Source of the DNA: Aquimarina mycalae
GTDB taxonomy: Bacteria; Bacteroidota; Bacteroidia; Flavobacteriales; Flavobacteriaceae
Assembly (NCBI RefSeq): GCF_029906345.1
Contig: NZ_JARYGY010000003.1
Span: 62,001-126,000 of the forward strand
Direction of reading: 5' to 3'
DNA length: 64,000 bases
This document shows positions 1-64,000 of the stretch, in pieces; within the stretch, counting starts at the first letter, position 1; every line of letters begins with the position of its first letter. A program made the position numbers and the translations under genes. The notes under the pieces are model-generated. The model did no database searches, was not told the origin of the DNA, and saw nothing but the letters and a program-made list of their open reading frames with translations.

Positions 1-795
1 AATTTGTTCAAAAAAATGAATTAAATCAACATCTTCCTTTTTGTTATTAAGTGCATTATCACTTTTATAGAATTTTAACAAACCATCTATATAATCTCTT
101 AAGGACAAGGAAGATGATTTTAAATACTCTAGATATTGTAAAGATTCTTCATTTAAATTGTCTTTATTTTCCTCTTCAAGAAGCTCTGTTAACGAGATGA
201 TATTTGCAAGCGGAGATTTAAGATCATGAGATACAATACTTGCAAATTTTCTTAAATTATTGTTGCGTTCTTCTAAACGGGTCTGAAATCTTTTTAACTC
301 GTTGTTTTTATACTTTTGTTCATATAAGCTCATCACCTGCTTAGATAACGTAAGCATGGCTCCTATCTGGTTTTTTGTTAGTTTTCTTGGTTTATGATCA
401 TATACACATAATGTACCTAATTTATATCCATCTCGATCTACCAATGGAACTCCTGCATAGAATATAGCTCCATAATCAGCAACCAATGGATTGTCATGAA
501 ACCGTTCATCTTTCCTAGAATCTTCGACGATCATAATCTCATCCTCGCAGTTAATTGCGTGTCCACAAAAAGAGATTTCCCTTGGGGATTCATTAAAAGG
601 TACACCGTGATGAGATTTCAAGAAATTACGATCTTTATCTAAAAGTGTTATTAGGGATATCGGTGTATCACAGATATAGCTTATAAGTTTTGTTATATTA
701 TCAAAACTTTCTTCTGGCAAGGTATCAAGAAGCCCATATTTTTCTACAGCTCTCTGCCTTTCAATCTCATTATCCGGGAATTGTGGGGCAATCAT
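1..795 (-). CDS. GAF-domain sensor histidine kinase (3' end outside window)
   Basis: Only the first 265 codons are inside the window; the ATP-binding half lies to the left. Read on the minus strand from ATG at 795, residues about 20-140 form a GAF domain of the kind found in cytoplasmic two-component sensors (motifs ISLITLLDKDR, SFCGHAI, YAGVPLVD, LGTLCV). A coiled linker follows (residues 155-185), then the HisKA dimerisation segment with H-box SIVSHDLKSPLANI; His190 is the expected phospho-acceptor. No membrane segment is visible, so a soluble sensor is inferred. The signal is unknown. A partner response regulator is not in view. Confidence 0.88.
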   Translation of the reverse strand, partial: MIAPQFPDNEIERQRAVEKYGLLDTLPEESFDNITKLISYICDTPISLITLLDKDRNFLKSHHGVPFNESPREISFCGHAINCEDEIMIVEDSRKDERFHDNPLVADYGAIFYAGVPLVDRDGYKLGTLCVYDHKPRKLTKNQIGAMLTLSKQVMSLYEQKYKNNELKRFQTRLEERNNNLRKFASIVSHDLKSPLANIISLTELLEEENKDNLNEESLQYLEYLKSSSLSLRDYIDGLLKFYKSDNALNNKKEDVDLIHFFEQI

Positions 796-816
796 AGTTG
801 GATTTTTTAGTTTGTA

Positions 817-824
817 CAAAATTA
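817..824 (-). promoter_or_regulatory. Candidate -7 box (TAATTTTG) for the histidine kinase
   Basis: Read on the minus strand this is TAATTTTG, matching the Bacteroidota -7 consensus TAnnTTTG, 21 bases upstream of the kinase ATG. A TTTG at 842-839 lies upstream, but the spacer is only 14 bases against the usual 19-21, so the -33 element is uncertain. Confidence 0.35.
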
Positions 825-886
825 CAAAATCAACCGATCAAATCACCTTAAAATGCATTGTTAACAATTACTTAGCTATATGAAGA

Positions 887-1858
887 TTAATTTATTAAAA
901 TCTCCTGTCCAACATTCAAAACTGAATTATATCGAATCGCATTAATTTTGCATATTTCAGATACTTCTACATCATGTTTATTAGCAATAGCATGTAATGT
1001 ATCACCTCTTTTAACAACATAAATACTTTTAACAGAAGCATCTTCTTCGATTTCCTCAGTCGTTTTATATATAACTATCTTACTTTTACGAGTAGATTTA
1101 TGTGATCTAGGTGACATCCATTTTTTAGTTACTGCTATATCATTAGATCTTATTTTGGTTTCTTCTGAAAAATCAAAAAGATATTCTGGATGAACACTTT
1201 TACCATGATATCGTACCTCAAGGTGTAAATGACTTCCTCTAGCATTACCAGAAACACCGCCTTTACCTATAATCTGACCTTTTTCAACGATATCATTTTC
1301 CTTTACCAGATATTTAGAAAGATGTGCATATACCGTCTCTAATCCATTATTATGACGTATTACAATGGTTCTGCCGTGTCCTCCATGATATTTAGCATAC
1401 CTTACTTTACCTGCTAATAAAGACTTTACATTATCTCCTGTTCTAAGATCAATGTCTATTCCCTGATGCGCTCTTCCCCTTCTCCATCCATATCTTGAGG
1501 TTACTACCATTTTATGTTCAACTGGAGAAGAAAAAACAGTATCTTCAAAATGTAACTCAAAAGGAATCGCTACACTCTTTTTACCATATGTATTAAAAAC
1601 CGAGTTACTCCAAGCTTCATCAAAGACTATGCTTGCTGGTATATCATTTTGCACATCAGATTTTTCGGTTTTTAAAACTTCAATTTGCTTTGGTACCTTA
1701 TACAAAGGCATAAACATTATTGTACCATCTAGTACCAATTCTTTATAATCTAATAATAAATTATCCTCTTGTTGTATTGATTGCTGCGCACTAAGCGTAG
1801 TAAATGAAATACACACCAGAATACCTAGTAGTGATCTTTTTCCTTTATTCAAAAACAT
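887..1858 (-). CDS. Secreted M23 peptidase with C-terminal LysM
   Basis: Zinc endopeptidase of the M23 (LytM) type, expected to cut peptidoglycan cross-links in the periplasm. A signal peptide covers residues 1-25 (cleavage near LSA-QQ). The M23 domain (about 118-235) shows HQGIDID (His131, Asp135), YAHL (His179) and SHLHLEVR (His210, His212), so the metal and catalytic residues are present. Residues 279-322 form one LysM repeat (VKRGDTLHAIANKH) for glycan binding. The order M23 then LysM is common in flavobacterial cell-wall hydrolases. It is transcribed away from the OmpA-like gene across a 338-base gap that holds a palindrome. Confidence 0.93.
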   Translation of the reverse strand: MFLNKGKRSLLGILVCISFTTLSAQQSIQQEDNLLLDYKELVLDGTIMFMPLYKVPKQIEVLKTEKSDVQNDIPASIVFDEAWSNSVFNTYGKKSVAIPFELHFEDTVFSSPVEHKMVVTSRYGWRRGRAHQGIDIDLRTGDNVKSLLAGKVRYAKYHGGHGRTIVIRHNNGLETVYAHLSKYLVKENDIVEKGQIIGKGGVSGNARGSHLHLEVRYHGKSVHPEYLFDFSEETKIRSNDIAVTKKWMSPRSHKSTRKSKIVIYKTTEEIEEDASVKSIYVVKRGDTLHAIANKHDVEVSEICKINAIRYNSVLNVGQEILIN

Positions 1859-2196
1859 GAATTTTCAAAAATTTTTAAATTTAAAGTAAAGCTGATTCTG
1901 GGCGTTGTGCTTTGTAATAAGACGACATAATTTTCATCTCGTTACAAAAGTAAAAAAATATGTGATTTATGAAATATATTTTAAACACTTAAGAAGTAAA
2001 ATACAGAACGCTGGAATTCAATATTTTACAAAATAATACGAGATAAATTTACCGTAATAACAATACGGTAAATTCATTTATAAGACTTTTTTTAACACTT
2101 TTTAAGAATTTGATATGAAAAGTTTAGTAGGTAATATTATAATAAAACTAATCACTAATAGTTTTAGATAACGTATAAAAGATTAATTAAATAACC
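1859..2196. other. Divergent intergenic region
   Basis: Gap of 338 bases between the divergent M23 peptidase and OmpA-like lipoprotein genes. No ORF or RNA gene is apparent. The only clear structure is the perfect inverted repeat at 2046-2074, listed separately; the rest is AT-rich and must carry both promoters. Confidence 0.7.
2046..2074. promoter_or_regulatory. Perfect 11-bp inverted repeat, possible operator
   Basis: The arms AATTTACCGTA and TACGGTAAATT are perfectly complementary and separated by 7 bases (ATAACAA). No T-run follows directly on either strand, and no gene runs into the site from either side, so it does not behave as an ordinary terminator. Lying between two divergent envelope genes, it could bind a dimeric regulator; this is inference. 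Confidence 0.4.
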
Positions 2197-3030
2197 ATGA
2201 AAAAAGTATTCACATTAATTGTATTATCAGGGGCTCTGATGACCACGTCTTGCGTATCGAAGAAGAAGTATTTAGCTTTAGAGACAGATTTGCAAAACAC
2301 CCGAAGTACATTACAGAAAACAACCGTTGAAAAACAAGAATTAGAATCTAAATTTGCAAAAATTGAAGCAAGAGTTGCTGATTATAATGCAAAGATCAAT
2401 TCGTTAAGAGATGCCAATAATGAACAAATGGTAATGGTTGATGACCTAGCTGTTATTTCTAATAACACAAAAGAAAAAATGAAGGAAACCTTAGCACAGG
2501 TTGATCCCGAAAAACTTCAAGGTGCGAGAACACTAGAAGATTCAATGAATCTAGCAGTTTCTCATAACCTAAAAAGCTCTTTGGATGATAGTCTAAAAGA
2601 AGACGATGATATTTCTATCGATATTGATAATACAGTTGTTATGATTTCTATATCTGATAAAATGTTATTTAATAGCGGAAGTTATAGAATAAGTAACAAA
2701 GCGAATGATGTTTTAGAAAAATTAGCACAAGTAATTAATTCTGAACCTAGTCTTGATGTAATGATTGAAGGACATACAGATCCTAGAACCATCAATACTC
2801 CTGCACTAGAAGACAATTGGGATTTAAGTGTAAAAAGAGCTACATCTATTACAAGGTTGCTACAGAAAAAATATAATGTAGATCCGGCTAAATTAATAGC
2901 TTCAGGAAGAAGTAGCTACCAACCACTGGTAGAGAACGATTCTGAAGAAAACATGGCAATAAACAGACGTACAAGAATTGTTTTATTACCAAACCTAGAC
3001 AAGTTTTTCGCGATGTTATCATCAAATTAG
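2197..3030 (+). CDS. OmpA-family peptidoglycan-binding lipoprotein
   Basis: Outer-membrane lipoprotein expected to tether the outer membrane to peptidoglycan. The leader ends in a lipobox MTTSC with Cys19. Residues 28-75 are a charged coiled coil (LETDLQNTRSTLQ). The C-terminal OmpA domain (about 145-272) has MLFNSGSYRIS, the EGHTDPR loop and the NRRTRIVLLP segment typical of the family. Lipobox, coiled coil and OmpA domain in that order resemble the OmpA/MotB lipoproteins common in Bacteroidota. The gene is monocistronic and ends at a strong hairpin shared with the convergent glycosyltransferase. Confidence 0.92.
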   Translation: MKKVFTLIVLSGALMTTSCVSKKKYLALETDLQNTRSTLQKTTVEKQELESKFAKIEARVADYNAKINSLRDANNEQMVMVDDLAVISNNTKEKMKETLAQVDPEKLQGARTLEDSMNLAVSHNLKSSLDDSLKEDDDISIDIDNTVVMISISDKMLFNSGSYRISNKANDVLEKLAQVINSEPSLDVMIEGHTDPRTINTPALEDNWDLSVKRATSITRLLQKKYNVDPAKLIASGRSSYQPLVENDSEENMAINRRTRIVLLPNLDKFFAMLSSN

Positions 3031-3052
3031 GAAAAATCAACAATATAAATTT

Positions 3053-3090
3053 AAAAGAGGGATGTACTCAATAAGATACATCCCTCTTTT
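3053..3090. terminator. Bidirectional intrinsic terminator
   Basis: The arms AAAAGAGGGATGTA and TACATCCCTCTTTT pair over 14 bp around a 10-base loop, with A and T runs at the two edges. It sits between the convergent OmpA-like and glycosyltransferase genes and can serve both. Confidence 0.85.
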
Positions 3091-3114
3091 TATTTTGCAT
3101 AATAAAGTACATAA

Positions 3115-4170
3115 TTAGTGATCATACGCTTGTAAAAAATCATCTAGTATATGGAATAGTTCATTATTATCCTTTTGTTGAAACTGCTTTACATTATTAC
3201 TAAATACTGGAAGATCGTTTAAAAACGCCCTGATTCCGTCCAATTCAAAATCTTTTAGCATTTTTCCGTATCCTAATTTTTGAATGTAGGCTCCATTAAG
3301 GTATTGTTCAAACTGATTTTTAATTGGGACTGTACAGATAGGTTTATTTAAGAACAATGCTTCAGAGATGAACGAATATCCTGCATTACAAAATACGGCC
3401 TTAGCTGTTCTAAAATGATCTATAAAATCAATTTCACTAAACTTTTTAAGCGTTACATTATCGTGGTTTGCTTCTTTATTAAAGCCATATACAATGAAAT
3501 TCTCATTAGAAAGAGTATTAAGTAACTTAATTAGCTTTTTCTGACTACAAGAGGATTGGTATATTAGTATATGATTTTTGGTATCTCGTTTTGCGTTCAG
3601 AATTTCTGTTCTAATAATTGGTTGTACTAAAACACTATTTTTTTTCTTCAATTTAGCGTCAAAAAAAGTAGAAATCAAATATTGATCACAAAGTGGAAGT
3701 TTTGCTTTAACTACAGTTTTAGCAATATTGTAATTAACCCTTTCGGATTCAGGTATTTTAATATCTAAAATAGCTCGATCTAGAATTTGCATATTATCAA
3801 TACTAAGTATGGGAAGCTTATAATATTTAGCATAGAAATAGGTAAAAGATTCAAAATCAGATATTATTATATCCGGCTTAAAATCTGTCTGAAGATCTTT
3901 ACATTTCTTAAAATTAACTATTAAACTTTCAGGAAGGTTTTTAATAATATCAGTAGACGTTTTGGATTTAGAAACTACTCCATCCTTATAGGCAAAATTA
4001 AATCCCTTTATTTGATGTGTTTGATTTGGGAATATTTTCTTAAGAAACAAATATGCTTTCCCGCTGGATACTATTCTTATGTCATGATTTGTTATTAGGT
4101 GCTCTAGAATTACTTTTGCTCTAGTTGCATGTCCCATACCTTCTCCTGGAACTCCGTATAATATTTTCAA
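3115..4170 (-). CDS. MurG/UGT-like glycosyltransferase
   Basis: 351-residue protein of the GT-B-like family that includes MJ1255-type and UDP-glucuronosyltransferase-like enzymes. The N-terminus has the glycine-rich acceptor loop GVPGEGMGHATRA. The C-terminal half carries the donor-binding region ending in FCNAGYSFISEALFLNKPI and a GAYIQKLGYGK segment. No signal peptide or membrane helix is seen, so it should act at the cytoplasmic face. Donor and acceptor cannot be read from the sequence. A 62-codon gene lies 4 bases upstream, which suggests co-transcription. Confidence 0.8.
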   Translation of the reverse strand: MKILYGVPGEGMGHATRAKVILEHLITNHDIRIVSSGKAYLFLKKIFPNQTHQIKGFNFAYKDGVVSKSKTSTDIIKNLPESLIVNFKKCKDLQTDFKPDIIISDFESFTYFYAKYYKLPILSIDNMQILDRAILDIKIPESERVNYNIAKTVVKAKLPLCDQYLISTFFDAKLKKKNSVLVQPIIRTEILNAKRDTKNHILIYQSSCSQKKLIKLLNTLSNENFIVYGFNKEANHDNVTLKKFSEIDFIDHFRTAKAVFCNAGYSFISEALFLNKPICTVPIKNQFEQYLNGAYIQKLGYGKMLKDFELDGIRAFLNDLPVFSNNVKQFQQKDNNELFHILDDFLQAYDH

Positions 4171-4174
4171 ACTA

Positions 4175-4363
4175 TTATCCTATATATGTATTCACACTAG
4201 TAGTTAATCTACAAGAATTATGCAGCATTTGTTTAAATTTTAAAGCCAAATTTTCATCATTAAACTTCATTGCTTCACTAATGCTATTTGACAAAATCAA
4301 TTCTCCTATAAGATATTCTACAAAATAAGTTTGATCGTCAGTTAACAATACGTATTCTGTCAT
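4175..4363 (-). CDS. Small conserved-looking hypothetical protein
   Basis: A 62-residue acidic, soluble protein starting MTEYVLLTDDQTYFVEYLI and lacking a signal peptide. It ends 4 bases before the glycosyltransferase ATG on the same strand, so the two are probably one transcript. I do not recognise a family. The overlapping plus-strand frame at 4125-4328 is less likely because it starts inside the glycosyltransferase and has no upstream signal. Its amino-acid composition looks like a real protein, but its function is unknown. Confidence 0.55.
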   Translation of the reverse strand: MTEYVLLTDDQTYFVEYLIGELILSNSISEAMKFNDENLALKFKQMLHNSCRLTTSVNTYIG

Positions 4364-4601
4364 ATTAAATCCCTGTTTTCGAGTTATAACTATATTTTAA
4401 ATTTTTATTTAAAAATACAGAGCTCTTTTATTAAGAATCAAATTTAACTTTTAAGACGATCTCTTTTAATCATATTAACATAGGTTATCAAATTCTTATT
4501 CACAATCCCTCTCTTAAAGAAATAATAAAGCCAATTTAAAACAAATAAATCTCATCATTTTTTCGTAACTTATTGATGTTCAAAACTTAAATCACACAGT
4601 C

Positions 4602-5051
4602 ATGAAAATATTTGTATTGATTCTACTCAGCCTCTTTTCTATTACAACTATTGACCATAAGAATACTAACACTCCTATTGATCTGTATAACCTAGAAGGT
4701 GTTTGGGAACTAAAGCATCAGTTTCTATATGATAGCGATAACCAGATTTCGGACACCATTTTTAATACTAATGGATATCGTCAGGTAAAAGTGTACAGTA
4801 AAGGTAAGGTCATGTGGACTCGTTTTGATCCTACGGATAGTAACGAATGGTTTGGATATGGTTCGTATATAATCAAAGGTAATATCTTAGAAGAAAGATT
4901 AGAATATGCATCAGGGCCAATGATGAAAATAGTAGATACTACACAAGTTTTTGTGTTTGAACTTGTAATGGATAAGAACTCCTATCAACAAATCACTGTA
5001 GATGAAACTGGTCATTTCTCGCAAGCAGAAAATTACGATAAGATAGAATAA
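4602..5051 (+). CDS. Secreted hypothetical protein, lipocalin-like layout
   Basis: 149 residues with a short hydrophobic leader (MKIFVLILLSLFSITTI) and no lipobox. After residue 30 it alternates strands and turns: LEGVWELKH, GYRQVKVYSKGKVMWTRF, WFGYGSYIIKGNILEERLEY, QVFVFELVMDKNSYQQI. The opening GVWELK and the later strands resemble small lipocalin-like beta-barrels that begin with GxW, but this is a weak shape argument. A hairpin with a T-run closes the gene at 5078-5117. The ligand is unknown. Confidence 0.65.
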   Translation: MKIFVLILLSLFSITTIDHKNTNTPIDLYNLEGVWELKHQFLYDSDNQISDTIFNTNGYRQVKVYSKGKVMWTRFDPTDSNEWFGYGSYIIKGNILEERLEYASGPMMKIVDTTQVFVFELVMDKNSYQQITVDETGHFSQAENYDKIE

Positions 5052-5077
5052 AGCATATCTAAACTGGTTCCCATAAT

Positions 5078-5117
5078 ATGTTCTTTTGATGTAGAAATTC
5101 AAGAGAACATTTTTTTT
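5078..5117 (+). terminator. Intrinsic terminator
   Basis: ATGTTCTTTT pairs with AAGAGAACAT over 10 bp (one G-U pair) around a 13-base loop, followed by seven T. It lies 27 bases after the stop of the secreted protein at 4602-5051. Confidence 0.75.
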
Positions 5118-5372
5118 GTCATAACTTATATTCACATTCTAAAATAAAGTTGATTACCCCCTGTTTTTGGGGCTTACACCTCTTTTTATACATGTAATTT
5201 CGTTCTATTTTTGATTCCAATATTAAATGTAGATTTCATACATTCTTATATATCCATCCTTATAACTTTTTTTATACATGCTGTTATTAATAGGTCTGTA
5301 TAAAAAATCTACGTAAAAATAGTATCACAGCCAAGAACGAATTAATAATTAACCATAACTAAATATATTACA
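5118..5372. other. Intergenic region before the M57-type protease
   Basis: Together with the preceding terminator this makes a gap of over 300 bases between two plus-strand genes. No ORF is supported. A 12-base direct repeat TTTTTATACATG occurs at 5183-5194 and 5269-5280, 86 bases apart, and a short CCCC/GGGG hairpin lies near 5157-5172. The region should hold the promoter of the gene at 5373. Confidence 0.5.
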
Positions 5373-6209
5373 ATGAAAACAATGAAATCGTTAGCGCTAT
5401 TTGCGATCGTTTCGGTAATGATTATTTCTTGCCAAAAAAAAGAAATTACTGATGAAGTACAACAAGTTTCATCAGAACCTACAAAGGAACAACTTGATAA
5501 ACTATTTAATATGGGAGTTAACATCGATGCTGTAACTATAGAAGAAATTACGATGTTGGATGGAAGCATTAATAAATACTTAGTATCAGGAGATATTTTA
5601 ATTCCTGTAACAGATTTTGATAAGTATCCTGAATTGAAACCTCTTAGTGGAGATAATAAACAATATCGAGATGATAATATCGTATCTCCTAATTATAGAA
5701 ACATCGATATTCTAGGATATACAGGTGGTAGTTTTGCTTTAACATCAAAGATGCAAACAGCATTACGTTGGGCCGTTAACAACTATAATGCACTATCTAA
5801 TAGTTTAAATTTCAACTTGACTTTTGGAACCAGTTATGGCCCTGCAGATATTGTAGTATATAAAATTAATGTTGCTGGTGGAGGTGGAAATGCCGGATTT
5901 CCTAATCTTCTTGGACAACCTTATAAATGGGTACGTATTAATGCTGGAACAGATGGATTCAGTACGAATGTAAATGAACATGTAATTGGTCATGAAATAG
6001 GACACTGTTTAGGATTAAGGCATCAAGATTGGTATAATCGTCAAAGTTGTGGTTATACAGGTCCACTTCCTGCAGAACCGCCAGCAATTTGGATACCAGG
6101 AACCCCTATTTCTCCGTTTGCAGACTCTATTATGTTAGCATGTTTTGGTGCTGGCGAAGATGGAGAATTCACAGAAACTGATAAAAACGCTTTAAACATA
6201 CTTTATTAG
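5373..6209 (+). CDS. M57-type (HEIGH) zinc metalloprotease lipoprotein
   Basis: Secreted lipoprotein metalloprotease of the dual-action HEIGH family (peptidase M57). The leader ends at MIISC, giving a lipidated Cys about residue 20. The zinc site is HVIGHEIGHCLGLRH: an extended HExxHxxGxxH motif with all three His and the catalytic Glu present. Residues 100-190 form the glycine-rich N-terminal part of the protease. A downstream Met (SIMLAC) resembles the Met-turn of metzincins. A terminator follows 57 bases after the stop. It is likely attached to or released from the outer membrane; the substrate is unknown. Confidence 0.88.
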   Translation: MKTMKSLALFAIVSVMIISCQKKEITDEVQQVSSEPTKEQLDKLFNMGVNIDAVTIEEITMLDGSINKYLVSGDILIPVTDFDKYPELKPLSGDNKQYRDDNIVSPNYRNIDILGYTGGSFALTSKMQTALRWAVNNYNALSNSLNFNLTFGTSYGPADIVVYKINVAGGGGNAGFPNLLGQPYKWVRINAGTDGFSTNVNEHVIGHEIGHCLGLRHQDWYNRQSCGYTGPLPAEPPAIWIPGTPISPFADSIMLACFGAGEDGEFTETDKNALNILY

Positions 6210-6266
6210 AAAAGAATATCAACTATAATATTATACTGCTTATTTATATTGTAGTTATTAAACAAC

Positions 6267-6309
6267 TCACTCTAGATATGGTGTAATATCAAGGTTGTAT
6301 CTAGAGTGA
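6267..6309 (+). terminator. Intrinsic terminator after the M57 protease
   Basis: TCACTCTAGATA pairs perfectly with TATCTAGAGTGA over 12 bp (loop 19 bases), followed by a T-rich stretch. The right arm contains a GTG that could open the next reading frame, which argues against that upstream start. Confidence 0.75.
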
Positions 6310-6428
6310 ATTTTAATGATTTTTGTTTTATCAATCAAAGTAAAAAGTATCTTTTAACAGATTATTTTCTCATAATACTATCAAATATTTTATCGATCTT
6401 TAAGGAATTAAGAGTAAAGTCAATTTCA

Positions 6429-8285
6429 ATGAAAGACGATATTTGGATTATTATTCCTGGAATAGGAAACCACCAACCAGGTGAAAATCTAACTGCTTTA
6501 ACCAGAAGCCTTGGTGCTATAAACAATTCTCCTGTTCAAATTAACAAAGAATGTCATCTTATCGAACAGATAGAAAACAACCATCAAACAATAACATTCG
6601 AAGTACCTTTAACCACAGGAAAGGTCAATACACATACTACCCATTTCATGGAACTCTATTGGAATGATCTTTCTACTGTTAAATCATCTTGGTTAGGGAT
6701 TGCCAAAGCTTTAATTAAAGTTATACTTGGTTTACGCCACCTTATTCCTCCTGTACAATCTGAGACTATACTAGGTAAACAAATACACTTAATCCAATTT
6801 TTTTTCTTGCTTTTACGTGGTCCTATTTTAGCAGGTTCTGCCTTAGTATTTATACTTTGGTTTCTTCTATTGACCATTTTTTCTGTTATGAAAATGACTA
6901 TGAAAACAGGGAACGAAGAAATTATTTTGAATGAGAATTTAATCTGGATATTTCCTGTATTGTCAGCTTTAATAGGAATTGGAATATTAGTATTTCCTTT
7001 TAAGATTGGAGGTCAAAAACTCTTGAAAAACTGGACATTCCGATGCATGGCATTGCTAGCTTTTGCACTTATTATTGCGCTACCAATAGCTCTTAAAATA
7101 AATATAACTTGTTGCTGTTTTGTAACAGAAGTGATAAAAACATTACTCATTCAGCCATTGAAAATGTTGTGGGGATTGGCAAATATTACACTCATTTTGT
7201 TATTTATCACTATGATGATTCAATCAATACGTTATAAATTGACAGAGAAACCTTTTATAATAATTCCTTCTTTATTGGCAATGACTACTATGGCATTTTG
7301 GATTGCAGTGATCCCAATAGTTTTAATTGCCTCCAACTATTTTACACCAGAAAGTTTAAAATTTCAAGGAATGGAAGTTATTGTTAGAAATAGTATGCCT
7401 ACTGTAGGATGGGTATGGATTGGAACGATGATATTAATACTTAGTGCAGCAATACTTTGGTATAATAGATCTATATGGTTTAAAAAGAATAAAAATGGAA
7501 AGAGTACTGCAAACTCTTCTCCAAGATTAGTTTTTAACAAGGCTCTTTTTTGGGTTATGATTTTCATCTCTATTAGCGTAATCATAATATTTCTTTTAAC
7601 CAATGTACCTATTTTGAAAACAACCTTTATAGGAAACTTACTAGGAGAACAAACAGATGTTCTTAGAAATATTGTAATCATTTCGGTACCTATTTTGTTA
7701 CCATTATTTGTTTATGGTAAACAAAACATTAGTCTGGGCTTGGATATTACTTTAGACATTATTAATTATTTCCGGCCAAGTGGATCACAAGAAAATATGG
7801 CTATAAGTAACCCTTATTCTTCACTTGATTTTGATCTTAGAAATCGTATTATTAATCGATTGGATAAGATTATTCAAATGGCAAATGAAAATTTTGAAAT
7901 AAGAAAAATTGTTTTAGTTACACATAGCCAAGGCACAATATTTGGGTTAAATTATCTTTCTAATCCAATAAATAAAAAAAGATTCAAAGATTTAAAGGTC
8001 AAGTTAGTAACCATGGGATCTCCGTTTACACATATCTACCAACACTATTTTCCAACTCATTTTAATAACGATACTATTTATAAAAATATAAAAAACGTAG
8101 TCGGTGAAAATAACTGGACAAATATATATTGTTCTGATGATTATATAGGTACCTATATAAAGAATGCTCCTTCACAGCAAGATAAAAATGATCAAAGTTT
8201 TCCTAAAAATATTAAAAAAGAACTAGGTGGCCATACAGGTTATTTTCAAGATAATAGAGTTCTCAAAGAGTTATTACGAATTTGA
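6429..8285 (+). CDS. Multipass membrane protein with split alpha/beta-hydrolase motifs
   Basis: From ATG 6429 the protein is 618 residues. It opens with DDIWIIIPGIGNHQPG, which looks like the first strand and oxyanion loop of an alpha/beta-hydrolase. About eight membrane segments follow between residues 115 and 440. The C-terminal 170 residues carry VLVTHSQGTIFGLNYL, a nucleophile elbow (THSQGT), then KLVTMGSPFTHIY and a late GGHTGYF histidine. This is a lipase- or esterase-like fold interrupted by membrane helices. The longer GTG start at 6306 is rejected because it lies in the preceding terminator stem and adds a hydrophobic tail before a cytosolic-type start. Substrate unknown. Confidence 0.75.
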   Translation: MKDDIWIIIPGIGNHQPGENLTALTRSLGAINNSPVQINKECHLIEQIENNHQTITFEVPLTTGKVNTHTTHFMELYWNDLSTVKSSWLGIAKALIKVILGLRHLIPPVQSETILGKQIHLIQFFFLLLRGPILAGSALVFILWFLLLTIFSVMKMTMKTGNEEIILNENLIWIFPVLSALIGIGILVFPFKIGGQKLLKNWTFRCMALLAFALIIALPIALKINITCCCFVTEVIKTLLIQPLKMLWGLANITLILLFITMMIQSIRYKLTEKPFIIIPSLLAMTTMAFWIAVIPIVLIASNYFTPESLKFQGMEVIVRNSMPTVGWVWIGTMILILSAAILWYNRSIWFKKNKNGKSTANSSPRLVFNKALFWVMIFISISVIIIFLLTNVPILKTTFIGNLLGEQTDVLRNIVIISVPILLPLFVYGKQNISLGLDITLDIINYFRPSGSQENMAISNPYSSLDFDLRNRIINRLDKIIQMANENFEIRKIVLVTHSQGTIFGLNYLSNPINKKRFKDLKVKLVTMGSPFTHIYQHYFPTHFNNDTIYKNIKNVVGENNWTNIYCSDDYIGTYIKNAPSQQDKNDQSFPKNIKKELGGHTGYFQDNRVLKELLRI

Positions 8286-8430
8286 TTACCAAACATATAA
8301 GAATCAAACAACAAGATTAGATTTAGTTTTTTGTGAATATTTATTAATGAATGTAGTTATTTTAAAACTTCCTTAATTAAACCTTTTTTGAATTACAGAG
8401 TCTTAACATTAAACACTAAAGTTTAATATT

Positions 8431-8838
8431 ATGAGATCTATAAAAATTCAAAAAATAGCATTACCATTATTAGTAATTATCTTTTTTATTGGAAGTAGTT
8501 TTACCACTAATATAGCAAAATGGGAACATTTAGGTTCTAGAACAGTAAATTATAAAATAGATCGAGATGTAGTAAAAGTGACAGCTAGAGATGGAGCTTT
8601 TAAAAAATTAAAAATAAAAGTTACTAATGGTTCTTTGAATATGCATAGGCTTGTAGTTCAATATGGAAATGGAGAAAAACAATTAATACAAGTAAGAAAG
8701 AACTTTGCCAAAGGTGGATCAACAAAACTTATTGATCTTAAAGGAAATAGAAGAATAATTAGAGACATTACATTTTACTACGACACAAAAAACATATCAA
8801 GAAAACGTGCTAAAGTTCATGTTTTTGGAAAACATTAA
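8431..8838 (+). CDS. Secreted DUF2541-like protein
   Basis: 135 residues with a signal peptide ending near GSSFTT. The mature part is basic and rich in strands: KWEHLGSRTVNYKIDRDVV, GAFKKLKIKVTNGSLNMHRL, KGGSTKLIDLKGNRRIIRDI, ending RAKVHVFGKH. The sequence of conserved pieces (DRD, KIKV, GG-ST-IDL-G-R-I, F-Y) matches my memory of the DUF2541 family of small periplasmic proteins, whose function is not established. It is transcribed alone and stops at a hairpin shared with the convergent methyltransferase. Confidence 0.7.
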   Translation: MRSIKIQKIALPLLVIIFFIGSSFTTNIAKWEHLGSRTVNYKIDRDVVKVTARDGAFKKLKIKVTNGSLNMHRLVVQYGNGEKQLIQVRKNFAKGGSTKLIDLKGNRRIIRDITFYYDTKNISRKRAKVHVFGKH

Positions 8839-8862
8839 AAAAACAAAATAAGCTAGGCAAAC

Positions 8863-8901
8863 GGTTGGGATATATCATACGTAATCTAATTATTCCCAAC
8901 C
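8863..8901. terminator. Weak bidirectional hairpin between convergent genes
   Basis: GGTTGGGA and TCCCAACC pair over 8 bp around a 23-base loop between the gene ending at 8838 and the minus-strand gene ending at 8933. No long T-run follows, so function as a terminator is only likely. Confidence 0.5.
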
Positions 8902-8932
8902 AAGCTTGGCTTGTTTTACTTTGTTTACGTTT

Positions 8933-10156
8933 CTAGCTTAATTCATAATATCCACATTTCAAGTAAGCACCTTCAGGAAAACTAATTGGATGATCAATAT
9001 CATGATATGTTTTATCTATTACATTAAAACTTCTACCGCTCATGGTAATATTCTCTTCAGAAATTTTAAAAAACTCTTCTGCAATTACTCTAGAAGAGCA
9101 AGATGCTAGCACTAAAACTCCCTTTCTAGTTACCAATTGCGCTCCAAGCTTAGCTAGTCTGGCATAACTATTTTTAGCTTTTTGTATCTCATTTTCTCTT
9201 TTAGCAAAAGATGGCGGATCAATTACTACAATATCAAATTTCTTACGTTGATTGATTAAATGTTGTAACCCTTCAAATGCATCCGCAACCATAATAGTAT
9301 GTGTACCAGAATGTTCATTTAAAGCTGCATTATGTTTAGCCATTTCTAACGCATGCTTACTGATATCAAGACTTACAACTTCCCGCGCATCACCAGCCAA
9401 AGCATGAACAGAAAATCCTCCTGCGTAAGAAAACACATCTAATACTGTCTTACCTTTAGCAAAATCCCCTACTCTTTTACGGTTATGTCTATGGTCCAAA
9501 AAATAACCAGTTTTATGTCCTTTAATTACATTTGCCGAAAATCGAACACCGTGTTCTCTAAATACTACTACTTCTTGTTCAAGTTTTCCGTAAATAACTG
9601 AGCCATCTGTTAGGTTATAGGTTTTTCCTGAAGATTGTAAAGACCTGCTTAACCTCATAATTACAGATTTACAGGCTGTTTGTTTGATTAAATGTGGAAT
9701 AACATCATTCAAGTAAGGAAACCAAATATGTGAATATAGTTTTACTACCAAAACTGTATCATATACATCCGCTATAAAACCAGGCATATGATCATTTTCA
9801 CCAAATAATAATCGGTAACTATTAGTATCTGTTTCTAATAAAGGTTTTCTTTTATCATATGCTTGTTGAATACGGTTGCCAAACCATTCATCATTAATTT
9901 GAGCAGCTTTCTTAAATTGAATTAATTTTATTCTTATTGGAGAATATGGGTCGAATAACCCAATAGCCAAAATAATGTTCTTTTTATGATCATAAACAAT
10001 CGCAAGATCACCTGCATTTCCTTTTACATTTTGTTTAGCTATACTATTTTCGAAAACCCAAGGATGCCCTTTTTTAACCATCTTTTCGCCAGCTGGTCTA
10101 AGTTTTATAGCTAATCGTTGAGTTGTAATATCTGGCACTATGTTCATAATATGCAA
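8933..10156 (-). CDS. RlmI-like 23S rRNA (cytosine-C5) methyltransferase
   Basis: SAM-dependent class I methyltransferase of the RlmI/YccW type with an N-terminal PUA domain (residues about 14-95, VKKGHPWVFENSI). The EEHD-like linker is followed by the catalytic domain: GYFLDHRHNR, the SAM loop LDVFSYAGGFSVHAL, VSLDISKHALEMA, motif IV IDPPSFAK, and ASCSSRV with the catalytic-type Cys. Length 407 is usual for the family. The start could be Met1 or Met4 (10147); nothing decides between them. No operon partner. It presumably methylates 23S rRNA in the cytoplasm; the exact base is by analogy. Confidence 0.9.
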   Translation of the reverse strand: MHIMNIVPDITTQRLAIKLRPAGEKMVKKGHPWVFENSIAKQNVKGNAGDLAIVYDHKKNIILAIGLFDPYSPIRIKLIQFKKAAQINDEWFGNRIQQAYDKRKPLLETDTNSYRLLFGENDHMPGFIADVYDTVLVVKLYSHIWFPYLNDVIPHLIKQTACKSVIMRLSRSLQSSGKTYNLTDGSVIYGKLEQEVVVFREHGVRFSANVIKGHKTGYFLDHRHNRKRVGDFAKGKTVLDVFSYAGGFSVHALAGDAREVVSLDISKHALEMAKHNAALNEHSGTHTIMVADAFEGLQHLINQRKKFDIVVIDPPSFAKRENEIQKAKNSYARLAKLGAQLVTRKGVLVLASCSSRVIAEEFFKISEENITMSGRSFNVIDKTYHDIDHPISFPEGAYLKCGYYELS

Positions 10157-10401
10157 GATTAATAATATTTTTCAGCTTATTACAACATATAGTAAATAAA
10201 AACGGGACTGCTATTAACAATCCCGTATGTACCAAAACTTTTAAGTGTGCTAACCTAATTAATACCAATACATTGATTAAACTTCCCAATACACTCAATA
10301 GCTGATGTTTAGATTTTAAGAGATTTTTACATGCAATATAACATTGGTTAATGAAAATAGAATTTCATACAAAGCTTGGTGATGCAATAAAAGTATGACA
10401 T

Positions 10402-10572
10402 TTATTCAACTTTTACCTGCGTGTAAACCTCAAAAAAAGTACTATAAATCGCTTGTTGAGAGTACAAAAAAGTAAAAGCGCTCATCCCAAGGTGTATCAG
10501 GATAAACGCCCAAAAAGTATTGTTCGAACTTGTAGTTGTTTGTAAAGAAAATCTCGTTTTTTGATCGTTAGA
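10402..10572 (-). pseudogene. Start-less reading frame for a small membrane-like peptide
   Basis: On the minus strand a frame runs 56 codons from just after a TAA (10575-10573) to TAA at 10404-10402. It contains a hydrophobic centre (NTFWAFILIHLGMSAF) and a polar tail ending TQVKVE. There is no ATG, GTG or TTG before the hydrophobic part, so it may be a decayed small gene. The repeat at 10601-10640, read in the matching frame, gives FILILLGIDAF, similar to FILIHLGMSAF here. It could equally be chance translation of a repeat. Confidence 0.3.
10483..10520. repeat. Diverged direct repeat, copy 1
   Basis: Contains CCCAAGGTGTATCAGGATAA, closely matching copy 2 at 10601-10640 over about 25 bases, with a further AGTATT match at the right side of each copy. 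The copies are about 120 bases apart. Confidence 0.6.
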
Positions 10573-10600
10573 TTACCTTATCATACCTTTTAGTTAAAAG

Positions 10601-10640
10601 CATCAATCCCAAGAAGTATCAGGATAAACCCTCTTTTCAG
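10601..10640. repeat. Diverged direct repeat, copy 2
   Basis: Contains CCCAAGAAGTATCAGGATAA, matching copy 1 except for the three-base block after CCCAAG and the region after GATAAAC. It stands in a region without a supported gene. Confidence 0.6.
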
Positions 10641-11034
10641 TATTTTAGCAAATCATATATCTATCGTAAATTGATATTGTTGATTTCTCTACTGCTTACA
10701 CTTACTAGACGCATGTACCTATATTTTGTTACAGATTTATTTTATTTTTTTTAAAATTAAATTACTTAAAACTAGCCGTATACCATTTATAATAGGGGTT
10801 TCAAGAGTATAAAATATATTAAAAAAAATGTGATATTTAAATAAATCATATATTCAAAAGTTAATAACAGATAACATTTCGTAGCATTTTAACTTGGTAT
10901 TTATGTATTATTATAACGATATATCTAGTTCATTAAGTAAGATTTTATCCTTTGCATTATGAAATAATATCTTTAATATATAATAGACCATATCTAAACC
11001 ATTTTGTTTTAAATAAATCATAAAATCACATTTA

Positions 11035-11062
11035 ATACATATTTATAAAATTAAATATGTAT
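11035..11062. promoter_or_regulatory. Palindromic operator candidate before the ArsR-type gene
   Basis: ATACATATTTA and TAAATATGTAT are perfectly complementary 11-bp arms around TAAAAT. The right arm overlaps the -7 box. The 22 bases ACATATTTATAAAATTAAATAT recur exactly at 11397-11418 before the SDR gene. The position fits autorepression and co-regulation by the winged-helix protein encoded next door, as is usual for ArsR-family repressors. Confidence 0.6.
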
Positions 11063-11067
11063 ATTTG
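11060..11067 (+). promoter_or_regulatory. Candidate -7 box (TATATTTG)
   Basis: TATATTTG matches TAnnTTTG exactly and ends 4 bases before the GTG start at 11072, so transcription would begin at or near the start codon. No good -33 TTTG lies at the usual distance. Confidence 0.45.
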
Positions 11068-11071
11068 AACT

Positions 11072-11383
11072 GTGAATAAAGACAAAATCTTAGAAATTAA
11101 TAAAGCGCTTGGCAATGCCACTCGATTGGATATTTTAAAATGGTTAAAAGATCCTGCATCAAATTTTCCTCCTCATTCTGAACTAGGTCACTTTGATTTC
11201 GGAGTATGCGGGCAATATATTAAAGATAAGTCTGGATTATCACAACCAACTATTTCACATTATTTAGCAATTATGAATAAAGCAGGTTTACTTACACCAA
11301 CAAGGCATGGTAAATGGACCTATTTTAAAAGAAATGAACAAACTATACAAGAATATATTAAGCAAATAACGGACAGTCTATAA
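11072..11383 (+). CDS. ArsR-family winged-helix transcriptional regulator
   Basis: 103-residue DNA-binding protein. The N-terminus EINKALGNATRLDILKWLKDP is the characteristic opening of ArsR/SmtB-type regulators, and the recognition helix region is KSGLSQPTISHYLAIMNKAGLL, followed by the wing TPTRHGKWTYFKRNE. No paired metal-binding Cys motif (ELCVCDL) is present; a single Cys occurs in FGVCGQYI, so a metal sensor is unlikely. The GTG start is chosen because the family begins only a few residues before this motif and no upstream start is in frame. It is followed by SDR and PhzF genes and preceded by a palindrome it may bind. Confidence 0.88.
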   Translation: MNKDKILEINKALGNATRLDILKWLKDPASNFPPHSELGHFDFGVCGQYIKDKSGLSQPTISHYLAIMNKAGLLTPTRHGKWTYFKRNEQTIQEYIKQITDSL

Positions 11384-11396
11384 AAAATTTAATACA

Positions 11397-11418
11397 ACAT
11401 ATTTATAAAATTAAATAT
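11397..11418. promoter_or_regulatory. Second copy of the palindromic operator
   Basis: An exact 22-base copy of the sequence at 11037-11058, ending 6 bases before the ATG of the SDR gene. The inner arms ATATTTA/TAAATAT are perfect; the outer extension is degenerate compared with the first site. Confidence 0.55.
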
Positions 11419-11424
11419 ATAATT

Positions 11425-12021
11425 ATGAAAATACTAATTATCGGTGCAACAGGAACTATTGGCAAAGAAATTTATGATCATTTAAAGGAAAATCATGAAG
11501 TATATGCTGCACATAGAAATAGTGACTCCTACCCTATTGATATTACAAATAAGGATTCTATAAAATCACTTTTTGATACACTCCCAAAACTTGATGCAGT
11601 TATAAATGCAGCTGGTACAGCTTCCTGGAAACACTTTTCAGATCTTAGTGAAGAAGATTACTATGTAGGTATAAAAAGTAAATTAATGGGGCAGGTTAAT
11701 CTCGTACATATCGCAAAAGATTATTTGAACGAAAATGCTGTTATCACCCTTACTACAGGGATTCTTGCAGAACACTATGAACCTAACACGACTGCACTTT
11801 CATTGGTAAATGGAGCCATCCATAGTTTTGTGAACAGTGCTGCAAAAGAATTGGAACGTGGCATACGACTCAATGTAGTTGCTCCTGGAGCAATTGCCGG
11901 AGATTTTCCAGAAGATCAAAAATTTGCAGGTTACCTACCTGTTCAAATTCAAGATGTTGTAAAAATATATGAATATACGCTCACGAGCACGAATACTGGT
12001 CAAATTCTAAAAATATACTAA
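11425..12021 (+). CDS. Atypical short-chain dehydrogenase (PRK07578-like)
   Basis: 198-residue Rossmann protein with the NAD(P)-binding loop GATGTIG, the NAAG motif at about 71-74, and NVVAPG after the substrate segment. The usual catalytic YxxxK is absent: the equivalent helix reads ALSLVNGAIHSF. As I recall, the compact bacterial SDR group to which this belongs also lacks it, so reductase chemistry is not certain. It lies 4 bases before the PhzF gene and downstream of a regulator and operator, indicating one regulated cassette. The substrate is unknown. Confidence 0.85.
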   Translation: MKILIIGATGTIGKEIYDHLKENHEVYAAHRNSDSYPIDITNKDSIKSLFDTLPKLDAVINAAGTASWKHFSDLSEEDYYVGIKSKLMGQVNLVHIAKDYLNENAVITLTTGILAEHYEPNTTALSLVNGAIHSFVNSAAKELERGIRLNVVAPGAIAGDFPEDQKFAGYLPVQIQDVVKIYEYTLTSTNTGQILKIY

Positions 12022-12025
12022 TCAA

Positions 12026-12811
12026 ATGAAAATTCCGATATATCAAATCGATGCTTTTACGCAAAAACTGTTTGGAGGAAACCCTGCAGCTATATGTCAT
12101 TTACCACATTGGTTGGATGATGAAACTTTATTAAAAATCGCTATAGAAAACAACCTTGCAGAAACAGGGTATTTTGTTAAGAAAAATGATAATTACGAGA
12201 TTCGATGGTTCATGCCATATGCAGAAATTGATTTATGCGGTCACGCTACTCTAGCCGCTGCTTATGTAATTTTTAATTATATAGATACTTCAATTGATCT
12301 AATTTCCTTTTCTTCTAAAAGCGGTATACTTAAAGCTAAAAAAGAAGCTAATGGAGCTATAACCTTAGATTTTCCTTCGCGTCCGCCAGAACCTATTGAT
12401 ATTCCTAAAGAAGTGTTTAAAGCATTTAAATCTAATCCAACACACGCTTTTTCTGGAAGAGATTTAATAATCACTGTAGCTTCTGAAGAAGAAGTCTTAA
12501 ATGAAGAACCTAAGTTAGAGTATTTAAAAGGATTACCATATTTATGTACAGTCATCACTGCTAAAGGAAATAATTCTGATTTCGTCTCAAGAGTGTTTGA
12601 TGCTAATCCTGAAATCCCTACAGAAGACCCCGTTACTGGTTCTGCTCATACTGCTTTGGTTCCGTTTTGGGCAGAAAAACTTGGTAAGAAAGAACTAAAG
12701 GCATATCAATTATCAAACCGAGGAGGTGAATTAGATTGCAAACTAGAAGGAGATCGTGTTTTTTTAAGCGGATACGCTGTTCCTTTTTTGGTTGGAGAGA
12801 TAGAAATATAA
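12026..12811 (+). CDS. PhzF-family isomerase/epimerase
   Basis: 261 residues with the two-domain PhzF fold. Typical motifs are QIDAFTQKLFGGNPAAI at the start, AETGYF with the catalytic Glu about residue 46, DLCGHATLAAA, and DPVTGSAHTAL in the second domain. PhzF isomerises dihydro-anthranilate derivatives in phenazine producers, but most family members lie outside phenazine clusters, and no other phz gene is present here. Co-occurrence with ArsR and SDR genes suggests an inducible small-molecule modification or detoxification pathway. Confidence 0.9.
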   Translation: MKIPIYQIDAFTQKLFGGNPAAICHLPHWLDDETLLKIAIENNLAETGYFVKKNDNYEIRWFMPYAEIDLCGHATLAAAYVIFNYIDTSIDLISFSSKSGILKAKKEANGAITLDFPSRPPEPIDIPKEVFKAFKSNPTHAFSGRDLIITVASEEEVLNEEPKLEYLKGLPYLCTVITAKGNNSDFVSRVFDANPEIPTEDPVTGSAHTALVPFWAEKLGKKELKAYQLSNRGGELDCKLEGDRVFLSGYAVPFLVGEIEI

Positions 12812-12820
12812 ACCCGAACA

Positions 12821-12988
12821 ATGAGTTAGAAATTTTCTTCGATAAAGTATCAATTAGCTAATAATAAAGCAAAAAACACTTTACGTCATCATACTGCAAA
12901 ATCACTTATGGTTTCTGCTGATTTTGCAGATGTTGAAAAGGTTACCAGAAGCACTAAACATGCTATTTTTTGGAAAAAATATGGGTAA
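12821..12988 (+). pseudogene. Possible remnant with stop at codon 3
   Basis: Beginning 9 bases after the PhzF stop, the frame ATG AGT TAG is followed by 52 open codons to TAA at 12988. The translation after the TAG starts KFSSIKYQLANNKAKNTL, contains SLMVSADFADVEKVTRSTK and ends FWKKYG, a polar, protein-like composition. If real, the gene is broken by the early amber codon; I recognise no family, and chance is possible for this length. Confidence 0.3.
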
Positions 12989-13014
12989 GCTTATTGTAAA
13001 AACTTAAAACTAAA

Positions 13015-14529
13015 TTACAAAAACATTTGATTGATTTTGGATCTTAGTTTTCGACCATAATCTTCCTGTAACCATTCCCTATAGTTTTTAGTACTTTTGC
13101 TTATGCAGTAAGAATATCTTCGAACTCTATATTCAATATCCTGATCTAATAATTTACTAAGAATTCTGGCATCAAATACATCTTCACTATTTTCAGCACA
13201 CATTTTTGCATGTTGTTCAATAGATTTTTCGAGTACGCTTTTACTACGTAAACCATATTTTTTAGTTTTTGCATATTCATTTTCAATATTAAAATCTATA
13301 TCGATTGAATTGCTAAACTCTTTACGGATTTCTTCAGGCATAACGTACTTAAAATTACGCTCTATCTCATCATCACTAACCAGGCTTTCATAATAGAAAT
13401 CTGGTGATTTAAAAATAGATTGCCAATCCATATCCCCACTCCATAAACCAAAACGAGCAGTATTATTTCCCATGTCAATAATTGAAAATTCTGGTTTCTT
13501 TGGTAATACCCTAGATCCCCTACCAATCATCTGAAAATATAATGTTAAGGACTTAGTTGCTCTATTAAGAATCACGGTTTCAACTGTAGGTTCATCAAAA
13601 CCTGTTGTTAATATACTCACAGAGGTAAGAATCGCATTATCAGTATGTTTAAACCACTTAAGAATATCCGATCTTTCTTGTTTACTATTTGTATTGTCTA
13701 AATGTCTTATTGGGTATCCCGCTCTCTGAAAAACATCATATACCTGTACAGAAGTATTAATTCCATTATTAAAGATTAAAGTTTTTTGTCCTTTAGATCT
13801 TTCCTCGTATGCTCTCAATAGCTTATCCTGCATTAAGGCATTTGTATATAAATCTTCAGAAGATTTCACTGTATAATCTCCATTCATTCCAATCTTAAGA
13901 GATCCTAGTCCAACGTCATACGTATATGTAACTGGTTTAGCGAGAAAACCATTTTTAATCAAAGATGCAATCGTATCTCCTACAATTAACTCATGATAAT
14001 TATCTTTCATTGGTAGTTTCATATTAGAACTTAGTGGCGTAGCTGTTACCCCTAAAATGAAACAAGAATCAAAAAAACGAAATAACTTTCTAAATGAATT
14101 ATAATGTGCTTCATCGATAATAACCATACCAACATTATCAATTTCTAATTGATCATCATTGAGTCGATTATTAAGCGTTTCTACCATTGCTACAAAACAC
14201 ATATATTCATGTTGATCCTCTAATTTCTTTACATTACTGTTAATGATTTTGTTTTTTACATTAAACTCTGTAAGCATATTAGAGGTCTGATCACATAACT
14301 CTATGCGATGTGTAAGCACAACAACTTTCTTCTGTGTTGTCTCTATATATCTTCGTACGATTTCAGAAAAAATAACAGTTTTTCCTCCTCCAGTAGGTAA
14401 TTGATATAGTAAATTGTAATTTTTAGGAAATTCTTGCAAACGTCCAAAGATTTTATCGATATCTCTGGCCTGATAGTCATAAAGTACTTTTTGCCTTTTT
14501 TTTTCTATTTCAGTGGGATTCACCCCCAT
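13015..14529 (-). CDS. SF2 DEAD/DEAH-box helicase (SSL2/RadD-like)
   Basis: 504-residue ATP-dependent helicase or translocase. Motifs in order: a Q-motif-like YDYQARDI, Walker A PTGGGKT, Ia-like VVLTHRIELCDQT, DEAH box IDEAHY, motif III GVTATP, motif V ILTTGFDEPTVE, and motif VI QMIGRGSRV. Residues after about 400 form a basic C-terminal tail without a recognisable nuclease. The shape resembles the COG1061 group (SSL2/RadD), whose members act in DNA repair or type III-like restriction. No res/mod partners are adjacent, so a stand-alone repair helicase is favoured. Confidence 0.85.
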   Translation of the reverse strand: MGVNPTEIEKKRQKVLYDYQARDIDKIFGRLQEFPKNYNLLYQLPTGGGKTVIFSEIVRRYIETTQKKVVVLTHRIELCDQTSNMLTEFNVKNKIINSNVKKLEDQHEYMCFVAMVETLNNRLNDDQLEIDNVGMVIIDEAHYNSFRKLFRFFDSCFILGVTATPLSSNMKLPMKDNYHELIVGDTIASLIKNGFLAKPVTYTYDVGLGSLKIGMNGDYTVKSSEDLYTNALMQDKLLRAYEERSKGQKTLIFNNGINTSVQVYDVFQRAGYPIRHLDNTNSKQERSDILKWFKHTDNAILTSVSILTTGFDEPTVETVILNRATKSLTLYFQMIGRGSRVLPKKPEFSIIDMGNNTARFGLWSGDMDWQSIFKSPDFYYESLVSDDEIERNFKYVMPEEIRKEFSNSIDIDFNIENEYAKTKKYGLRSKSVLEKSIEQHAKMCAENSEDVFDARILSKLLDQDIEYRVRRYSYCISKSTKNYREWLQEDYGRKLRSKINQMFL

Positions 14530-14709
14530 TTGCTTTAGATTAAAAATAAGCTACAAAATTAAGCACTTTATAAAGTTATTTACAAGAATTATCGAAATAT
14601 ATTTTGTGTATAATAATTACATTTTCTTTAAAAATGTTAATTATTCATAATATTTCTTACCACTGCTATGGTTCTCTTTATTTTTAAAACTAAAACTGAT
14701 AATTAATTA

Positions 14710-15579
14710 ATGGCCAAAATTGATAAAAATTTAGTCCCTGTTCAAACATTACTGATTCCTAAATCAGTAATGTATGTAGGTAAATTTCTAAACTTAATTT
14801 CTCCTTTTTTAGCTTCTAGATTTGGTGCTCGAATATTTCTAACTCCGTTTAAATACAAAAGACCAGAACGAGAAAGAAATATGGCAGAAGAAAGTCTTAA
14901 AGAGAAAATTAAAATTGAAAATATCAATAGAGAAGTAATCGTGTATAACTTTGGTAATTCTAATAAAAAAGTGCTGCTGGTACATGGATGGTCTGGTAGT
15001 GGAACACAACTATCAAAAATTGCAGATCAATTATTAGAAAAGGGGTTTAGTACTGTCAGTTTTGATGCTCCTGCTCATGGAGAAGCTCCTGGTAAAAGAA
15101 CTAATATGCCACATTTTATTGAAACTATTTATCAATTAGAAAAAACTCATGGCCCTTTTGAAAGCGCTATTGGTCACTCTTTAGGAGGAATGTCATTATT
15201 AAGAGCTACAAAATTTGGTCTAGGAATTAAAAAATTAGTCGTTATTGGTACAGCCAATAGTATCACCAAAATCACAAAAGATTTTACGAGAAATTTACAA
15301 TTAAGTCAGAAAACAGGACGATTAATAAAGCTATATTTTGATAAACATTACGGAGAAGACCTTGATAATTATTCTGGTGGTGTATCTGCTGCTGGAGTAA
15401 CTGTTCCTACATTGGTAGTTCATGATAAAGACGATATCGATGTGCACTATAGCGCTGCGCATGAAATTACTGAAAAACTAGCACAAGGAACATTATTAAT
15501 AACAGAAAAATTAGGACACAGAAAAATATTAGGTAATAAAGATGTTATTGATAAGATAGTTCATTTTGTTTCAGAATAA
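14710..15579 (+). CDS. Cytoplasmic alpha/beta-hydrolase
   Basis: 289 residues, no signal peptide. The HG oxyanion motif is LLVHGWSGSGTQ, the nucleophile elbow is GHSLGGMSLL, the acid is in VVHDKDDIDV, and the catalytic His is in EKLGHRKIL. All three catalytic positions are present. DAPAHGEAPGKRT between strands 3 and 4 is typical of small esterase or lipase-like hydrolases. The gene appears monocistronic. The substrate cannot be predicted. Confidence 0.85.
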   Translation: MAKIDKNLVPVQTLLIPKSVMYVGKFLNLISPFLASRFGARIFLTPFKYKRPERERNMAEESLKEKIKIENINREVIVYNFGNSNKKVLLVHGWSGSGTQLSKIADQLLEKGFSTVSFDAPAHGEAPGKRTNMPHFIETIYQLEKTHGPFESAIGHSLGGMSLLRATKFGLGIKKLVVIGTANSITKITKDFTRNLQLSQKTGRLIKLYFDKHYGEDLDNYSGGVSAAGVTVPTLVVHDKDDIDVHYSAAHEITEKLAQGTLLITEKLGHRKILGNKDVIDKIVHFVSE

Positions 15580-15646
15580 CTGTGATATATGTTATCGATT
15601 GGTGTTTTATACGACTATATAAATACTAAAATTTAATTAGAAAAAA

Positions 15647-16135
15647 ATGAAAAAATTCGTATTACTTTTCATCAGTATACTGACTATAAGTTGTGCTGGT
15701 AACGCGCAGAAAGAAACAACCCAAGAAAAGAAAGAATATAAAGTTTCAAAAACAAATAAGGAATGGAAAGAAATCCTTACCAATGAACAATATTATATTC
15801 TTAGGCAAGCAGGAACTGAAAGACCATTTTCAAGCCCTCTAAACAAGATATATGCTTCAGGTACATTTCATTGTGCAGGTTGCAATACTGCATTGTATGA
15901 AAGTGAACATAAATTTGATAGTGGTACAGGATGGCCAAGTTTTGATCGTGCAGTAAAAGGAAATGTATCTTATGACACAGATCACAAACTAGGATATGCC
16001 AGAACTGAGTTATTATGTGCTACATGTGGAGGACATTTGGGTCATGTTTTTAGTGATGGTCCAAGAGAAACTACTGGAAAAAGACATTGTATAAATGGAG
16101 ATGCATTAATTTTTGAACCAAAAAACACTAAATAA
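15647..16135 (+). CDS. msrB: Exported methionine-R-sulfoxide reductase MsrB, no resolving Cys
   Basis: Reduces methionine-R-sulfoxide in proteins. A leader with lipobox-like TISCAG (Cys at about 16) sends it to the periplasm or membrane. The two zinc CxxC pairs are CAGC and CATC, and the catalytic Cys is in RHCINGDAL near the C-terminus. The position of the resolving Cys found in many MsrBs (SGCGWPSF) is Thr here (SGTGWPSF), so recycling probably needs another cysteine or an external thiol. The stop overlaps the start of the next msrB by one base (TAATG), indicating coupled translation. Confidence 0.9.
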
Positions 16136-16530
16136 TGAGCACGTATCCTTATAAAAAAACAGAAGAAGAATGGAAAAAAGAACTCACCGAGGAACAATAT
16201 AGAGTATTAAGACAAAAAGGAACTGAACGTCCTTTTACTGGTACATATAATATACATTCAGAAGATGGTACTTATAAATGTCTGGCATGCCATGTTCCAT
16301 TATTTGAAAGTACTTCCAAATTTGATTCTGGTTGTGGATGGCCTAGTTTTGATGAGTCTATAGAAGGAAGCGTAGAATATTTAAAGGATACTACCCATGG
16401 AATGATAAGAACTGAAATTTTATGTGCCAATTGTGGAAGTCATTTAGGCCACGTATTCAATGATGGACCTACTGAAACTGGTCAACGTTATTGTGTGAAC
16501 TCGGTTAGTATTGATTTTGATAAATCGTAA
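16135..16530 (+). CDS. msrB: Cytoplasmic methionine-R-sulfoxide reductase MsrB
   Basis: 131-residue second MsrB without signal peptide. Zinc ligands are CLAC and CANC, the resolving-type Cys is in SGCGWPSF and the catalytic Cys is in RYCVNSVSI, so the thioredoxin-recycled two-Cys mechanism is available. Start overlaps the preceding gene's stop. Together with the exported copy it gives the cell one MsrB on each side of the inner membrane from one transcript. The pair probably arose by tandem duplication followed by divergence. Confidence 0.93.
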
Positions 16531-16607
16531 AAAGATTTAAAATTAATATTTTTGGAACGCTTATTGATAACTACATAGAATATCAAAACAACAAATAATT
16601 ACTTGCT

Positions 16608-17078
16608 ATGAAAAAGATTTTCGCACTTTTATTTTTATCAACCTTTTTATTTACTTCTTGTGTAGATGATGATGATTTCGATACAATTGGGCTTACATTC
16701 GAATTTACTACAACGTTTAATAACGCAAATGGTTATGCAGATCGTTTCTTTTTTAATGAGAATATATTTGATTCAGACGTAGTATTAGTATATCGTTTAG
16801 AAGATGTTGATAACGGTCTTGATGTATGGGAACCATTACCTACTGCAACTATTTTATTAAATGATGTTGATGATACTACAGTACTGTATCGATTTAACTT
16901 TACTTCTGGAGATGTTGATATACTTCTCGAAAGTAATAATCCAGATTTAGTTCCTGCTGATTTAACCAATAATCAAACCTTTAGAATTGTAGTTGTTCCT
17001 GCATCTTTTGCTGAAAACACAGAAATAGATTTATTAGATTTTAAAGCGGTACAATCTGCTTTAAATCTAGAATTTTAA
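16608..17078 (+). CDS. Hypothetical lipoprotein
   Basis: 156 residues; the lipobox is LFTSC with Cys18, followed by an Asp-rich linker (VDDDDFD) as in many surface-exposed Bacteroidota lipoproteins. The mature part is acidic and strand-rich (LTFEFTTTFNN, VVLVYRLEDVDNG, TVLYRFNFTSGDVD, TFRIVVVPASF). I do not recognise a family. It lies 77 bases after the second msrB and ends before a clear terminator, so it may be read with the msrB pair. Confidence 0.75.
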   Translation: MKKIFALLFLSTFLFTSCVDDDDFDTIGLTFEFTTTFNNANGYADRFFFNENIFDSDVVLVYRLEDVDNGLDVWEPLPTATILLNDVDDTTVLYRFNFTSGDVDILLESNNPDLVPADLTNNQTFRIVVVPASFAENTEIDLLDFKAVQSALNLEF

Positions 17079-17142
17079 GAAAATATATAATTAAATTATT
17101 TATAATTGTATTCTAAAAAATTAGAATAGGACTTAAAAAATT

Positions 17143-17170
17143 AACACTATCATTACGATAGTGTTTTTTT
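17143..17170 (+). terminator. Intrinsic terminator
   Basis: AACACTATC pairs with GATAGTGTT over 9 bp around ATTAC, followed by a T-run. It closes the transcript ending with the lipoprotein at 17078. Confidence 0.85.
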
Positions 17171-17269
17171 ATGCATTTATATTCTCATAAATGTAAAAAT
17201 GGAATCCTTAAATCCTTTTTAGGTTAACCGAATTATGCGTAAATTCGTGTCTTCAAAAAATTCACATTT

Positions 17270-18661
17270 ATGAGCGCATATGATATTATCGTATTAGGAA
17301 GTGGACCTGGTGGTTATGTTACTGCTATTAGAGCTTCTCAATTGGGGTTTAAAACAGCTATTATCGAAAAAGAAAGTCTTGGTGGTGTATGTTTAAATTG
17401 GGGATGTATACCTACTAAAGCATTATTAAAAAGTGCTCAGGTATTTGATTACCTTAAACATGCTTCTGATTATGGCTTAACCATTGAAAAGTTTGATAAA
17501 GATTTTGACGCGGTAGTAAAACGAAGTCGTGGTGTTGCTGAAGGAATGAGCAAAGGTGTTCAGTTCTTAATGAAAAAAAATAAAATTGATGTAATATCTG
17601 GTTTTGGTAAGCTTAAAGCTAATAATAAGGTTACTGTTACAGATCAAGATGGTAAAGCTACTGATTACGAAGGAAAACATATTATCGTTGCAACTGGTGC
17701 TAGATCCAGAGAATTACCAAACTTACCACAAGACGGTAAAAAAGTAATTGGGTATAGAGAAGCAATGACCTTAGAATCGCAACCTAAAAAATTAATTGTA
17801 GTAGGTTCTGGAGCTATTGGTGTTGAATTTGCACATTTTTATAATGCAATGGGTACAGAGGTAACCATCGTAGAATATCTTCCTAATCTGGTTCCACTAG
17901 AAGATGAAGAAATTTCTAAACAGTTCGGAAGAAGTTTTAAGAAAGCTGGAATTAAAGTAATGACTAATTCTTCTGTTGAATCTGTAGATACTAGTGGTAA
18001 TGGAGTAAAAGCAACTGTAAAAACCAAAAAAGGCGAAGAAATTCTTGAAGCTGATATTGTACTATCTGCAGTAGGTATCAAAACTAATATAGAAAATATA
18101 GGGTTAGAAGAATTAGGAATCGCTACAGATAGAGATAAAATTGTGGTAAATGACTGGTACCAAACTAATATTCCTGGAGTTTATGCTATAGGTGATGTAG
18201 TATCTGGTCCTGCCTTAGCGCACGTTGCTTCTGCTGAAGGTATTACTTGTGTAGAAAAAATAGCTGGTATGCACGTAGAAGCTATTGATTATGGTAATAT
18301 TCCTGGATGTACATATGCCACTCCTGAAATAGCAAGTGTTGGAATGACTGAAAAACAAGCTAAAGAAGCTGGTTATGAGATCAAAGTAGGTAAGTTTCCG
18401 TTCTCTGCTTCTGGAAAAGCGAGTGCTGCAGGAACCAAAGATGGTTTTGTAAAAGTTATTTTTGATGCCAAATATGGTGAATGGTTAGGATGTCATATGA
18501 TTGGTGCTGGAGTTACAGATATGATTGCTGAAGCTGTATTAGGAAGGAAATTAGAAACTACTGGACACGAAGTATTAAAAGCTATTCATCCTCACCCAAC
18601 TATGAGTGAAGCAGTAATGGAAGCGGTAGCAGATGCTTATGATGAAGTAATTCATTTATAG
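17270..18661 (+). CDS. lpdA: Dihydrolipoyl dehydrogenase (E3)
   Basis: 463-residue flavoprotein that reoxidises lipoyl groups of pyruvate, 2-oxoglutarate and related complexes with NAD. FAD loop GSGPGGYVTAIRA, redox disulfide GGVCLNWGCIPTKALL, NAD loop GSGAIGVEFAHF, second FAD motif YAIGDV, and the C-terminal interface HPHPTMSEAVMEA with the catalytic His-Glu pair are all present. Length is standard. It stands alone, apart from E1 and E2 genes, as often seen in Bacteroidota. A strong hairpin follows. Confidence 0.95.
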   Translation: MSAYDIIVLGSGPGGYVTAIRASQLGFKTAIIEKESLGGVCLNWGCIPTKALLKSAQVFDYLKHASDYGLTIEKFDKDFDAVVKRSRGVAEGMSKGVQFLMKKNKIDVISGFGKLKANNKVTVTDQDGKATDYEGKHIIVATGARSRELPNLPQDGKKVIGYREAMTLESQPKKLIVVGSGAIGVEFAHFYNAMGTEVTIVEYLPNLVPLEDEEISKQFGRSFKKAGIKVMTNSSVESVDTSGNGVKATVKTKKGEEILEADIVLSAVGIKTNIENIGLEELGIATDRDKIVVNDWYQTNIPGVYAIGDVVSGPALAHVASAEGITCVEKIAGMHVEAIDYGNIPGCTYATPEIASVGMTEKQAKEAGYEIKVGKFPFSASGKASAAGTKDGFVKVIFDAKYGEWLGCHMIGAGVTDMIAEAVLGRKLETTGHEVLKAIHPHPTMSEAVMEAVADAYDEVIHL

Positions 18662-18684
18662 TAGTAACAATATATATTTAAAAC

Positions 18685-18723
18685 AAAAAACACCTTACCA
18701 ATTTTAATGGTAAGGTGTTTTTA
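18685..18723. terminator. Bidirectional intrinsic terminator
   Basis: CACCTTACCA pairs with TGGTAAGGTG over 10 bp with a 7-base loop, flanked by A- and T-runs that extend the stem. It separates convergent lpdA and the gene at 18743-20578. Confidence 0.88.
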
Positions 18724-18742
18724 TATACAACAATTGTTTATT

Positions 18743-20578
18743 TTAATTTGAAGAGGTAGGTATAGAACCTATATTAAATGATGGTATCGGTAGTCTCAAT
18801 CCAAAATACCAGTATGGATCACCTGTAAATACATTAATAGCAGCTCCAGTCTGAACATAATCGTGTAATATAGAAATTACTAACCCTGCTCCTAATTCTG
18901 GAACATCATCTCCATCAAAATCCGGAGCAGAAATATGAAGACCGATTCCCCAATCAAAGATTCTATTATACGTTACACTTGTTCTTCTTAATTTCTGATC
19001 CCAAAGTCCTTTTAGAATTAGATTATAATAAGGAGCCATTTGAAACTGAGTTTTTACGTTTGTTCTTGCAATTGGATCTGCAAAAATAACTCCAACAGTA
19101 CTTTCAATATGGGGTAAAATTCTAAACATATATACTTCCCTATTCTCATTGTATATAGTTTTCTCTTTAGTAGCTACCTCAAACTTAAATGCAATTCGAT
19201 CTCCACTTTGACGTATCCCAGCGGTATACAAATCCAAATCAGCCTCTTTAGGTAAATCTTTTAGTGATAATTTAAATACCTTATCACTAAACTTTAATAA
19301 CTCAAAATCCACAGGAGTTCCTGCTAACAACTCCTTTATCTTAGAAATATTAGTTTTTTCTAGTGTAGTATTAAACCATGTTTTTAAATATTCAACAACT
19401 TTATTGGAGAATTTTTCTAATTCGTCAATATCATTAATAGTGCTATTCACTAAAGTTTTAATGTCATTATATAATTTAGAAGCTTGATCTAAAAGTTCCT
19501 GACCATCTAGTTTAATAAAATCTATGTCACTTTCGATTTGCGTGAGCACCTGTATTACAGAGGTTTGAGAGTTAATACTTAAATCTTCATAGTAAGAAAC
19601 TCGTTGTTTGATTCCATTTTTAAAACTCTCAAGGTTATCTTTAAAAGATTTTAATTCTGTAGTGATCGGTTTGATTCTATCATCTATTATTTGTTGCGCT
19701 TGTGTATCTAAAGAATCTACAAGTGTGTTGAATTGACCTGTAAGTACTTCTTCTAATTGTTGTACCTGTATATCAATAGTTTCTTTAAGAACAGACAACC
19801 CTTGATTACTATTCTCTTGCGCCAGAGCACTTGCTTCTTGTAATTGTGTTAATTGATCTTTTGTTGGGAGTATCCTCCATCGATCCACCTCATATGGTGT
19901 TTGTGGTTTAATAGAATCAAAACCTGGAATATGTAATGCAATATCTTGATTATTCTTTTTATATAACCAAGCACCAAATTGCACATAAATTCCTTGGGTA
20001 TCTGCAAATTCTTCTACCTCTTTAGTCATACGTTCCAGTTCAATCTGAGCTCTTTTGTATGTTGGACCAGGCCTTGCACTAACATTAGTATCATTAGGAT
20101 CTCCAGATTCTATAAAAGGACTTACATCCCATAGATCCACTACAGAAATTGCTGATTGTTGCATCGCAGCTGCCCATTTTTTATTTAGATCATCAGATTT
20201 CTTGAATGCTTCATAATCATAACTTCCTAATAAACTATCAAACGTCTTTAGAACTTTTTTACGTTCTTTTAGTGCTTCAGTGAGTTTAGTAATTTTCTCA
20301 CCAATTCCCTCAGGTAATCCAGTAGTATTATTCTCTACTTGTTCAGTAATTGCACCAAGATTTAAATTTATTTGTAGCACGCTATTGATGTCTACTATAG
20401 GATTATCAATATAGGTAGAATCTTTATCCTGATAGTTGCCGTCTCTATCTCTTTCTAAAATCGAAAACACTGATTTTTGATCTTCGCTATCACTTTTATC
20501 CTGAGCATATGATATAGTTATTGAAATACAATAACAACAGATGAAAATAAGTGCGCGGAAATTTATTTTTATGCTCAT
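18743..20578 (-). CDS. Large secreted coiled-coil protein of unknown function
   Basis: 611 residues with a signal peptide (FICCYCISITISYAQD). Residues 85-120 and 265-410 are mostly long charged helices (LTQLQEASALAQENSNQGL, SIDTQ-rich heptads, LESDIDFIKLDGQELLDQ) predicting extended coiled coils. The last 180 residues are strand-like with repeated aromatic ends (YNLILKGLWDQKLRR, VTYNRIFDWGIGLHIS, DPYWYFGLRLPIP), as in an outer-membrane-associated beta domain. I recognise no family. The 141-codon gene upstream ends 4 bases before it, so the two form an operon. Confidence 0.75.
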   Translation of the reverse strand: MSIKINFRALIFICCYCISITISYAQDKSDSEDQKSVFSILERDRDGNYQDKDSTYIDNPIVDINSVLQINLNLGAITEQVENNTTGLPEGIGEKITKLTEALKERKKVLKTFDSLLGSYDYEAFKKSDDLNKKWAAAMQQSAISVVDLWDVSPFIESGDPNDTNVSARPGPTYKRAQIELERMTKEVEEFADTQGIYVQFGAWLYKKNNQDIALHIPGFDSIKPQTPYEVDRWRILPTKDQLTQLQEASALAQENSNQGLSVLKETIDIQVQQLEEVLTGQFNTLVDSLDTQAQQIIDDRIKPITTELKSFKDNLESFKNGIKQRVSYYEDLSINSQTSVIQVLTQIESDIDFIKLDGQELLDQASKLYNDIKTLVNSTINDIDELEKFSNKVVEYLKTWFNTTLEKTNISKIKELLAGTPVDFELLKFSDKVFKLSLKDLPKEADLDLYTAGIRQSGDRIAFKFEVATKEKTIYNENREVYMFRILPHIESTVGVIFADPIARTNVKTQFQMAPYYNLILKGLWDQKLRRTSVTYNRIFDWGIGLHISAPDFDGDDVPELGAGLVISILHDYVQTGAAINVFTGDPYWYFGLRLPIPSFNIGSIPTSSN

Positions 20579-20582
20579 AAAT

Positions 20583-21008
20583 TTATGTGTTTAAATTTTG
20601 GTCATAGGCCATCGCCAACATAATTGATTTTTCTATATAATAGGTTGATCGATTATCATACTTAGAAGCTAAAACAACATTCCCTATGTTATTAAAAACA
20701 TTAGAAATTGATAATAACACATATGAATCGACCGAACTCCAATTTATAGCATCTAATCTCGGGCTAACCTTTAACTCTTCTAAAGTATCAAGAATAAAAC
20801 TAATCGTGGGAGCTTGTACTACACGTACTGAATTATAAAAATGATCTTCAGAATTGATCAAAGAAGAAAGTTTTTGTACTGCACCATTAGATCGAGTACT
20901 ATCCCCTATTACTAATATAATGGTAACAGGTTCATTAGTTATCGCATTTTTAAAGGTACTATTAGCAGCTGTGGAATCTGTTTTGGATAAAATAATAGGT
21001 TCTATCAT
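20583..21008 (-). CDS. Hypothetical protein, operon partner of the coiled-coil protein
   Basis: 141 residues without a signal peptide. It begins MIEPIILSKTDSTAANST and has a Rossmann-like alternation (PVTIILVIGDSTRSNGAV, VRVVQAPTISFIL, DSYVLLSISNVFNN). No known motif stands out. It lies 4 bases upstream of the large secreted coiled-coil protein, a coupling that suggests a shared role, for instance regulation or assembly, though nothing in the sequence says which. If the true start lies elsewhere, no better ATG is visible. Confidence 0.65.
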   Translation of the reverse strand: MIEPIILSKTDSTAANSTFKNAITNEPVTIILVIGDSTRSNGAVQKLSSLINSEDHFYNSVRVVQAPTISFILDTLEELKVSPRLDAINWSSVDSYVLLSISNVFNNIGNVVLASKYDNRSTYYIEKSIMLAMAYDQNLNT

Positions 21009-21115
21009 AAGAGTATATTTTAGAATGTAAGATGATTAGCTAAATGTATGTAAAAATACTACCATAAAAAAGGGGGAAAACACCCGATTCTGTTGAAGAA
21101 AATACTACACCGATA

Positions 21116-21844
21116 TTAGCATGGCACCAAATCACAATACCAAAATGAAGTATCCCAATGTTGATCATTATCATTGGTAAAACAATTGTCGTTATCGTCT
21201 TTAGAAGGCTGATAGTTACGTAACACCTTCTCTCCTATCTTAAAACGAATAGGGTTGTTAAATATAGGACCGTCAAAAACAAACGTATGAAACTCTCCAT
21301 TTTCGCCGCAAGGATCTACATTTTCTGGTAAATCTTCTAAGAAACTCTCATCTAATATTCTTCCACAAAAAGATTCATCAAGATACTTAGCATTTACACA
21401 TACCGTAATTGCTTTAAAACCAAGATTAATAAATTCAAGGAATAATTCTTTTGTATTTCTCTTCCATAACGGAAAAACACCTTTAATGCCAATACTATCT
21501 AGTTGATCTTCTCTATATTTCCTAAGATCTTCCAGGAAAATATCTCCAAAAACACAATGCGTATATCCTTCATCTTTTAATTCTTCTATGTTATCTTTCA
21601 TAGCCTCATTATAAGAAGACATAGAAACATCAGCTGGAAGTTTAATTTTTTTTATGGGAAGATTTAAACTTGCTACTTGTAAGTCTAATAAGGATTCTCT
21701 TAAACCATGCATCGACACACGTTCAAAATCTTTATTTACTGTTGTAAGTAATTTGGTAATTTTATATGCATCCTGTTGTAACACATAGTACAATGCTACA
21801 GAAGAATCTTTACCACTGCTCCAATTAAAATAAGTTTTATGCAT
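21116..21844 (-). CDS. PP-loop ATPase, diphthine-ammonia ligase-like (DUF71)
   Basis: 242-residue cytoplasmic N-type ATP pyrophosphatase. The PP-loop SSGKDSSVALYY starts at residue 9; the second conserved block is GIKGVFPLWKRNTKEL and a third is DPCGENGEFHTFVFDGPIF, both hallmarks of the MJ0570/DUF71 group. Archaeal and eukaryotic members amidate diphthine, but bacteria lack diphthamide, so the bacterial substrate is different and unknown. The gene lies 9 bases upstream of no conserved partner but directly follows aroQ on the transcript. Confidence 0.87.
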   Translation of the reverse strand: MHKTYFNWSSGKDSSVALYYVLQQDAYKITKLLTTVNKDFERVSMHGLRESLLDLQVASLNLPIKKIKLPADVSMSSYNEAMKDNIEELKDEGYTHCVFGDIFLEDLRKYREDQLDSIGIKGVFPLWKRNTKELFLEFINLGFKAITVCVNAKYLDESFCGRILDESFLEDLPENVDPCGENGEFHTFVFDGPIFNNPIRFKIGEKVLRNYQPSKDDNDNCFTNDNDQHWDTSFWYCDLVPC

Positions 21845-21853
21845 CTCTTTTAG

Positions 21854-22267
21854 CTATAAAAAACTTTGGATAGCTAACGCATAACTTTGCATACCAAAAC
21901 CAAGAATAACACCTTTAGCATTAGGAGATATATAGGATTGATGCCTAAATTCTTCTCTACCAAAAGTATTTGATATATGCACTTCAATAACTGGTACAGA
22001 TACCGCTTTTATTGCATCTCCTATACCAATAGAAGTATGCGTATAAGCGCCTGCATTAAGAATCACACCGTCAAAAACACCATCTGCATCTTGTATGGTA
22101 GTGATTAATTCTCCTTCTATATTAGATTGAAAATATGTTAATTCTGTATTGTTATAATGCGACTGTAACTCTTTATAGAATTCTTCAAAGGTTTGACTAC
22201 CATAAATACCTGGTTCTCTCTTACCTAATAAGTTTAAGTTAGGTCCATTAATAATTAAAAGCTTCAT
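21854..22267 (-). CDS. aroQ: Type II 3-dehydroquinate dehydratase
   Basis: Converts 3-dehydroquinate to 3-dehydroshikimate in aromatic amino-acid biosynthesis. The 137-residue protein shows INGPNLNLLGKREPGIYG with the catalytic Tyr, SNIEGELI, LNAGAYTHTSI, VEVHISN-type motif (VIEVHISNTFGREEFRH) with the catalytic His and Arg. The protein is the usual dodecameric type II enzyme length. It sits between a beta-barrel gene (4 bases upstream) and the PP-loop ATPase (9 bases downstream), so all three are probably co-transcribed although the functions differ. Confidence 0.95.
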   Translation of the reverse strand: MKLLIINGPNLNLLGKREPGIYGSQTFEEFYKELQSHYNNTELTYFQSNIEGELITTIQDADGVFDGVILNAGAYTHTSIGIGDAIKAVSVPVIEVHISNTFGREEFRHQSYISPNAKGVILGFGMQSYALAIQSFL

Positions 22268-22271
22268 ATGT

Positions 22272-22904
22272 TTATTGTTCCTGTATTCTTCTTCGGTTAT
22301 TTTTGGTTTTAAAAAGATAACCTATTGATAACTGAGCTATTGAATTTCTATTAGTTACATTAATAACTCCTGTATCATTAATATTTGTAATACCTAAATT
22401 ATATCGTAGTTGAAAAAACATCCCACTTTCAAGCTTATATCCCACTCCAAAAGCCCAGCTAAAATCAAAATCATTGAAAGCATCGAAAAAAGGATCATTA
22501 TCAGGCACATCTTCATTGGATACCGTACTTAATAAAGAAAACTGAGGGCCTGTTTCTAGGCTAATAGGGGTTGTAATATGAATCTTCGCTATAATGGGTA
22601 ATGTAATATAATTCAAGCTAATTTTTTGCTCTACTCCACTTATATCAATCTTATAACCTTGAGAAGAGTACAATAATTCTCCTTGTAAAAAGAATTTTTG
22701 AGAAATTGGATATTCTATTACTGCACCTAAATGTATTCGAACTCTACCTTCTGGACTATCAGCATCTCCAATAATACTACTATAATTAACACCTCCTTTA
22801 AATCCTGCACGGGCATATAATGGATCCTCATCATCTAACTTCTGCGAATTAACAGTAATAAAGCTAAAAATCATGAGTACCAACAAAAAAATATTTCTCT
22901 TCAT
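22272..22904 (-). CDS. PorT-like outer-membrane beta-barrel protein
   Basis: 210 residues with a signal peptide (LMIFSFITVNSQ). The mature protein starts with the YARAGFKGGVNYSSIIGD motif typical of the porin-family outer-membrane beta-barrel domain seen throughout Bacteroidota, followed by repeated amphipathic strands (RVRIHLGAVIEYPIS, KFFLQGELLYSSQGYKI, LNYITLPIIAKIHI) and a basic C-terminal tail KTKNNRRRIQEQ after the last strand. Small-molecule passage or a structural role are both possible. Confidence 0.85.
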   Translation of the reverse strand: MKRNIFLLVLMIFSFITVNSQKLDDEDPLYARAGFKGGVNYSSIIGDADSPEGRVRIHLGAVIEYPISQKFFLQGELLYSSQGYKIDISGVEQKISLNYITLPIIAKIHITTPISLETGPQFSLLSTVSNEDVPDNDPFFDAFNDFDFSWAFGVGYKLESGMFFQLRYNLGITNINDTGVINVTNRNSIAQLSIGYLFKTKNNRRRIQEQ

Positions 22905-23099
22905 ACTAAGAATGGTTTACAATCAAAAATAGTTTTATTTTTTAAGAACTAACACTTCCATATTACAAAATTCATTATTAACTGAATATTAGTAGATTAG
23001 AATTTAAGGATATTTTTATTCTAAATTTCTTTAAAAATACTAGTAACAAATTTGATCTTAATGTTACTAATGGATGTATTAACAAAAAAAACATACATC

Positions 23100-23681
23100 A
23101 TGAAAAAAATGCTTTTAACTGCAGTTGCAGTATTTACATTAAGTTTTGTCCAAGCACAAGACGGAGGATTTGCTAAAGGAGATATTTTTGTATCTGGATC
23201 TGTTGGATACAATTCTCAATCTACAGGTGACGCTAAAACTAATTCATTTGAAATTACTCCTAGAGTAGGTTTTTTCGTAAGTGAAAACTTAGTTGTTGGA
23301 GCTAGAATCGGATATAATACACAAAAACAAGAAGTGCCATTTGCTGATGAAATAAAGCTAAACACTTTTACTGGAGGTGCATTTGGAAGATATTACTTTA
23401 CTCCATCTAACAAGTTTTCAATCTTTGGCGAACTTGGAGTTAATTATTTATCTATCAAAGCAGACGTTGGAGCCGTTGACACAACTACTGATGGTTTTGG
23501 AATTGGTGGTGGACCAGGTGTTAGTTATTTCATTAGTGATAATTTTGCACTTGAAGCTTTTTGGGGTGCATTATCTTATGCATCTACGAAACCAGACGTA
23601 GATGGTGCAGACTCAACTGATTCATTCGCTATCGGAGTAAATCTAGATGATATTAACTTAGGATTAGTATACAAGTTCTAA
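23100..23681 (+). CDS. OmpW/OmpX-like outer-membrane beta-barrel protein
   Basis: 193 residues from ATG 23100; a longer reading from 23052 is rejected because the signal peptide MKKMLLTAVAVFTLSFVQAQ begins at 23100. The mature part alternates strands: GDIFVSGSVGYNSQS, SFEITPRVGFFVSENL, FGELGVNYLSIKADV, ending with FAIGVNLDDINLGLVYKF, a C-terminal aromatic strand as used by the outer-membrane assembly machinery. It resembles 8-strand barrels. A terminator follows within 21 bases. Confidence 0.85.
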   Translation: MKKMLLTAVAVFTLSFVQAQDGGFAKGDIFVSGSVGYNSQSTGDAKTNSFEITPRVGFFVSENLVVGARIGYNTQKQEVPFADEIKLNTFTGGAFGRYYFTPSNKFSIFGELGVNYLSIKADVGAVDTTTDGFGIGGGPGVSYFISDNFALEAFWGALSYASTKPDVDGADSTDSFAIGVNLDDINLGLVYKF

Positions 23682-23701
23682 AATTCATAGTATTCATTAT
23701 A

Positions 23702-23740
23702 AAAAACCATCTTAATCATTTTAAGATGGTTTTTCTTTTT
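23702..23740 (+). terminator. Intrinsic terminator
   Basis: AAAAACCATCTTA pairs with TAAGATGGTTTTT over 13 bp around a 7-base loop, followed by more T. It ends 11 bases before the xerD start. Confidence 0.88.
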
Positions 23741-23751
23741 ATATTAGAATA

Positions 23752-24648
23752 ATGAAATGGAATCATGCTATCAAAGACTACGAGCATTATCTGCGCATTG
23801 AAAGAGGACTTTCAGACAATTCCATAATTAATTATAGTTTAGATATACAAAGGTTGCTAAAGTTTTTGGATGAAAATGATGATACTTCTACTCCACTTTC
23901 CATAGAAAAAGATGTGCTCCAGAAATTTATATATGAAACGGCAAAACTGGTCAATGCCAGATCACAAGCTAGAGTAATTTCTGGTTTAAAAAGTTTTTTT
24001 AATTATTTAGTTTTTGAAGATTATCGAGAAACCAATCCTATGGAATTGATAGAATCTCCAAAAATTGGCAGAAAATTACCAGACACATTATCTCTGGAGG
24101 AAATAGACACCATTATCGCTCAAATAGATCTGGGCAAACCCGAAGGAGAACGTAACCGAGCAATTATAGAAACATTATATGGTTGTGGGCTTCGTGTTAC
24201 TGAATTAATAGAGCTAAAACTATCCAACCTCTTTTTTGATGAAGGTTTTATTAGTGTTACAGGAAAAGGTAATAAACAACGATTTGTACCTATTGGTGAG
24301 GTAACTCAGAAGTTTATTAATATTTATAAAAATGAAATAAGAAATCATCTCAATATCCAAAAAGGACATGAGGATACACTTTTTTTAAACCGGAGAGGTA
24401 AACAGCTCACCAGAGCCATGATTTTTACTATTGTCAAACGCTTGGTAGAAAAAGCTGGAATACATAAAAAAATAAGCCCACATACATTCAGACACTCGTT
24501 TGCAACGCACTTATTAGAAAATGGAGCGGATCTAAGAGCTATTCAGCTCATGTTAGGTCATGAAAGTATTACGACTACAGAAATATATATGCATATCGAT
24601 AGAAGTCATTTAACCGAAGTTATAAATACCTTTCATCCCAGAAGATAA
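23752..24648 (+). CDS. xerD: Site-specific tyrosine recombinase XerD
   Basis: 298 residues: an N-terminal SAM-like core-binding domain (1-90) and a catalytic domain with Arg in YGCGLRVTEL, Lys in GKGNKQR, HTFRHSFATHL (His-x-x-Arg), LGHESITTT (His) and the nucleophile Tyr in TEIYMHI. The length and the pattern match the chromosome-dimer-resolving Xer family rather than a phage integrase. No att-like repeats or phage genes are near. The next gene starts 1 base after the stop, so the following protein is translated from the same message. Confidence 0.93.
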   Translation: MKWNHAIKDYEHYLRIERGLSDNSIINYSLDIQRLLKFLDENDDTSTPLSIEKDVLQKFIYETAKLVNARSQARVISGLKSFFNYLVFEDYRETNPMELIESPKIGRKLPDTLSLEEIDTIIAQIDLGKPEGERNRAIIETLYGCGLRVTELIELKLSNLFFDEGFISVTGKGNKQRFVPIGEVTQKFINIYKNEIRNHLNIQKGHEDTLFLNRRGKQLTRAMIFTIVKRLVEKAGIHKKISPHTFRHSFATHLLENGADLRAIQLMLGHESITTTEIYMHIDRSHLTEVINTFHPRR

Positions 24649-24649
24649 T

Positions 24650-25606
24650 ATGTCAATACATAACTTAAGAAAAAACCTTATCTACATACTATTCTTAAGT
24701 GGCTATATTATGTTTTCTCAGCGATTTAATGCTGATGGAGGCGTCATGCTGAAAGCTGAAATAACACTTGGAAATCAAAACCAATGGCTAAAAATTAGCA
24801 CTTTTGCTTTTGGAACTTTAAATTATGGAGACATTTCTGTAGAAAGTGGATTGTCTTTTGCTACATATCAATTTTTAAAACGTCATACAGTAAATACATC
24901 TGGATTAGCATATTCCTATGAGTTTTTTGCATTAGGAGGCATCGGTAAAAACACTAATCTTTTAGGATCATCTGTTTCTAATATGAATACTTCCATTATA
25001 TTCAATCCAAAAGGAAAAGGAGGATTTAATGGGTTAGGATTTGGTTTTAGCAAAGATTATCTGCCTAATTCCTTAAAAAGCTATGGATTAAAACGAGGAG
25101 CCTTTTTAATGCGCTTTAGTAATGCTTCGCATAATATTCACTTATCATTTCAAAATGATTTTAGTGTTGGTTGGTTTAGTGGTGCAGGTACAGATTATGG
25201 TGTTACAGGTTCCTTAGATATTGGTTTTACAAAAATTAATAATTTTCGAACAGTTCAACAACTTGGTATTGGGATCGATTTGTTTACTGCAAGACCTGAT
25301 TATAGCCAATCTCCAAGAAATCCTATAAACTCTGATGATGGGCGCAAAAATGTGTGGTATACCTTACCTCCTTTTAAAGATCTTTTTTATGGGAATTTAT
25401 ATGCATATGCAACACATCAAGAACATAATTACACCTTACACAGTAAACTAGGTATCAATAGTCAAAAAACAGGTGCATACATACAAAACATATTACACGA
25501 CGGGCTTGGGTTGAATCCCAGATTCCCTTGGCTTGTAGAAACCAAGGATAAAATTTATATCGAAGTAAGCGGAAACCTATTTGTTAAAGAGACTACCAAT
25601 GATTAG
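24650..25606 (+). CDS. Secreted protein resembling polymorphic toxin type 23
   Basis: 318 residues with a signal peptide ending at about YIMFSQ. The mature protein opens with RFNADGGVMLKAEITLGNQN and has NPKGKGGFNGLGFGF, GTDYGVTGSL and NPINSDDGRKNVWYTLPPF, segments I associate with the Bacteroidota family named polymorphic toxin type 23. It is all-beta in appearance. Whether this family is toxic here is unproven. It starts 1 base after xerD and overlaps the LRR lipoprotein gene by 8 bases, so the two latter genes are tightly coupled. Confidence 0.6.
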   Translation: MSIHNLRKNLIYILFLSGYIMFSQRFNADGGVMLKAEITLGNQNQWLKISTFAFGTLNYGDISVESGLSFATYQFLKRHTVNTSGLAYSYEFFALGGIGKNTNLLGSSVSNMNTSIIFNPKGKGGFNGLGFGFSKDYLPNSLKSYGLKRGAFLMRFSNASHNIHLSFQNDFSVGWFSGAGTDYGVTGSLDIGFTKINNFRTVQQLGIGIDLFTARPDYSQSPRNPINSDDGRKNVWYTLPPFKDLFYGNLYAYATHQEHNYTLHSKLGINSQKTGAYIQNILHDGLGLNPRFPWLVETKDKIYIEVSGNLFVKETTND

Positions 25607-26543
25607 AAAACTGCTATTCTTATTATCCATAACTATTATATTAAGTGGTTGTACTACCTACACTACTTTTTATGGTAAGACACATAAAGCTCTTGATTCT
25701 AAAAAACTAGCAAAGATTCATCGCTTAGACTTAAGTAACCAGCAATTAGAAATGTTACCATCTTCTATTCAAGAATTAGAAGATTTAAGAATGATAAATT
25801 TAAGCAATAACCATAAATTAAATATTGATAATGTTTTAGAAAAGCTAGCTATTCATAAGAATTTAGAAGTATTAATTTTGGATAGTCTACAAATCAAAAC
25901 AATTCCAAAATCTATTACATTATTCCCTAAGTTAAAACAACTTTCTTTAGTCAATAATCCTGATTTAGATCTATCACACCTCTTTACACAGATTGCTGGG
26001 TTACCTATTGAGTTTTTGAATCTAAAGAACAATAAACTCTCTACACTTCCAGAAAATATAACTTCTCTGAAAAGCCTGAAAGATCTAAACTTATCCTATA
26101 ATGCTATACATGATTCTAATAGCTATTCATACCTGGGAAAATTGCCTAAACTATACTCATTGTGGATCGATCATAATAACTTATCAGAATTGCCACAAAC
26201 AATTGGAAGTTTGGATCAAATTAGGTTTTTATATATAGATCATAATAAACTAAAAACTTTGCCTGATCAATTAAAGCAAATGAAGAAAGTTTGGGTAATC
26301 CATGCAGGTTATAATCAATTCGCAGAACTGCCTTCGGTTTTTACAAAAATGAAAGCATTATTGATGGTACATATAAATAATAATAACATCACAACTATTC
26401 CAGAACTATATGAAACAGAAAAATATCCGTTAGCAGGATTAATTCTGGATAGCAATCCATTATCTGAACACGAAATAACTAAGGCAAAAGAGATTTTTGA
26501 TGGCTTCTTTCTTTTATCCTTTGAACAAAAAGTCTATAAATAA
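25599..26543 (+). CDS. Leucine-rich-repeat lipoprotein
   Basis: 314 residues from ATG 25599, which overlaps the end of the preceding gene (ATGATTAG). The leader ends in the lipobox ILSGC (Cys about 17). From residue 40 to 300 it consists of leucine-rich repeats of about 23 residues, with LxxLxLxxN turns such as LRMINLSNN, LEFLNLKNNKLSTLPENI, LKDLNLSYNAI and IRFLYIDHNKLKTLPDQL. It is probably displayed on the outer membrane and binds protein partners. A possible role as partner of the preceding protein is inference. The TTG start at 25581 is rejected. Confidence 0.88.
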   Translation: MIRKLLFLLSITIILSGCTTYTTFYGKTHKALDSKKLAKIHRLDLSNQQLEMLPSSIQELEDLRMINLSNNHKLNIDNVLEKLAIHKNLEVLILDSLQIKTIPKSITLFPKLKQLSLVNNPDLDLSHLFTQIAGLPIEFLNLKNNKLSTLPENITSLKSLKDLNLSYNAIHDSNSYSYLGKLPKLYSLWIDHNNLSELPQTIGSLDQIRFLYIDHNKLKTLPDQLKQMKKVWVIHAGYNQFAELPSVFTKMKALLMVHINNNNITTIPELYETEKYPLAGLILDSNPLSEHEITKAKEIFDGFFLLSFEQKVYK

Positions 26544-26580
26544 TAAACCCTTTGATATGTGTATATCAAAGGGTTTATTA
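26541..26580. terminator. Perfect 18-bp bidirectional terminator
   Basis: TAATAAACCCTTTGATAT pairs with ATATCAAAGGGTTTATTA without mismatch around a 4-base loop GTGT. The left arm includes the stop codon of the LRR lipoprotein. It separates that gene from the convergent lipoprotein at 26600. Confidence 0.88.
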
Positions 26581-26599
26581 TGTATACTTTAGAAGTGCA

Positions 26600-27472
26600 C
26601 TACATACTTGGTCTGGTAGCTCTACCAGAAGGCACTGATGTATCCGAAATCATTAAAACAGGATTCGCAGAACCTGTAGTAATTCCTGCAGTTCCACTAA
26701 GTGGTTCGATAAAAAATGGAGCAGGATCTTTATCTTCAAAAGGTTCTACAGTTATAAATACTCTTTTGCTTGTTACCGCTGCTGGAAACGTTATTCCAGT
26801 TAAAGGAATCTGACTAGGAATAATTAAAAAATCTTCACCAGGAAAATTCGGAACCACACCTCCAGATCCTTTAAAGAAATTAGCATCATCTGTAACATCA
26901 ACATCAGAGAAAGTTCCTGTAGAGACTATTTTGTTTCCAAAATCAACCCATCCTTCATATTTCCAACCACTTGCTAATGCTGGAAGTGATAAACCTGCTG
27001 CAGATCCATTCATAAACCATACACCAAATTCGTCATTATCCGCAACATCATCTGTTGGTGTTGCAAGGAAAAATTGTCCTGATGTACTAGAAAGATCAGC
27101 AACAACTGGAGCAAAATTTAGCGTCGCAGAATTAGATCCATTAAAACTACCTGTCAATATTTTCGCATTAGAAGGTACATTATCAGTATCACCTACTGGT
27201 TCTATCGTTAGTACAAACTCTGAAGCGTCTTCTAAATCAGAAGCTAATACTGTTAGATTTACGGTTCCTGTTGGATTTGTAAATCTACTAGTAGGTACTG
27301 CTTGTCCATTAACTATTAACCATCCCTGATACGTTGATCCTCCAGTAAGTGTCTCTAAACCTATGGTTTCAATCGATACATTAGCAACTGGTGGTCCATC
27401 ATCACTAGAACAGGAAACACCTAATAATCCCAAGGCAATTGTCATAATTGCCATCATCTTTTTTTTCATCAT
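26600..27472 (-). CDS. Lipoprotein with two RskA-like domains
   Basis: 290 residues from ATG 27472 (the next Met at 27469 is equally possible). The lipobox is GVSCSSDD. Two similar halves each contain a YxGW strand, an SxxF turn and a TVEPxxD strand: YQGWLIVNGQAV and LTIEPVGDTDNVPSNAKIL in the first, YEGWVDFGNKIVSTGTF and ITVEPFEDKDPAPF in the second. This matches the extracytoplasmic domain of anti-sigma-K (RskA) proteins, here without a cytoplasmic sigma-binding part or membrane helix. The function is unknown; no sigma factor gene is adjacent. Confidence 0.75.
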   Translation of the reverse strand: MMKKKMMAIMTIALGLLGVSCSSDDGPPVANVSIETIGLETLTGGSTYQGWLIVNGQAVPTSRFTNPTGTVNLTVLASDLEDASEFVLTIEPVGDTDNVPSNAKILTGSFNGSNSATLNFAPVVADLSSTSGQFFLATPTDDVADNDEFGVWFMNGSAAGLSLPALASGWKYEGWVDFGNKIVSTGTFSDVDVTDDANFFKGSGGVVPNFPGEDFLIIPSQIPLTGITFPAAVTSKRVFITVEPFEDKDPAPFFIEPLSGTAGITTGSANPVLMISDTSVPSGRATRPSM

Positions 27473-27579
27473 TTTTTGCTTTTTAAGTTTAATAATTGAC
27501 AGTATAGATATCAATACTCAAATTAACTACAAAAAGTCAATAAAATTGTACGCGAAAACCACTATTTTTTTAGGTATAA

Positions 27580-29121
27580 TCAGGCTTGCGGATTGATTTG
27601 CTCTGGTTTTTTAAATAACTCCAAATATGATTTTCCTATATTAGAAACTATATCACTTGCTAACAAACCCTGATAACCAGTTTCTTGTATAGCAATATCA
27701 CCAGAACTACCATGAAGATATACTCCAAAAATAGTTGCATATAACGGTTCGTATCCTTGAGAAATCAATCCTGTAATTATTCCAGTCAGAACATCTCCAC
27801 TTCCTGCAGTAGCCATTCCAGGGTTTCCAGATGTATTTACATATATATTATCTTGATATATTACTAAGGTATTAGCTCCTTTAATAACAACGATCGAATC
27901 ATATTTCTTAGAAAATTCTTTAGTTTTTTTAATCTTATCAAAATCATCATTCCATGATCCCAACAACCTTTTTAATTCACCTGGATGTGGTGTTAATACC
28001 GTTTGTTTAGGTAAATACTCTAAGAATGTAGCTTCTTTAGATAAAATATTAATCCCATCTGCATCAATAACCAGTTTTGCTTTATTTTGTTTTAAAAACT
28101 CTTCAAAAGCACTTATAGTTTTTTCATGAGTTCCTAATCCTACTCCAATTGCTATAGCGGCAGGGTTTAAATCAAAATCAATTTTAGTAATATAATCATC
28201 CTCCTTGTCCGTAATTACCATAGCCTCAGGAACAGAAGTCTGCAGAATATCATATCCACATTCTGGAATGTATGTAGTGGCCAAACCTGCTCCTATTCGT
28301 AAAGCAGATTTAGTAGTTAACACTATACTACCTATTTTACCATAGCTTCCACCAATCAAAAGACAATGTCCGTAATCTCCTTTATGCGCAAACTTATGTC
28401 TTGGTCTATATAGAGAAAGTGCTTCATTTTTTCCTATCAAATCTGCAAATCCTGGAGTTTGAGCGATAAATCCTCTATCCAAACCAATGTCAATCACCTC
28501 TAAATCCTGAGAATACTGTCCAGTTTCAGGTAAGAAAAATACTAATTTTGGTAATTGAAATGCAACCGTTGTAGATGCATAAATTACTCCTTCTGGGTTA
28601 TCAGGAGCTTTATCTGCGTATAAACCAGAAGGAATATCAATAGATAGTGTAAAACATCTAGAGGCATTAATTTTTTTAATTAATGCTACAACCCATGGTA
28701 ATAATGGTCTATTCAATCCAATTCCAAAAATGGCATCAATAACCATATCCTCTTGTTTAATAGCAATATCAGAAAGATCATCTTCGGATTTTAATTGTAT
28801 AGGCCATTCTGATAGAATAGCTTTTAATCGGTCATAATTTTCTAAAAAGTCTTTTGATCGGTTATCACTAAAGTTAACGATATAGGTTTTTACATGATAC
28901 CCATGTTCAACTAACAATCTAGAAATCACCAATCCATCACCCCCATTATTTCCTAAACCACAAAATACATGAATTGGAATTGGAGCTCCTTGTAGTCTTT
29001 GATGTAATACATTGAATATTTGGGTGGCAGCACGCTCCATTAATTCTAAAGAAGTTATCTTTTGAGATTCTATAGTAACCTCGTCTGCTTTTCGCATTTG
29101 TTCTGCAGAGAATATTTTCAC
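27580..29121 (-). CDS. nnr: Bifunctional NAD(P)H-hydrate repair enzyme
   Basis: 513 residues combining NAD(P)HX epimerase (about 1-215, YjeF-N, with FCGLGNNGGDGLVISRLL) and ADP/ATP-dependent NAD(P)HX dehydratase (about 225-505, with the KGDYGHCLLIGGSYGKIGS entry, HPGELKRLLG and the signature NPGMATAGSGDVLTGII). It repairs hydrated nicotinamide cofactors in the cytoplasm. The fused form is usual in bacteria. It appears monocistronic and diverges from the thr operon. Confidence 0.95.
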   Translation of the reverse strand: MKIFSAEQMRKADEVTIESQKITSLELMERAATQIFNVLHQRLQGAPIPIHVFCGLGNNGGDGLVISRLLVEHGYHVKTYIVNFSDNRSKDFLENYDRLKAILSEWPIQLKSEDDLSDIAIKQEDMVIDAIFGIGLNRPLLPWVVALIKKINASRCFTLSIDIPSGLYADKAPDNPEGVIYASTTVAFQLPKLVFFLPETGQYSQDLEVIDIGLDRGFIAQTPGFADLIGKNEALSLYRPRHKFAHKGDYGHCLLIGGSYGKIGSIVLTTKSALRIGAGLATTYIPECGYDILQTSVPEAMVITDKEDDYITKIDFDLNPAAIAIGVGLGTHEKTISAFEEFLKQNKAKLVIDADGINILSKEATFLEYLPKQTVLTPHPGELKRLLGSWNDDFDKIKKTKEFSKKYDSIVVIKGANTLVIYQDNIYVNTSGNPGMATAGSGDVLTGIITGLISQGYEPLYATIFGVYLHGSSGDIAIQETGYQGLLASDIVSNIGKSYLELFKKPEQINPQA

Positions 29122-29290
29122 AAGTCTAAATTTTATTAATAATTAAATAATAGATGTTCTATAAAACTGAGCATATATATTCGTTTTAAAATCTATTACG
29201 ATTAGTTTCATTTATTTTTAGGAATATTTTAACGAATCAATACATAAATTGTAGGATCAACAAAAGTTTATGATTACCTTCGTTTTTTAT

Positions 29291-29320
29291 TTTGTTCAAA
29301 TGTAAAAAATTATACATTTG
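29291..29320 (+). promoter_or_regulatory. Thr operon promoter (TTTG-N18-TACATTTG)
   Basis: A -33 TTTG at 29291-29294 and a -7 TACATTTG at 29313-29320 match the Bacteroidota consensus, with an 18-base spacer (usual 19-21). Transcription would start near 29326, about 17 bases before the leader ATG. Confidence 0.65.
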
Positions 29321-29323
29321 AAC
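29294..29323. promoter_or_regulatory. Palindrome overlapping the thr promoter
   Basis: GTTCAAATGTA and TACATTTGAAC are perfect 11-bp inverted arms around AAAAATTA. The right arm contains the -7 box and the left begins at the last base of the -33 box, so a dimeric regulator bound here would cover the promoter. Confidence 0.5.
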
Positions 29324-29342
29324 CTTAATATAAAGCAAACTA

Positions 29343-29456
29343 ATGTTTAGTACGGTTTCAATCTCGGTTTTACTTTTCGCGTTGGGAACAATTGTGGCTT
29401 CTGCTTATACTTCTATTACACGTACTACAATTACTATTATTACCCTTAGGGGTTAA
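29343..29456 (+). CDS. Thr/Ile-rich leader peptide of the threonine operon
   Basis: A 37-codon frame between the promoter and thrA. The first 22 residues are hydrophobic; codons 23-37 read TSITRTTITIITLRG, with six Thr and four Ile codons in 12 positions (codons 23-34). This is the arrangement of attenuation leaders such as enterobacterial thrL, where ribosome stalling at Thr and Ile codons reports charged-tRNA supply. Regulation by translation of the leader is inferred from composition and position. An imperfect hairpin overlaps its end and a second lies between it and thrA. Confidence 0.8.
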   Translation: MFSTVSISVLLFALGTIVASAYTSITRTTITIITLRG

Positions 29457-29512
29457 TCATTTATATATCATAGAAATCGAGTAGGTAGTTTGTTTTAAGT
29501 AAAGAAACTATC
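29439..29512 (+). promoter_or_regulatory. RNA hairpins between leader peptide and thrA
   Basis: First stem: ATTACCC (29439-29445) with GGGTTAAT (29450-29457), one bulge, at the leader stop. Second stem: GGTAGTTT (29484-29491) with AAACTATC (29505-29512), 8 bp including one G-U pair, 13-base loop. Neither is followed by a clear T-run, so a classical intrinsic attenuator is not proved. Confidence 0.4.
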
Positions 29513-29551
29513 GAAAAGCTTTATCAATTACATCAATTTAAAAATTACAAT

Positions 29552-31996
29552 ATGAACGTTCTAAAATTTGGAGGTTCCTCTGTCGCAAATGCAGCGACTA
29601 TAGAAAAAGTTATAGATATTATCAAAGAGCAATCTAATACTAAACCGCTATACGTAGTGGTATCTGCTCTTGGTGGAGTTACTGATCTTTTAATTCAAGC
29701 AGGAAAAGAAGCTTCTTCTAATAATGATATTTATAAAAACACCCTTGCTACTATTGAAACAAGACACCTTGAAGCTATCAAAGAATTAATACCTATTGTT
29801 TCTCAAAGTGCCATAATCAGTAAAGTAAAATCTGAACTAAATAAGCTAGAATCTCTATGTGAAGGAGTATTTTTATTAAGTGAATTATCTCCTAAAACAG
29901 AATCTGTTATTGCTAGTTTTGGTGAGATGTTATCTTCTTTTATAATTTCTGAAGCAGCTAAGATAAAAGGGCTGGACATTGTACTGAAAGATGCTAGAGA
30001 CTATATCATTACTATTGATGGAACTAAAGTTACTATAGATTATGAAGAAACTAATTTTAGAATACAAAGATATGCTCAGGACAATAAACATCAGATTAGC
30101 CTTTTTCCTGGTTTTGTAGCTAAAACATCTGAAGGAGAACCAACTACGTTGGGAAGAGGTGGTTCAGATTTTACAGCTGCCATATTAGCTGCTGCAGTAA
30201 CAGCAGATGCATTGCAAATATGGACTGATGTTAGTGGTATGTATACTGCTAACCCTAAACTAGTAAAACAGGCAAAACCTATATCTCATATATCGTATCA
30301 GGAAGCGATGGAATTATCTCACTTTGGTGCAAAAGTTATTTATCCACCTACTATTCATCCAGTTTTGGATAAGGATATTCCAATTGTCATTAAGAATACA
30401 TTCCAACCAGAAGAAGTAGGGACTTTGATTACCAGAGAGGTTGGTAATAGACAAAAACCTGTAACAGGAATTAGTCATATTGATAATATTTCTGTGATAT
30501 CACTAGAAGGAAGTGGAATGGTAGGTATACCAGGTTTTTCTAAACGATTATTCGAGGCTTTATTTCTGGAAAATATAAATGTAATCCTTATCACGCAAGC
30601 TTCTTCTGAGCATTCGATATGCTTAGCTGTTGAGGAAACGGATGCAGAAAGAGCTAAAATTATTTTAGATACTACTTTCGAATTTGAGATAACCAAACAT
30701 AAGGTAGATCCCGTAAAAATTGAGAACAATGCAGCTATAGTAGCATTAGTAGGTGATAATATGTATCATCATCAAGGGTTGAGTGGTAAAATGTTTAGTA
30801 CACTTGGTAAAAACAATGTAAACATTAGAGCAATTGCCCAAGGAGCTTCTGAAAGAAATATTTCTGTAGTTATAGAGAAAAAGGATATTAAAAAGGCCTT
30901 AAATATTTTACACGAACGCTTTTTTGAAGTAAAAACAAAACAACTCAATCTATTTGTTACTGGTGTAGGTAATGTTGGTAGTAAGTTACTTGATCAGTTA
31001 GCCCAACAAAAAACATATCTAAAAGAGAAATTACGTCTTAAGATCAGAGTTGTTGGAATCTCTAATTCCAGAACAATGGTTTTTGATGAAGGAGGAATAA
31101 AACTTGATTCATGGAAAGAAAAACTTTCGCAAGGAGAGAAAGCAGATTCTGAAGAATTCTTCAAAACTGCTCAAAAAATGAATATCCGTAACTCTATTTT
31201 TGTAGACAATACTGCTAATCCAGATATAGCGAAAGTCTATAAACATTATCTAGCAGAAAGTATGGCTGTAGTTACATGTAATAAAATTGCTTGTGCTGAT
31301 GAATATGCCAATTATGAAAACCTGCAAGAACTATCTAGAAAGTTTAATGCCTCTTTTTTATATGAAACTAACGTTGGTGCTGGATTGCCAATCATTGATA
31401 CTTTAAACAATTTAATTGCCTCTGGAGATCACGTTCGTAAAATTCAAGCAGTATTATCGGGTAGTCTTAATTTTGTTTTCAATAACTATAAACAAGGAGT
31501 TAACTTTTATGATGTTGTGAAACAGGCACAAGAAGAAGGATATACTGAACCAGACCCAAAAATTGATCTTAGTGGTGTAGATGTGGCTCGTAAAATTTTG
31601 ATTTTAGCAAGAGAAAGTGGAAATGTCATTGAATTAAACGATATCGAAAAAGAAGCATTTTTACCACAAGAGAGTTTAGATACTACTAGTGTTGATAGTT
31701 TCTTTGATTCTTTAAAAGCTAATGAATCTCATTTTAAACAAATTCTAAATGAAGCTGATAAAAAAGAATGTCGCTTAAAGTATGTTGCTCAATATGAAGA
31801 AGGAAAAGCTAAAGTTGGATTACAACATATTCCTGCTGATCATCCTTTTTATAATTTAGAAGGGAGTGATAATATTGTTCTTTTTTATACGGATCGATAT
31901 CCTGAAAATCCGCTAATAGTTAAAGGTGCAGGTGCTGGAGCAGAAGTTACTGCTTCGGGAATATTTGCTGATATTATAAGAATTGGTAAAAAGTAA
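29552..31996 (+). CDS. thrA: Bifunctional aspartokinase / homoserine dehydrogenase
   Basis: 814 residues covering the first and third steps from aspartate to threonine. The kinase (1-285) opens MNVLKFGGSSVANA and has TLGRGGSDFTAA. Two ACT domains (about 310-455, EGSGMVGIPGFSKR and VALVGDNMYHHQGLSGK) should bind the feedback inhibitor. The dehydrogenase (about 465-814) has the NAD(P) loop VTGVGNVGSKL, TCNKIACA and the signature GSLNFVFNNY with EPDPKIDLSGVDVARK. Start fits the family, 95 bases after the leader peptide. It is followed closely by thrB. Confidence 0.96.
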   Translation: MNVLKFGGSSVANAATIEKVIDIIKEQSNTKPLYVVVSALGGVTDLLIQAGKEASSNNDIYKNTLATIETRHLEAIKELIPIVSQSAIISKVKSELNKLESLCEGVFLLSELSPKTESVIASFGEMLSSFIISEAAKIKGLDIVLKDARDYIITIDGTKVTIDYEETNFRIQRYAQDNKHQISLFPGFVAKTSEGEPTTLGRGGSDFTAAILAAAVTADALQIWTDVSGMYTANPKLVKQAKPISHISYQEAMELSHFGAKVIYPPTIHPVLDKDIPIVIKNTFQPEEVGTLITREVGNRQKPVTGISHIDNISVISLEGSGMVGIPGFSKRLFEALFLENINVILITQASSEHSICLAVEETDAERAKIILDTTFEFEITKHKVDPVKIENNAAIVALVGDNMYHHQGLSGKMFSTLGKNNVNIRAIAQGASERNISVVIEKKDIKKALNILHERFFEVKTKQLNLFVTGVGNVGSKLLDQLAQQKTYLKEKLRLKIRVVGISNSRTMVFDEGGIKLDSWKEKLSQGEKADSEEFFKTAQKMNIRNSIFVDNTANPDIAKVYKHYLAESMAVVTCNKIACADEYANYENLQELSRKFNASFLYETNVGAGLPIIDTLNNLIASGDHVRKIQAVLSGSLNFVFNNYKQGVNFYDVVKQAQEEGYTEPDPKIDLSGVDVARKILILARESGNVIELNDIEKEAFLPQESLDTTSVDSFFDSLKANESHFKQILNEADKKECRLKYVAQYEEGKAKVGLQHIPADHPFYNLEGSDNIVLFYTDRYPENPLIVKGAGAGAEVTASGIFADIIRIGKK

Positions 31997-32010
31997 ATCC
32001 ATTAAGTAAG

Positions 32011-32934
32011 ATGAAAAGTATAAAAATCTTTGCTCCCGCAACCGTTGCCAATCTTTCTTGTGGATTTGATGTATTAGGATGTTGCCTTGATACTGTTGGA
32101 GATGAAATGATTATTACAATAACTTCTGTACCTGGCGTAAGAATCACTAAAATAGAAGGGGCAGATTTACCATTAGATACTAAAACGAATGTTGCTGGTG
32201 TGGCTGTAGAGGCCCTATTGAAAAATTATGAATCTGAGGTAGGTGTTGATATTGAAATTTACAAAAAAATAAAAGCTGGCAGTGGTATAGGTAGCAGTGC
32301 CGCCAGTAGTGCTGGTGCTGTATGGGCTGTAAATCATCTTTTGGATAAACCTTTTACAGCACAAAAATTGGTAGAGTTTGCTATGGAAGGAGAAAAACTA
32401 GCAAGTGGTAATGCACATGCAGATAATGTAGCTCCTGCTCTTCTTGGTGGATTTACATTGGTAAGAAGTTATGAACCATTGGATGTTATAAAGTTACACA
32501 CTCCAAAGGATCTTGTAATGACTGTTATACATCCGCAGATTGAAGTAAAAACTTCGGATGCCAGGTCTGTTATCAAACAAAATGTTAGTCTTAAAAAAGC
32601 AATTCATCAATGGGGAAATCTTGGAGGTTTAGTATCTGGACTCTTTACAGAAGATTATGATCTTATTGGTCGTAGTCTAGAAGACGTAATTATAGAACCT
32701 ATGCGATCTATTTTGATTCCTGAGTTTAATACTGTAAAAGATGCTGCTCTTGATCAAGGCGCACTTGGGTGTGGTATTTCTGGTTCTGGTCCTTCAATTT
32801 TTGCATTAAGCAAAGGACTGGAAACCGCAAAAAAAGTAGCAGATGCGATAAGAGCCATATATAATAAAACTGGTCTTGACTTTGATATTCATATTTCAGA
32901 AATCAATAGTCAAGGAGTAAAAATAATTAATTGA
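32011..32934 (+). CDS. thrB: Homoserine kinase
   Basis: 307-residue GHMP kinase phosphorylating homoserine for ThrC. The opening IFAPATVANLSCGFDVLG and the ATP motif AGSGIGSSAASSAGAVW are diagnostic, and the C-terminal GALGCGISGSGPSIFAL is GHMP motif 3. It begins 14 bases after thrA and ends 1 base before the RidA-like gene, so it belongs to the same transcript. Confidence 0.96.
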   Translation: MKSIKIFAPATVANLSCGFDVLGCCLDTVGDEMIITITSVPGVRITKIEGADLPLDTKTNVAGVAVEALLKNYESEVGVDIEIYKKIKAGSGIGSSAASSAGAVWAVNHLLDKPFTAQKLVEFAMEGEKLASGNAHADNVAPALLGGFTLVRSYEPLDVIKLHTPKDLVMTVIHPQIEVKTSDARSVIKQNVSLKKAIHQWGNLGGLVSGLFTEDYDLIGRSLEDVIIEPMRSILIPEFNTVKDAALDQGALGCGISGSGPSIFALSKGLETAKKVADAIRAIYNKTGLDFDIHISEINSQGVKIIN

Positions 32935-32935
32935 T

Positions 32936-33301
32936 ATGCAAGAAATTAAAAAAATAGCTACTGGTTCTCCATGGGAAGATATTGTAGGATACTCAAGAGC
33001 CATAAAAATTGGTAATACCATTGAAGTATCAGGAACAACAGCTCCAGGAATAAATGAGTATGATCAAACTGTTGCTATTATTGAATCTGTAAAAAAAGCC
33101 CTTAGTGAATTTAATGCAGATTTAAGTCATGTGATACGTACAAGAATTTATTGTACCGATATTTCAAAATGGGAAGACATTGGAAAAGCTCATGGACAAT
33201 ATTTTGGCGCTACCAAACCAGTAACAACAATGGTTGAAGTATCAAAATTAATAAATCAGGATATCTTAGTGGAAATAGAATTTTCTGCAATAGTTCCGTA
33301 A
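32936..33301 (+). CDS. RidA/YjgF-family protein within the thr operon
   Basis: 121 residues, trimeric enamine/imine deaminase family. RidA proteins hydrolyse reactive 2-aminoacrylate and related imines produced by PLP enzymes such as threonine dehydratase. Motifs: IGNTIEVSGTTAPG, NADLSHVIRTRIYCTDISKW, TTMVEVSKLINQDILVEIEF. At the place of the active-site Arg of archetypal RidA (VEVARLP) this protein has Lys (VEVSKLI), pointing to another Rid subfamily. Being between thrB and thrC (spacing 1 and 22 bases), it likely works during threonine synthesis or catabolism. Confidence 0.88.
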   Translation: MQEIKKIATGSPWEDIVGYSRAIKIGNTIEVSGTTAPGINEYDQTVAIIESVKKALSEFNADLSHVIRTRIYCTDISKWEDIGKAHGQYFGATKPVTTMVEVSKLINQDILVEIEFSAIVP

Positions 33302-33323
33302 ATACCAAAAAAATAAAATTCGA

Positions 33324-34613
33324 ATGCAATATTATAGCTTACATAATAATTCACCTAAAGTCTCTTTTTCTGAAGCTGTTGTTAAGGGATTAGCACCAGA
33401 TAGAGGTTTATATTTTCCAGAGGGCATAACTCCCCTACCTCAAACTTTTTTCGATAATATTGAAACCTTAGACAATATAGAAATTGGTTTTCAAGCAATT
33501 AAACAATTTGTAGGTGATGAAATTCCTGAGACTGAATTACGCGAAATTCTTACCGATGTATTAAGTTTTGACTTTCCTGTAGTTGATATTAAAGAAAACA
33601 TTGGAACGTTAGAGCTTTTTCATGGTCCAACAATGGCCTTTAAAGATGTTGGTGCTCGATTTATGGCCAGGTGCCTAGGATATTTTAATAAGAATAATAA
33701 AAATAAGGTTACGGTGCTTGTAGCTACTTCTGGAGATACAGGAGGCGCGGTAGCGCAAGGTTTCTTGGGTGTTAAAGGTGTAGATGTTGTGATTTTATAT
33801 CCTTCCGGAAAAGTAAGTGATATACAAGAAAGACAGCTTACAACTTTAGGTCAAAACATAACTGCATTAGAAGTAGATGGAGTGTTCGACGACTGTCAGG
33901 ATATGGTTAAAAAAGCATTTCTTGACGAAACGATAACGAATCACAAACAACTAACGTCTGCTAATTCTATCAATATTGCCAGATGGTTACCACAATTATT
34001 CTATTTCATTTTTGCTTACAAACAAGTAAAAAGTAAAGGTAAGGAAGTCGTTTTTTCTGTACCTAGTGGTAACTTCGGAAATATTTGCGCTGGAATTGTA
34101 GCTCAAAAACTTGGTCTTCCAGTAAAACATTTTATAGCAGCAACAAATATTAATGATACAGTAGTGAGATACTTAAAAACGTCAGAGTATGATCCAAAAC
34201 CCTCCAAAGCTACTATATCTAATGCCATGGATGTTGGTAATCCAAGTAATTTTATTCGTATTCAAAAGTTGTTTGATAATGATTTTGACAAACTAAAAGA
34301 TAATTTTTCTGCTTATAGTTTCAATGATACGGACACAAGAGATGCAATGAAGGAAGTATATACTCAGACTAAATATGTTGCAGATCCTCATGGTGCTGTG
34401 GGATATCTTGGTCTTAAAAATTATGATTTACAAGAAAATGAGTACGGTATATTTCTAGAGACTGCACATCCAGTTAAATTCTTAGATATTGTTGAACAAA
34501 CTATAGATATAAAAGTGACTATTCCAACGCAGATCCAAAAAGTAATGGATAAAGAAAAAGTACGTTATAAAATTAAGGATTATAAAGAATTAAAGGAGTT
34601 CTTACTACAATAG
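33324..34613 (+). CDS. thrC: Threonine synthase
   Basis: 429-residue PLP enzyme converting O-phosphohomoserine to threonine. The PLP lysine is in GPTMAFKDVGARFMAR, and the phosphate-binding SGDTGGAVAQGF and SVPSGNFGNICAG motifs are present. The length fits the class I bacterial family. The last 8 codons form the left arm of a 16-bp terminator stem, so the operon end is encoded inside the gene. Confidence 0.96.
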   Translation: MQYYSLHNNSPKVSFSEAVVKGLAPDRGLYFPEGITPLPQTFFDNIETLDNIEIGFQAIKQFVGDEIPETELREILTDVLSFDFPVVDIKENIGTLELFHGPTMAFKDVGARFMARCLGYFNKNNKNKVTVLVATSGDTGGAVAQGFLGVKGVDVVILYPSGKVSDIQERQLTTLGQNITALEVDGVFDDCQDMVKKAFLDETITNHKQLTSANSINIARWLPQLFYFIFAYKQVKSKGKEVVFSVPSGNFGNICAGIVAQKLGLPVKHFIAATNINDTVVRYLKTSEYDPKPSKATISNAMDVGNPSNFIRIQKLFDNDFDKLKDNFSAYSFNDTDTRDAMKEVYTQTKYVADPHGAVGYLGLKNYDLQENEYGIFLETAHPVKFLDIVEQTIDIKVTIPTQIQKVMDKEKVRYKIKDYKELKEFLLQ

Positions 34614-34634
34614 AAGAACTCCTTTAATTTTTAT
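34588..34634 (+). terminator. Terminator of the thr operon, overlapping thrC
   Basis: AATTAAAGGAGTTCTT pairs perfectly with AAGAACTCCTTTAATT (16 bp, loop 10 bases that ends with the thrC stop), followed by a T-run. The left arm is coding sequence. Confidence 0.88.
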
Positions 34635-34654
34635 TTCTTGAAAAATACATATTA

Positions 34655-35542
34655 TTACCGTGATAACGATCTCATTACCTTATACACGATCTCTGATGTA
34701 GACGCCAGGTATTTAAAGTTTACGGTAGTATATTTATCAGCTGTTTGATGAACATATGGTGAATTATCACCATTCATCAACTCTGCGGTTATTGTTATAG
34801 TATCATAGCCCAATGTAGAAAAGACTCTGGTTTCAGGAGTAGAAACTCTTCGTTTAAACACTGGAACACCAGATTCTAATCGATATGCAGATTCTAAACT
34901 TATATTCGATGCAAGTAACTCTATAGCTCTATCTTCATCATTATCCCATCCTACATAATCTACACGATGCATCGAATTTATATTGTAATTATCATCTTTT
35001 AGCTTTTTAACAAACATTCTGCATCCTATCATGTTTGTTTCCTGTTGATCAAAAAATACAATCATAAAATTAATTGATCTACTACTCAGTTTGGTTAGTT
35101 TTTCTGCAACATAACAGGTCAATGCTACTCCTGTAGCATTATGCACAGCTCCTGGACTATCTTCGGCAGTATCATAATGTGCACCTAAAACGATATATTC
35201 ATCACTTCCATTCGTTGCAGGAATTTCTGCATAAATATTCGCTCCGCTATATTGTTTCCCTTTTTTATCCTGAACATTATATGAATTACGCTTAGGTTTA
35301 AGTCCCATATCTTTTAGCGTATTGTATAAATAATCTGCAGTAGTTCTTCTCTCAGAAGAACTTGATCTACTTGAAAGTTTTTTCTTACCTTTTATAGGAA
35401 TGAATCCTGTAAGTTTACCAACGATATCCTTTTGCGCATTAATGATCTCAGCTTCTCTTACATCTGCCTCCGACTGAGCCATCGATACCTGAATGCAAAA
35501 TAATAATAGGAGTAGTAATGTTTTAAATCTATAATTTTTCAT
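34655..35542 (-). CDS. M28-family aminopeptidase-like protein with altered active site
   Basis: 295 residues, signal peptide ending near VSMAQS. The fold motifs of M28 zinc aminopeptidases are recognisable: VLGAHYDT (first zinc His), GAVHNATGVA, IVFFDQQETNMIGC, VDYVGWDND and YVHQTADKY (last His). Two key positions differ: the bridging Asp of GAxDNxxG is His, and the first Glu of the EE pair, the general base, is Gln. The usual two-zinc chemistry may therefore be changed or lost. It is secreted, monocistronic and convergent to thrC. Confidence 0.82.
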   Translation of the reverse strand: MKNYRFKTLLLLLLFCIQVSMAQSEADVREAEIINAQKDIVGKLTGFIPIKGKKKLSSRSSSSERRTTADYLYNTLKDMGLKPKRNSYNVQDKKGKQYSGANIYAEIPATNGSDEYIVLGAHYDTAEDSPGAVHNATGVALTCYVAEKLTKLSSRSINFMIVFFDQQETNMIGCRMFVKKLKDDNYNINSMHRVDYVGWDNDEDRAIELLASNISLESAYRLESGVPVFKRRVSTPETRVFSTLGYDTITITAELMNGDNSPYVHQTADKYTTVNFKYLASTSEIVYKVMRSLSR

Positions 35543-35647
35543 TTATAAAATTTTGTATTCTTTATTTTTCCTTCTTAAAACAAATTTATAAAACAATAAA
35601 TAATAATACAATTAGTATTTTTATTGTTTACAATTAATCATTCATAT

Positions 35648-36238
35648 ATGTCTTTTTCAAAAACTATACCATTTTTTATCATCATTATATTCTTATGCAT
35701 ACAATGTAAAAAAGAAGATTCTTCGATTAATCCATTATTAGCACCTGAAAACTGGAGAAAGGAAACAATAGAATTTCCTTTATCATTTGCATCTTCATTA
35801 GAGCACAAAGGTACAGAATATGTTCGATTTGCTCCTGGATGGAGCGTACAAGATTCTGAAGAATATTTTTCATATACATTTCTATGGTATATCGATGAAA
35901 ACCCTAAATTGTCTGACAAGATGTTAGAGACAGAAATGGAAGCCTATTTTGATGGATTAATGAATATGGTCTCAAAAATGAATCTTAAACTCTTTAAAAA
36001 GATTCCTAAAACAAAAGCTTTTTTTGAAAAATTGAATGATCACTCCTATGCGGGCAAAGTAATTACTTATGATGCTTTCACAACAAAAAAAGAAGTAAAA
36101 CTAAATATTATTGCAGAATACCTTCCTTGTAAAGCACTTAATAAACACTTAGTTTTTTTTAAAATTTCTCCTCAGCAAATTGATCATGTAGTATGGGACA
36201 GATTAGATAAGGTTGAGATAGATTTAAATTGTAACTAA
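35648..36238 (+). CDS. Hypothetical lipoprotein
   Basis: 196 residues from ATG 35648, chosen because the signal peptide MSFSKTIPFFIIIIFLC begins there; an upstream start at 35624 only adds polar residues. The lipid Cys is in LCIQC. The mature part includes FAPGWSVQDSEEYFSYTFLW and EYLPCKALNKHLVFFKI, a mixed alpha/beta protein with no family I recognise. Spacing of about 100 bases separates it from the ATP-grasp gene on the same strand, so it may or may not share the transcript. Confidence 0.72.
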   Translation: MSFSKTIPFFIIIIFLCIQCKKEDSSINPLLAPENWRKETIEFPLSFASSLEHKGTEYVRFAPGWSVQDSEEYFSYTFLWYIDENPKLSDKMLETEMEAYFDGLMNMVSKMNLKLFKKIPKTKAFFEKLNDHSYAGKVITYDAFTTKKEVKLNIIAEYLPCKALNKHLVFFKISPQQIDHVVWDRLDKVEIDLNCN

Positions 36239-36339
36239 ATATCTTAATGTCTAACTAAATTTATTTTTAAGTTTTGGTGTTTTTTTATTCATCGAAACAC
36301 AAAATTTATTATTTTTCTTTTCTAAAAATATAATTGATC

Positions 36340-37371
36340 ATGAACGTTTGTTTTCTAATGTACCCATGGGAAGAAATTGATCCCGAAAATGACACAAGTC
36401 TCACTTTAATTCATGAATGTGCTAAAAGAAAACATGGAGTTGCCATTGCTACTCCATCAAATCTTACGATAAGAGATAGTGTAACCTATTCTTTCTGTAA
36501 AGTTATTAATCGACCAGATAAGGTATCATCATCTATGAAGTCATTTTATGCCAAAACAACTTTTAGAGATGAAATGTTACCATTAGCAGGATTTGATGTA
36601 ATCATCTTACGAAGTAATCCTCCTTTGGATATGATCATGCTTAATTTTCTTGATTCTGTAAAAGATGATGTTTTTATCATGAATGACATAGATGGAATCA
36701 GAAGATCGAACAATAAGCTCTATACAGCTGCATTTGATGATATAGATACACATTTCATTCCTAAAACTCATGTAACTAAAAACAAAGATTATTTAATTAA
36801 AATGATTAAAGAGTCTCCTAGTGATAAGATGATTTTAAAGCCATTAAATGGCTTTGGAGGTTCTGGTGTTATTTTGATTGAAAAAGGCGCTATGACCAGT
36901 ATTCGATCATTATTGGATTTTTATATCGATAATAAGGATGGAACTACAAATTATGTTATCCTTCAGGATTATATAGAAGGTGCAGATCAAGGAGATGTTC
37001 GTATTTTAATCCTTAATGGGAAACCGATTGGAGCAATGCGAAGGATTCCTGGAGAAGATGACCATCGATCCAATGTTACCGCAGGAGGTTCTGTTGTAAA
37101 ACATTCATTAACTAAACAAGAAAAAGAATTATGCCGTTTGATAGGACCTAAACTTGTTAAAGATGGATTATATTTTGTAGGTATTGATGTGATCAATGGA
37201 ATGCTTGTGGAAGTAAATGTTATGAGTCCAGGTGGAATTACATATATCAATAGAAAGTATAAAGTGAAACTGCAAGAAAAAGTGGTTGATTTTATCGAAG
37301 ATAAAGTTGTACAAAGAGTTAGTAGGTTTGATCGTAAAGCGCTATTAAGAAAAACAGTAGATAATGCATAA
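36340..37371 (+). CDS. GshB-like ATP-grasp ligase
   Basis: 343 residues from ATG 36340; a TTG two codons earlier is less likely. It has the glutathione-synthetase-type fold: an N-terminal pre-ATP-grasp domain (MNVCFLMYPWEEIDPENDT), DGIRRSNNKLYT, MILKPLNGFGGSGVILI for nucleotide binding, LQDYIEGADQGDVRIL, GGSVVKHSLT and the metal-binding VEVNVMSPGGITYIN. GshB joins glycine to gamma-glutamylcysteine, but no gshA is nearby and the partners are an amidohydrolase and a metallopeptidase, so another acid-amine ligation is inferred. Overlaps the next gene by 8 bases. Confidence 0.9.
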   Translation: MNVCFLMYPWEEIDPENDTSLTLIHECAKRKHGVAIATPSNLTIRDSVTYSFCKVINRPDKVSSSMKSFYAKTTFRDEMLPLAGFDVIILRSNPPLDMIMLNFLDSVKDDVFIMNDIDGIRRSNNKLYTAAFDDIDTHFIPKTHVTKNKDYLIKMIKESPSDKMILKPLNGFGGSGVILIEKGAMTSIRSLLDFYIDNKDGTTNYVILQDYIEGADQGDVRILILNGKPIGAMRRIPGEDDHRSNVTAGGSVVKHSLTKQEKELCRLIGPKLVKDGLYFVGIDVINGMLVEVNVMSPGGITYINRKYKVKLQEKVVDFIEDKVVQRVSRFDRKALLRKTVDNA

Positions 37372-38200
37372 GTTTTCTATTGATGAAATTATTAATAAAA
37401 TTAATAATGAAGAAACTTTTCATGCGATTGCAGAAGATTACTCTTTCACACTTAAAATAGATAGTTATAGCTATTATATATGTGGTGCAATTCATGACGG
37501 ACATCAGTTTAGAAAAGATCTATGGGAACTTTGTTTGCATACAGAATATGAAAGATGGTACGAGGAAGATCCATGTACAAAGCAAATGGTTCAAAGCCAT
37601 CCAATTGTAATAGCGGGCTGCGATTCTAGATTTGAATATGACCTTAATAGAGATCCAAAACAGGCAGTTTATGTCGATGCTTGGGGAAAACAATTATGGA
37701 GAAGTCCATTGTCTCAAAAAGCTAAAGATAATTCACTTCAAAAGCATCATAATTTTTACAAAGTAATACATGCTTTAATTTCTAAAATTGAATCTAAGTT
37801 TGGCGCTGCCATTGTATATGATATGCACTCTTATAACTGGAGAAGATGGGATCGTAAAGTCCCTGTAATTAATCTTGGTACTAGTAATATTGACAATAAA
37901 CGCTTCTCCCCTTTTGCTAACTCATGGTCCACATCTTTATCCAAAATTAAGCTCCCTAATAATATTGAAACTACTACAGCTATTAATGATACTTTTCAAG
38001 GAAATGGATATTTCTTAAAATATATTACCAACCATTTTGATAATACATTAGTACTAGCGACCGAGTTTTCTAAAATATATTGTGATGAACTGGAATATAA
38101 GATATATCCTGAAGTAGTCCATGCAATCGAACAAGAGTTAAAATCAAGATTACCTGCTCACGCATTATCATTTTATAAAAGCTTTATTGAAATAAAGTAG
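37364..38200 (+). CDS. N-formylglutamate amidohydrolase-family protein
   Basis: 278 residues with no signal peptide. Family motifs include ICGAIHDGHQF, IAGCDSRFEYDLNR, AIVYDMHSYNWRRW, and the late LATEFSKIYCDE. Members hydrolyse N-formylglutamate in histidine degradation, but no hut genes are present here. Its start lies inside the ATP-grasp gene (ATGCATAAG overlapping the end), implying translational coupling and a shared pathway, perhaps hydrolysis of a related N-acyl-glutamyl amide. Another acyl amino-acid substrate is equally possible. Confidence 0.88.
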   Translation: MHKFSIDEIINKINNEETFHAIAEDYSFTLKIDSYSYYICGAIHDGHQFRKDLWELCLHTEYERWYEEDPCTKQMVQSHPIVIAGCDSRFEYDLNRDPKQAVYVDAWGKQLWRSPLSQKAKDNSLQKHHNFYKVIHALISKIESKFGAAIVYDMHSYNWRRWDRKVPVINLGTSNIDNKRFSPFANSWSTSLSKIKLPNNIETTTAINDTFQGNGYFLKYITNHFDNTLVLATEFSKIYCDELEYKIYPEVVHAIEQELKSRLPAHALSFYKSFIEIK

Positions 38201-38222
38201 TGTTTTCCAAAAGTTAATCTAT

Positions 38223-38230
38223 TATTTTTG
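38223..38230 (+). promoter_or_regulatory. Candidate -7 box before the QEGLA gene
   Basis: TATTTTTG matches TAnnTTTG and lies 20 bases before the ATG at 38251, within the 50-base gap after the amidohydrolase. Only a TTTT is near the -33 position, so an internal promoter is tentative. Confidence 0.4.
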
Positions 38231-38250
38231 CACTTAGCTAAAAGAAGATT

Positions 38251-39408
38251 ATGATCGAAGATGTTGTAGATACATACACGGATTTATTTGAAATTGATCA
38301 AAACCTGGATAGATTGGTAAAGAATATTGAACTTCTTAACTATCTAAACCCATTAAATATTGAACTGGAAAAAAAGAACTTTTTTGCTTCAAAATATCGA
38401 TTTAATCCAAAATTCAAATACAAAAAAATAAAATTCAATCCCTATAAATTACAACGATTATTCTTTAGTCAGAGATTAGAAAGAATAGAAGATGAAGAAA
38501 TAAGGAAGTTATATCAAGATATTATATATGAATATTCGGGATTGATTCAATGTATCGAAACTATCGGTAACGGCAAGAGTTTTTATTATAATTCACTTAA
38601 AGTTTTTGGTACTCCTAAAGAGCGTGATGTAGAAAATGCAAGATTTATACTTCATTTTGAAGATGAACAACCAGGGCAAGAGCTTGAAAAAAAGAATACT
38701 GCAAATGATGCTGAAGAATATTTTAGAGAATTTGCCAAAAGATATGATTTTAATTTTCACATAAAGAAATCTACAAATATCTCAGCTTCTGCTATGGTTT
38801 TAAACGCTTCAGAAACTCTGGTTTTGAAGAAAAATTATAAGTTCAGTGATAATGAATTACAGGTATTAGCAAATCATGAGATTGGAGTTCATATGGTTAC
38901 TACTTTTAATGGTAAAAAACAACCTCTTAAAATATTTTCTAATGGTTTTGTAAATAATACCGAAACCCAAGAAGGTTTAGCTGTTTTTAGTGAATATATG
39001 TCTGGATGTTTAACACTGAAACGTATGAAAGAATTAGCCTATCGTGTAATTGCGGCAGATAGTTTAATTAAGGGGTATGATTTTAAAGATACCTTTGATC
39101 TATTATACAGCCAGTATAAATTAGATCGAGATGCTGCCTGGCAAATTACACTTAGAGTACATCGTGGAGGCGGGTTTACTAAAGATTATCTATATCTAAC
39201 TGGATTAAAAAAAATATATGATTACTATCATAGCAATCAGGATATGAGTACTTTATTAACAGGAAAAGTAACATTAGAGAATAAAAAGAGTATTGATCGA
39301 TTGCAACAGCTTGCACTAGCAAATACAGGTGAATATATGACCGATTCTTTTGCTCAAAATCTGAATACCAATACAAAGCTTGATTTCATCCTCAGTAATT
39401 TAAAATAA
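38251..39408 (+). CDS. QEGLA (DUF1704) zinc carboxypeptidase-like protein
   Basis: 385 residues without signal peptide. The zinc motif HEIGVH (His209, Glu210, His214, HExxxH type) and QEGLA at 240-244 define the family annotated as flavohemoglobin expression-modulating QEGLA proteins. It includes the eukaryotic tubulin tyrosine carboxypeptidase MATCAP, so carboxypeptidase activity is the likely chemistry. Following GshB-like and N-formylglutamate-amidohydrolase genes, it completes a three-gene set that could make and remove a C-terminal amino-acid addition. The target is unknown. Confidence 0.87.
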   Translation: MIEDVVDTYTDLFEIDQNLDRLVKNIELLNYLNPLNIELEKKNFFASKYRFNPKFKYKKIKFNPYKLQRLFFSQRLERIEDEEIRKLYQDIIYEYSGLIQCIETIGNGKSFYYNSLKVFGTPKERDVENARFILHFEDEQPGQELEKKNTANDAEEYFREFAKRYDFNFHIKKSTNISASAMVLNASETLVLKKNYKFSDNELQVLANHEIGVHMVTTFNGKKQPLKIFSNGFVNNTETQEGLAVFSEYMSGCLTLKRMKELAYRVIAADSLIKGYDFKDTFDLLYSQYKLDRDAAWQITLRVHRGGGFTKDYLYLTGLKKIYDYYHSNQDMSTLLTGKVTLENKKSIDRLQQLALANTGEYMTDSFAQNLNTNTKLDFILSNLK

Positions 39409-39430
39409 CTTTACGTTACAAACCTCTATT

Positions 39431-40849
39431 TCATTTATGTAAAGTAGCTTTGTATTTAGGGTTCATCATATTCTCTAAACTTAGAATTTTGTCCAGTTCC
39501 TTTTCAGATAAAAGTTTCTTTTCTATTACTAACTCACGTATTGTTTTACCAGTAATAACGGCTTCTTTACCTAAAAGATCACCCATATGGTGTCCAATAT
39601 AAGGATTCAAAAATGTAATAATTCCAACAGAATTAAAGACCATTTGTCTTGTATGTTCCTCATTAGATGTAATACCATCGATACATTTTTTGGCAAGTGT
39701 AGTACACGCATTTGACAATAACTCTATCGATTCAAACATACATTGTGCGATAACTGGTTCCATAACATTTAATTGTAACTGTCCAGCTTCGGCAGCAAAG
39801 GAGATTGTAACATCATTCCCAATTATCTTAAAACAAATTTGATTCACTACTTCTGGAATTACAGGATTTACTTTTGCTGGCATAATGGAAGATCCTGCTT
39901 GCATTTCTGGTAAATTGATCTCGTTGAATCCGCAACGAGGTCCAGAAGATAATAAACGTAAATCATTACAAATTTTAGATAGTTTAACACTAGTTCGTTT
40001 TAATGCTCCCGAAATCATAACATATGCACCACAATCTGAAGTTGCTTCAATTAAATTTTCAGAAGGAACAAAATTGACTTTTGTATATTGTTTTAAATAT
40101 TCAATGGATAACTTAGAAAAACCATCTGGTACATTAACACCTGTACCAATTGCAGTTGCTCCCAAATTAACTTCTAAAATAAGGTCTCGACAATTTTTTA
40201 AATTATTTATTTCTTCTTTTAAATTAGAAGACCATGCTCCGAATTCATCTCCTAAAGACATTGGAACCGCATCTTGTAATTGCGTTCTTCCCATTTTAAT
40301 AATTTTTTTAAACTCTATAGTTTTTTTATCAAGACTTGAGCATAATATACCTATCTGTTCTATTAAACAATTGATATAATAAAAAATTGAAACTCTAAAT
40401 GCCGTAGGATAAGCATCATTGGTTGACTGGGACTTATTAACATGATCATTAGGGTGTAGAATATCATAACTACCTTTTGCATGACCGTTTAATTCAAGAG
40501 CGACATTAGTGATTACCTCATTTGCATTCATATTTACAGAAGTTCCTGCGCCACCTTGAAATACATCAGAAGGAAAATATTTAGTATATTTTTCTAAATC
40601 ACTTAAAATATGGTCACAGGCTTGAAGAATCATATCAGCTTTATCCTCAGGAATAGTACCTATGTCTTTATTTGCTGCTGCACATGCTTTCTTTGTTAAA
40701 ATAAGTGCTTTGACAAAAATAGGAAAGTGACCAATTTTTGAGTTTGAAATTTGGAAGTTATTAATAGCTCTTTGTGTATGTATGCCATAATACGAATTTT
40801 CCAAAATTTCTAAGCTGCCTAAGAGATCTGTCTCTTTTCTTGTTTTCAT
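39431..40849 (-). CDS. aspA: Aspartate ammonia-lyase
   Basis: 472-residue fumarase/aspartase superfamily enzyme converting L-aspartate to fumarate and ammonia. The signature [20 protein letters not shown] contains the flexible catalytic loop Ser. [19 protein letters not shown] and ATAIGTGVN, the aspartate-binding segments, are also present, and the length is that of aspartases rather than fumarases. Convergent with the QEGLA gene, 22 bases away. It lies downstream of a dicarboxylate/amino-acid symporter gene on the same strand, a pairing that fits import and deamination of aspartate. Confidence 0.94.
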
Positions 40850-40977
40850 ATTTCGTTTAAATAATGATATATAATTTAGTATTAAACTATAGAGTATTGT
40901 TGAGTTTTAGAGATCCCTATAGAACACATTAATATTATATTCTTTTTTTGATACATAATAAAATATCAAAGTTTGAA

Positions 40978-42300
40978 TTACTTTTCATAATGATCATCCC
41001 ATTCTTTTACCTTAGGATCTCCTAATTTTCCAACAGATTTTGCTACGATCATAGATACTGTGGCATCTCCTGTTACATTTATAGTGGTACGTAACATATC
41101 TAATGGACGATCTACTGCAAAAATCAACGCCAGTCCAATTGGTAGTTTATCTGAAGGGAATCCGATAGCTTCTAAAACGATTACTAACATTACCATTCCT
41201 GCTCCTGGAACTGCAGCAGAACCAATCGAAGCTAATAATGCAGTTAAAACTATCGTAATTTGATTACTAAACGTAAGTCCTTCTGGCCATAATACTTGCA
41301 TAATAAAAACTGATGCAACAGCCTGATATAAACTGGTACCATCCATATTAATGGTTGCTCCAACTGGTAATACAAAACTAGACACTTCTTTATCTACTCC
41401 AATATGTTCTTCTACTCTTTCCATAGTAACTGGTAATGTTGCAGCACTAGAACTTGTAGAAAATGCTAATAATTGTGCAGGACTGATCTGCTTTAAGAAC
41501 CAAAAAGGAGATTTTTTAGTGATTACTGAAACCAAAATACAGTAAAATACAATCATTAATGCTAATCCAAATATTACTACACCTGCATAGCGCAATAAAG
41601 CCAATAATATGTCGGGATCATCAGAGGTCACTACTACATTAGCTAATAATGCAAATACAGCATAAGGAGCAGTAAGCATAATCAAATCAACCATCTTCAG
41701 GACAACTTCATTTAAACTGTCAAAAAACTTCTTTAAAGGTTCTGATTGTTCTTCTTTTATCAACAACATACTGATACCTAAAAAAATTGCAAAGAATATT
41801 ACCTGCAGCATCATTTTATTATCACTCATTGCTTTTATAGCATTCTGAGGGACCATATCTACAACAAACTGTAACGGTCCACTTTCTTTTTGCCTTCCTG
41901 CTTCAGCGATACGTTCTGATATTTTTGCACTTCCTGCATATTCTGTGGTTAATTTCTCTATAGTTTCTGGAGTAATCCCATTTCCTGGTTTCATTACGTT
42001 TACTAATAATAATCCTATAGTAATGGCGATAACTGTAGTAATAATATATATGATGATCGTTCTTCCTCCAATTGTCTTAAATTTTGAAATATCTTTCAAA
42101 TCAGAAATTCCCTTTATCAACGAGGCAAGAATTAAAGGAACTGCAATCAGTTTTAAAAGGTTAACAAAAATAGTTCCTAACGGAGCAATCCAATCTCCTG
42201 TAATTCCTTTTCCCCAAGAAACTTGGGTCATTAAAAATCCGAATAATATCCCAGCGATCATTCCGATCATTATCTGCCAATGCAATGCAAGTTTCTTCAT
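40978..42300 (-). CDS. Dicarboxylate/amino-acid:cation symporter (DAACS)
   Basis: 440 residues, eight membrane helices and two re-entrant hairpins as in GltP/DctA. The conserved transport core appears in FSTSSSAATLPVTMERV (HP1 serine-rich loop), GATINMDGTSLYQA (TM7), ASIGSAAVPGAGMVML (HP2) and VDRPLDMLRTTINVTGDA (TM8, with the substrate-carboxylate and amino-group-binding Asp and Arg region). It should import glutamate or aspartate, or C4-dicarboxylates, with Na+ or H+. The neighbouring aspartase suggests aspartate. Confidence 0.93.
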   Translation of the reverse strand: MKKLALHWQIMIGMIAGILFGFLMTQVSWGKGITGDWIAPLGTIFVNLLKLIAVPLILASLIKGISDLKDISKFKTIGGRTIIIYIITTVIAITIGLLLVNVMKPGNGITPETIEKLTTEYAGSAKISERIAEAGRQKESGPLQFVVDMVPQNAIKAMSDNKMMLQVIFFAIFLGISMLLIKEEQSEPLKKFFDSLNEVVLKMVDLIMLTAPYAVFALLANVVVTSDDPDILLALLRYAGVVIFGLALMIVFYCILVSVITKKSPFWFLKQISPAQLLAFSTSSSAATLPVTMERVEEHIGVDKEVSSFVLPVGATINMDGTSLYQAVASVFIMQVLWPEGLTFSNQITIVLTALLASIGSAAVPGAGMVMLVIVLEAIGFPSDKLPIGLALIFAVDRPLDMLRTTINVTGDATVSMIVAKSVGKLGDPKVKEWDDHYEK

Positions 42301-42446
42301 GTGAATTATCTAGTTTTTTGAATACAAAAAGTCGATCTCTATAAAAAGACACTTAACCAGTTTACTTTATAAAAGATCTAAATATGAATTATGGAATTAA
42401 TTTTTATGTAGAAAATCTAAAATAACCGTTCTGTAAAATCAATTTC

Positions 42447-43739
42447 TTACAAACCTGCCTCTATTAAAGTAATCATTAATGCCAATTTTATATTCTTGGC
42501 ACCATCAATATTTGTCCATTTTTCAGATAAAGAATGAGCTCCTCCACCTTTCCCTCCTCTACTAAGAGTAATAGCTGGTATTCCTTTAGCAATAGGAATA
42601 TTACTATTAGTTGAACCAGTTTTTAATTTTGGTTTTATTCCTAAGAAAAGACTAGACGCAAGTGCTCTTTGAATTAATGATGTACTAATTGGTAATTGAC
42701 CAGATGGACGATCTCCAATAGGTAGCAAATCCACTGATATTTTATCCTTAACTCCCGTAGCATTATAAGATCTTACCGCTTCGTATATGGAGGATTTAAA
42801 AATTGTATCTATTTCAATTAAACGTTTTGGATCTAATGAACGCATATCTACTTCCATCCAAGATTCGAAAGGTATCGAATTTACAGAGGTTCCTCCTCCT
42901 ATTCTTCCTATATTAAATGAGGTCTTTAGTCCATCTTTATCGGTATATTTTTTCGCTTCTTTAACAAACAAAGATATTGCTTCACCTAATGCGTGGTGAG
43001 GATTCGCTAGTCCAAATGCTCCCCACGAATGACCTCCTTTACTTTTAAAAACAGCTTTATACCTTTTTGAGCCTAATCCACCATTAATAATTCTACCATT
43101 ACTACCTCCATCAATAGATATCCACGAATCAATTTTAATATCCGAAGCATCACTGAATAAATGTTTCACGCCTCTCAAATCACCTAATCCTTCTTCTCCT
43201 ACAGTGCCTACTAAAACTACATTTTCTTGTGTTTTTATTTCTGCTTTATTCATTGCCTTCAATACTGTAAGGATCATCGCCATACCCCTTGTGTTATCAC
43301 CAATTCCTGGAGCTATATAGGTATTTCCTTCTCTTTTTACCTTTACATTTGTTTCTTCAGGAAAAACGGTATCTATATGTGCATCCAAAACAATGGTTTT
43401 ATTTCCTTTTTTTCCTTTACGCAATGCTAACACATTTCCCTCTGTATCAATCCAGGCACTATCAACACCAATAATTTCTAACATTTCTTTAAATTTTTCT
43501 GCTCTTTTCTTTTCTTTAAAAGGTGGTGCAGGAATTTCGGTAAGCAAGATCATATCTGATATTGTTTGTTCTTCAAAATCATCAACTGCATCCATCGCCA
43601 ACTGAACGGATTTATTCTTACTTAACTTATCAATTTCTTTTACATATTTTTTTAAAGGAACATTTTCATTTTGAGCATTGACGCTTATTTGAAAAAATAT
43701 AACTACTACTATTGAACCTACTAGGTATTTCATTTTCAT
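42447..43739 (-). CDS. Secreted M20-family metallopeptidase
   Basis: 430 residues, signal peptide ending at about VNAQN. Metal ligands are in LDAHIDTVFP, APGIGDNTRG, TVGEEGLGD and SIDGG, with the lid domain between (GGHSWGAFGLANP) and the last His in KGGGAHSLSEKW. It should trim peptides or dipeptides in the periplasm. It follows the S9 peptidase gene (39 bases apart, read S9 downstream on the minus strand), so the two may be one transcript. Confidence 0.9.
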   Translation of the reverse strand: MKMKYLVGSIVVVIFFQISVNAQNENVPLKKYVKEIDKLSKNKSVQLAMDAVDDFEEQTISDMILLTEIPAPPFKEKKRAEKFKEMLEIIGVDSAWIDTEGNVLALRKGKKGNKTIVLDAHIDTVFPEETNVKVKREGNTYIAPGIGDNTRGMAMILTVLKAMNKAEIKTQENVVLVGTVGEEGLGDLRGVKHLFSDASDIKIDSWISIDGGSNGRIINGGLGSKRYKAVFKSKGGHSWGAFGLANPHHALGEAISLFVKEAKKYTDKDGLKTSFNIGRIGGGTSVNSIPFESWMEVDMRSLDPKRLIEIDTIFKSSIYEAVRSYNATGVKDKISVDLLPIGDRPSGQLPISTSLIQRALASSLFLGIKPKLKTGSTNSNIPIAKGIPAITLSRGGKGGGAHSLSEKWTNIDGAKNIKLALMITLIEAGL

Positions 43740-43778
43740 TTGTGTACAATTAATCTTATTAGTATTTCTTAAAATTGT

Positions 43779-46580
43779 TTAATTCTTATTCTCTATATCA
43801 AGTTCGTATCCCAAGTCAATCCCTTTATTTACTCTAGATATCCCCTTAGTCATCCATCTAGGAGCTTGTTTATTTTTTAGATAATGATCAAAAAACTGCA
43901 TCATCCTAATAGATAAATCTTGTTTGTTTTTCATTTTTTTTAAATTGTGTTCCTCATTATTGTAGACTAATAACCAAACAGGCTTTTCTAAACGTCTCAT
44001 TCCCATAAACATCTCTATACCTTGATAATAAGGCACAGCTCCATCCTGATCATTATGCATTATTAACAAGGGTGTTTCTATATTTGGAATTCCGAACAAT
44101 GGAGAATTTTTTATGTACAGATCAGGGCGCTCCCATAGATTTTTCCCAATCCTGCTCTGCCCTTTTTCGTATTGAAAAGCTCTACTTCTTCCAGATTCCC
44201 AGCGAATACCTCCGTAGGCAGATGTCATGTTACTTACTGGTGCGCCAGACATAGCTGCTTTAAATTTATTGGTAGTTGTTATAAGATATGCTACTTGATA
44301 TCCTCCCCAACTCTGTCCTTGAATTGCTAAATTATTACTATCAATATATCCCAATTTTTCTACAGCTTCTACTCCCGATAAAATACAATTATAAGCGCTA
44401 GCTCCTGGTTTTCCTTCATTATAAATAATATTTGGAACAAATAGAACGTAGTCATTACTTACTAGATAGCTACGATTTACCGTTGATTTACTAGGTTTGG
44501 GAATATGATATTCTGAATATGTATCGGATTTTTTTTCATAAAAATGAGTAATCATAGGGTACTTCTTAAAAGGATCAAAATCTTCAGGTTTATAAATTAT
44601 ACCCTCAAGTTTTTTGCCATCATACGCTGTCCAATAGAAAAGTTCTGCTGTTCCCCACTTAAAATCTTTTTGTTGCGGATTTACATTTGTTATTTTTAGC
44701 ACATTATCAAAATCTTTATAGGAAAAATATAGGTCTGTTGGAGTAGTGAAATTCTCTTTAGTAAAAGTTAAAACATCAGATTTTGGGGCCTTTGTATAAT
44801 TCTTTATTAGAAAATTAGTAGGCTTTATTTTTTCTACTAATTGCCCTTTATCAAGTAGGTAAAGCCCAGAAGCTTTCGTTTTTTTATCAAAACTTGTTAC
44901 TAGTAATTTGTTATTAAGGTAACTTGCACTTGTTTCTTGTTCCTTATCTAACATTTCTGTTCTAAATACTATTTTTTCACTATTACCGATTTTGGTAATA
45001 TTCAATGGTTTTTTACTTCCATCAAGGAAAATTCTCCAAATATCAAATTGAGCATACACTAATGCATTACCATTTTGATCAAACCCTCCAAAACCGTGGG
45101 GCAAAGGCAATGAAGGGCGATCATTTTCCTTATCATAAAAGATTACATTAAGCTTATTTGTAAGGTTTCTAAGCTTTAGATTGGATAGTTCTAAGGAAAA
45201 CCAATCTTTCTGGTTACTATCATAGTATACTGCATACTTATTATCAGGAGATAAAAATGGTCTATTTCTAGCATTCCGTATTGCTAATCTTTTTTCTCCT
45301 GTTTCTTTATTAATTACATAAAAATCTTTCATTCTCGGATATTTCCAAGAGTATTCTTTTTGATAAGGATTTTTATCCGATCCCAGAATATATTTTTGTT
45401 CTTTATATTCATTCATATATATCACATCAATATTTCTATCCTGAATATGAATAAATTTATTTGTATTTATATCATAAAAAGAAACATAGCTTTTTCTCTT
45501 TAGTTTAATAAGATTCGCTTCTTGTTCTGGTTGAATAAATTGGTCCTGCCAGTTCCAAATATCAACTTCCGGTATTTCACTTGACAATAAAGTTGTATCC
45601 TTTCGATGAATAGATTTTGGTTTAGAAAAAAAATAGAGTTTATCTCCAGATTTTGAGAACTTTGGACCTTTATTAGAACTAAGAATCCAGTCATTTTTTA
45701 AACCTTTACCAGATGTATCAGTAATTTTTTTTAAAGTATCATTAGTATATAAATTCAATGTAAAATTCAAAGAATCCATTGCTTTTGAATCTTTTACAGA
45801 TAAAAATACCATGCTATTTCCTTGCTTATTTGAAGAAAGTTTAGTGTATCTATATTTTGTAGTATCAATAACCTTTATTGTTCCAAATTTAATATCATAA
45901 GCATAAACACCAAGATCACTTTGCTTAGCCTCTATTGTTTTATTATGTTGCATTGTTGTAGAATAATAAAACACATTTCCCGATTCAGGAATTGTAAATT
46001 CCTTGATTTTAAATATAGTATCTCTATTTTTCGATTTGAAATTATATATGATGGCATAATTTTGATTATACAGCTTTGGTGATGTCTTGTTTGACATATT
46101 TTTATTTGCATAACATTCCATAACTAAATAAGCAGAGTTACTCTTAGGAATTTTATACATTTTAATTCTTGGTATAAAAGCTTCTACTTTACCTTGTGCT
46201 ACATTAAAAATCAGCAACTTACTTTTCGATCGTTCTTTTTGTTTTATATTATTTTTAATTTCATTTCTGATATCCTGATAATTAGGTCTTTGTTTAAAAA
46301 TAACATATGCTTCATCCTTTGTTATGGAAGCATTATATCCATTTTTAAAAACATACTTTTTATTGGTTGTTGTATTATAGATTTCTAAATACCCATCACC
46401 TCTTTTAGTAACTGTTTCTATAGTTGAAATTATTAACTTACCATTTGTAGATATCTCTATATCAATGATATTTTTCCATAAATCATAATCCTTATGAGAA
46501 AGCGCTTTTTTTTGAGTGAATCCAAAATTTAAGCATAGAAATGATAAAAAGGTAACAACCTTAACTTTAACACTGCACAA
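43779..46580 (-). CDS. Secreted S9-family prolyl-oligopeptidase-like peptidase
   Basis: About 934 residues from a TTG at 46580. The longer ATG at 46652 is in the loop of the preceding terminator and adds a non-signal extension, so the TTG giving the leader VKVVTFLSFLCLNFGFTQ is favoured; no internal ATG fits. The N-terminal 600 residues form a beta-propeller with WD-like repeats (YDLWKNIID, KKYVFKNG). The C-terminal hydrolase has Ser in IQGQSWGGYQVAYL, Asp in MHNDQDGAVPY and His in YNNEEHNLKK. It cleaves peptides after proline or related residues. Confidence 0.87.
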   Translation of the reverse strand: MCSVKVKVVTFLSFLCLNFGFTQKKALSHKDYDLWKNIIDIEISTNGKLIISTIETVTKRGDGYLEIYNTTTNKKYVFKNGYNASITKDEAYVIFKQRPNYQDIRNEIKNNIKQKERSKSKLLIFNVAQGKVEAFIPRIKMYKIPKSNSAYLVMECYANKNMSNKTSPKLYNQNYAIIYNFKSKNRDTIFKIKEFTIPESGNVFYYSTTMQHNKTIEAKQSDLGVYAYDIKFGTIKVIDTTKYRYTKLSSNKQGNSMVFLSVKDSKAMDSLNFTLNLYTNDTLKKITDTSGKGLKNDWILSSNKGPKFSKSGDKLYFFSKPKSIHRKDTTLLSSEIPEVDIWNWQDQFIQPEQEANLIKLKRKSYVSFYDINTNKFIHIQDRNIDVIYMNEYKEQKYILGSDKNPYQKEYSWKYPRMKDFYVINKETGEKRLAIRNARNRPFLSPDNKYAVYYDSNQKDWFSLELSNLKLRNLTNKLNVIFYDKENDRPSLPLPHGFGGFDQNGNALVYAQFDIWRIFLDGSKKPLNITKIGNSEKIVFRTEMLDKEQETSASYLNNKLLVTSFDKKTKASGLYLLDKGQLVEKIKPTNFLIKNYTKAPKSDVLTFTKENFTTPTDLYFSYKDFDNVLKITNVNPQQKDFKWGTAELFYWTAYDGKKLEGIIYKPEDFDPFKKYPMITHFYEKKSDTYSEYHIPKPSKSTVNRSYLVSNDYVLFVPNIIYNEGKPGASAYNCILSGVEAVEKLGYIDSNNLAIQGQSWGGYQVAYLITTTNKFKAAMSGAPVSNMTSAYGGIRWESGRSRAFQYEKGQSRIGKNLWERPDLYIKNSPLFGIPNIETPLLIMHNDQDGAVPYYQGIEMFMGMRRLEKPVWLLVYNNEEHNLKKMKNKQDLSIRMMQFFDHYLKNKQAPRWMTKGISRVNKGIDLGYELDIENKN

Positions 46581-46627
46581 ATTTTTATTATAAAAATGAA
46601 AGGAATAATTTAGTTTACTTACAATAG

Positions 46628-46672
46628 AAAATGAGCCTGATTGATAAATCAAGTGTAATACAGGCTCATTTT
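46628..46672 (-). terminator. Intrinsic terminator of the esterase-like lipoprotein gene
   Basis: AAAATGAGCCTG and CAGGCTCATTTT form a perfect 12-bp stem (loop 21 bases), lying 54 bases after the minus-strand stop of the gene at 46726. The T-rich arm suits minus-strand termination. Confidence 0.75.
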
Positions 46673-46725
46673 AAAAGAACTGTGGCTAACTCTAAGTAAT
46701 TTGTACTGTTTTAAAAAATATTAAT

Positions 46726-48180
46726 CTAATTCCTAAAAATATTTCTTCTACCCACTTCTGAAGTATACATTCCATTACTACTGTGACCAATACCAGGAAC
46801 AATCTCTAGTTTTTGGTTTTCTTCTATTGCTATACCATAGAAATCAATAAGATGACCAAAATAATTGATCGCTCTTTCAAATCTATCTCGACCTTGTAAT
46901 ATTGCATTACAGGAATCATCAAACCCTTCAAAATTAGGGTCATTATCATTTTGACCGATTAGATATGTTATCTTTCGTTGTAAGAGTCTGTCTCGTATTA
47001 TATCTTCTCCTCCGATATCTCTTAAATAAGTTGGTAAATCATCTAAACCATACCTATATTCATTATATCCTGAACAGTTAACAGTAGGTATTTCGTATGT
47101 GTTCAATGTACCAAGAACTTTTCTCTTATTATCCATATATACATAAGACCCAGGATTATTCGAAATAAACTGAATATCAACCCCTTGAACCATCAATTCA
47201 TCAGGATATGGAGAACTGGCCGAATATCTATTTACGAATTGTGCTCCTGCTGAATGTCCCGTAATTACAATAGTTTTTAGATTCGGATATTTTGATAGGT
47301 TTGCCAAAAGAGAATCCATAACGGTATAAGAAGATGCCCTTTCTGGTCTTGGATTAGTTTCTTCATCTCTAGAATTAAATCCAATTCGCCATCCTACAGA
47401 ACTCCAGTATAAATGTTCTTCATCTAGCCTGAAATTATCAATATCTTCCTCTTCTAAAAATTGAGGTGCTATCAGTAAAAGTGAATCCAATTGATTACTT
47501 TCTAATCTAGCAGCTTCCATAATGTTCTCATATTGCCTGCTGGCATTTCTTCCTGAACCATGCAATGCAATAACTGCTCTTGTTATATTTCCATTGTTAG
47601 TATCTCTTATATTTTCACTATCAGAAAAATAAGGTATTTTTAATGTGGTAGTACCTACATTTATTACAAATTTTTTATCTCCAATAAAATCTCTAGGGTC
47701 ATTAGGATCCGTTTCTTCAGGAGTTCCAGCTGGGTTTAAGTTAATTGTTATTGAACTTCTCATAGTAGAGGCATCACCTATAGTTAAACCGTTTGTAGGC
47801 TGTAAATTGAAAACAACAAACCTATTTTGTAATGCATCTTGATTATTGATTACTCTCTGTAACAGAGTTACACGTGCAACAGCAGTACCTCTTTTAATTG
47901 TAAAAAAGTCTGATTGAGGCAATAAAAAATCTTCTCCTTCGATAGCTGCATTTTCACTTGGAAAACTAACAGTATATGGTATCATGATATCTTGATTCCT
48001 TTTTGGGCCTTGATATAGCAATTCTACTATTAAAGGCTGAGAAGAGGAACGTTCCACATCAATAGTTTCAAAATTAAAGAAAACATTTCCACCTTCTTCA
48101 AGAATAACCTTATCATCACTTTCGCAACTAAAAAGAAGCAGTGATAACAGTATTATTATAGTATGTTTTAATTTAATCAT
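46726..48180 (-). CDS. Esterase/polyester-depolymerase-like lipoprotein
   Basis: 484 residues, lipobox LFSCESDD. Residues 30-150 form an immunoglobulin-like domain (VFFNFETIDVERSSSQPL, Calx-beta-like). The C-terminal hydrolase resembles PHB-depolymerase and feruloyl-esterase families: RAVIALHGSGRNASRQY, LLLIAPQFLEEED, VITGHSAGAQFV (Ser), LIGQNDNDP (Asp) and PGIGHSSNGMY (His). As the last gene of the SusCD locus it is the only hydrolase in it, so it may act on the imported substrate at the cell surface. PHB itself as a target is unproven. Confidence 0.82.
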   Translation of the reverse strand: MIKLKHTIIILLSLLLFSCESDDKVILEEGGNVFFNFETIDVERSSSQPLIVELLYQGPKRNQDIMIPYTVSFPSENAAIEGEDFLLPQSDFFTIKRGTAVARVTLLQRVINNQDALQNRFVVFNLQPTNGLTIGDASTMRSSITINLNPAGTPEETDPNDPRDFIGDKKFVINVGTTTLKIPYFSDSENIRDTNNGNITRAVIALHGSGRNASRQYENIMEAARLESNQLDSLLLIAPQFLEEEDIDNFRLDEEHLYWSSVGWRIGFNSRDEETNPRPERASSYTVMDSLLANLSKYPNLKTIVITGHSAGAQFVNRYSASSPYPDELMVQGVDIQFISNNPGSYVYMDNKRKVLGTLNTYEIPTVNCSGYNEYRYGLDDLPTYLRDIGGEDIIRDRLLQRKITYLIGQNDNDPNFEGFDDSCNAILQGRDRFERAINYFGHLIDFYGIAIEENQKLEIVPGIGHSSNGMYTSEVGRRNIFRN

Positions 48181-48240
48181 TATATTTTCAGGTTTTAGAA
48201 TTTGTTAACCTTTTTCTTTATTACTTAACTACTTCTATTA

Positions 48241-48280
48241 TAAAGACTCAATATTCTGAAAATAGTCTATTGAGTCTTTA
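48241..48280 (-). terminator. Hairpin between the TIG and esterase-like genes
   Basis: TAAAGACTCAATA and TATTGAGTCTTTA pair over 13 bp with a 14-base loop. No long T-run follows on the minus strand. It may reduce read-through into the esterase gene or stabilise the upstream message. Confidence 0.5.
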
Positions 48281-48287
48281 TGTACTA

Positions 48288-49982
48288 TCAATTAATCATA
48301 TAAGTGATTAACAACTGTGCTCCTTCTTGTGGGTTATCTATATCATAAGTTTCTGCTTCACGTCCTACATTATTTTCAGTAGCTCCTGCGGATACTCCTG
48401 TTGCCTGAAAAATAAAATTCAGACTATTACCATTAGCCCAATCTCCTCTTGTAATAATCTCATTAATAATACTCGAAATATCTACAGTTGTTCTATCATC
48501 AATAGGTGTATCCGTTCCTATCCATTCTGGAATATTCCATACAGAATTGGCTGTGGTTAATGATCTAGCGGATAAATTTCCTATATCTTCTGTATAAGGT
48601 GACGCGTTACCTATATTTTCACCAAAAATTGTCATTTCTGTTGGGTTAGCGCCTTCTGTTTGATCGGCTACAAATATAATTTTAGCTTCCTGTATTGTGG
48701 CTCCTATAGGAATAACTATATTGTTAAAACGAAGTCCTATTTTTTGTAATCCAACATCAGGGGTACTAAACGTATCAAATTCTCCTAATTCCAGATCTCC
48801 ACTTTCTAATAGCATTCGTCCATCCTCAGCTTCTTCTACGTCATCATTAACATCATTAATAGGAATAGTTATTGTTACTATACTATTATCTACCATAAAA
48901 TCATTCGTGCTAGTAGCCAATTGACCGTTAACTTCTACTGTAATAGGACCTGTCTCAGATCCATCTGGAACTGAAGTTGTGATACTCGTTGTTGTACTTT
49001 GTGTTACAACTGCAGATACACCATTAAAGCTAACTGTATTATCTCCTGGAGTTGTACTAAAATTAGCTCCAGTTATAGTAATTTCTATTCCAGAAGCTCC
49101 GACCTCTGGAGTGAACGCTTCGATTGACGGTACTGTTATAAAATCATTTTCACTTGTAGCCAGTAAACTCTCTATTTCTACTGCTATTTTACCAGTACTT
49201 GCGTCTGCAGGTACACTAACAACTAATTCTGTAGTAGTGGCTGATATTACAGTAGCTAAAACACCATTAAAACTTACATTGTTAATATTAGGGTCTGTAT
49301 TAAAATTTGTCCCAGTAATAGTAATCTCATCATTAGCTATTCCACTTTCTGGATTAAAAGAAATAATTTCTGGAGCTATATTGAATACTTCAAGTGTACC
49401 TATCTGCCCCATAACTTCTACGGTTAATGGCCCAGTTGTTGCACCTTCTGGAACAATTACTATTATCTCTGTATTAGAAGCAGATACAATTTCTGCCTCG
49501 GTTCCGTTAAATGAAACCGTATTATCCGAAATAGTTGCTCCAAAATTTGCACCACTTATAATAATAGTTTCACCAACTGCGGCTCCTATAACGTTAACTT
49601 CAGTTATTTGCGGTGCACTTACAATACTAAAAACAGGGCCTTCTACAGTAATTATTTTTCCCACTGAAATTGGGCCTGTAGTTGCTCCTTCAGGAACGGT
49701 TACTTTTAATTCTGTTTTAGTTGCAGATGAAACAGAGGCTCTTATTCCATTAAAGCTTACCCTATTATTTGATGGGACTGGACTAAAGTTAACCCCTATA
49801 ATAGTTATCATAGATCCTATGTCACCAAACGAAGGTTCGACACTACTAATAACCTGATTTTCTTGAGGTTCTGGAATAATTCTAAAATCATCATCATCAC
49901 AAGAGAATATTGCAAATGACAGCATTGTTGTCATCAAAATCAATATCGATGATACTTTTGAAAATATATGTTGTTTTCTCAT
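48288..49982 (-). CDS. Surface lipoprotein with four TIG/IPT domains
   Basis: 564 residues, lipobox AIFSCDDDD. Residues 40-365 contain four IPT/TIG repeats of about 75 residues each, recognised by a glycine-rich turn, NxVSFNG and VPxGAxTGP segments (SNNRVSFNGIRA, DNTVSFNGTEA, NNVSFNGVLA, DNTVSFNGVSA). Residues 375-564 form a strand-rich region (GLRFNNIVIPIGATI, TTVDISSIINEIITRG) similar to substrate-binding modules. It is exported to the surface and probably binds the substrate delivered to SusCD. Its position after SusD is that of a SusE/F-like protein. Confidence 0.82.
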   Translation of the reverse strand: MRKQHIFSKVSSILILMTTMLSFAIFSCDDDDFRIIPEPQENQVISSVEPSFGDIGSMITIIGVNFSPVPSNNRVSFNGIRASVSSATKTELKVTVPEGATTGPISVGKIITVEGPVFSIVSAPQITEVNVIGAAVGETIIISGANFGATISDNTVSFNGTEAEIVSASNTEIIVIVPEGATTGPLTVEVMGQIGTLEVFNIAPEIISFNPESGIANDEITITGTNFNTDPNINNVSFNGVLATVISATTTELVVSVPADASTGKIAVEIESLLATSENDFITVPSIEAFTPEVGASGIEITITGANFSTTPGDNTVSFNGVSAVVTQSTTTSITTSVPDGSETGPITVEVNGQLATSTNDFMVDNSIVTITIPINDVNDDVEEAEDGRMLLESGDLELGEFDTFSTPDVGLQKIGLRFNNIVIPIGATIQEAKIIFVADQTEGANPTEMTIFGENIGNASPYTEDIGNLSARSLTTANSVWNIPEWIGTDTPIDDRTTVDISSIINEIITRGDWANGNSLNFIFQATGVSAGATENNVGREAETYDIDNPQEGAQLLITYMIN

Positions 49983-50023
49983 TTTTTTAAAATTTAAGTA
50001 TTCAAACTATTAATGAAACAGTT

Positions 50024-51184
50024 CTATCCTGGTATATAAACCAGCATTTGATCAAAATAAGTGTCTTCAGAACCACCGTCTACGGCTACTTCAATAGTTA
50101 ATGTATACGCCGATACATTTGTAAGAAAACCTGAATCAACTAAATTCCATCTATCTAACCCATTATTTATAAATAAACCATCTACATCTAGTAAAACTAA
50201 AGTTTCTGAACTTCCATCTGGTCTTTCGATAAGCGCTGTAATACGAAGAAAGTCGTCATCTTCCCGATTATTTCCACCAATTGGAAAATATTGAATTTGA
50301 ATCCCTGTAGTGGGGTTTTGCGCAACGTCTATTGGTACTCTATCAAATTCTATTGTAATTGTTCCGTCTGTATCTTCTATTTGATATGCTTGATTTCCAT
50401 CTAAAAATGAACCTCCTGTTGGCCCTCCGTCATTACTAACCCCAATTTGTTCGGAAGTAAATCCTGGGCTACTTACTGTAGTATTAGGATCAGAGAAAAA
50501 GGATCTAAAACCAATTTCATCATCTACACCTGTGCCAGTTGCAGTATGCATTACGTGCCTTTCACCTGGATTATTTAGCAATTCTCCAATTGCTACTGCA
50601 TCATCTCTTGTATAGCGATCATCGGTACCAAAAGGTTCTTCAAAAGAAGTGCCTCTTAACTTCTGTGGAGGTGGGATAAACAATGATAAATTAAAAAAGA
50701 TAGCTTGATTAAACGCTGGGTTATCAAATAATTCTGGCCCTGAATCTCCTCCTTCATTGGTGTTATCATCACTATTAAAAACCGTTGGAGCTCCATTAAA
50801 AACACCATTAGTAGTAGTAATTGTTGCAACAAATCTTAGCGGGACAGCAATATCTAGTTCGTCTTTTGTTAGATTTAAAGCATTTAACACATCTGTTCCT
50901 GAAAAACTTAAAGTACTCGGAAAAGAACTGATAGTAATAAATTTGTCTACCGTTATGTCTCCATAACTCATGCTTAAATCATAAGAAATAATATTATTAT
51001 TAGGATCTTCTACTCCATGAGAAAATTCAACAGTTTCAAACTCTAAAAGATTTAATCTAAACGATTCTGGTATTTCTTCCCATACCACCAATCCACCTCT
51101 TGTAAAATTTTCTTCCAAAACATCGGTAGAATCATCGCAAGATGTTCCTATGATCAATAGTATTAGTATATATATGTATTTCAT
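50024..51184 (-). CDS. SusE/F-positioned surface lipoprotein
   Basis: 386 residues, lipobox IIGTSCDDSTD. The acidic, strand-rich sequence includes VVWEEIPESFRLNLLEF, VPLRFVATITTTNGVF, GTITIEFDRVPIDV and a final SAYTLTIEVAVDGGSEDTYF, suggesting beta-sandwich domains. No known family is recognised. Between SusD (14 bases upstream) and the TIG protein on one transcript, it occupies the place of outer-membrane glycan-binding lipoproteins; substrate binding is inferred. Confidence 0.75.
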   Translation of the reverse strand: MKYIYILILLIIGTSCDDSTDVLEENFTRGGLVVWEEIPESFRLNLLEFETVEFSHGVEDPNNNIISYDLSMSYGDITVDKFITISSFPSTLSFSGTDVLNALNLTKDELDIAVPLRFVATITTTNGVFNGAPTVFNSDDNTNEGGDSGPELFDNPAFNQAIFFNLSLFIPPPQKLRGTSFEEPFGTDDRYTRDDAVAIGELLNNPGERHVMHTATGTGVDDEIGFRSFFSDPNTTVSSPGFTSEQIGVSNDGGPTGGSFLDGNQAYQIEDTDGTITIEFDRVPIDVAQNPTTGIQIQYFPIGGNNREDDDFLRITALIERPDGSSETLVLLDVDGLFINNGLDRWNLVDSGFLTNVSAYTLTIEVAVDGGSEDTYFDQMLVYIPG

Positions 51185-51198
51185 AATATTTTAAATTA

Positions 51199-52800
51199 TT
51201 AGTTAATAAAACCAGCAGGATTGGTATCCCAAAAAACCTGAGTTGTAATAGGTCTTTGGTCTATTTGTGTATTATTAATTACTGCATCGCTTGGATAAGA
51301 AAAAGATCTAGGGAACGGTGAATTAGAATCAAAAATTGGAGCACTAAATACCGATGGAAAACCAGTTCTTCTATATCCATTATAAGATTCTGTAGAATTT
51401 CCATAGGATGCTAAATAATACTCGGTTAGAATGATATCCAATTTGCCATTATCATCTGCCGCTATAAAATTGGTCATCACTTCAGTAACATATGCATCTA
51501 TATCACTTTGGTTTGCAGCAAAAGAAGAAGAAGTAGCTACTCCTCCAGCAAAATTTAAAACTTTATTCATAGATTTTCTGATACCAGACTCTAACAAAGC
51601 CGCTGCATCATCATTGGTTCCTAAGGAAATTGCTGCTTCTGCACGTAAAAAATCTACAAATGACGATAGTAATATTGGTAAAATTCCAGCTCCTGATTGA
51701 TTCTCTGTATCTATAGCGAAGTTTGGAGCACTGGGATTATCTTCATCAAAAGCACCACCGACTGGATACAATCCATACGTAACTCTGAAAATTGCATCTG
51801 CACCTCTAGATCTTGTATCTCCATGATCTCTTCCATAATAAGCATTTCCTAAAAAACAAAAATTAAAATTAGGCTCTCCAACACATCTTATCAAAGTATC
51901 AGATGGGTCAACTCCATTCTGTCGATATACATAATATCTAGTTCTGGGATCGGTAATTGTTTTATCATTTAACAACAAGTTTAGGAATGAATTTCCTAAA
52001 AATTGCCCAAATCCTCCAGGAGTATATCCTGCATTAAAATCGGGGTGACGACTATTAGGGTCAGCTTGATTAGTACCATACTGAAATTCAAAATCTTCTG
52101 TTGGAGAAATAAAATCATTTTCTGCTAACAAAACGTTTATCTTATTAGTGTCTCCGATGTTAACTAACATTTTCAGCTGTAGAGATTTTGCTACACGTAT
52201 CCAAGCTCTTTTTCTATCCTCAATACCAGATATTTTACCATAATACAAATCATCTAAAGGAAGAATTGTAGCATTTTGTATATCAATAATCGCATCATCT
52301 AAACGTTCTAAAACTGCATTATAAATAATTTCATCATCATCCGTCGCGGGATTAAAAATAAGTTCACTTGATCGTATTGCTTCAGAAAAAGGAATATCAC
52401 CAAGGTAATCTACCATGGTAACCGTAGCATAAGATGCTAAAATATTATACATCCCTCTATGAAATAATAAATCATCATCATTAGCAGCTAGATTTTCGAT
52501 AATCGTAGCATCTTGTAAAAATGCATAATAGTTAGTATACTCTCCATTTAAAGAGTTATCACTTGCTACATCTCCATAAGTTTCATTGAGTACAGTATAT
52601 CGCATTACTTCATCTGTGGTTCTATTTAGATCCTGTAATAAATCTGCAGTTTCTTTTTGTATATTATTTAGAATAAAGTTAGGGTCTGCTTGATCTGGTG
52701 TTAATAGGTTTGGATTTACCTGAAGGTTTTCTCCAAAATCGCCTAGTTCACAAGATGCTAATAGTACAAGGCAAAATCCATATATTATTTTTTTCATCAT
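51199..52800 (-). CDS. SusD/RagB-family substrate-binding lipoprotein
   Basis: 533 residues, lipobox VLLASCELGD. It follows the SusD-like_2 layout: QVNPNLLTPDQADPNFIL at the start, a helical tetratricopeptide-like body (DDLLFHRGMYNILASYATV, AWIRVAKSLQLKMLV) and a late ESYNGYRRTGFPSVFSAP. As lid of the SusC barrel it should bind the ligand at the cell surface. Starts 16 bases after the repaired susC stop, consistent with one operon. Confidence 0.92.
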   Translation of the reverse strand: MMKKIIYGFCLVLLASCELGDFGENLQVNPNLLTPDQADPNFILNNIQKETADLLQDLNRTTDEVMRYTVLNETYGDVASDNSLNGEYTNYYAFLQDATIIENLAANDDDLLFHRGMYNILASYATVTMVDYLGDIPFSEAIRSSELIFNPATDDDEIIYNAVLERLDDAIIDIQNATILPLDDLYYGKISGIEDRKRAWIRVAKSLQLKMLVNIGDTNKINVLLAENDFISPTEDFEFQYGTNQADPNSRHPDFNAGYTPGGFGQFLGNSFLNLLLNDKTITDPRTRYYVYRQNGVDPSDTLIRCVGEPNFNFCFLGNAYYGRDHGDTRSRGADAIFRVTYGLYPVGGAFDEDNPSAPNFAIDTENQSGAGILPILLSSFVDFLRAEAAISLGTNDDAAALLESGIRKSMNKVLNFAGGVATSSSFAANQSDIDAYVTEVMTNFIAADDNGKLDIILTEYYLASYGNSTESYNGYRRTGFPSVFSAPIFDSNSPFPRSFSYPSDAVINNTQIDQRPITTQVFWDTNPAGFIN

Positions 52801-52816
52801 GTTTATTTTTTTATCA

Positions 52817-55800
52817 TTAGAAATTAATTCCTACCGAGAAAGAATATCTTTTTGTAGTAGGAGTTGTAAAACCTCTTGTTTCTGGATCGAAATTGAGGCC
52901 ACTAGGAAATCCTGGAGCATAGAAAAATAAGTTTCTACCACTTAATCTAAGATCCAGGCTATCAAAAGGTAATTTTTGAATGTTTTTTTATCTAAAGTAT
53001 AAGATAAAGCTACTTCTCGTATTCTAAACACTGAAGCGTCAAAGACTGCATTCTCATTTGGATCATAAAAGTTATTAAAAACCGCATTATTACCTGTTAC
53101 TTGTATCGTATTTGGTATAGTGTTACCATTAGCATCTAATAGCGGCTCTCCAGATCCTGACGATATGTCTCCTAAAACTCCTGGAATTACAAAACTTCCT
53201 TCTCTATTTCGGGTATCAGTCGTAACTCCTCTCTCTAATAAAGTTTCAAGGAATGCTTCTCTTCGTTCACCACCATGTGTATATTCTAATTGAGTGGATA
53301 GATTAAAGTTTTTATAGCTAAAAGTGTGAATTGATGTTGCTCTGAAATCTGGCGTAACATTACCTATAACCTCGTCTTGTAAACCGACATCATCACTGGC
53401 TATTACAATACCAGTAGCTGGGTTGATTAAAGCATTTCCTTCTGAGTCACGTACTACATAACTCCCCAAAAAAGAACCTAATTCTTCTCCGACTATTAAA
53501 TCCAAGTTACCTTCAAGTCGATCAGCATTATTTGCCAATTCAACTACAATAGTTTTAAAAGTGGTAAAAATGTTTCTAATATTCCATTTGAAATCAGAGT
53601 TCTTAAAAAACTGAACTCCTAAATCAATTTCTAAACCTTCCGTATCCAACCTACCTGCATTTATAAAAGTACTATCGAAACCAGTAGCTGGTGCAATGTT
53701 AGTTTCAAAAATTTGATTTTCAGATATTCTGGAAAACACAGATGCTTGCAAGGTTACGCTATTTCTAAAAAAATTACCCTCTATTCCAAATTCAAATTCT
53801 TTATGTAATTCTGGTTTTAAATCAGGATTTGCTAACGTGCTAAAAAACGAATTTGTTACAATTAGATCATTATCAAAATCACTAAATTCTCTTGGGTCAG
53901 ATGATAAACTATTTCTAGTATTAAATGGTCCAGGAAAACCTGCTGAAGTTGCATATGCACCTCTTAGTTTAAGATAATTTACAAAACCTTTCTTCATACC
54001 AAAAGCAGATGTAGGAATAAACGATATAGAAACACCAGGATAAAATAAATTTTGATTATCCTTTTCTACAGTAGATCCTTTATCGAACCTGCCTGATAAA
54101 CCAAGATATAAGTAGTTTTTGTAATCAAATTGAAATTGACCAAATACACCTAAAAGATTTTCTTTGAATTCATCATAATCCCCTTGTCCAGGTGTACGAA
54201 AATTATTAGGTCGTAATACTCCAAACACAATTTGATCTGTATAATCAGAATCTAATGATTTAAATGTTTCATATCTAGAATTAATTCCGATTTGGGAGTC
54301 AAAACTGATATTATCAGATAGTTTATAATTAGATTCAAAAATCAATGTATTGTCCACATCAAATTCTGTATTTGCCGTATATTCTAATTCTCCTAAAGTA
54401 GCTACAGCACCTAATCCTCCTCTATTTCTGAAATCATTAGTATCTGCAGATTCAAATTGAAAACCTCCTCTATACTTTATACTATGATTATTATTAAGTT
54501 TATAACCCAGGTTAATTGTTGTATTTATTCTTTGTACTACTCTCTCTCTACCTGTATTGTTAAGAGTCCATAATGGATTAAGGCGATCACTCCTATAATA
54601 CACATTTGCTCCCGTTACAGGATCTTGAAATGGTAAATTTTGTATATCTAAACTTCTAGGAATAACATATAAACTTTCAAGAATATCTTGCTGGGCTGCA
54701 TCGCCAGAATCTACAGAGGTATATGAATCTCGTACTCTTGTACTATACGATATAGAACTGGACAATCTTATTTTATCTGTTAATTGTGAAGTGCCTCCAA
54801 TACTAATATTAAATCTTTTGAACTCATTATTACCTAAAATACCTTCTTCTGATGTGTATCCTGCAGAAAAATTTAGAGAGGTATTCTCACCTGTAGCATC
54901 AAGGTTTAACGATGTTATTTGACCAATACCAGTTCTAAAAAAATCATTTACATTATTACGAGCCGCTACATACGGTACTTCTTGATTAGCGAATTCTGGA
55001 AAACTAGGATTTCCAGCAAGTGGATGCGGTATAAAATCAATATCAGTGAAACGAGCACCATTACTACCTATATTACCTATTGTTCCTGAATCTGTAACCA
55101 AATTATTACCCACACCATAGGTATTTTGGAAATCTGGTAAATTAGCCACAATGTTTGTATACGTAGTTTGGGTAACCGTTGCTTTAAAGCTTTTTTCACC
55201 AGTAACTGCGCTTCCAGATTTAGTTTCAATGATAACGACACCATTTTGTCCTTGACTTCCATATAATACCGCCGCATTTAATCCTTTTAAAACTGTTATA
55301 TTCTTTATTGAATTAGGGTCAATATCTAATAAGTTTCCTGAAAAAGGAACATTATCCAATACTATTAAGGCACTATTTCCTTGAGTCAATGACAAACTAC
55401 CTCTAATAGTTATATCTGTCGATGCTCCACTACTTCCGCTGCTTGGTGTAATTTGAACGCCAGAAATTTTTCCTTGTAACGTTCTTGAAATGTCTACTTC
55501 AGGTCTACTCTCTGTCTCATCAGTATCAATTTGTGATATTGCAAAACCTAAAGCTTTCCTTGATTTTTTTATCCCTTGTGCTGTTACTACAACTTCCTCA
55601 AGACTATTAATATCATCTAGCATAGTTATATTAATGATATCAGAAGATGATTCTACTGTAATTTCTTGAGTTTGAAAACCTACATAAGAAAAAGTTAAGA
55701 TATCCCCACCTTTTGCTTCTACTTCATACATTCCATCAAAGTCCGTTAATGTACCAATATTTGTTCCTTTTACAAGTACATTTACTCCTGGTAAGGGTAG

Positions 55801-56298
55801 ACCATCTGATGAAACCACAGTTCCCTTTACCAACTGTTGTTGTATTATTGTTTTTTTTAAGTTATCCGATTTCTGTATTTGTTCTTTTTTATACTGCTCT
55901 TCTATATTATCTAAGAGTTTTTGTATGTCCCTAATAGATGCTTTAGAGTTTTTAGGAAATAACACAATACTTTTTTTGTAAATTTTGAAATCTATATCGG
56001 TTCCACGAAAAAGTTTTTTTAGTACAGTTCTAATTTTCTCGTTTGCAACTTTTACAGATACTTTTCTTGAAACATCAACTAAGCTATTGTTATAAAAGAA
56101 ACTGTATTCACTTTTTTGCTCTATTTCTGTAAGCGCCATTTCTAATTTAACTTCGTTTACAGAAATCGAAATATTCTGAGAATAAGAATTGAATGAAAAC
56201 ATCTTCGAAATAGCAATACAAAGCAAGAACGAGTAGATTTTCATAATTCTTATTAGGTCTTTCCCGGATAGGAAACTACCGGATAGATTTTTTTTCAT
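52817..56298 (-). CDS. SusC/RagA TonB-dependent receptor, frameshifted near the end
   Basis: The intact frame is 1118 codons and stops at 52942, but the family's last strand is found in the next frame: from an A7 run at 52989-52983, one extra base continues KLPFDSLDLRLSGRNLFFYA and ends RYSFSVGINF at 52817 (about 1160 residues). N-terminal STN domain (residues 45-115), CarboxypepD-reg-like domain (about 158-235), plug (LQGKISGVQI, DNVPF) and a 22-strand barrel follow. The STN domain marks it as a signalling receptor for the adjacent FecR/ECF pair. Coordinates are the repaired gene. Confidence 0.88.
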
Positions 56299-56351
56299 AA
56301 TTTTGTTTGATTTTAATTATTCAAATTTTCGAGACTAATTAAATGATCTTG

Positions 56352-56377
56352 AAAGAGGATGTTGCCGCATCCTCTTT
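56352..56377. terminator. Hairpin between fecR and susC
   Basis: AAAGAGGATG and CATCCTCTTT pair over 10 bp around TTGCCG. The T-run is on the plus-strand side, so minus-strand reading from fecR to susC passes the stem without a terminator tail. It may be an attenuator or a plus-strand terminator; the role is uncertain. Confidence 0.45.
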
Positions 56378-56399
56378 TTTTATGGATCAAGTTTTCTGA

Positions 56400-57374
56400 C
56401 TATTGTGATTCTAACATAATTTTATTATTTAAGCGTTTATAATTAATTGGTGATGAAAGTTTAAGAATTTCTAAAGCTTCTTCTAAAGAAAGATTATCAA
56501 ACTCTCCTGTATATTTATATTGTAATAGCGTATCAGATTTTATTATAAACTCTGTATTATATTTTCTATTTAAATCTAATACCACTTGTTTTAATGGTGT
56601 TTTATCAAAAACTAACTTTCCTTGTTTCCAGGCTATTATTTGTTTAGAATTGACACGATCTACTTTTATACTACTTACTTCTTTATTGTATATTGCTCTT
56701 TGAGAAGGTTCTAAGACAATGGGATTTTCATTTTTTTGATTCAAAACTTCTACTTTTCCAGTTACCAATGTAGTTTCTACTTTTTCTTCATCTGGATACG
56801 ATTTTATATTAAAGGAAGTTCCAAGTACACGAATCTTAATATCATCCGCATGTACTATAAACGGTTTTGTAGTATCACGTTTAACATCAAAAAAAGCTTC
56901 TCCTATTAATGTTACCATTCTAATACTATCTGAAAATTTTTTAGGATAGGTTATATGACTTTCTGCATTCATGGTTACTGTAGAACCATCTGGTAAAATA
57001 ATTGTTTTTTGATCTCCCAGATTTGTGGCGATACTTTTTACATCACTACTAAAAAAATCAACTGTAGTTACAATTAAATTATTTCCTTTAGTAGAATTAA
57101 ATGTATAACCAGCGATACATAAAATAATAATAGAAGCCGCAACTGCTATATATTTATATCTATTGCTTTTATTTTTTCTAGCATAAAACTTTCGATATGC
57201 TTCATCAGTATTTTTGTCAGTTTCGACATTCAGTGTAGTAGCAATATATTTAGCTTTAAGAATATTATACTGTTCTTGATGTATATTATCTTCTTTGATC
57301 CACTTTAATATAGCTTCTCTATCTACAGGATTAGTTTCTCCTTTAATAAATTTTATAAGCTCACTTTCTTTCAT
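56400..57374 (-). CDS. FecR-family anti-sigma factor
   Basis: 324 residues. The cytoplasmic N-terminal part (1-70) binds the sigma factor; one membrane helix is YIAVAASIIILCIAGYTF; the periplasmic FecR domain runs from about 105 to 225 (NLGDQKTIILPDGSTVTMNA, GEAFFDVKRDTTKPFIVHA, RVLGTSFNIKSY) and ends in a DUF4974-like domain (KTPLKQVVLDLNRKYNTEF) that contacts the receptor's STN domain. It lies 67 bases after the sigma gene and before susC, the standard order for substrate-induced SusCD systems. Confidence 0.93.
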   Translation of the reverse strand: MKESELIKFIKGETNPVDREAILKWIKEDNIHQEQYNILKAKYIATTLNVETDKNTDEAYRKFYARKNKSNRYKYIAVAASIIILCIAGYTFNSTKGNNLIVTTVDFFSSDVKSIATNLGDQKTIILPDGSTVTMNAESHITYPKKFSDSIRMVTLIGEAFFDVKRDTTKPFIVHADDIKIRVLGTSFNIKSYPDEEKVETTLVTGKVEVLNQKNENPIVLEPSQRAIYNKEVSSIKVDRVNSKQIIAWKQGKLVFDKTPLKQVVLDLNRKYNTEFIIKSDTLLQYKYTGEFDNLSLEEALEILKLSSPINYKRLNNKIMLESQ

Positions 57375-57441
57375 TAATTATCGCCTTATACTTATAAAGA
57401 CGTATAAAAATGAAACCACCCCTATCACATTCTTAAAAATT

Positions 57442-58014
57442 TTAGAAAAAAGATAAAAATTCTCGAAGATGAACTTTCATATGCTTGATAGCTTTAGACA
57501 TATGATTCTCTACAGTTTTTACAGAAATATCCAATTCATCTGATATTTCTCTATTTTTTTTGCCTTCTAACCTACTTTTAACAAAAACATTTTTACATTT
57601 TTCTGGAAGTAATTCTATAGCCAATTTTATTTTTTGTGCTAACTCTTTTTCTATTATAGAAGAAGATTCTGTATCGGTAAGAGCTTCATGATTTATAAAT
57701 GCTTCTAATTGGATCAATGTATTAGAGCTACTTAATTTATGTTTTTTGGATCTTAAATAATCTAGACATAGATTTTTTGTTATCATAAATAAATATCCGT
57801 TCACATTACTTTTAATGTCTTTTCTTTTCTTCCAAGCTTTTAGAAATACATCTTGTACAATTTCTTCAGCATCTTCAGAATTAACAACATATCCTTTAGC
57901 TATGTGTAACAATTTACCATAATAAAGCTCAAAAAGAATCTTGAAAGTTTCTTCATTACCTTCTTTTAGATTCTTAATGAAAAAGTTATTCTCTATTTTT
58001 TTTTCGTTTTCCAA
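57442..58014 (-). CDS. ECF RNA polymerase sigma factor (Bacteroides expansion family)
   Basis: 190 residues with sigma-70 region 2 (FKILFELYYGKLLHIAKGYV, EEIVQDVFLKAWKKR, YLFMITKNLCLDYLRSKK) and region 4 (LPEKCKNVFVKSRLEGKKN, REISDELDISVKTVENHMSKAIK). The start is a TTG at 58014 (MENEKK); no nearby ATG is in frame. It likely directs transcription of this locus after release by the FecR protein. It is divergent from the DUF547 gene. Confidence 0.92.
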   Translation of the reverse strand: MENEKKIENNFFIKNLKEGNEETFKILFELYYGKLLHIAKGYVVNSEDAEEIVQDVFLKAWKKRKDIKSNVNGYLFMITKNLCLDYLRSKKHKLSSSNTLIQLEAFINHEALTDTESSSIIEKELAQKIKLAIELLPEKCKNVFVKSRLEGKKNREISDELDISVKTVENHMSKAIKHMKVHLREFLSFF

Positions 58015-58209
58015 TTACAAAAATTCTATATAAAGGTAAAAATTTTTTGCTATAAATCCTTACAATAATAAATAACTGATCTTATATTGGTTATTAAATA
58101 ATTTACAAAGTTATTGAGTAAATATTATCAATTAATTTAAAAAATTTAAAAACTAAGTATTAACTTTAAAATCGGACTTCTATTTTTTTAATAGTATGAA
58201 ATAATCAAT

Positions 58210-59157
58210 ATGCAAAAAATTTATACCCTATTAGTTTTCTTAATCGCATTAGGATGTGCGAATGATAATAAAAAAAAGAAAACAGATATTATAATTGAAG
58301 ACACAATACTTTCTGAAACCTCAATCTCTCAACCTGAACCAGATGACACCGTCAATAGTATTGAAAAACCTCTAGTTAATGAGATTAAAGATTCTATTGT
58401 AATCGATAATGAAATAACTGAGCTAGAAGAAGTAACCGAAAATATTATTGAGAAAACAACTACATCAAAAATTGAAAAAAAAGAAACTGTTAAAAAAGAA
58501 CCCAAGAAAATCAGACCAAGTCATTCTAGTTGGGATGCACTTACTAAGAAATATGTTTCTTCTACTGGTAAAGTAAATTATAATGGGTTTAAATCGGATA
58601 TTTCTAAAATTGAGTCTTACCTAAAACAATTAGAGCAAACTCCTCCACAAAAAGGTTGGACTAAAAATGAAAAACTGGCCTATTGGTTTAATCTATATAA
58701 TGCAGCAACAATAAAACTTGTAGCCTCTTCTTACCCTATAAAAAGTATCAGAGATATTAATGGCGGAAAACCTTGGGATAAAAAATTTGTGAAATCTGGC
58801 AATAAAACGTACTCATTAAATTATATTGAAAACAAAATTGTTCGACCTAATTTTAATGAACCTCGACTACACGTTGCCTTTAACTGTGCAGCAATCTCTT
58901 GTCCTAAATTAATGAAAGGAGCTTTCTTTTCTAATAAATTAAATACACAATTAAATACATTATCTAAAGCCTGGATCAATGATCCAAGCAATAATAAAAT
59001 TACTAAAAACAAGGTTGAAATCAGTAAAATATTCGAATGGTATTCGATTGATTTTAAGAAAGGAATTATTCCTTTTTTAAATATCCATGCAACTAATGAA
59101 ATAGCTGCTGATGCAACGATTACTTATTTAGAATATAACTGGAACCTTAATGATTAG
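58210..59157 (+). CDS. DUF547 lipoprotein
   Basis: 315 residues. The lipid Cys is in LIALGCANDN. A Lys/Glu/Thr-rich linker spans 30-110. The C-terminal DUF547 domain (about 115-310) shows SSWDALTKKYVSSTGKVNYN, WFNLYNAATIKLV, IRDINGGKPWDKKFV, LNYIENKIVRPNF, and HVAFNCAAISCPKL, a conserved set of the family. The domain resembles cysteine-peptidase-like folds, and CAAISCP offers a reactive Cys, but the function is unknown. Its stop overlaps the stop of the convergent phosphoesterase gene (TTAG). Confidence 0.88.
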   Translation: MQKIYTLLVFLIALGCANDNKKKKTDIIIEDTILSETSISQPEPDDTVNSIEKPLVNEIKDSIVIDNEITELEEVTENIIEKTTTSKIEKKETVKKEPKKIRPSHSSWDALTKKYVSSTGKVNYNGFKSDISKIESYLKQLEQTPPQKGWTKNEKLAYWFNLYNAATIKLVASSYPIKSIRDINGGKPWDKKFVKSGNKTYSLNYIENKIVRPNFNEPRLHVAFNCAAISCPKLMKGAFFSNKLNTQLNTLSKAWINDPSNNKITKNKVEISKIFEWYSIDFKKGIIPFLNIHATNEIAADATITYLEYNWNLND

Positions 59158-60275
59158 TTCCCTTGATATGGATTTGCATTGGCAGACCAAGTTAATGTAG
59201 TACTGTCTTGAATCTTTATAGGATTACCAGGTACATCTTGATAGTATGGAGTACCTTTATCAAATCCTCTTGAAACAAATTGAACTTTTCCACTACTCAT
59301 AATATTGATCATACTATAGCCAAAAAAAGCAGCAGGTCCTTTACTTCCTCCATTTCCCGCGATGATTTGATAGGTTCCTGTCGTATCTGGTTGCATACGC
59401 TGATAATCATGAACATGAGCAGATAACATCGCAATTACTTTATTTTTTTGTAATTGTGGCCAAAGAATTGGACCTTCAGGAAACCCTTTATGACCAGTTT
59501 CTGGCTTACCATCAACATAATAAGGCTTGTGTCCTAAAACAAAAATATGATCGATATCTGGATTGTCTTTAAATTGTTCTATTTGATTAACAATCCATTG
59601 TGTTGGTATTAATCCCTCAAAACCATACATTTTCCCGCTTGTAGGAGGATTGTATGTATCTGTATTCATAACTACAAATCCAACATTATGTCTTTTAAAA
59701 GAAAAAGTCATCTGATTTACCACACTATCAGTACCCATAATATAATTACGATCCGCTGGCATATATGGTTTCATATATTTCATCCAAACAGGTGTAGCAC
59801 CTGCCAAGGGATATTCTTTACTATCTTTTGTATTATAAAATAACATTTCATGATTGCCAGGAACGGCAACAAGCTCTATTCCTGAATTACTAAATTCACT
59901 AAACGCTTTGTCTTTATATAATTCAACCCATGCTTTCAATTGAGCATTTAAATTAGTAGTATCAGATTCAGCTAATACTAAATCTCCTAAAAAGAAAAAC
60001 AATGAGGGTTTCTGTGTTAATCCTGTCATATCATCAAAAATTCTTTTAAGAACAGAAAGGTTAGCCGTTGAAGCATTCGTAGCACTATCATTATGCCAAT
60101 CTCCATATTGTACCCTATTACATCCAACAAAAGAAAAGCTAAATACCACTGAATCTTTTATAACTTCGATATCTTCTGCTACTATGGGTTTCTTTTTATT
60201 ATGTTTATTACAATTACTAAAGGTAATTACAGATACTAAAAAGAATATAACAAGGCCTATTCTGGAATTTATCAT
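59154..60275 (-). CDS. Calcineurin-like metallophosphoesterase, secreted
   Basis: 373 residues, lipobox-like ITFSNC near 22. Motifs: FVGCNRVQYGDWHND, FFLGDLVLAE (GD), VPGNHEMLFY (GNHE), FVLGHKPYYVDG (GH) and LSAHVHDYQRMQP (GHxH-like), the binuclear metal site of purple-acid-phosphatase-like enzymes. It should be periplasmic or anchored to the outer membrane and release phosphate from organic substrates. The small lipoprotein gene at 60372 lies upstream on the same strand, 96 bases away, so they could be co-transcribed. Confidence 0.9.
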   Translation of the reverse strand: MINSRIGLVIFFLVSVITFSNCNKHNKKKPIVAEDIEVIKDSVVFSFSFVGCNRVQYGDWHNDSATNASTANLSVLKRIFDDMTGLTQKPSLFFFLGDLVLAESDTTNLNAQLKAWVELYKDKAFSEFSNSGIELVAVPGNHEMLFYNTKDSKEYPLAGATPVWMKYMKPYMPADRNYIMGTDSVVNQMTFSFKRHNVGFVVMNTDTYNPPTSGKMYGFEGLIPTQWIVNQIEQFKDNPDIDHIFVLGHKPYYVDGKPETGHKGFPEGPILWPQLQKNKVIAMLSAHVHDYQRMQPDTTGTYQIIAGNGGSKGPAAFFGYSMINIMSSGKVQFVSRGFDKGTPYYQDVPGNPIKIQDSTTLTWSANANPYQGN

Positions 60276-60371
60276 CTTAACAAGGTTTTAGAAACCTAAA
60301 ATTAATAAGATTATATGTTCTATATATGAGTAAAAATACGTGATTCTAGTATTTCATGATTAGAATCCCTA

Positions 60372-60929
60372 CTACCAATCCTCTGTAGCAGGAGGTGGAG
60401 GTGGTGGTGGAACAAGACCATACATGTCTGCCCATTCATCTCTTCTACAGGTTTTTTCGGTATAAGATCTCATAAAAGAATACCACCACTTTTTAAAACC
60501 TACATGATCCTTTAAAATTCTTTGTTTAACTGCCGTAACCTTATTAGATGAATCGTCGTATGTAAAAGCAAGCTGTAAAACAAAAAGATAATCACTTAAA
60601 CCCCATTCTGTATTATTATCTATCCATTTATTCGCATAAACGGTATAAATATATTCGTCACCATAAGGATTATAAAAAATATTGGGTTGACTTAGTTCAT
60701 ATTGTTCATGACGTATGATATCATCTTCTACAATTTCTAAGAGGTATTCTATATTAGGAATATTAACAAAAACTTTTTTTAGTTTTTCTGTATTGGAGTC
60801 TTTTATTAATTTCGAAATAGCTTCTCCTTTTTCTAAGCTTGCAAATACTGCTTTTTTATCCGCGTTTCCCCTATTACAGGATTGCATTAAGATTAATAAT
60901 ACAAAAAGCTTAACAATGTTTTTTATCAT
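60372..60929 (-). CDS. Hypothetical lipoprotein with polyproline tail
   Basis: 185 residues, lipobox LMQSCNRGN. The body has NIEYLLEIVEDDIIRHEQY and a stretch of aromatic residues (KWWYSFMRSYTEKTCRR). The C-terminus is VPPPPPPPATEDW, seven Pro in a row. I recognise no family. It lies upstream of the phosphoesterase. The Pro tail may form a rigid spacer or an interaction site. Confidence 0.75.
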   Translation of the reverse strand: MIKNIVKLFVLLILMQSCNRGNADKKAVFASLEKGEAISKLIKDSNTEKLKKVFVNIPNIEYLLEIVEDDIIRHEQYELSQPNIFYNPYGDEYIYTVYANKWIDNNTEWGLSDYLFVLQLAFTYDDSSNKVTAVKQRILKDHVGFKKWWYSFMRSYTEKTCRRDEWADMYGLVPPPPPPPATEDW

Positions 60930-61116
60930 ATAATATGATCAATATGATTTAAAATATTCTGTTATATGTTATCTACCGAACTATTTCAATAGAAAAGGAA
61001 AATCAATCTACAGAATAAAATTAAACCTTCCAACATTAAATTCTAAAAGTACGATATGATATTGTAAAAATGATTTCAAAACAAAATTGACATGAGAAGA
61101 TGACTAAAAAATAATA

Positions 61117-62544
61117 TTATATGACTTCTCCAGCAGTTTTCACCTTTTTTCCTGCAATATTTCCTAAACCGTCATAGCTAGCATATTTGTATAAATCATG
61201 TAATGTTGGATAATTAAAAACAGTTTCAATTAGGTGATCTAATGTCTTTTTTTCTTGTACTAATTGCATTCCGAAGTGAATCAGTTCTGTAGCAAAATGC
61301 CCCATAATATGCACGCCTTTTACAATTCTAGTTTTTTTATCAAAAATCAACTTTAGATATCCATTATCAGTATCACCCATTATTTTTCCTCTTGCTGTAT
61401 CTCTAAAATAACTGTACCCTACTCCATAGTCAATATTACTTTTCTTTGCTTCTTCCTCAGTAATTCCAACCATAGATACTTCTGGAACCGTATAAATACC
61501 GTAAGGAAAAACATCTGCAAGAGATTCTAAATCTGCTGTATTAAACATATGAGTAACAGCTATTCTTCCTTGTTCCATACTGGTACTGGCTAATGCTGGA
61601 AAACCGATTACGTCTCCAACCGCATAAATATTAGGGATATTAGTCTGAAACTTATCATTAACTAATACAGTTTCTCGTTTACCAGTTTCCAAACCAATTC
61701 CTTCGCAATTCAATCCTTTAATATTTCCACTTCGGCCGGCTGCAAATAAAAACATCTCAACATTAAGAAATTCTCCTGATCTTAATTTTAATCGCAAGGG
61801 TTGCATTTCGTCCTCTGAGACATCAAACTCTGTAACCGAATTATTAAATAAGATTTTAATTTCGTTTTTGCGCATCTGTGCTACCAATGATTCAGATATT
61901 TGAGTATCCAAAAACCCTAAAATCTTATCGTGATCATTCACAATAAATGTTTTAACACCCATTGCACCAAAAATAGTAGCATATTCACAACCAATAACTC
62001 CAGCGCCTAATACACAAATAGATTTTGGAAAATTTTTAATATTTAATACCGAATCAGAATCCAAAACTCTTTTGTTATCAAAAGGTATATACTCTGGATG
62101 ATACGGATAAGATCCTGTAGCAATTAATATAAAACTGCCTTCTATAGTTTGTTCTAACTCTCCTGATATTTTAATATGATTTGCATCTATAAAACTTGCA
62201 AACCCTTCAAAAACCTCTATTCCATGCTTTTCAAGGTTATAAGCCACCGTTTTATGCATATGATTGGTTACTACATTTTTACGGTATAAAAAATCATGAA
62301 CACCTGTTTCTCGTCCTATTTCTTTATCAACTCCAAAAACTCCTTTTTGATAAATACCAGACAAATACAAAGCAGTTTCTTTTAATGTTTTTGATGGTAA
62401 CGTACCTGTTTGTACTCCTGCACCGCCATATCTTCTTTCTTTTTCTATTATAGCTACTTTATAACCAAAATATGCCGCTTTTACGGCCGCTTTTTCACCA
62501 GCTGGACCTGAGCCAATGACAATAAGATCAAATTTCTTTTTCAT
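61117..62544 (-). CDS. sthA: Soluble NAD(P) transhydrogenase-like flavoprotein
   Basis: 475-residue pyridine-nucleotide disulfide oxidoreductase fold. FAD loop GSGPAGEKAAVKA, GAGVIGCEYATIFG for NAD(P) and the second FAD motif YAVGDVIG are present. The position of the redox disulfide reads GGAGVQTGTLPSKTLKE, with no Cys pair, which fits SthA-type transhydrogenases (which transfer hydride between NADPH and NAD) rather than lipoamide or glutathione enzymes. The interface domain (YGIYTVPEVSMVG) is intact. It lies 6 bases after the cyclase gene on the same strand. Confidence 0.87.
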   Translation of the reverse strand: MKKKFDLIVIGSGPAGEKAAVKAAYFGYKVAIIEKERRYGGAGVQTGTLPSKTLKETALYLSGIYQKGVFGVDKEIGRETGVHDFLYRKNVVTNHMHKTVAYNLEKHGIEVFEGFASFIDANHIKISGELEQTIEGSFILIATGSYPYHPEYIPFDNKRVLDSDSVLNIKNFPKSICVLGAGVIGCEYATIFGAMGVKTFIVNDHDKILGFLDTQISESLVAQMRKNEIKILFNNSVTEFDVSEDEMQPLRLKLRSGEFLNVEMFLFAAGRSGNIKGLNCEGIGLETGKRETVLVNDKFQTNIPNIYAVGDVIGFPALASTSMEQGRIAVTHMFNTADLESLADVFPYGIYTVPEVSMVGITEEEAKKSNIDYGVGYSYFRDTARGKIMGDTDNGYLKLIFDKKTRIVKGVHIMGHFATELIHFGMQLVQEKKTLDHLIETVFNYPTLHDLYKYASYDGLGNIAGKKVKTAGEVI

Positions 62545-62550
62545 TAATTA

Positions 62551-64000
62551 TTATTTGGTAATCATATGTGTAATTTCATCCCAAGAGGATGTTTTCTTTT
62601 CTAAATAATTTTCACATCTATCAAAAAATATTTTTACAGCTTTATCTTCTGGATATTTACTATGTAATTCAGAAAATATTACTACAGCTTCTTTTATTTT
62701 TTTATTTTCTATAAATGCAACTCCTTGATTATAAATATCTAAATAACTCAACTTTGTTTTCTCTCCTGGACATAAGAATTCATATACAGATAATGTTTTT
62801 GTTTTTCCCTTTACTTTTACGGTATCAAGAAATCTATACCGAAGCGGTTTTTTATTCTTAAGATTTGATAAAGTATGTTCGGTACCTATAATTTTTGCAT
62901 CATAAAACTTAGTAAGCCCTTCTACTCTAGAAGCTGTATTTACGGCATCCGAGATTACTGTGGTTTCAAGTCTATCATCATGTCCAATTGTACCCAAAAT
63001 CAATTTGCCCGTATGAATTCCAGTTCCTATTTGTATCGGAAGTGCTATATTTTTATGTAACGTTTTATTATACTGTTCTAAAAACTCCTCAAATTCAAAA
63101 ACTGTTTGTATTGCTTGATCAGGAGTATCTGGAAACAATGCCATTACAGAATCTCCTATAAATTTATCTATAAAGCCTCCATTTCGTTTTATTATTGGCA
63201 CAATACCACTTAAATATCCATTAATGAAGTCAAAATTTTCTTGCGGACTTAGAGATTCTGATATTTTGGTAAATTCTCTTATATCAGAAAAAATCACAGT
63301 CATTTCGCGTTCTACTTGGTCCCCTAATTGCACTTCTTCTATACTTTCTCGACCCAAACTATGTAGAAACTCTTGAGGTACAAAACGACTATTAGCTTCA
63401 CTGAGACGCAGCAATCTTTTGTTTGCAGTTGCTAACTCCTCTGTACGTTCATCGACCTTTTGCTTAAAAAATTTCAATCTAGAAATTACTTCATCTTTAA
63501 GAAATGAAAAGTTACGGGTAAGACTACCTATTTCATCTTGTGTTCGTATCAGCGGATGTTCTGTTTCTAGGGTAAAATTACTATCTACAAATCTTGTAAT
63601 ATGCATTGTAAGTTCCGTAAGTGGTTTGGTAATTTTTTTAGAAATTAATGAGCTTATAATGACACTTACTACTAATAATAAAAATGATATTATTCCAAAA
63701 TAGATTGTGAGTTGCTTAAATTCTGCCTTAGCCCACTCTTCTGTATACAAAACAAGGTTACTAAAATCTTCTTCACATATAGTAATACGCTGATCTAGTT
63801 GCTGTTTCAGGCCAGAATTGTCACGTATTCCAATACGCTGGTCTAATTTTACTAATTGAAGAAATTTATTACGATATCCATCCAGATAATATATAATAGA
63901 ATCTTTTCGAGCTTTTGGGATTCTATAATTATTTGCGGTTTGTTTTCTTAATGTTGTGACTAATGCATTAAGTTTAGTTACATAGATAGATTCATTGCGC
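62551..64000 (-). CDS. Class III adenylate/guanylate cyclase with HAMP (5' end outside window)
   Basis: The frame stays open to the right edge, so the start is outside. A periplasmic helical sensor region (about 63750-64000, including IRDNSGLKQQLDQRIT) leads to a membrane helix (IYFGIISFLLLVVSVIISSL), a HAMP domain (KKITKPLTELTMHITRF), a short coiled coil and a class III cyclase with metal-binding FSDIREFT and GDSVMALF and DAVNTASRVE. The TTG at 63750 is not a credible start because the frame continues upstream with coherent helical sequence. It should make cAMP or cGMP in response to a periplasmic signal. Confidence 0.88.
   Translation of the reverse strand, partial: RNESIYVTKLNALVTTLRKQTANNYRIPKARKDSIIYYLDGYRNKFLQLVKLDQRIGIRDNSGLKQQLDQRITICEEDFSNLVLYTEEWAKAEFKQLTIYFGIISFLLLVVSVIISSLISKKITKPLTELTMHITRFVDSNFTLETEHPLIRTQDEIGSLTRNFSFLKDEVISRLKFFKQKVDERTEELATANKRLLRLSEANSRFVPQEFLHSLGRESIEEVQLGDQVEREMTVIFSDIREFTKISESLSPQENFDFINGYLSGIVPIIKRNGGFIDKFIGDSVMALFPDTPDQAIQTVFEFEEFLEQYNKTLHKNIALPIQIGTGIHTGKLILGTIGHDDRLETTVISDAVNTASRVEGLTKFYDAKIIGTEHTLSNLKNKKPLRYRFLDTVKVKGKTKTLSVYEFLCPGEKTKLSYLDIYNQGVAFIENKKIKEAVVIFSELHSKYPEDKAVKIFFDRCENYLEKKTSSWDEITHMITK

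Follow-up and report, generated by a model that had tools for sequence, protein, structure and literature searches.

A candidate threonine/isoleucine leader before thrABC in Aquimarina mycalae, with a hairpin at its stop codon and an ATAT box behind it

Known attenuators and the thr locus of A. mycalae

Attenuation is taught as a choice between a terminator and an antiterminator. In enterobacteria, thrL lies directly 5' of thrA, thrB, and thrC of the threonine operon; this short leader gene contains a stretch of Thr and Ile codons. Leaders of the trp type have a 1:2 pause hairpin, which includes the regulatory codons, lies at the stop codon, and serves a 3:4 terminator. A comparative study of attenuation published in 2010 by Lopatovskaya et al. 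may extend to Bacteroidota; the available part of PMC4833913 discusses leader genes and cites that study. Strong clues for leader-peptide attenuation 5' of amino-acid operons are given for Flavobacterium psychrophilum in the portion of PMC9723704 at hand, which also states the TAnnTTTG form of the -7 box and the conservation within the family of the 5' elements of pheA and hisG; the words thrA and threonine are absent from its main text. Leader-like sORFs of Bacteroides thetaiotaomicron are treated in the accessible part of PMC7366714, and the partial text of PMC10219788 contains neither threonine nor Bacteroid-. No paper on a thrA leader in Bacteroidota was among the matches listed, which comprised titles and abstract openings from a collection that mostly does not cover subscription journals. 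Judged by the available part of PMC9723704, leader attenuation in flavobacteria is already known in general terms.

The window is a stretch of 64,000 nucleotides of the A. mycalae genome (G000:C22:62001-126000), in which the thr operon and the elements before it are arranged as follows.

29291..29294, + strand: -33 element TTTG of a Bacteroidota-type promoter, from the sequence; assigned by what we take to be the -33 consensus
29313..29320, + strand: -7 element TACATTTG (TAnnTTTG), from the sequence; 18-nt spacer after TTTG
29343..29456, + strand: leader ORF, ATG to TAA, 37 codons, MFSTVSISVLLFALGTIVASAYTSITRTTITIITLRG; Thr/Ile run in its second half
29349..29354, + strand: AGTACG, 5' side of a possible helix with 29421-29426 (Aquimarina only; RNAalifold, suggestive)
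29409..29444, + strand: regulatory codons TSITRTTITIIT, from the sequence
29421..29426, + strand: CGTACT, 3' side of the possible helix with 29349-29354 (RNAalifold)
29442..29453, + strand: hairpin 1, ACCC-TTAG-GGGT; the last Thr codon begins its 5' arm and the stop codon TAA (29454-29456) comes next
29462..29469, + strand: ATAT box TATATATC behind hairpin 1, from the sequence
29484..29512, + strand: hairpin 2, an 8-bp stem GGTAGTTT/AAACTATC with an inner 3 bp, no U-run after it
29552..31996, + strand: thrA, bifunctional aspartate kinase/homoserine dehydrogenase I (NF006959, 1063 bits against a cut-off of 726)
32011..32934, + strand: thrB, homoserine kinase (TIGR00191, above cut-off)
32936..33301, + strand: Rid-family-like protein between thrB and thrC (TIGR00004, 53 bits, below the cut-off of 106)
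33324..34613, + strand: thrC, threonine synthase (TIGR00260, above cut-off)

A sequence-only reading of this DNA had described a 37-codon ORF between a good promoter and thrA, which is what we find, the promoter being of the Bacteroidota type (TTTG, 18 nt, TACATTTG); a sigma-70 scan of 28800-29800 did not list it. The leader ORF starts 22 nt 3' of the promoter's end, and its stop codon lies 95 nt 5' of thrA. The dense Thr and Ile codons that the same reading pointed out in the second half of the ORF make it the densest in these residues among the window's 573 ORFs of 20-60 amino acids: it alone has 10 Thr/Ile in 15 residues, the runner-up having 9. In 20 block-shuffled windows, 3 of 15,137 ORFs reached at least 10 in 15, one of them with at least 6 Thr like the leader.

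The likeness to enterobacterial thrL that had been proposed holds for the sensing half, with codons for the product Thr and its descendant Ile in a short leader gene directly 5' of thrA, thrB, and thrC. It does not hold for the switch, where a stop-codon hairpin with an ATAT box stands in place of a U-run terminator and antiterminator pairing is not general, nor does it extend to membership of the thrL families. Six Bacteroidota leaders gave no match to PF08254 (Leader_Thr), TIGR02077, or NF007329 at E values up to 10, while the E. coli thrL control scored 38.4, 34.9, and 48.6 bits against these models. Rfam had no match at gathering score in the window, the Thr leader family included, and four weak, unrelated matches at E up to 10 in 29280-29600. 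Hairpin 1 resembles the 1:2 pause hairpin of trp-type leaders in its regulatory codons and its site at the stop codon, but no regular terminator of the 3:4 type accompanies it.

Conservation of the leader and its codons

In a set of 23 related loci, the leader is present at the same place in all 22 Aquimarina loci found (thrA 80-91% identical); the 23rd (L022) is not Aquimarina and is without a leader. All 23 Aquimarina leaders, the window's included, start with M[FC]S in frame with hairpin 1 and have an ORF length of 105-114 nt, and pN/pS over them is 0.62. For the wider family, 89 of 167 other thrA-bearing genomes were taken, mostly from the top of the list, and one locus (L040), whose thrA start was not located by the script, was left out. 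Combined with the Aquimarina loci, L022, and the window, this gave 112 upstream regions, of which 103 have a frame running into an ACCC-loop-GGGT hairpin. These 103 leaders begin with ATG in 99 cases; a full TAnnTTTG box could be picked before 98 of the 103, and in 94 of the 103 the start lies no more than 32 nt from the picked box.

Beyond the family, the class contributed 29 loci from 149 genomes searched and the order 32 loci from 118. The 0.6-Mb f76 genomes are represented by three, and a partial class match (G265) and the order matches G358 and G372 were left out. The resulting 173 loci were all judged under a single rule, which asked for 4 or more Thr/Ile among the 12 codons preceding the hairpin and for the absence of a stop. 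A Thr/Ile frame runs into the hairpin by this rule at 106 of 124 loci of the window's family (f1) and at 15 loci in seven other families, namely all nine loci of one genus of f2 (f2a) and one locus each in f13 (of 4), f14 (of 1), f32 (of 3), f35 (of 2), f55 (of 1), and f64 (of 1), a total of 121 hairpin loci that are related sequences and not independent events. The sequence-only reading had staked its case on relatives keeping the ORF and its Thr/Ile run before thrA, and they do so across most of the family and at every Aquimarina locus found. At least 7 of the 18 f1 loci where the leader was not called carry the hairpin with too few Thr/Ile codons (L044, L063, L067, L100, L101, L109, and L118). 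Neither the hairpin nor a Thr/Ile ORF was called in f3, f4, f24, f31, f48, f53, f59, f61, f65, f75, and f76 (1-3 loci each).

Codons were counted in the frame set by the ACC of the hairpin. Thr makes up 31.7% and Ile 18.3% of the 12 codons preceding the hairpin at 80 family loci (960 codons; 79 loci from other genera and one from the same genus), and 37.7% and 24.3%, respectively, at the 23 Aquimarina loci (276 codons), values biased upward by the choice, where several hairpins fitted, of the one with the most Thr/Ile codons. At the 80 family loci this stretch has no stop in the leader frame versus 45 and 20 in the other two frames, a count that the same choice biases downward, and Thr is not among the 12 commonest residues of those two frames. 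Codon -1 is Ile at 22 of 23 Aquimarina loci. The leader thus carries regulatory codons for the product of its operon, as expected of a ribosome-mediated attenuator, and that it responds to Thr/Ile is in our view very probable.

Some thrA genes have a different neighborhood. At L025 and L022, the thrA-like gene sits directly 3' of another gene, presumably metX, with no Thr leader before it, and at L114 and L119 thrA lies directly 3' of what we take to be ilvA and has no leader of its own. A Thr/Ile leader was not found in the 450 nt before L025, a second aspartokinase/homoserine dehydrogenase gene, or in the 450 nt before an aspartokinase gene (L026).

Stop-codon hairpin, ATAT box, and terminators

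At 115 of the 121 loci, the first base of the stop codon falls in the range from 9 nt upstream to 3 nt downstream of the hairpin's end. Since ACCC and its pairing were demanded by the search, the hairpin core itself yields no covariation evidence. Covariation is seen outside Aquimarina at the first pair beyond the core, which is paired at 62% of 98 loci versus an expected 45 ± 4.5%, with T-A at 38 and A-T at 18; pairs 2-4 show no pairing above expectation there, and the first pair is unpaired at 22 of 23 Aquimarina loci. The ACCC-GGGT dyad is palindromic, and a chance ORF might lie beside a DNA operator in which the dyad is a protein-binding site. This we find barely credible, as the Thr/Ile run and a stop codon accompany the dyad at 121 loci (with the frame set by the rule), the total length of the dyad varies from 12 to 16 nt, and f16 has a hairpin of opposite polarity at its stop codon (by eye, three loci and a weaker fourth).

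Behind the hairpin, ATAT occurs at +7 to +17 in 100 of the 121 loci, leaving 21 without it in that interval, versus 6 of 110 in a control of equal width 40 nt further on. At the 106 loci where ATAT occurs no more than 30 nt away, its spacing is tighter relative to the hairpin, with an sd of 3.2, than relative to the stop codon, with an sd of 5.9, so that hairpin 1 and the ATAT box look like one unit. Hairpin-stabilised pausing of RNA polymerase needs 10-12 nt from the hairpin to the RNA end, and by analogy the spacing from hairpin to ATAT would about fit this need. RNase cleavage sites, too, often take the form of a stem-loop with an AU-rich single strand behind it, and the tie between box and hairpin would suit a model in which the RNA is cleaved here and a stalled or terminating ribosome controls the stability of thrA mRNA. 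Nothing in the present results favors cleavage itself, and cleavage alone leaves unexplained why other families have a transcription terminator at the same place; we hold this model to be improbable.

Model R1, which describes hairpin and box, is in effect a sequence model, its automatic structure having 2 pairs as loop lengths differ; two loci chosen for alignment A1 (L100 and L109) then fell out. R1 has one match in the A. mycalae genome, at the thr leader, and of 100 family genomes 40 have a single match each, located 39-153 nt before thrA in every case, with 26 of these 40 genomes not used in building it. The 60 genomes with no match are in part a matter of insensitivity, as known leaders were missed (for example G001, seen as L054). 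A motif pattern search of the A. mycalae genome returned one exact match, the thr leader, and three matches with 3 mismatches (L029, L030, and L031). Considered as a second copy of the motif, L029 was the only one of the three to be re-matched by a regular expression and was rejected as being without leader context.

The lack of an obvious T-run terminator, remarked on from the sequence alone, is borne out by a scan of 28800-29800, which finds none in the leader or in the gap to thrA; its sole terminator-like site is at 29022, within the upstream gene. With a canonical terminator defined as at least 6 pairs plus a T-rich tail between the hairpin and thrA, the intrinsic U-run terminator expected before the first gene of an attenuated operon is missing at the window's leader and present at 1 of the 121 hairpin loci (L149). 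A Thr/Ile ORF without a called hairpin occurs at 14 loci. Eight of these, all four loci of f39 and all four of f2b, have a U-run terminator, and the remaining six have none (four in f16; L067 and L074 in f1). By eye, the Thr leader of f16 (L132, L134, L135, and L141) ends in a hairpin ACGGGG-stop-CCCGT with the stop codon in its loop, opposite in polarity to the Flavobacteriaceae hairpin, clear in three loci and weaker in L134.

The f39 and f2b loci, from other Bacteroidota, are canonical attenuators, with a Thr/Ile leader before the same thrA. Unlike the window, they have a long G+C hairpin with a U-run (8 of 8), and the stop-codon region pairs with the 5' arm of this terminator (z <= -1.1 in 7 of 8, mean -2.2). 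When the same test was applied to hairpin loci with hairpin 2 in the place of the terminator, mean z was -0.54 at 89 loci and -0.17 at the 23 Aquimarina loci, with z <= -1.1 at 29% and 17%, respectively. No downstream partner was found for the 3' arm of hairpin 1 (GGGG; mean z -0.52 to +0.52). A mutually exclusive antiterminator is therefore not a general feature of the hairpin loci, though it may exist at individual ones. Within the family f2, the genera f2a (L154-L162) and f2b (L163-L166) differ in having the stop-codon hairpin and the U-run terminator, respectively, which suggests that the switch has been exchanged in evolution.

Hairpin 2, which varies in sequence and has no regular U-run behind it, is well supported by covariation in Aquimarina. 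Its stability relative to shuffles has a mean z of -1.9 in Aquimarina, -2.3 in TLWG, -1.7 in TPFGV, and -0.4 in TPLG. In the 8 nt after it, the average T count is 0.9 in Aquimarina and ranges from 2.6 to 3.8 in the remaining groups; in the 8 nt after hairpin 1 it is 4.0-4.8 in four of five groups and 2.1 in TPLG. These hairpins bring up a textbook attenuator in disguise, in which an intrinsic terminator with a poor U-run, formed by hairpin 2 or by hairpin 1 together with its T-rich tail, would compete with a stall-dependent antiterminator. The covariation of hairpin 2 in Aquimarina, its above-shuffle stability in some groups, the T content behind hairpin 1 in four of five groups, a stop region that outside Aquimarina pairs with hairpin 2's 5' arm a little better than shuffles do (mean z -0.5, 89 loci), and the use of terminators by the his and ilv leaders of A. 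mycalae all speak for such an arrangement. We nevertheless regard it as unlikely in view of the few T behind hairpin 2, the near absence of U-run terminators from the hairpin loci, the low share of these loci with antiterminator pairing compared with the canonical ones, the partnerless 3' arm of hairpin 1, and a hairpin 2 that is weak in TPLG and does not change with ribosome position.

Ribosome position and possible mechanism

Folding of the window's leader with ribosome footprints changes hairpin 1 with the position of the ribosome, its loss under the ribosome following from the input geometry, and barely affects hairpin 2 and the thrA start. Hairpin 1 is also covered when the ribosome stands at the stop codon and is left free by a stall at codon -5 or earlier, so that the direction of the response hinges on timing, which the sequence cannot decide. 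Mean pairing at the thrA start shifts by no more than 0.05 between ribosome states, and no tested leader segment pairs with its own thrA start better than with those of other species (z -1.0 to +2.3, 69 loci). Both results argue against translational attenuation, in which the leader would open or close the thrA start; leader and thrA are apparently on one transcript, as such control would have it, and the 95-nt gap would be long for reinitiation. We consider it very unlikely.

Several further pairings were examined. In the window, the early leader and the spacer behind hairpin 1 pair more when a ribosome is stalled, with 8.0-8.7 expected pairs versus 4.8 in the free RNA; across the family this pairing has z -4.7 overall, weaker inside groups (-2.6, -1.6, -1.1, and +1.0), is only suggestive, and is not claimed. 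Nor do we claim that the Thr run pairs with the early leader (-4.1 overall; -0.1, +0.4, -3.9, and -4.3 inside groups) or with hairpin 2 (-4.8 overall; -1.0, +0.4, +1.3, and -3.3 inside groups). The possible helix 29349-29354/29421-29426, modelled with RNAalifold on 23 Aquimarina leaders, has G-C at its outer pair in 11, C-G in 6, and no pair in 6, and is suggestive only.

Rho-dependent termination in the untranslated spacer between leader and thrA, relieved by a stalled ribosome, could be reflected in the base composition. From the hairpin to thrA, C exceeds G outside Aquimarina (18.2% versus 8.9%) and in Aquimarina as a group (13.2% versus 8.5%). The window itself has no C excess (C 10.5%, G 11.6%), and thrA regions without a hairpin lean to C too (16.4% versus 13.4% G in the last 90 nt, 52 loci), which leaves Rho a distinctly doubtful explanation.

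A Thr/Ile-sensing, ribosome-mediated attenuator of thrABC is well supported at the sequence level by a Thr/Ile ORF next to a promoter and thrA and by the conserved frame into a stop-codon hairpin at 121 loci. We incline somewhat toward reading 29343-29456 as the leader gene of such an attenuator in which hairpin 1 and the ATAT box would act on RNA polymerase. Taken separately, hairpin 1 is probably the switch, and an output at RNA polymerase is plausible at a little under even chances. The attenuator would tie expression of thrA-thrB-rid-thrC to charged tRNA-Thr (and tRNA-Ile). When these are short, a ribosome translating the leader would halt on the Thr/Ile codons, and a halt on the last of them (roughly codons 30-34) would place its footprint over the 5' arm of hairpin 1 and block the hairpin. 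With ample Thr and Ile, the ribosome would depart at the stop codon and hairpin 1 could form, and hairpin and box, as a presumed ribosome-controlled pause or stop, would hold RNA polymerase so that fewer transcripts reach thrA. Starvation would then raise thrABC expression, a direction that for thrA we take from physiology and not from the sequence. The sequence-only reading, in which the stop-codon hairpin and the ATAT box do not figure, rightly left the mechanism open.

For the Flavobacteriaceae and several other families, we tentatively suggest a stop-codon hairpin tethered to an ATAT box that does without a U-run, an antiterminator, and masking of the start site. The position of the ribosome would decide whether hairpin and box stop or release RNA polymerase (or expose a cleavage site), and the switch would have been exchanged within f2. 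Measured against attenuation as it is taught, the sensing half is plain in most of the family and the classical output half is missing, with something else, the hairpin and box, conserved in its place. The two f2 genera, with their two kinds of switch, make such an exchange open to laboratory test.

The hisG and ilvD leaders of the same genome also have regulatory codons (HHHH and Ile/Val, respectively), but by eye these are followed by U-run hairpins. Upstream of hisG, on the minus strand (L152, G000:C22:209000-210500), a His leader MKNILVHHHHSYISAQAW is followed by a U-run hairpin. Upstream of ilvD, also on the minus strand (L153, G000:C1:155900-158500), two tandem, near-duplicate Ile/Val leaders, MRTSNINIINVISNVVIISLR and MRTIKNISINVISIVVIISLR, are each followed by a U-run hairpin, and by eye this region looks like a double attenuator.
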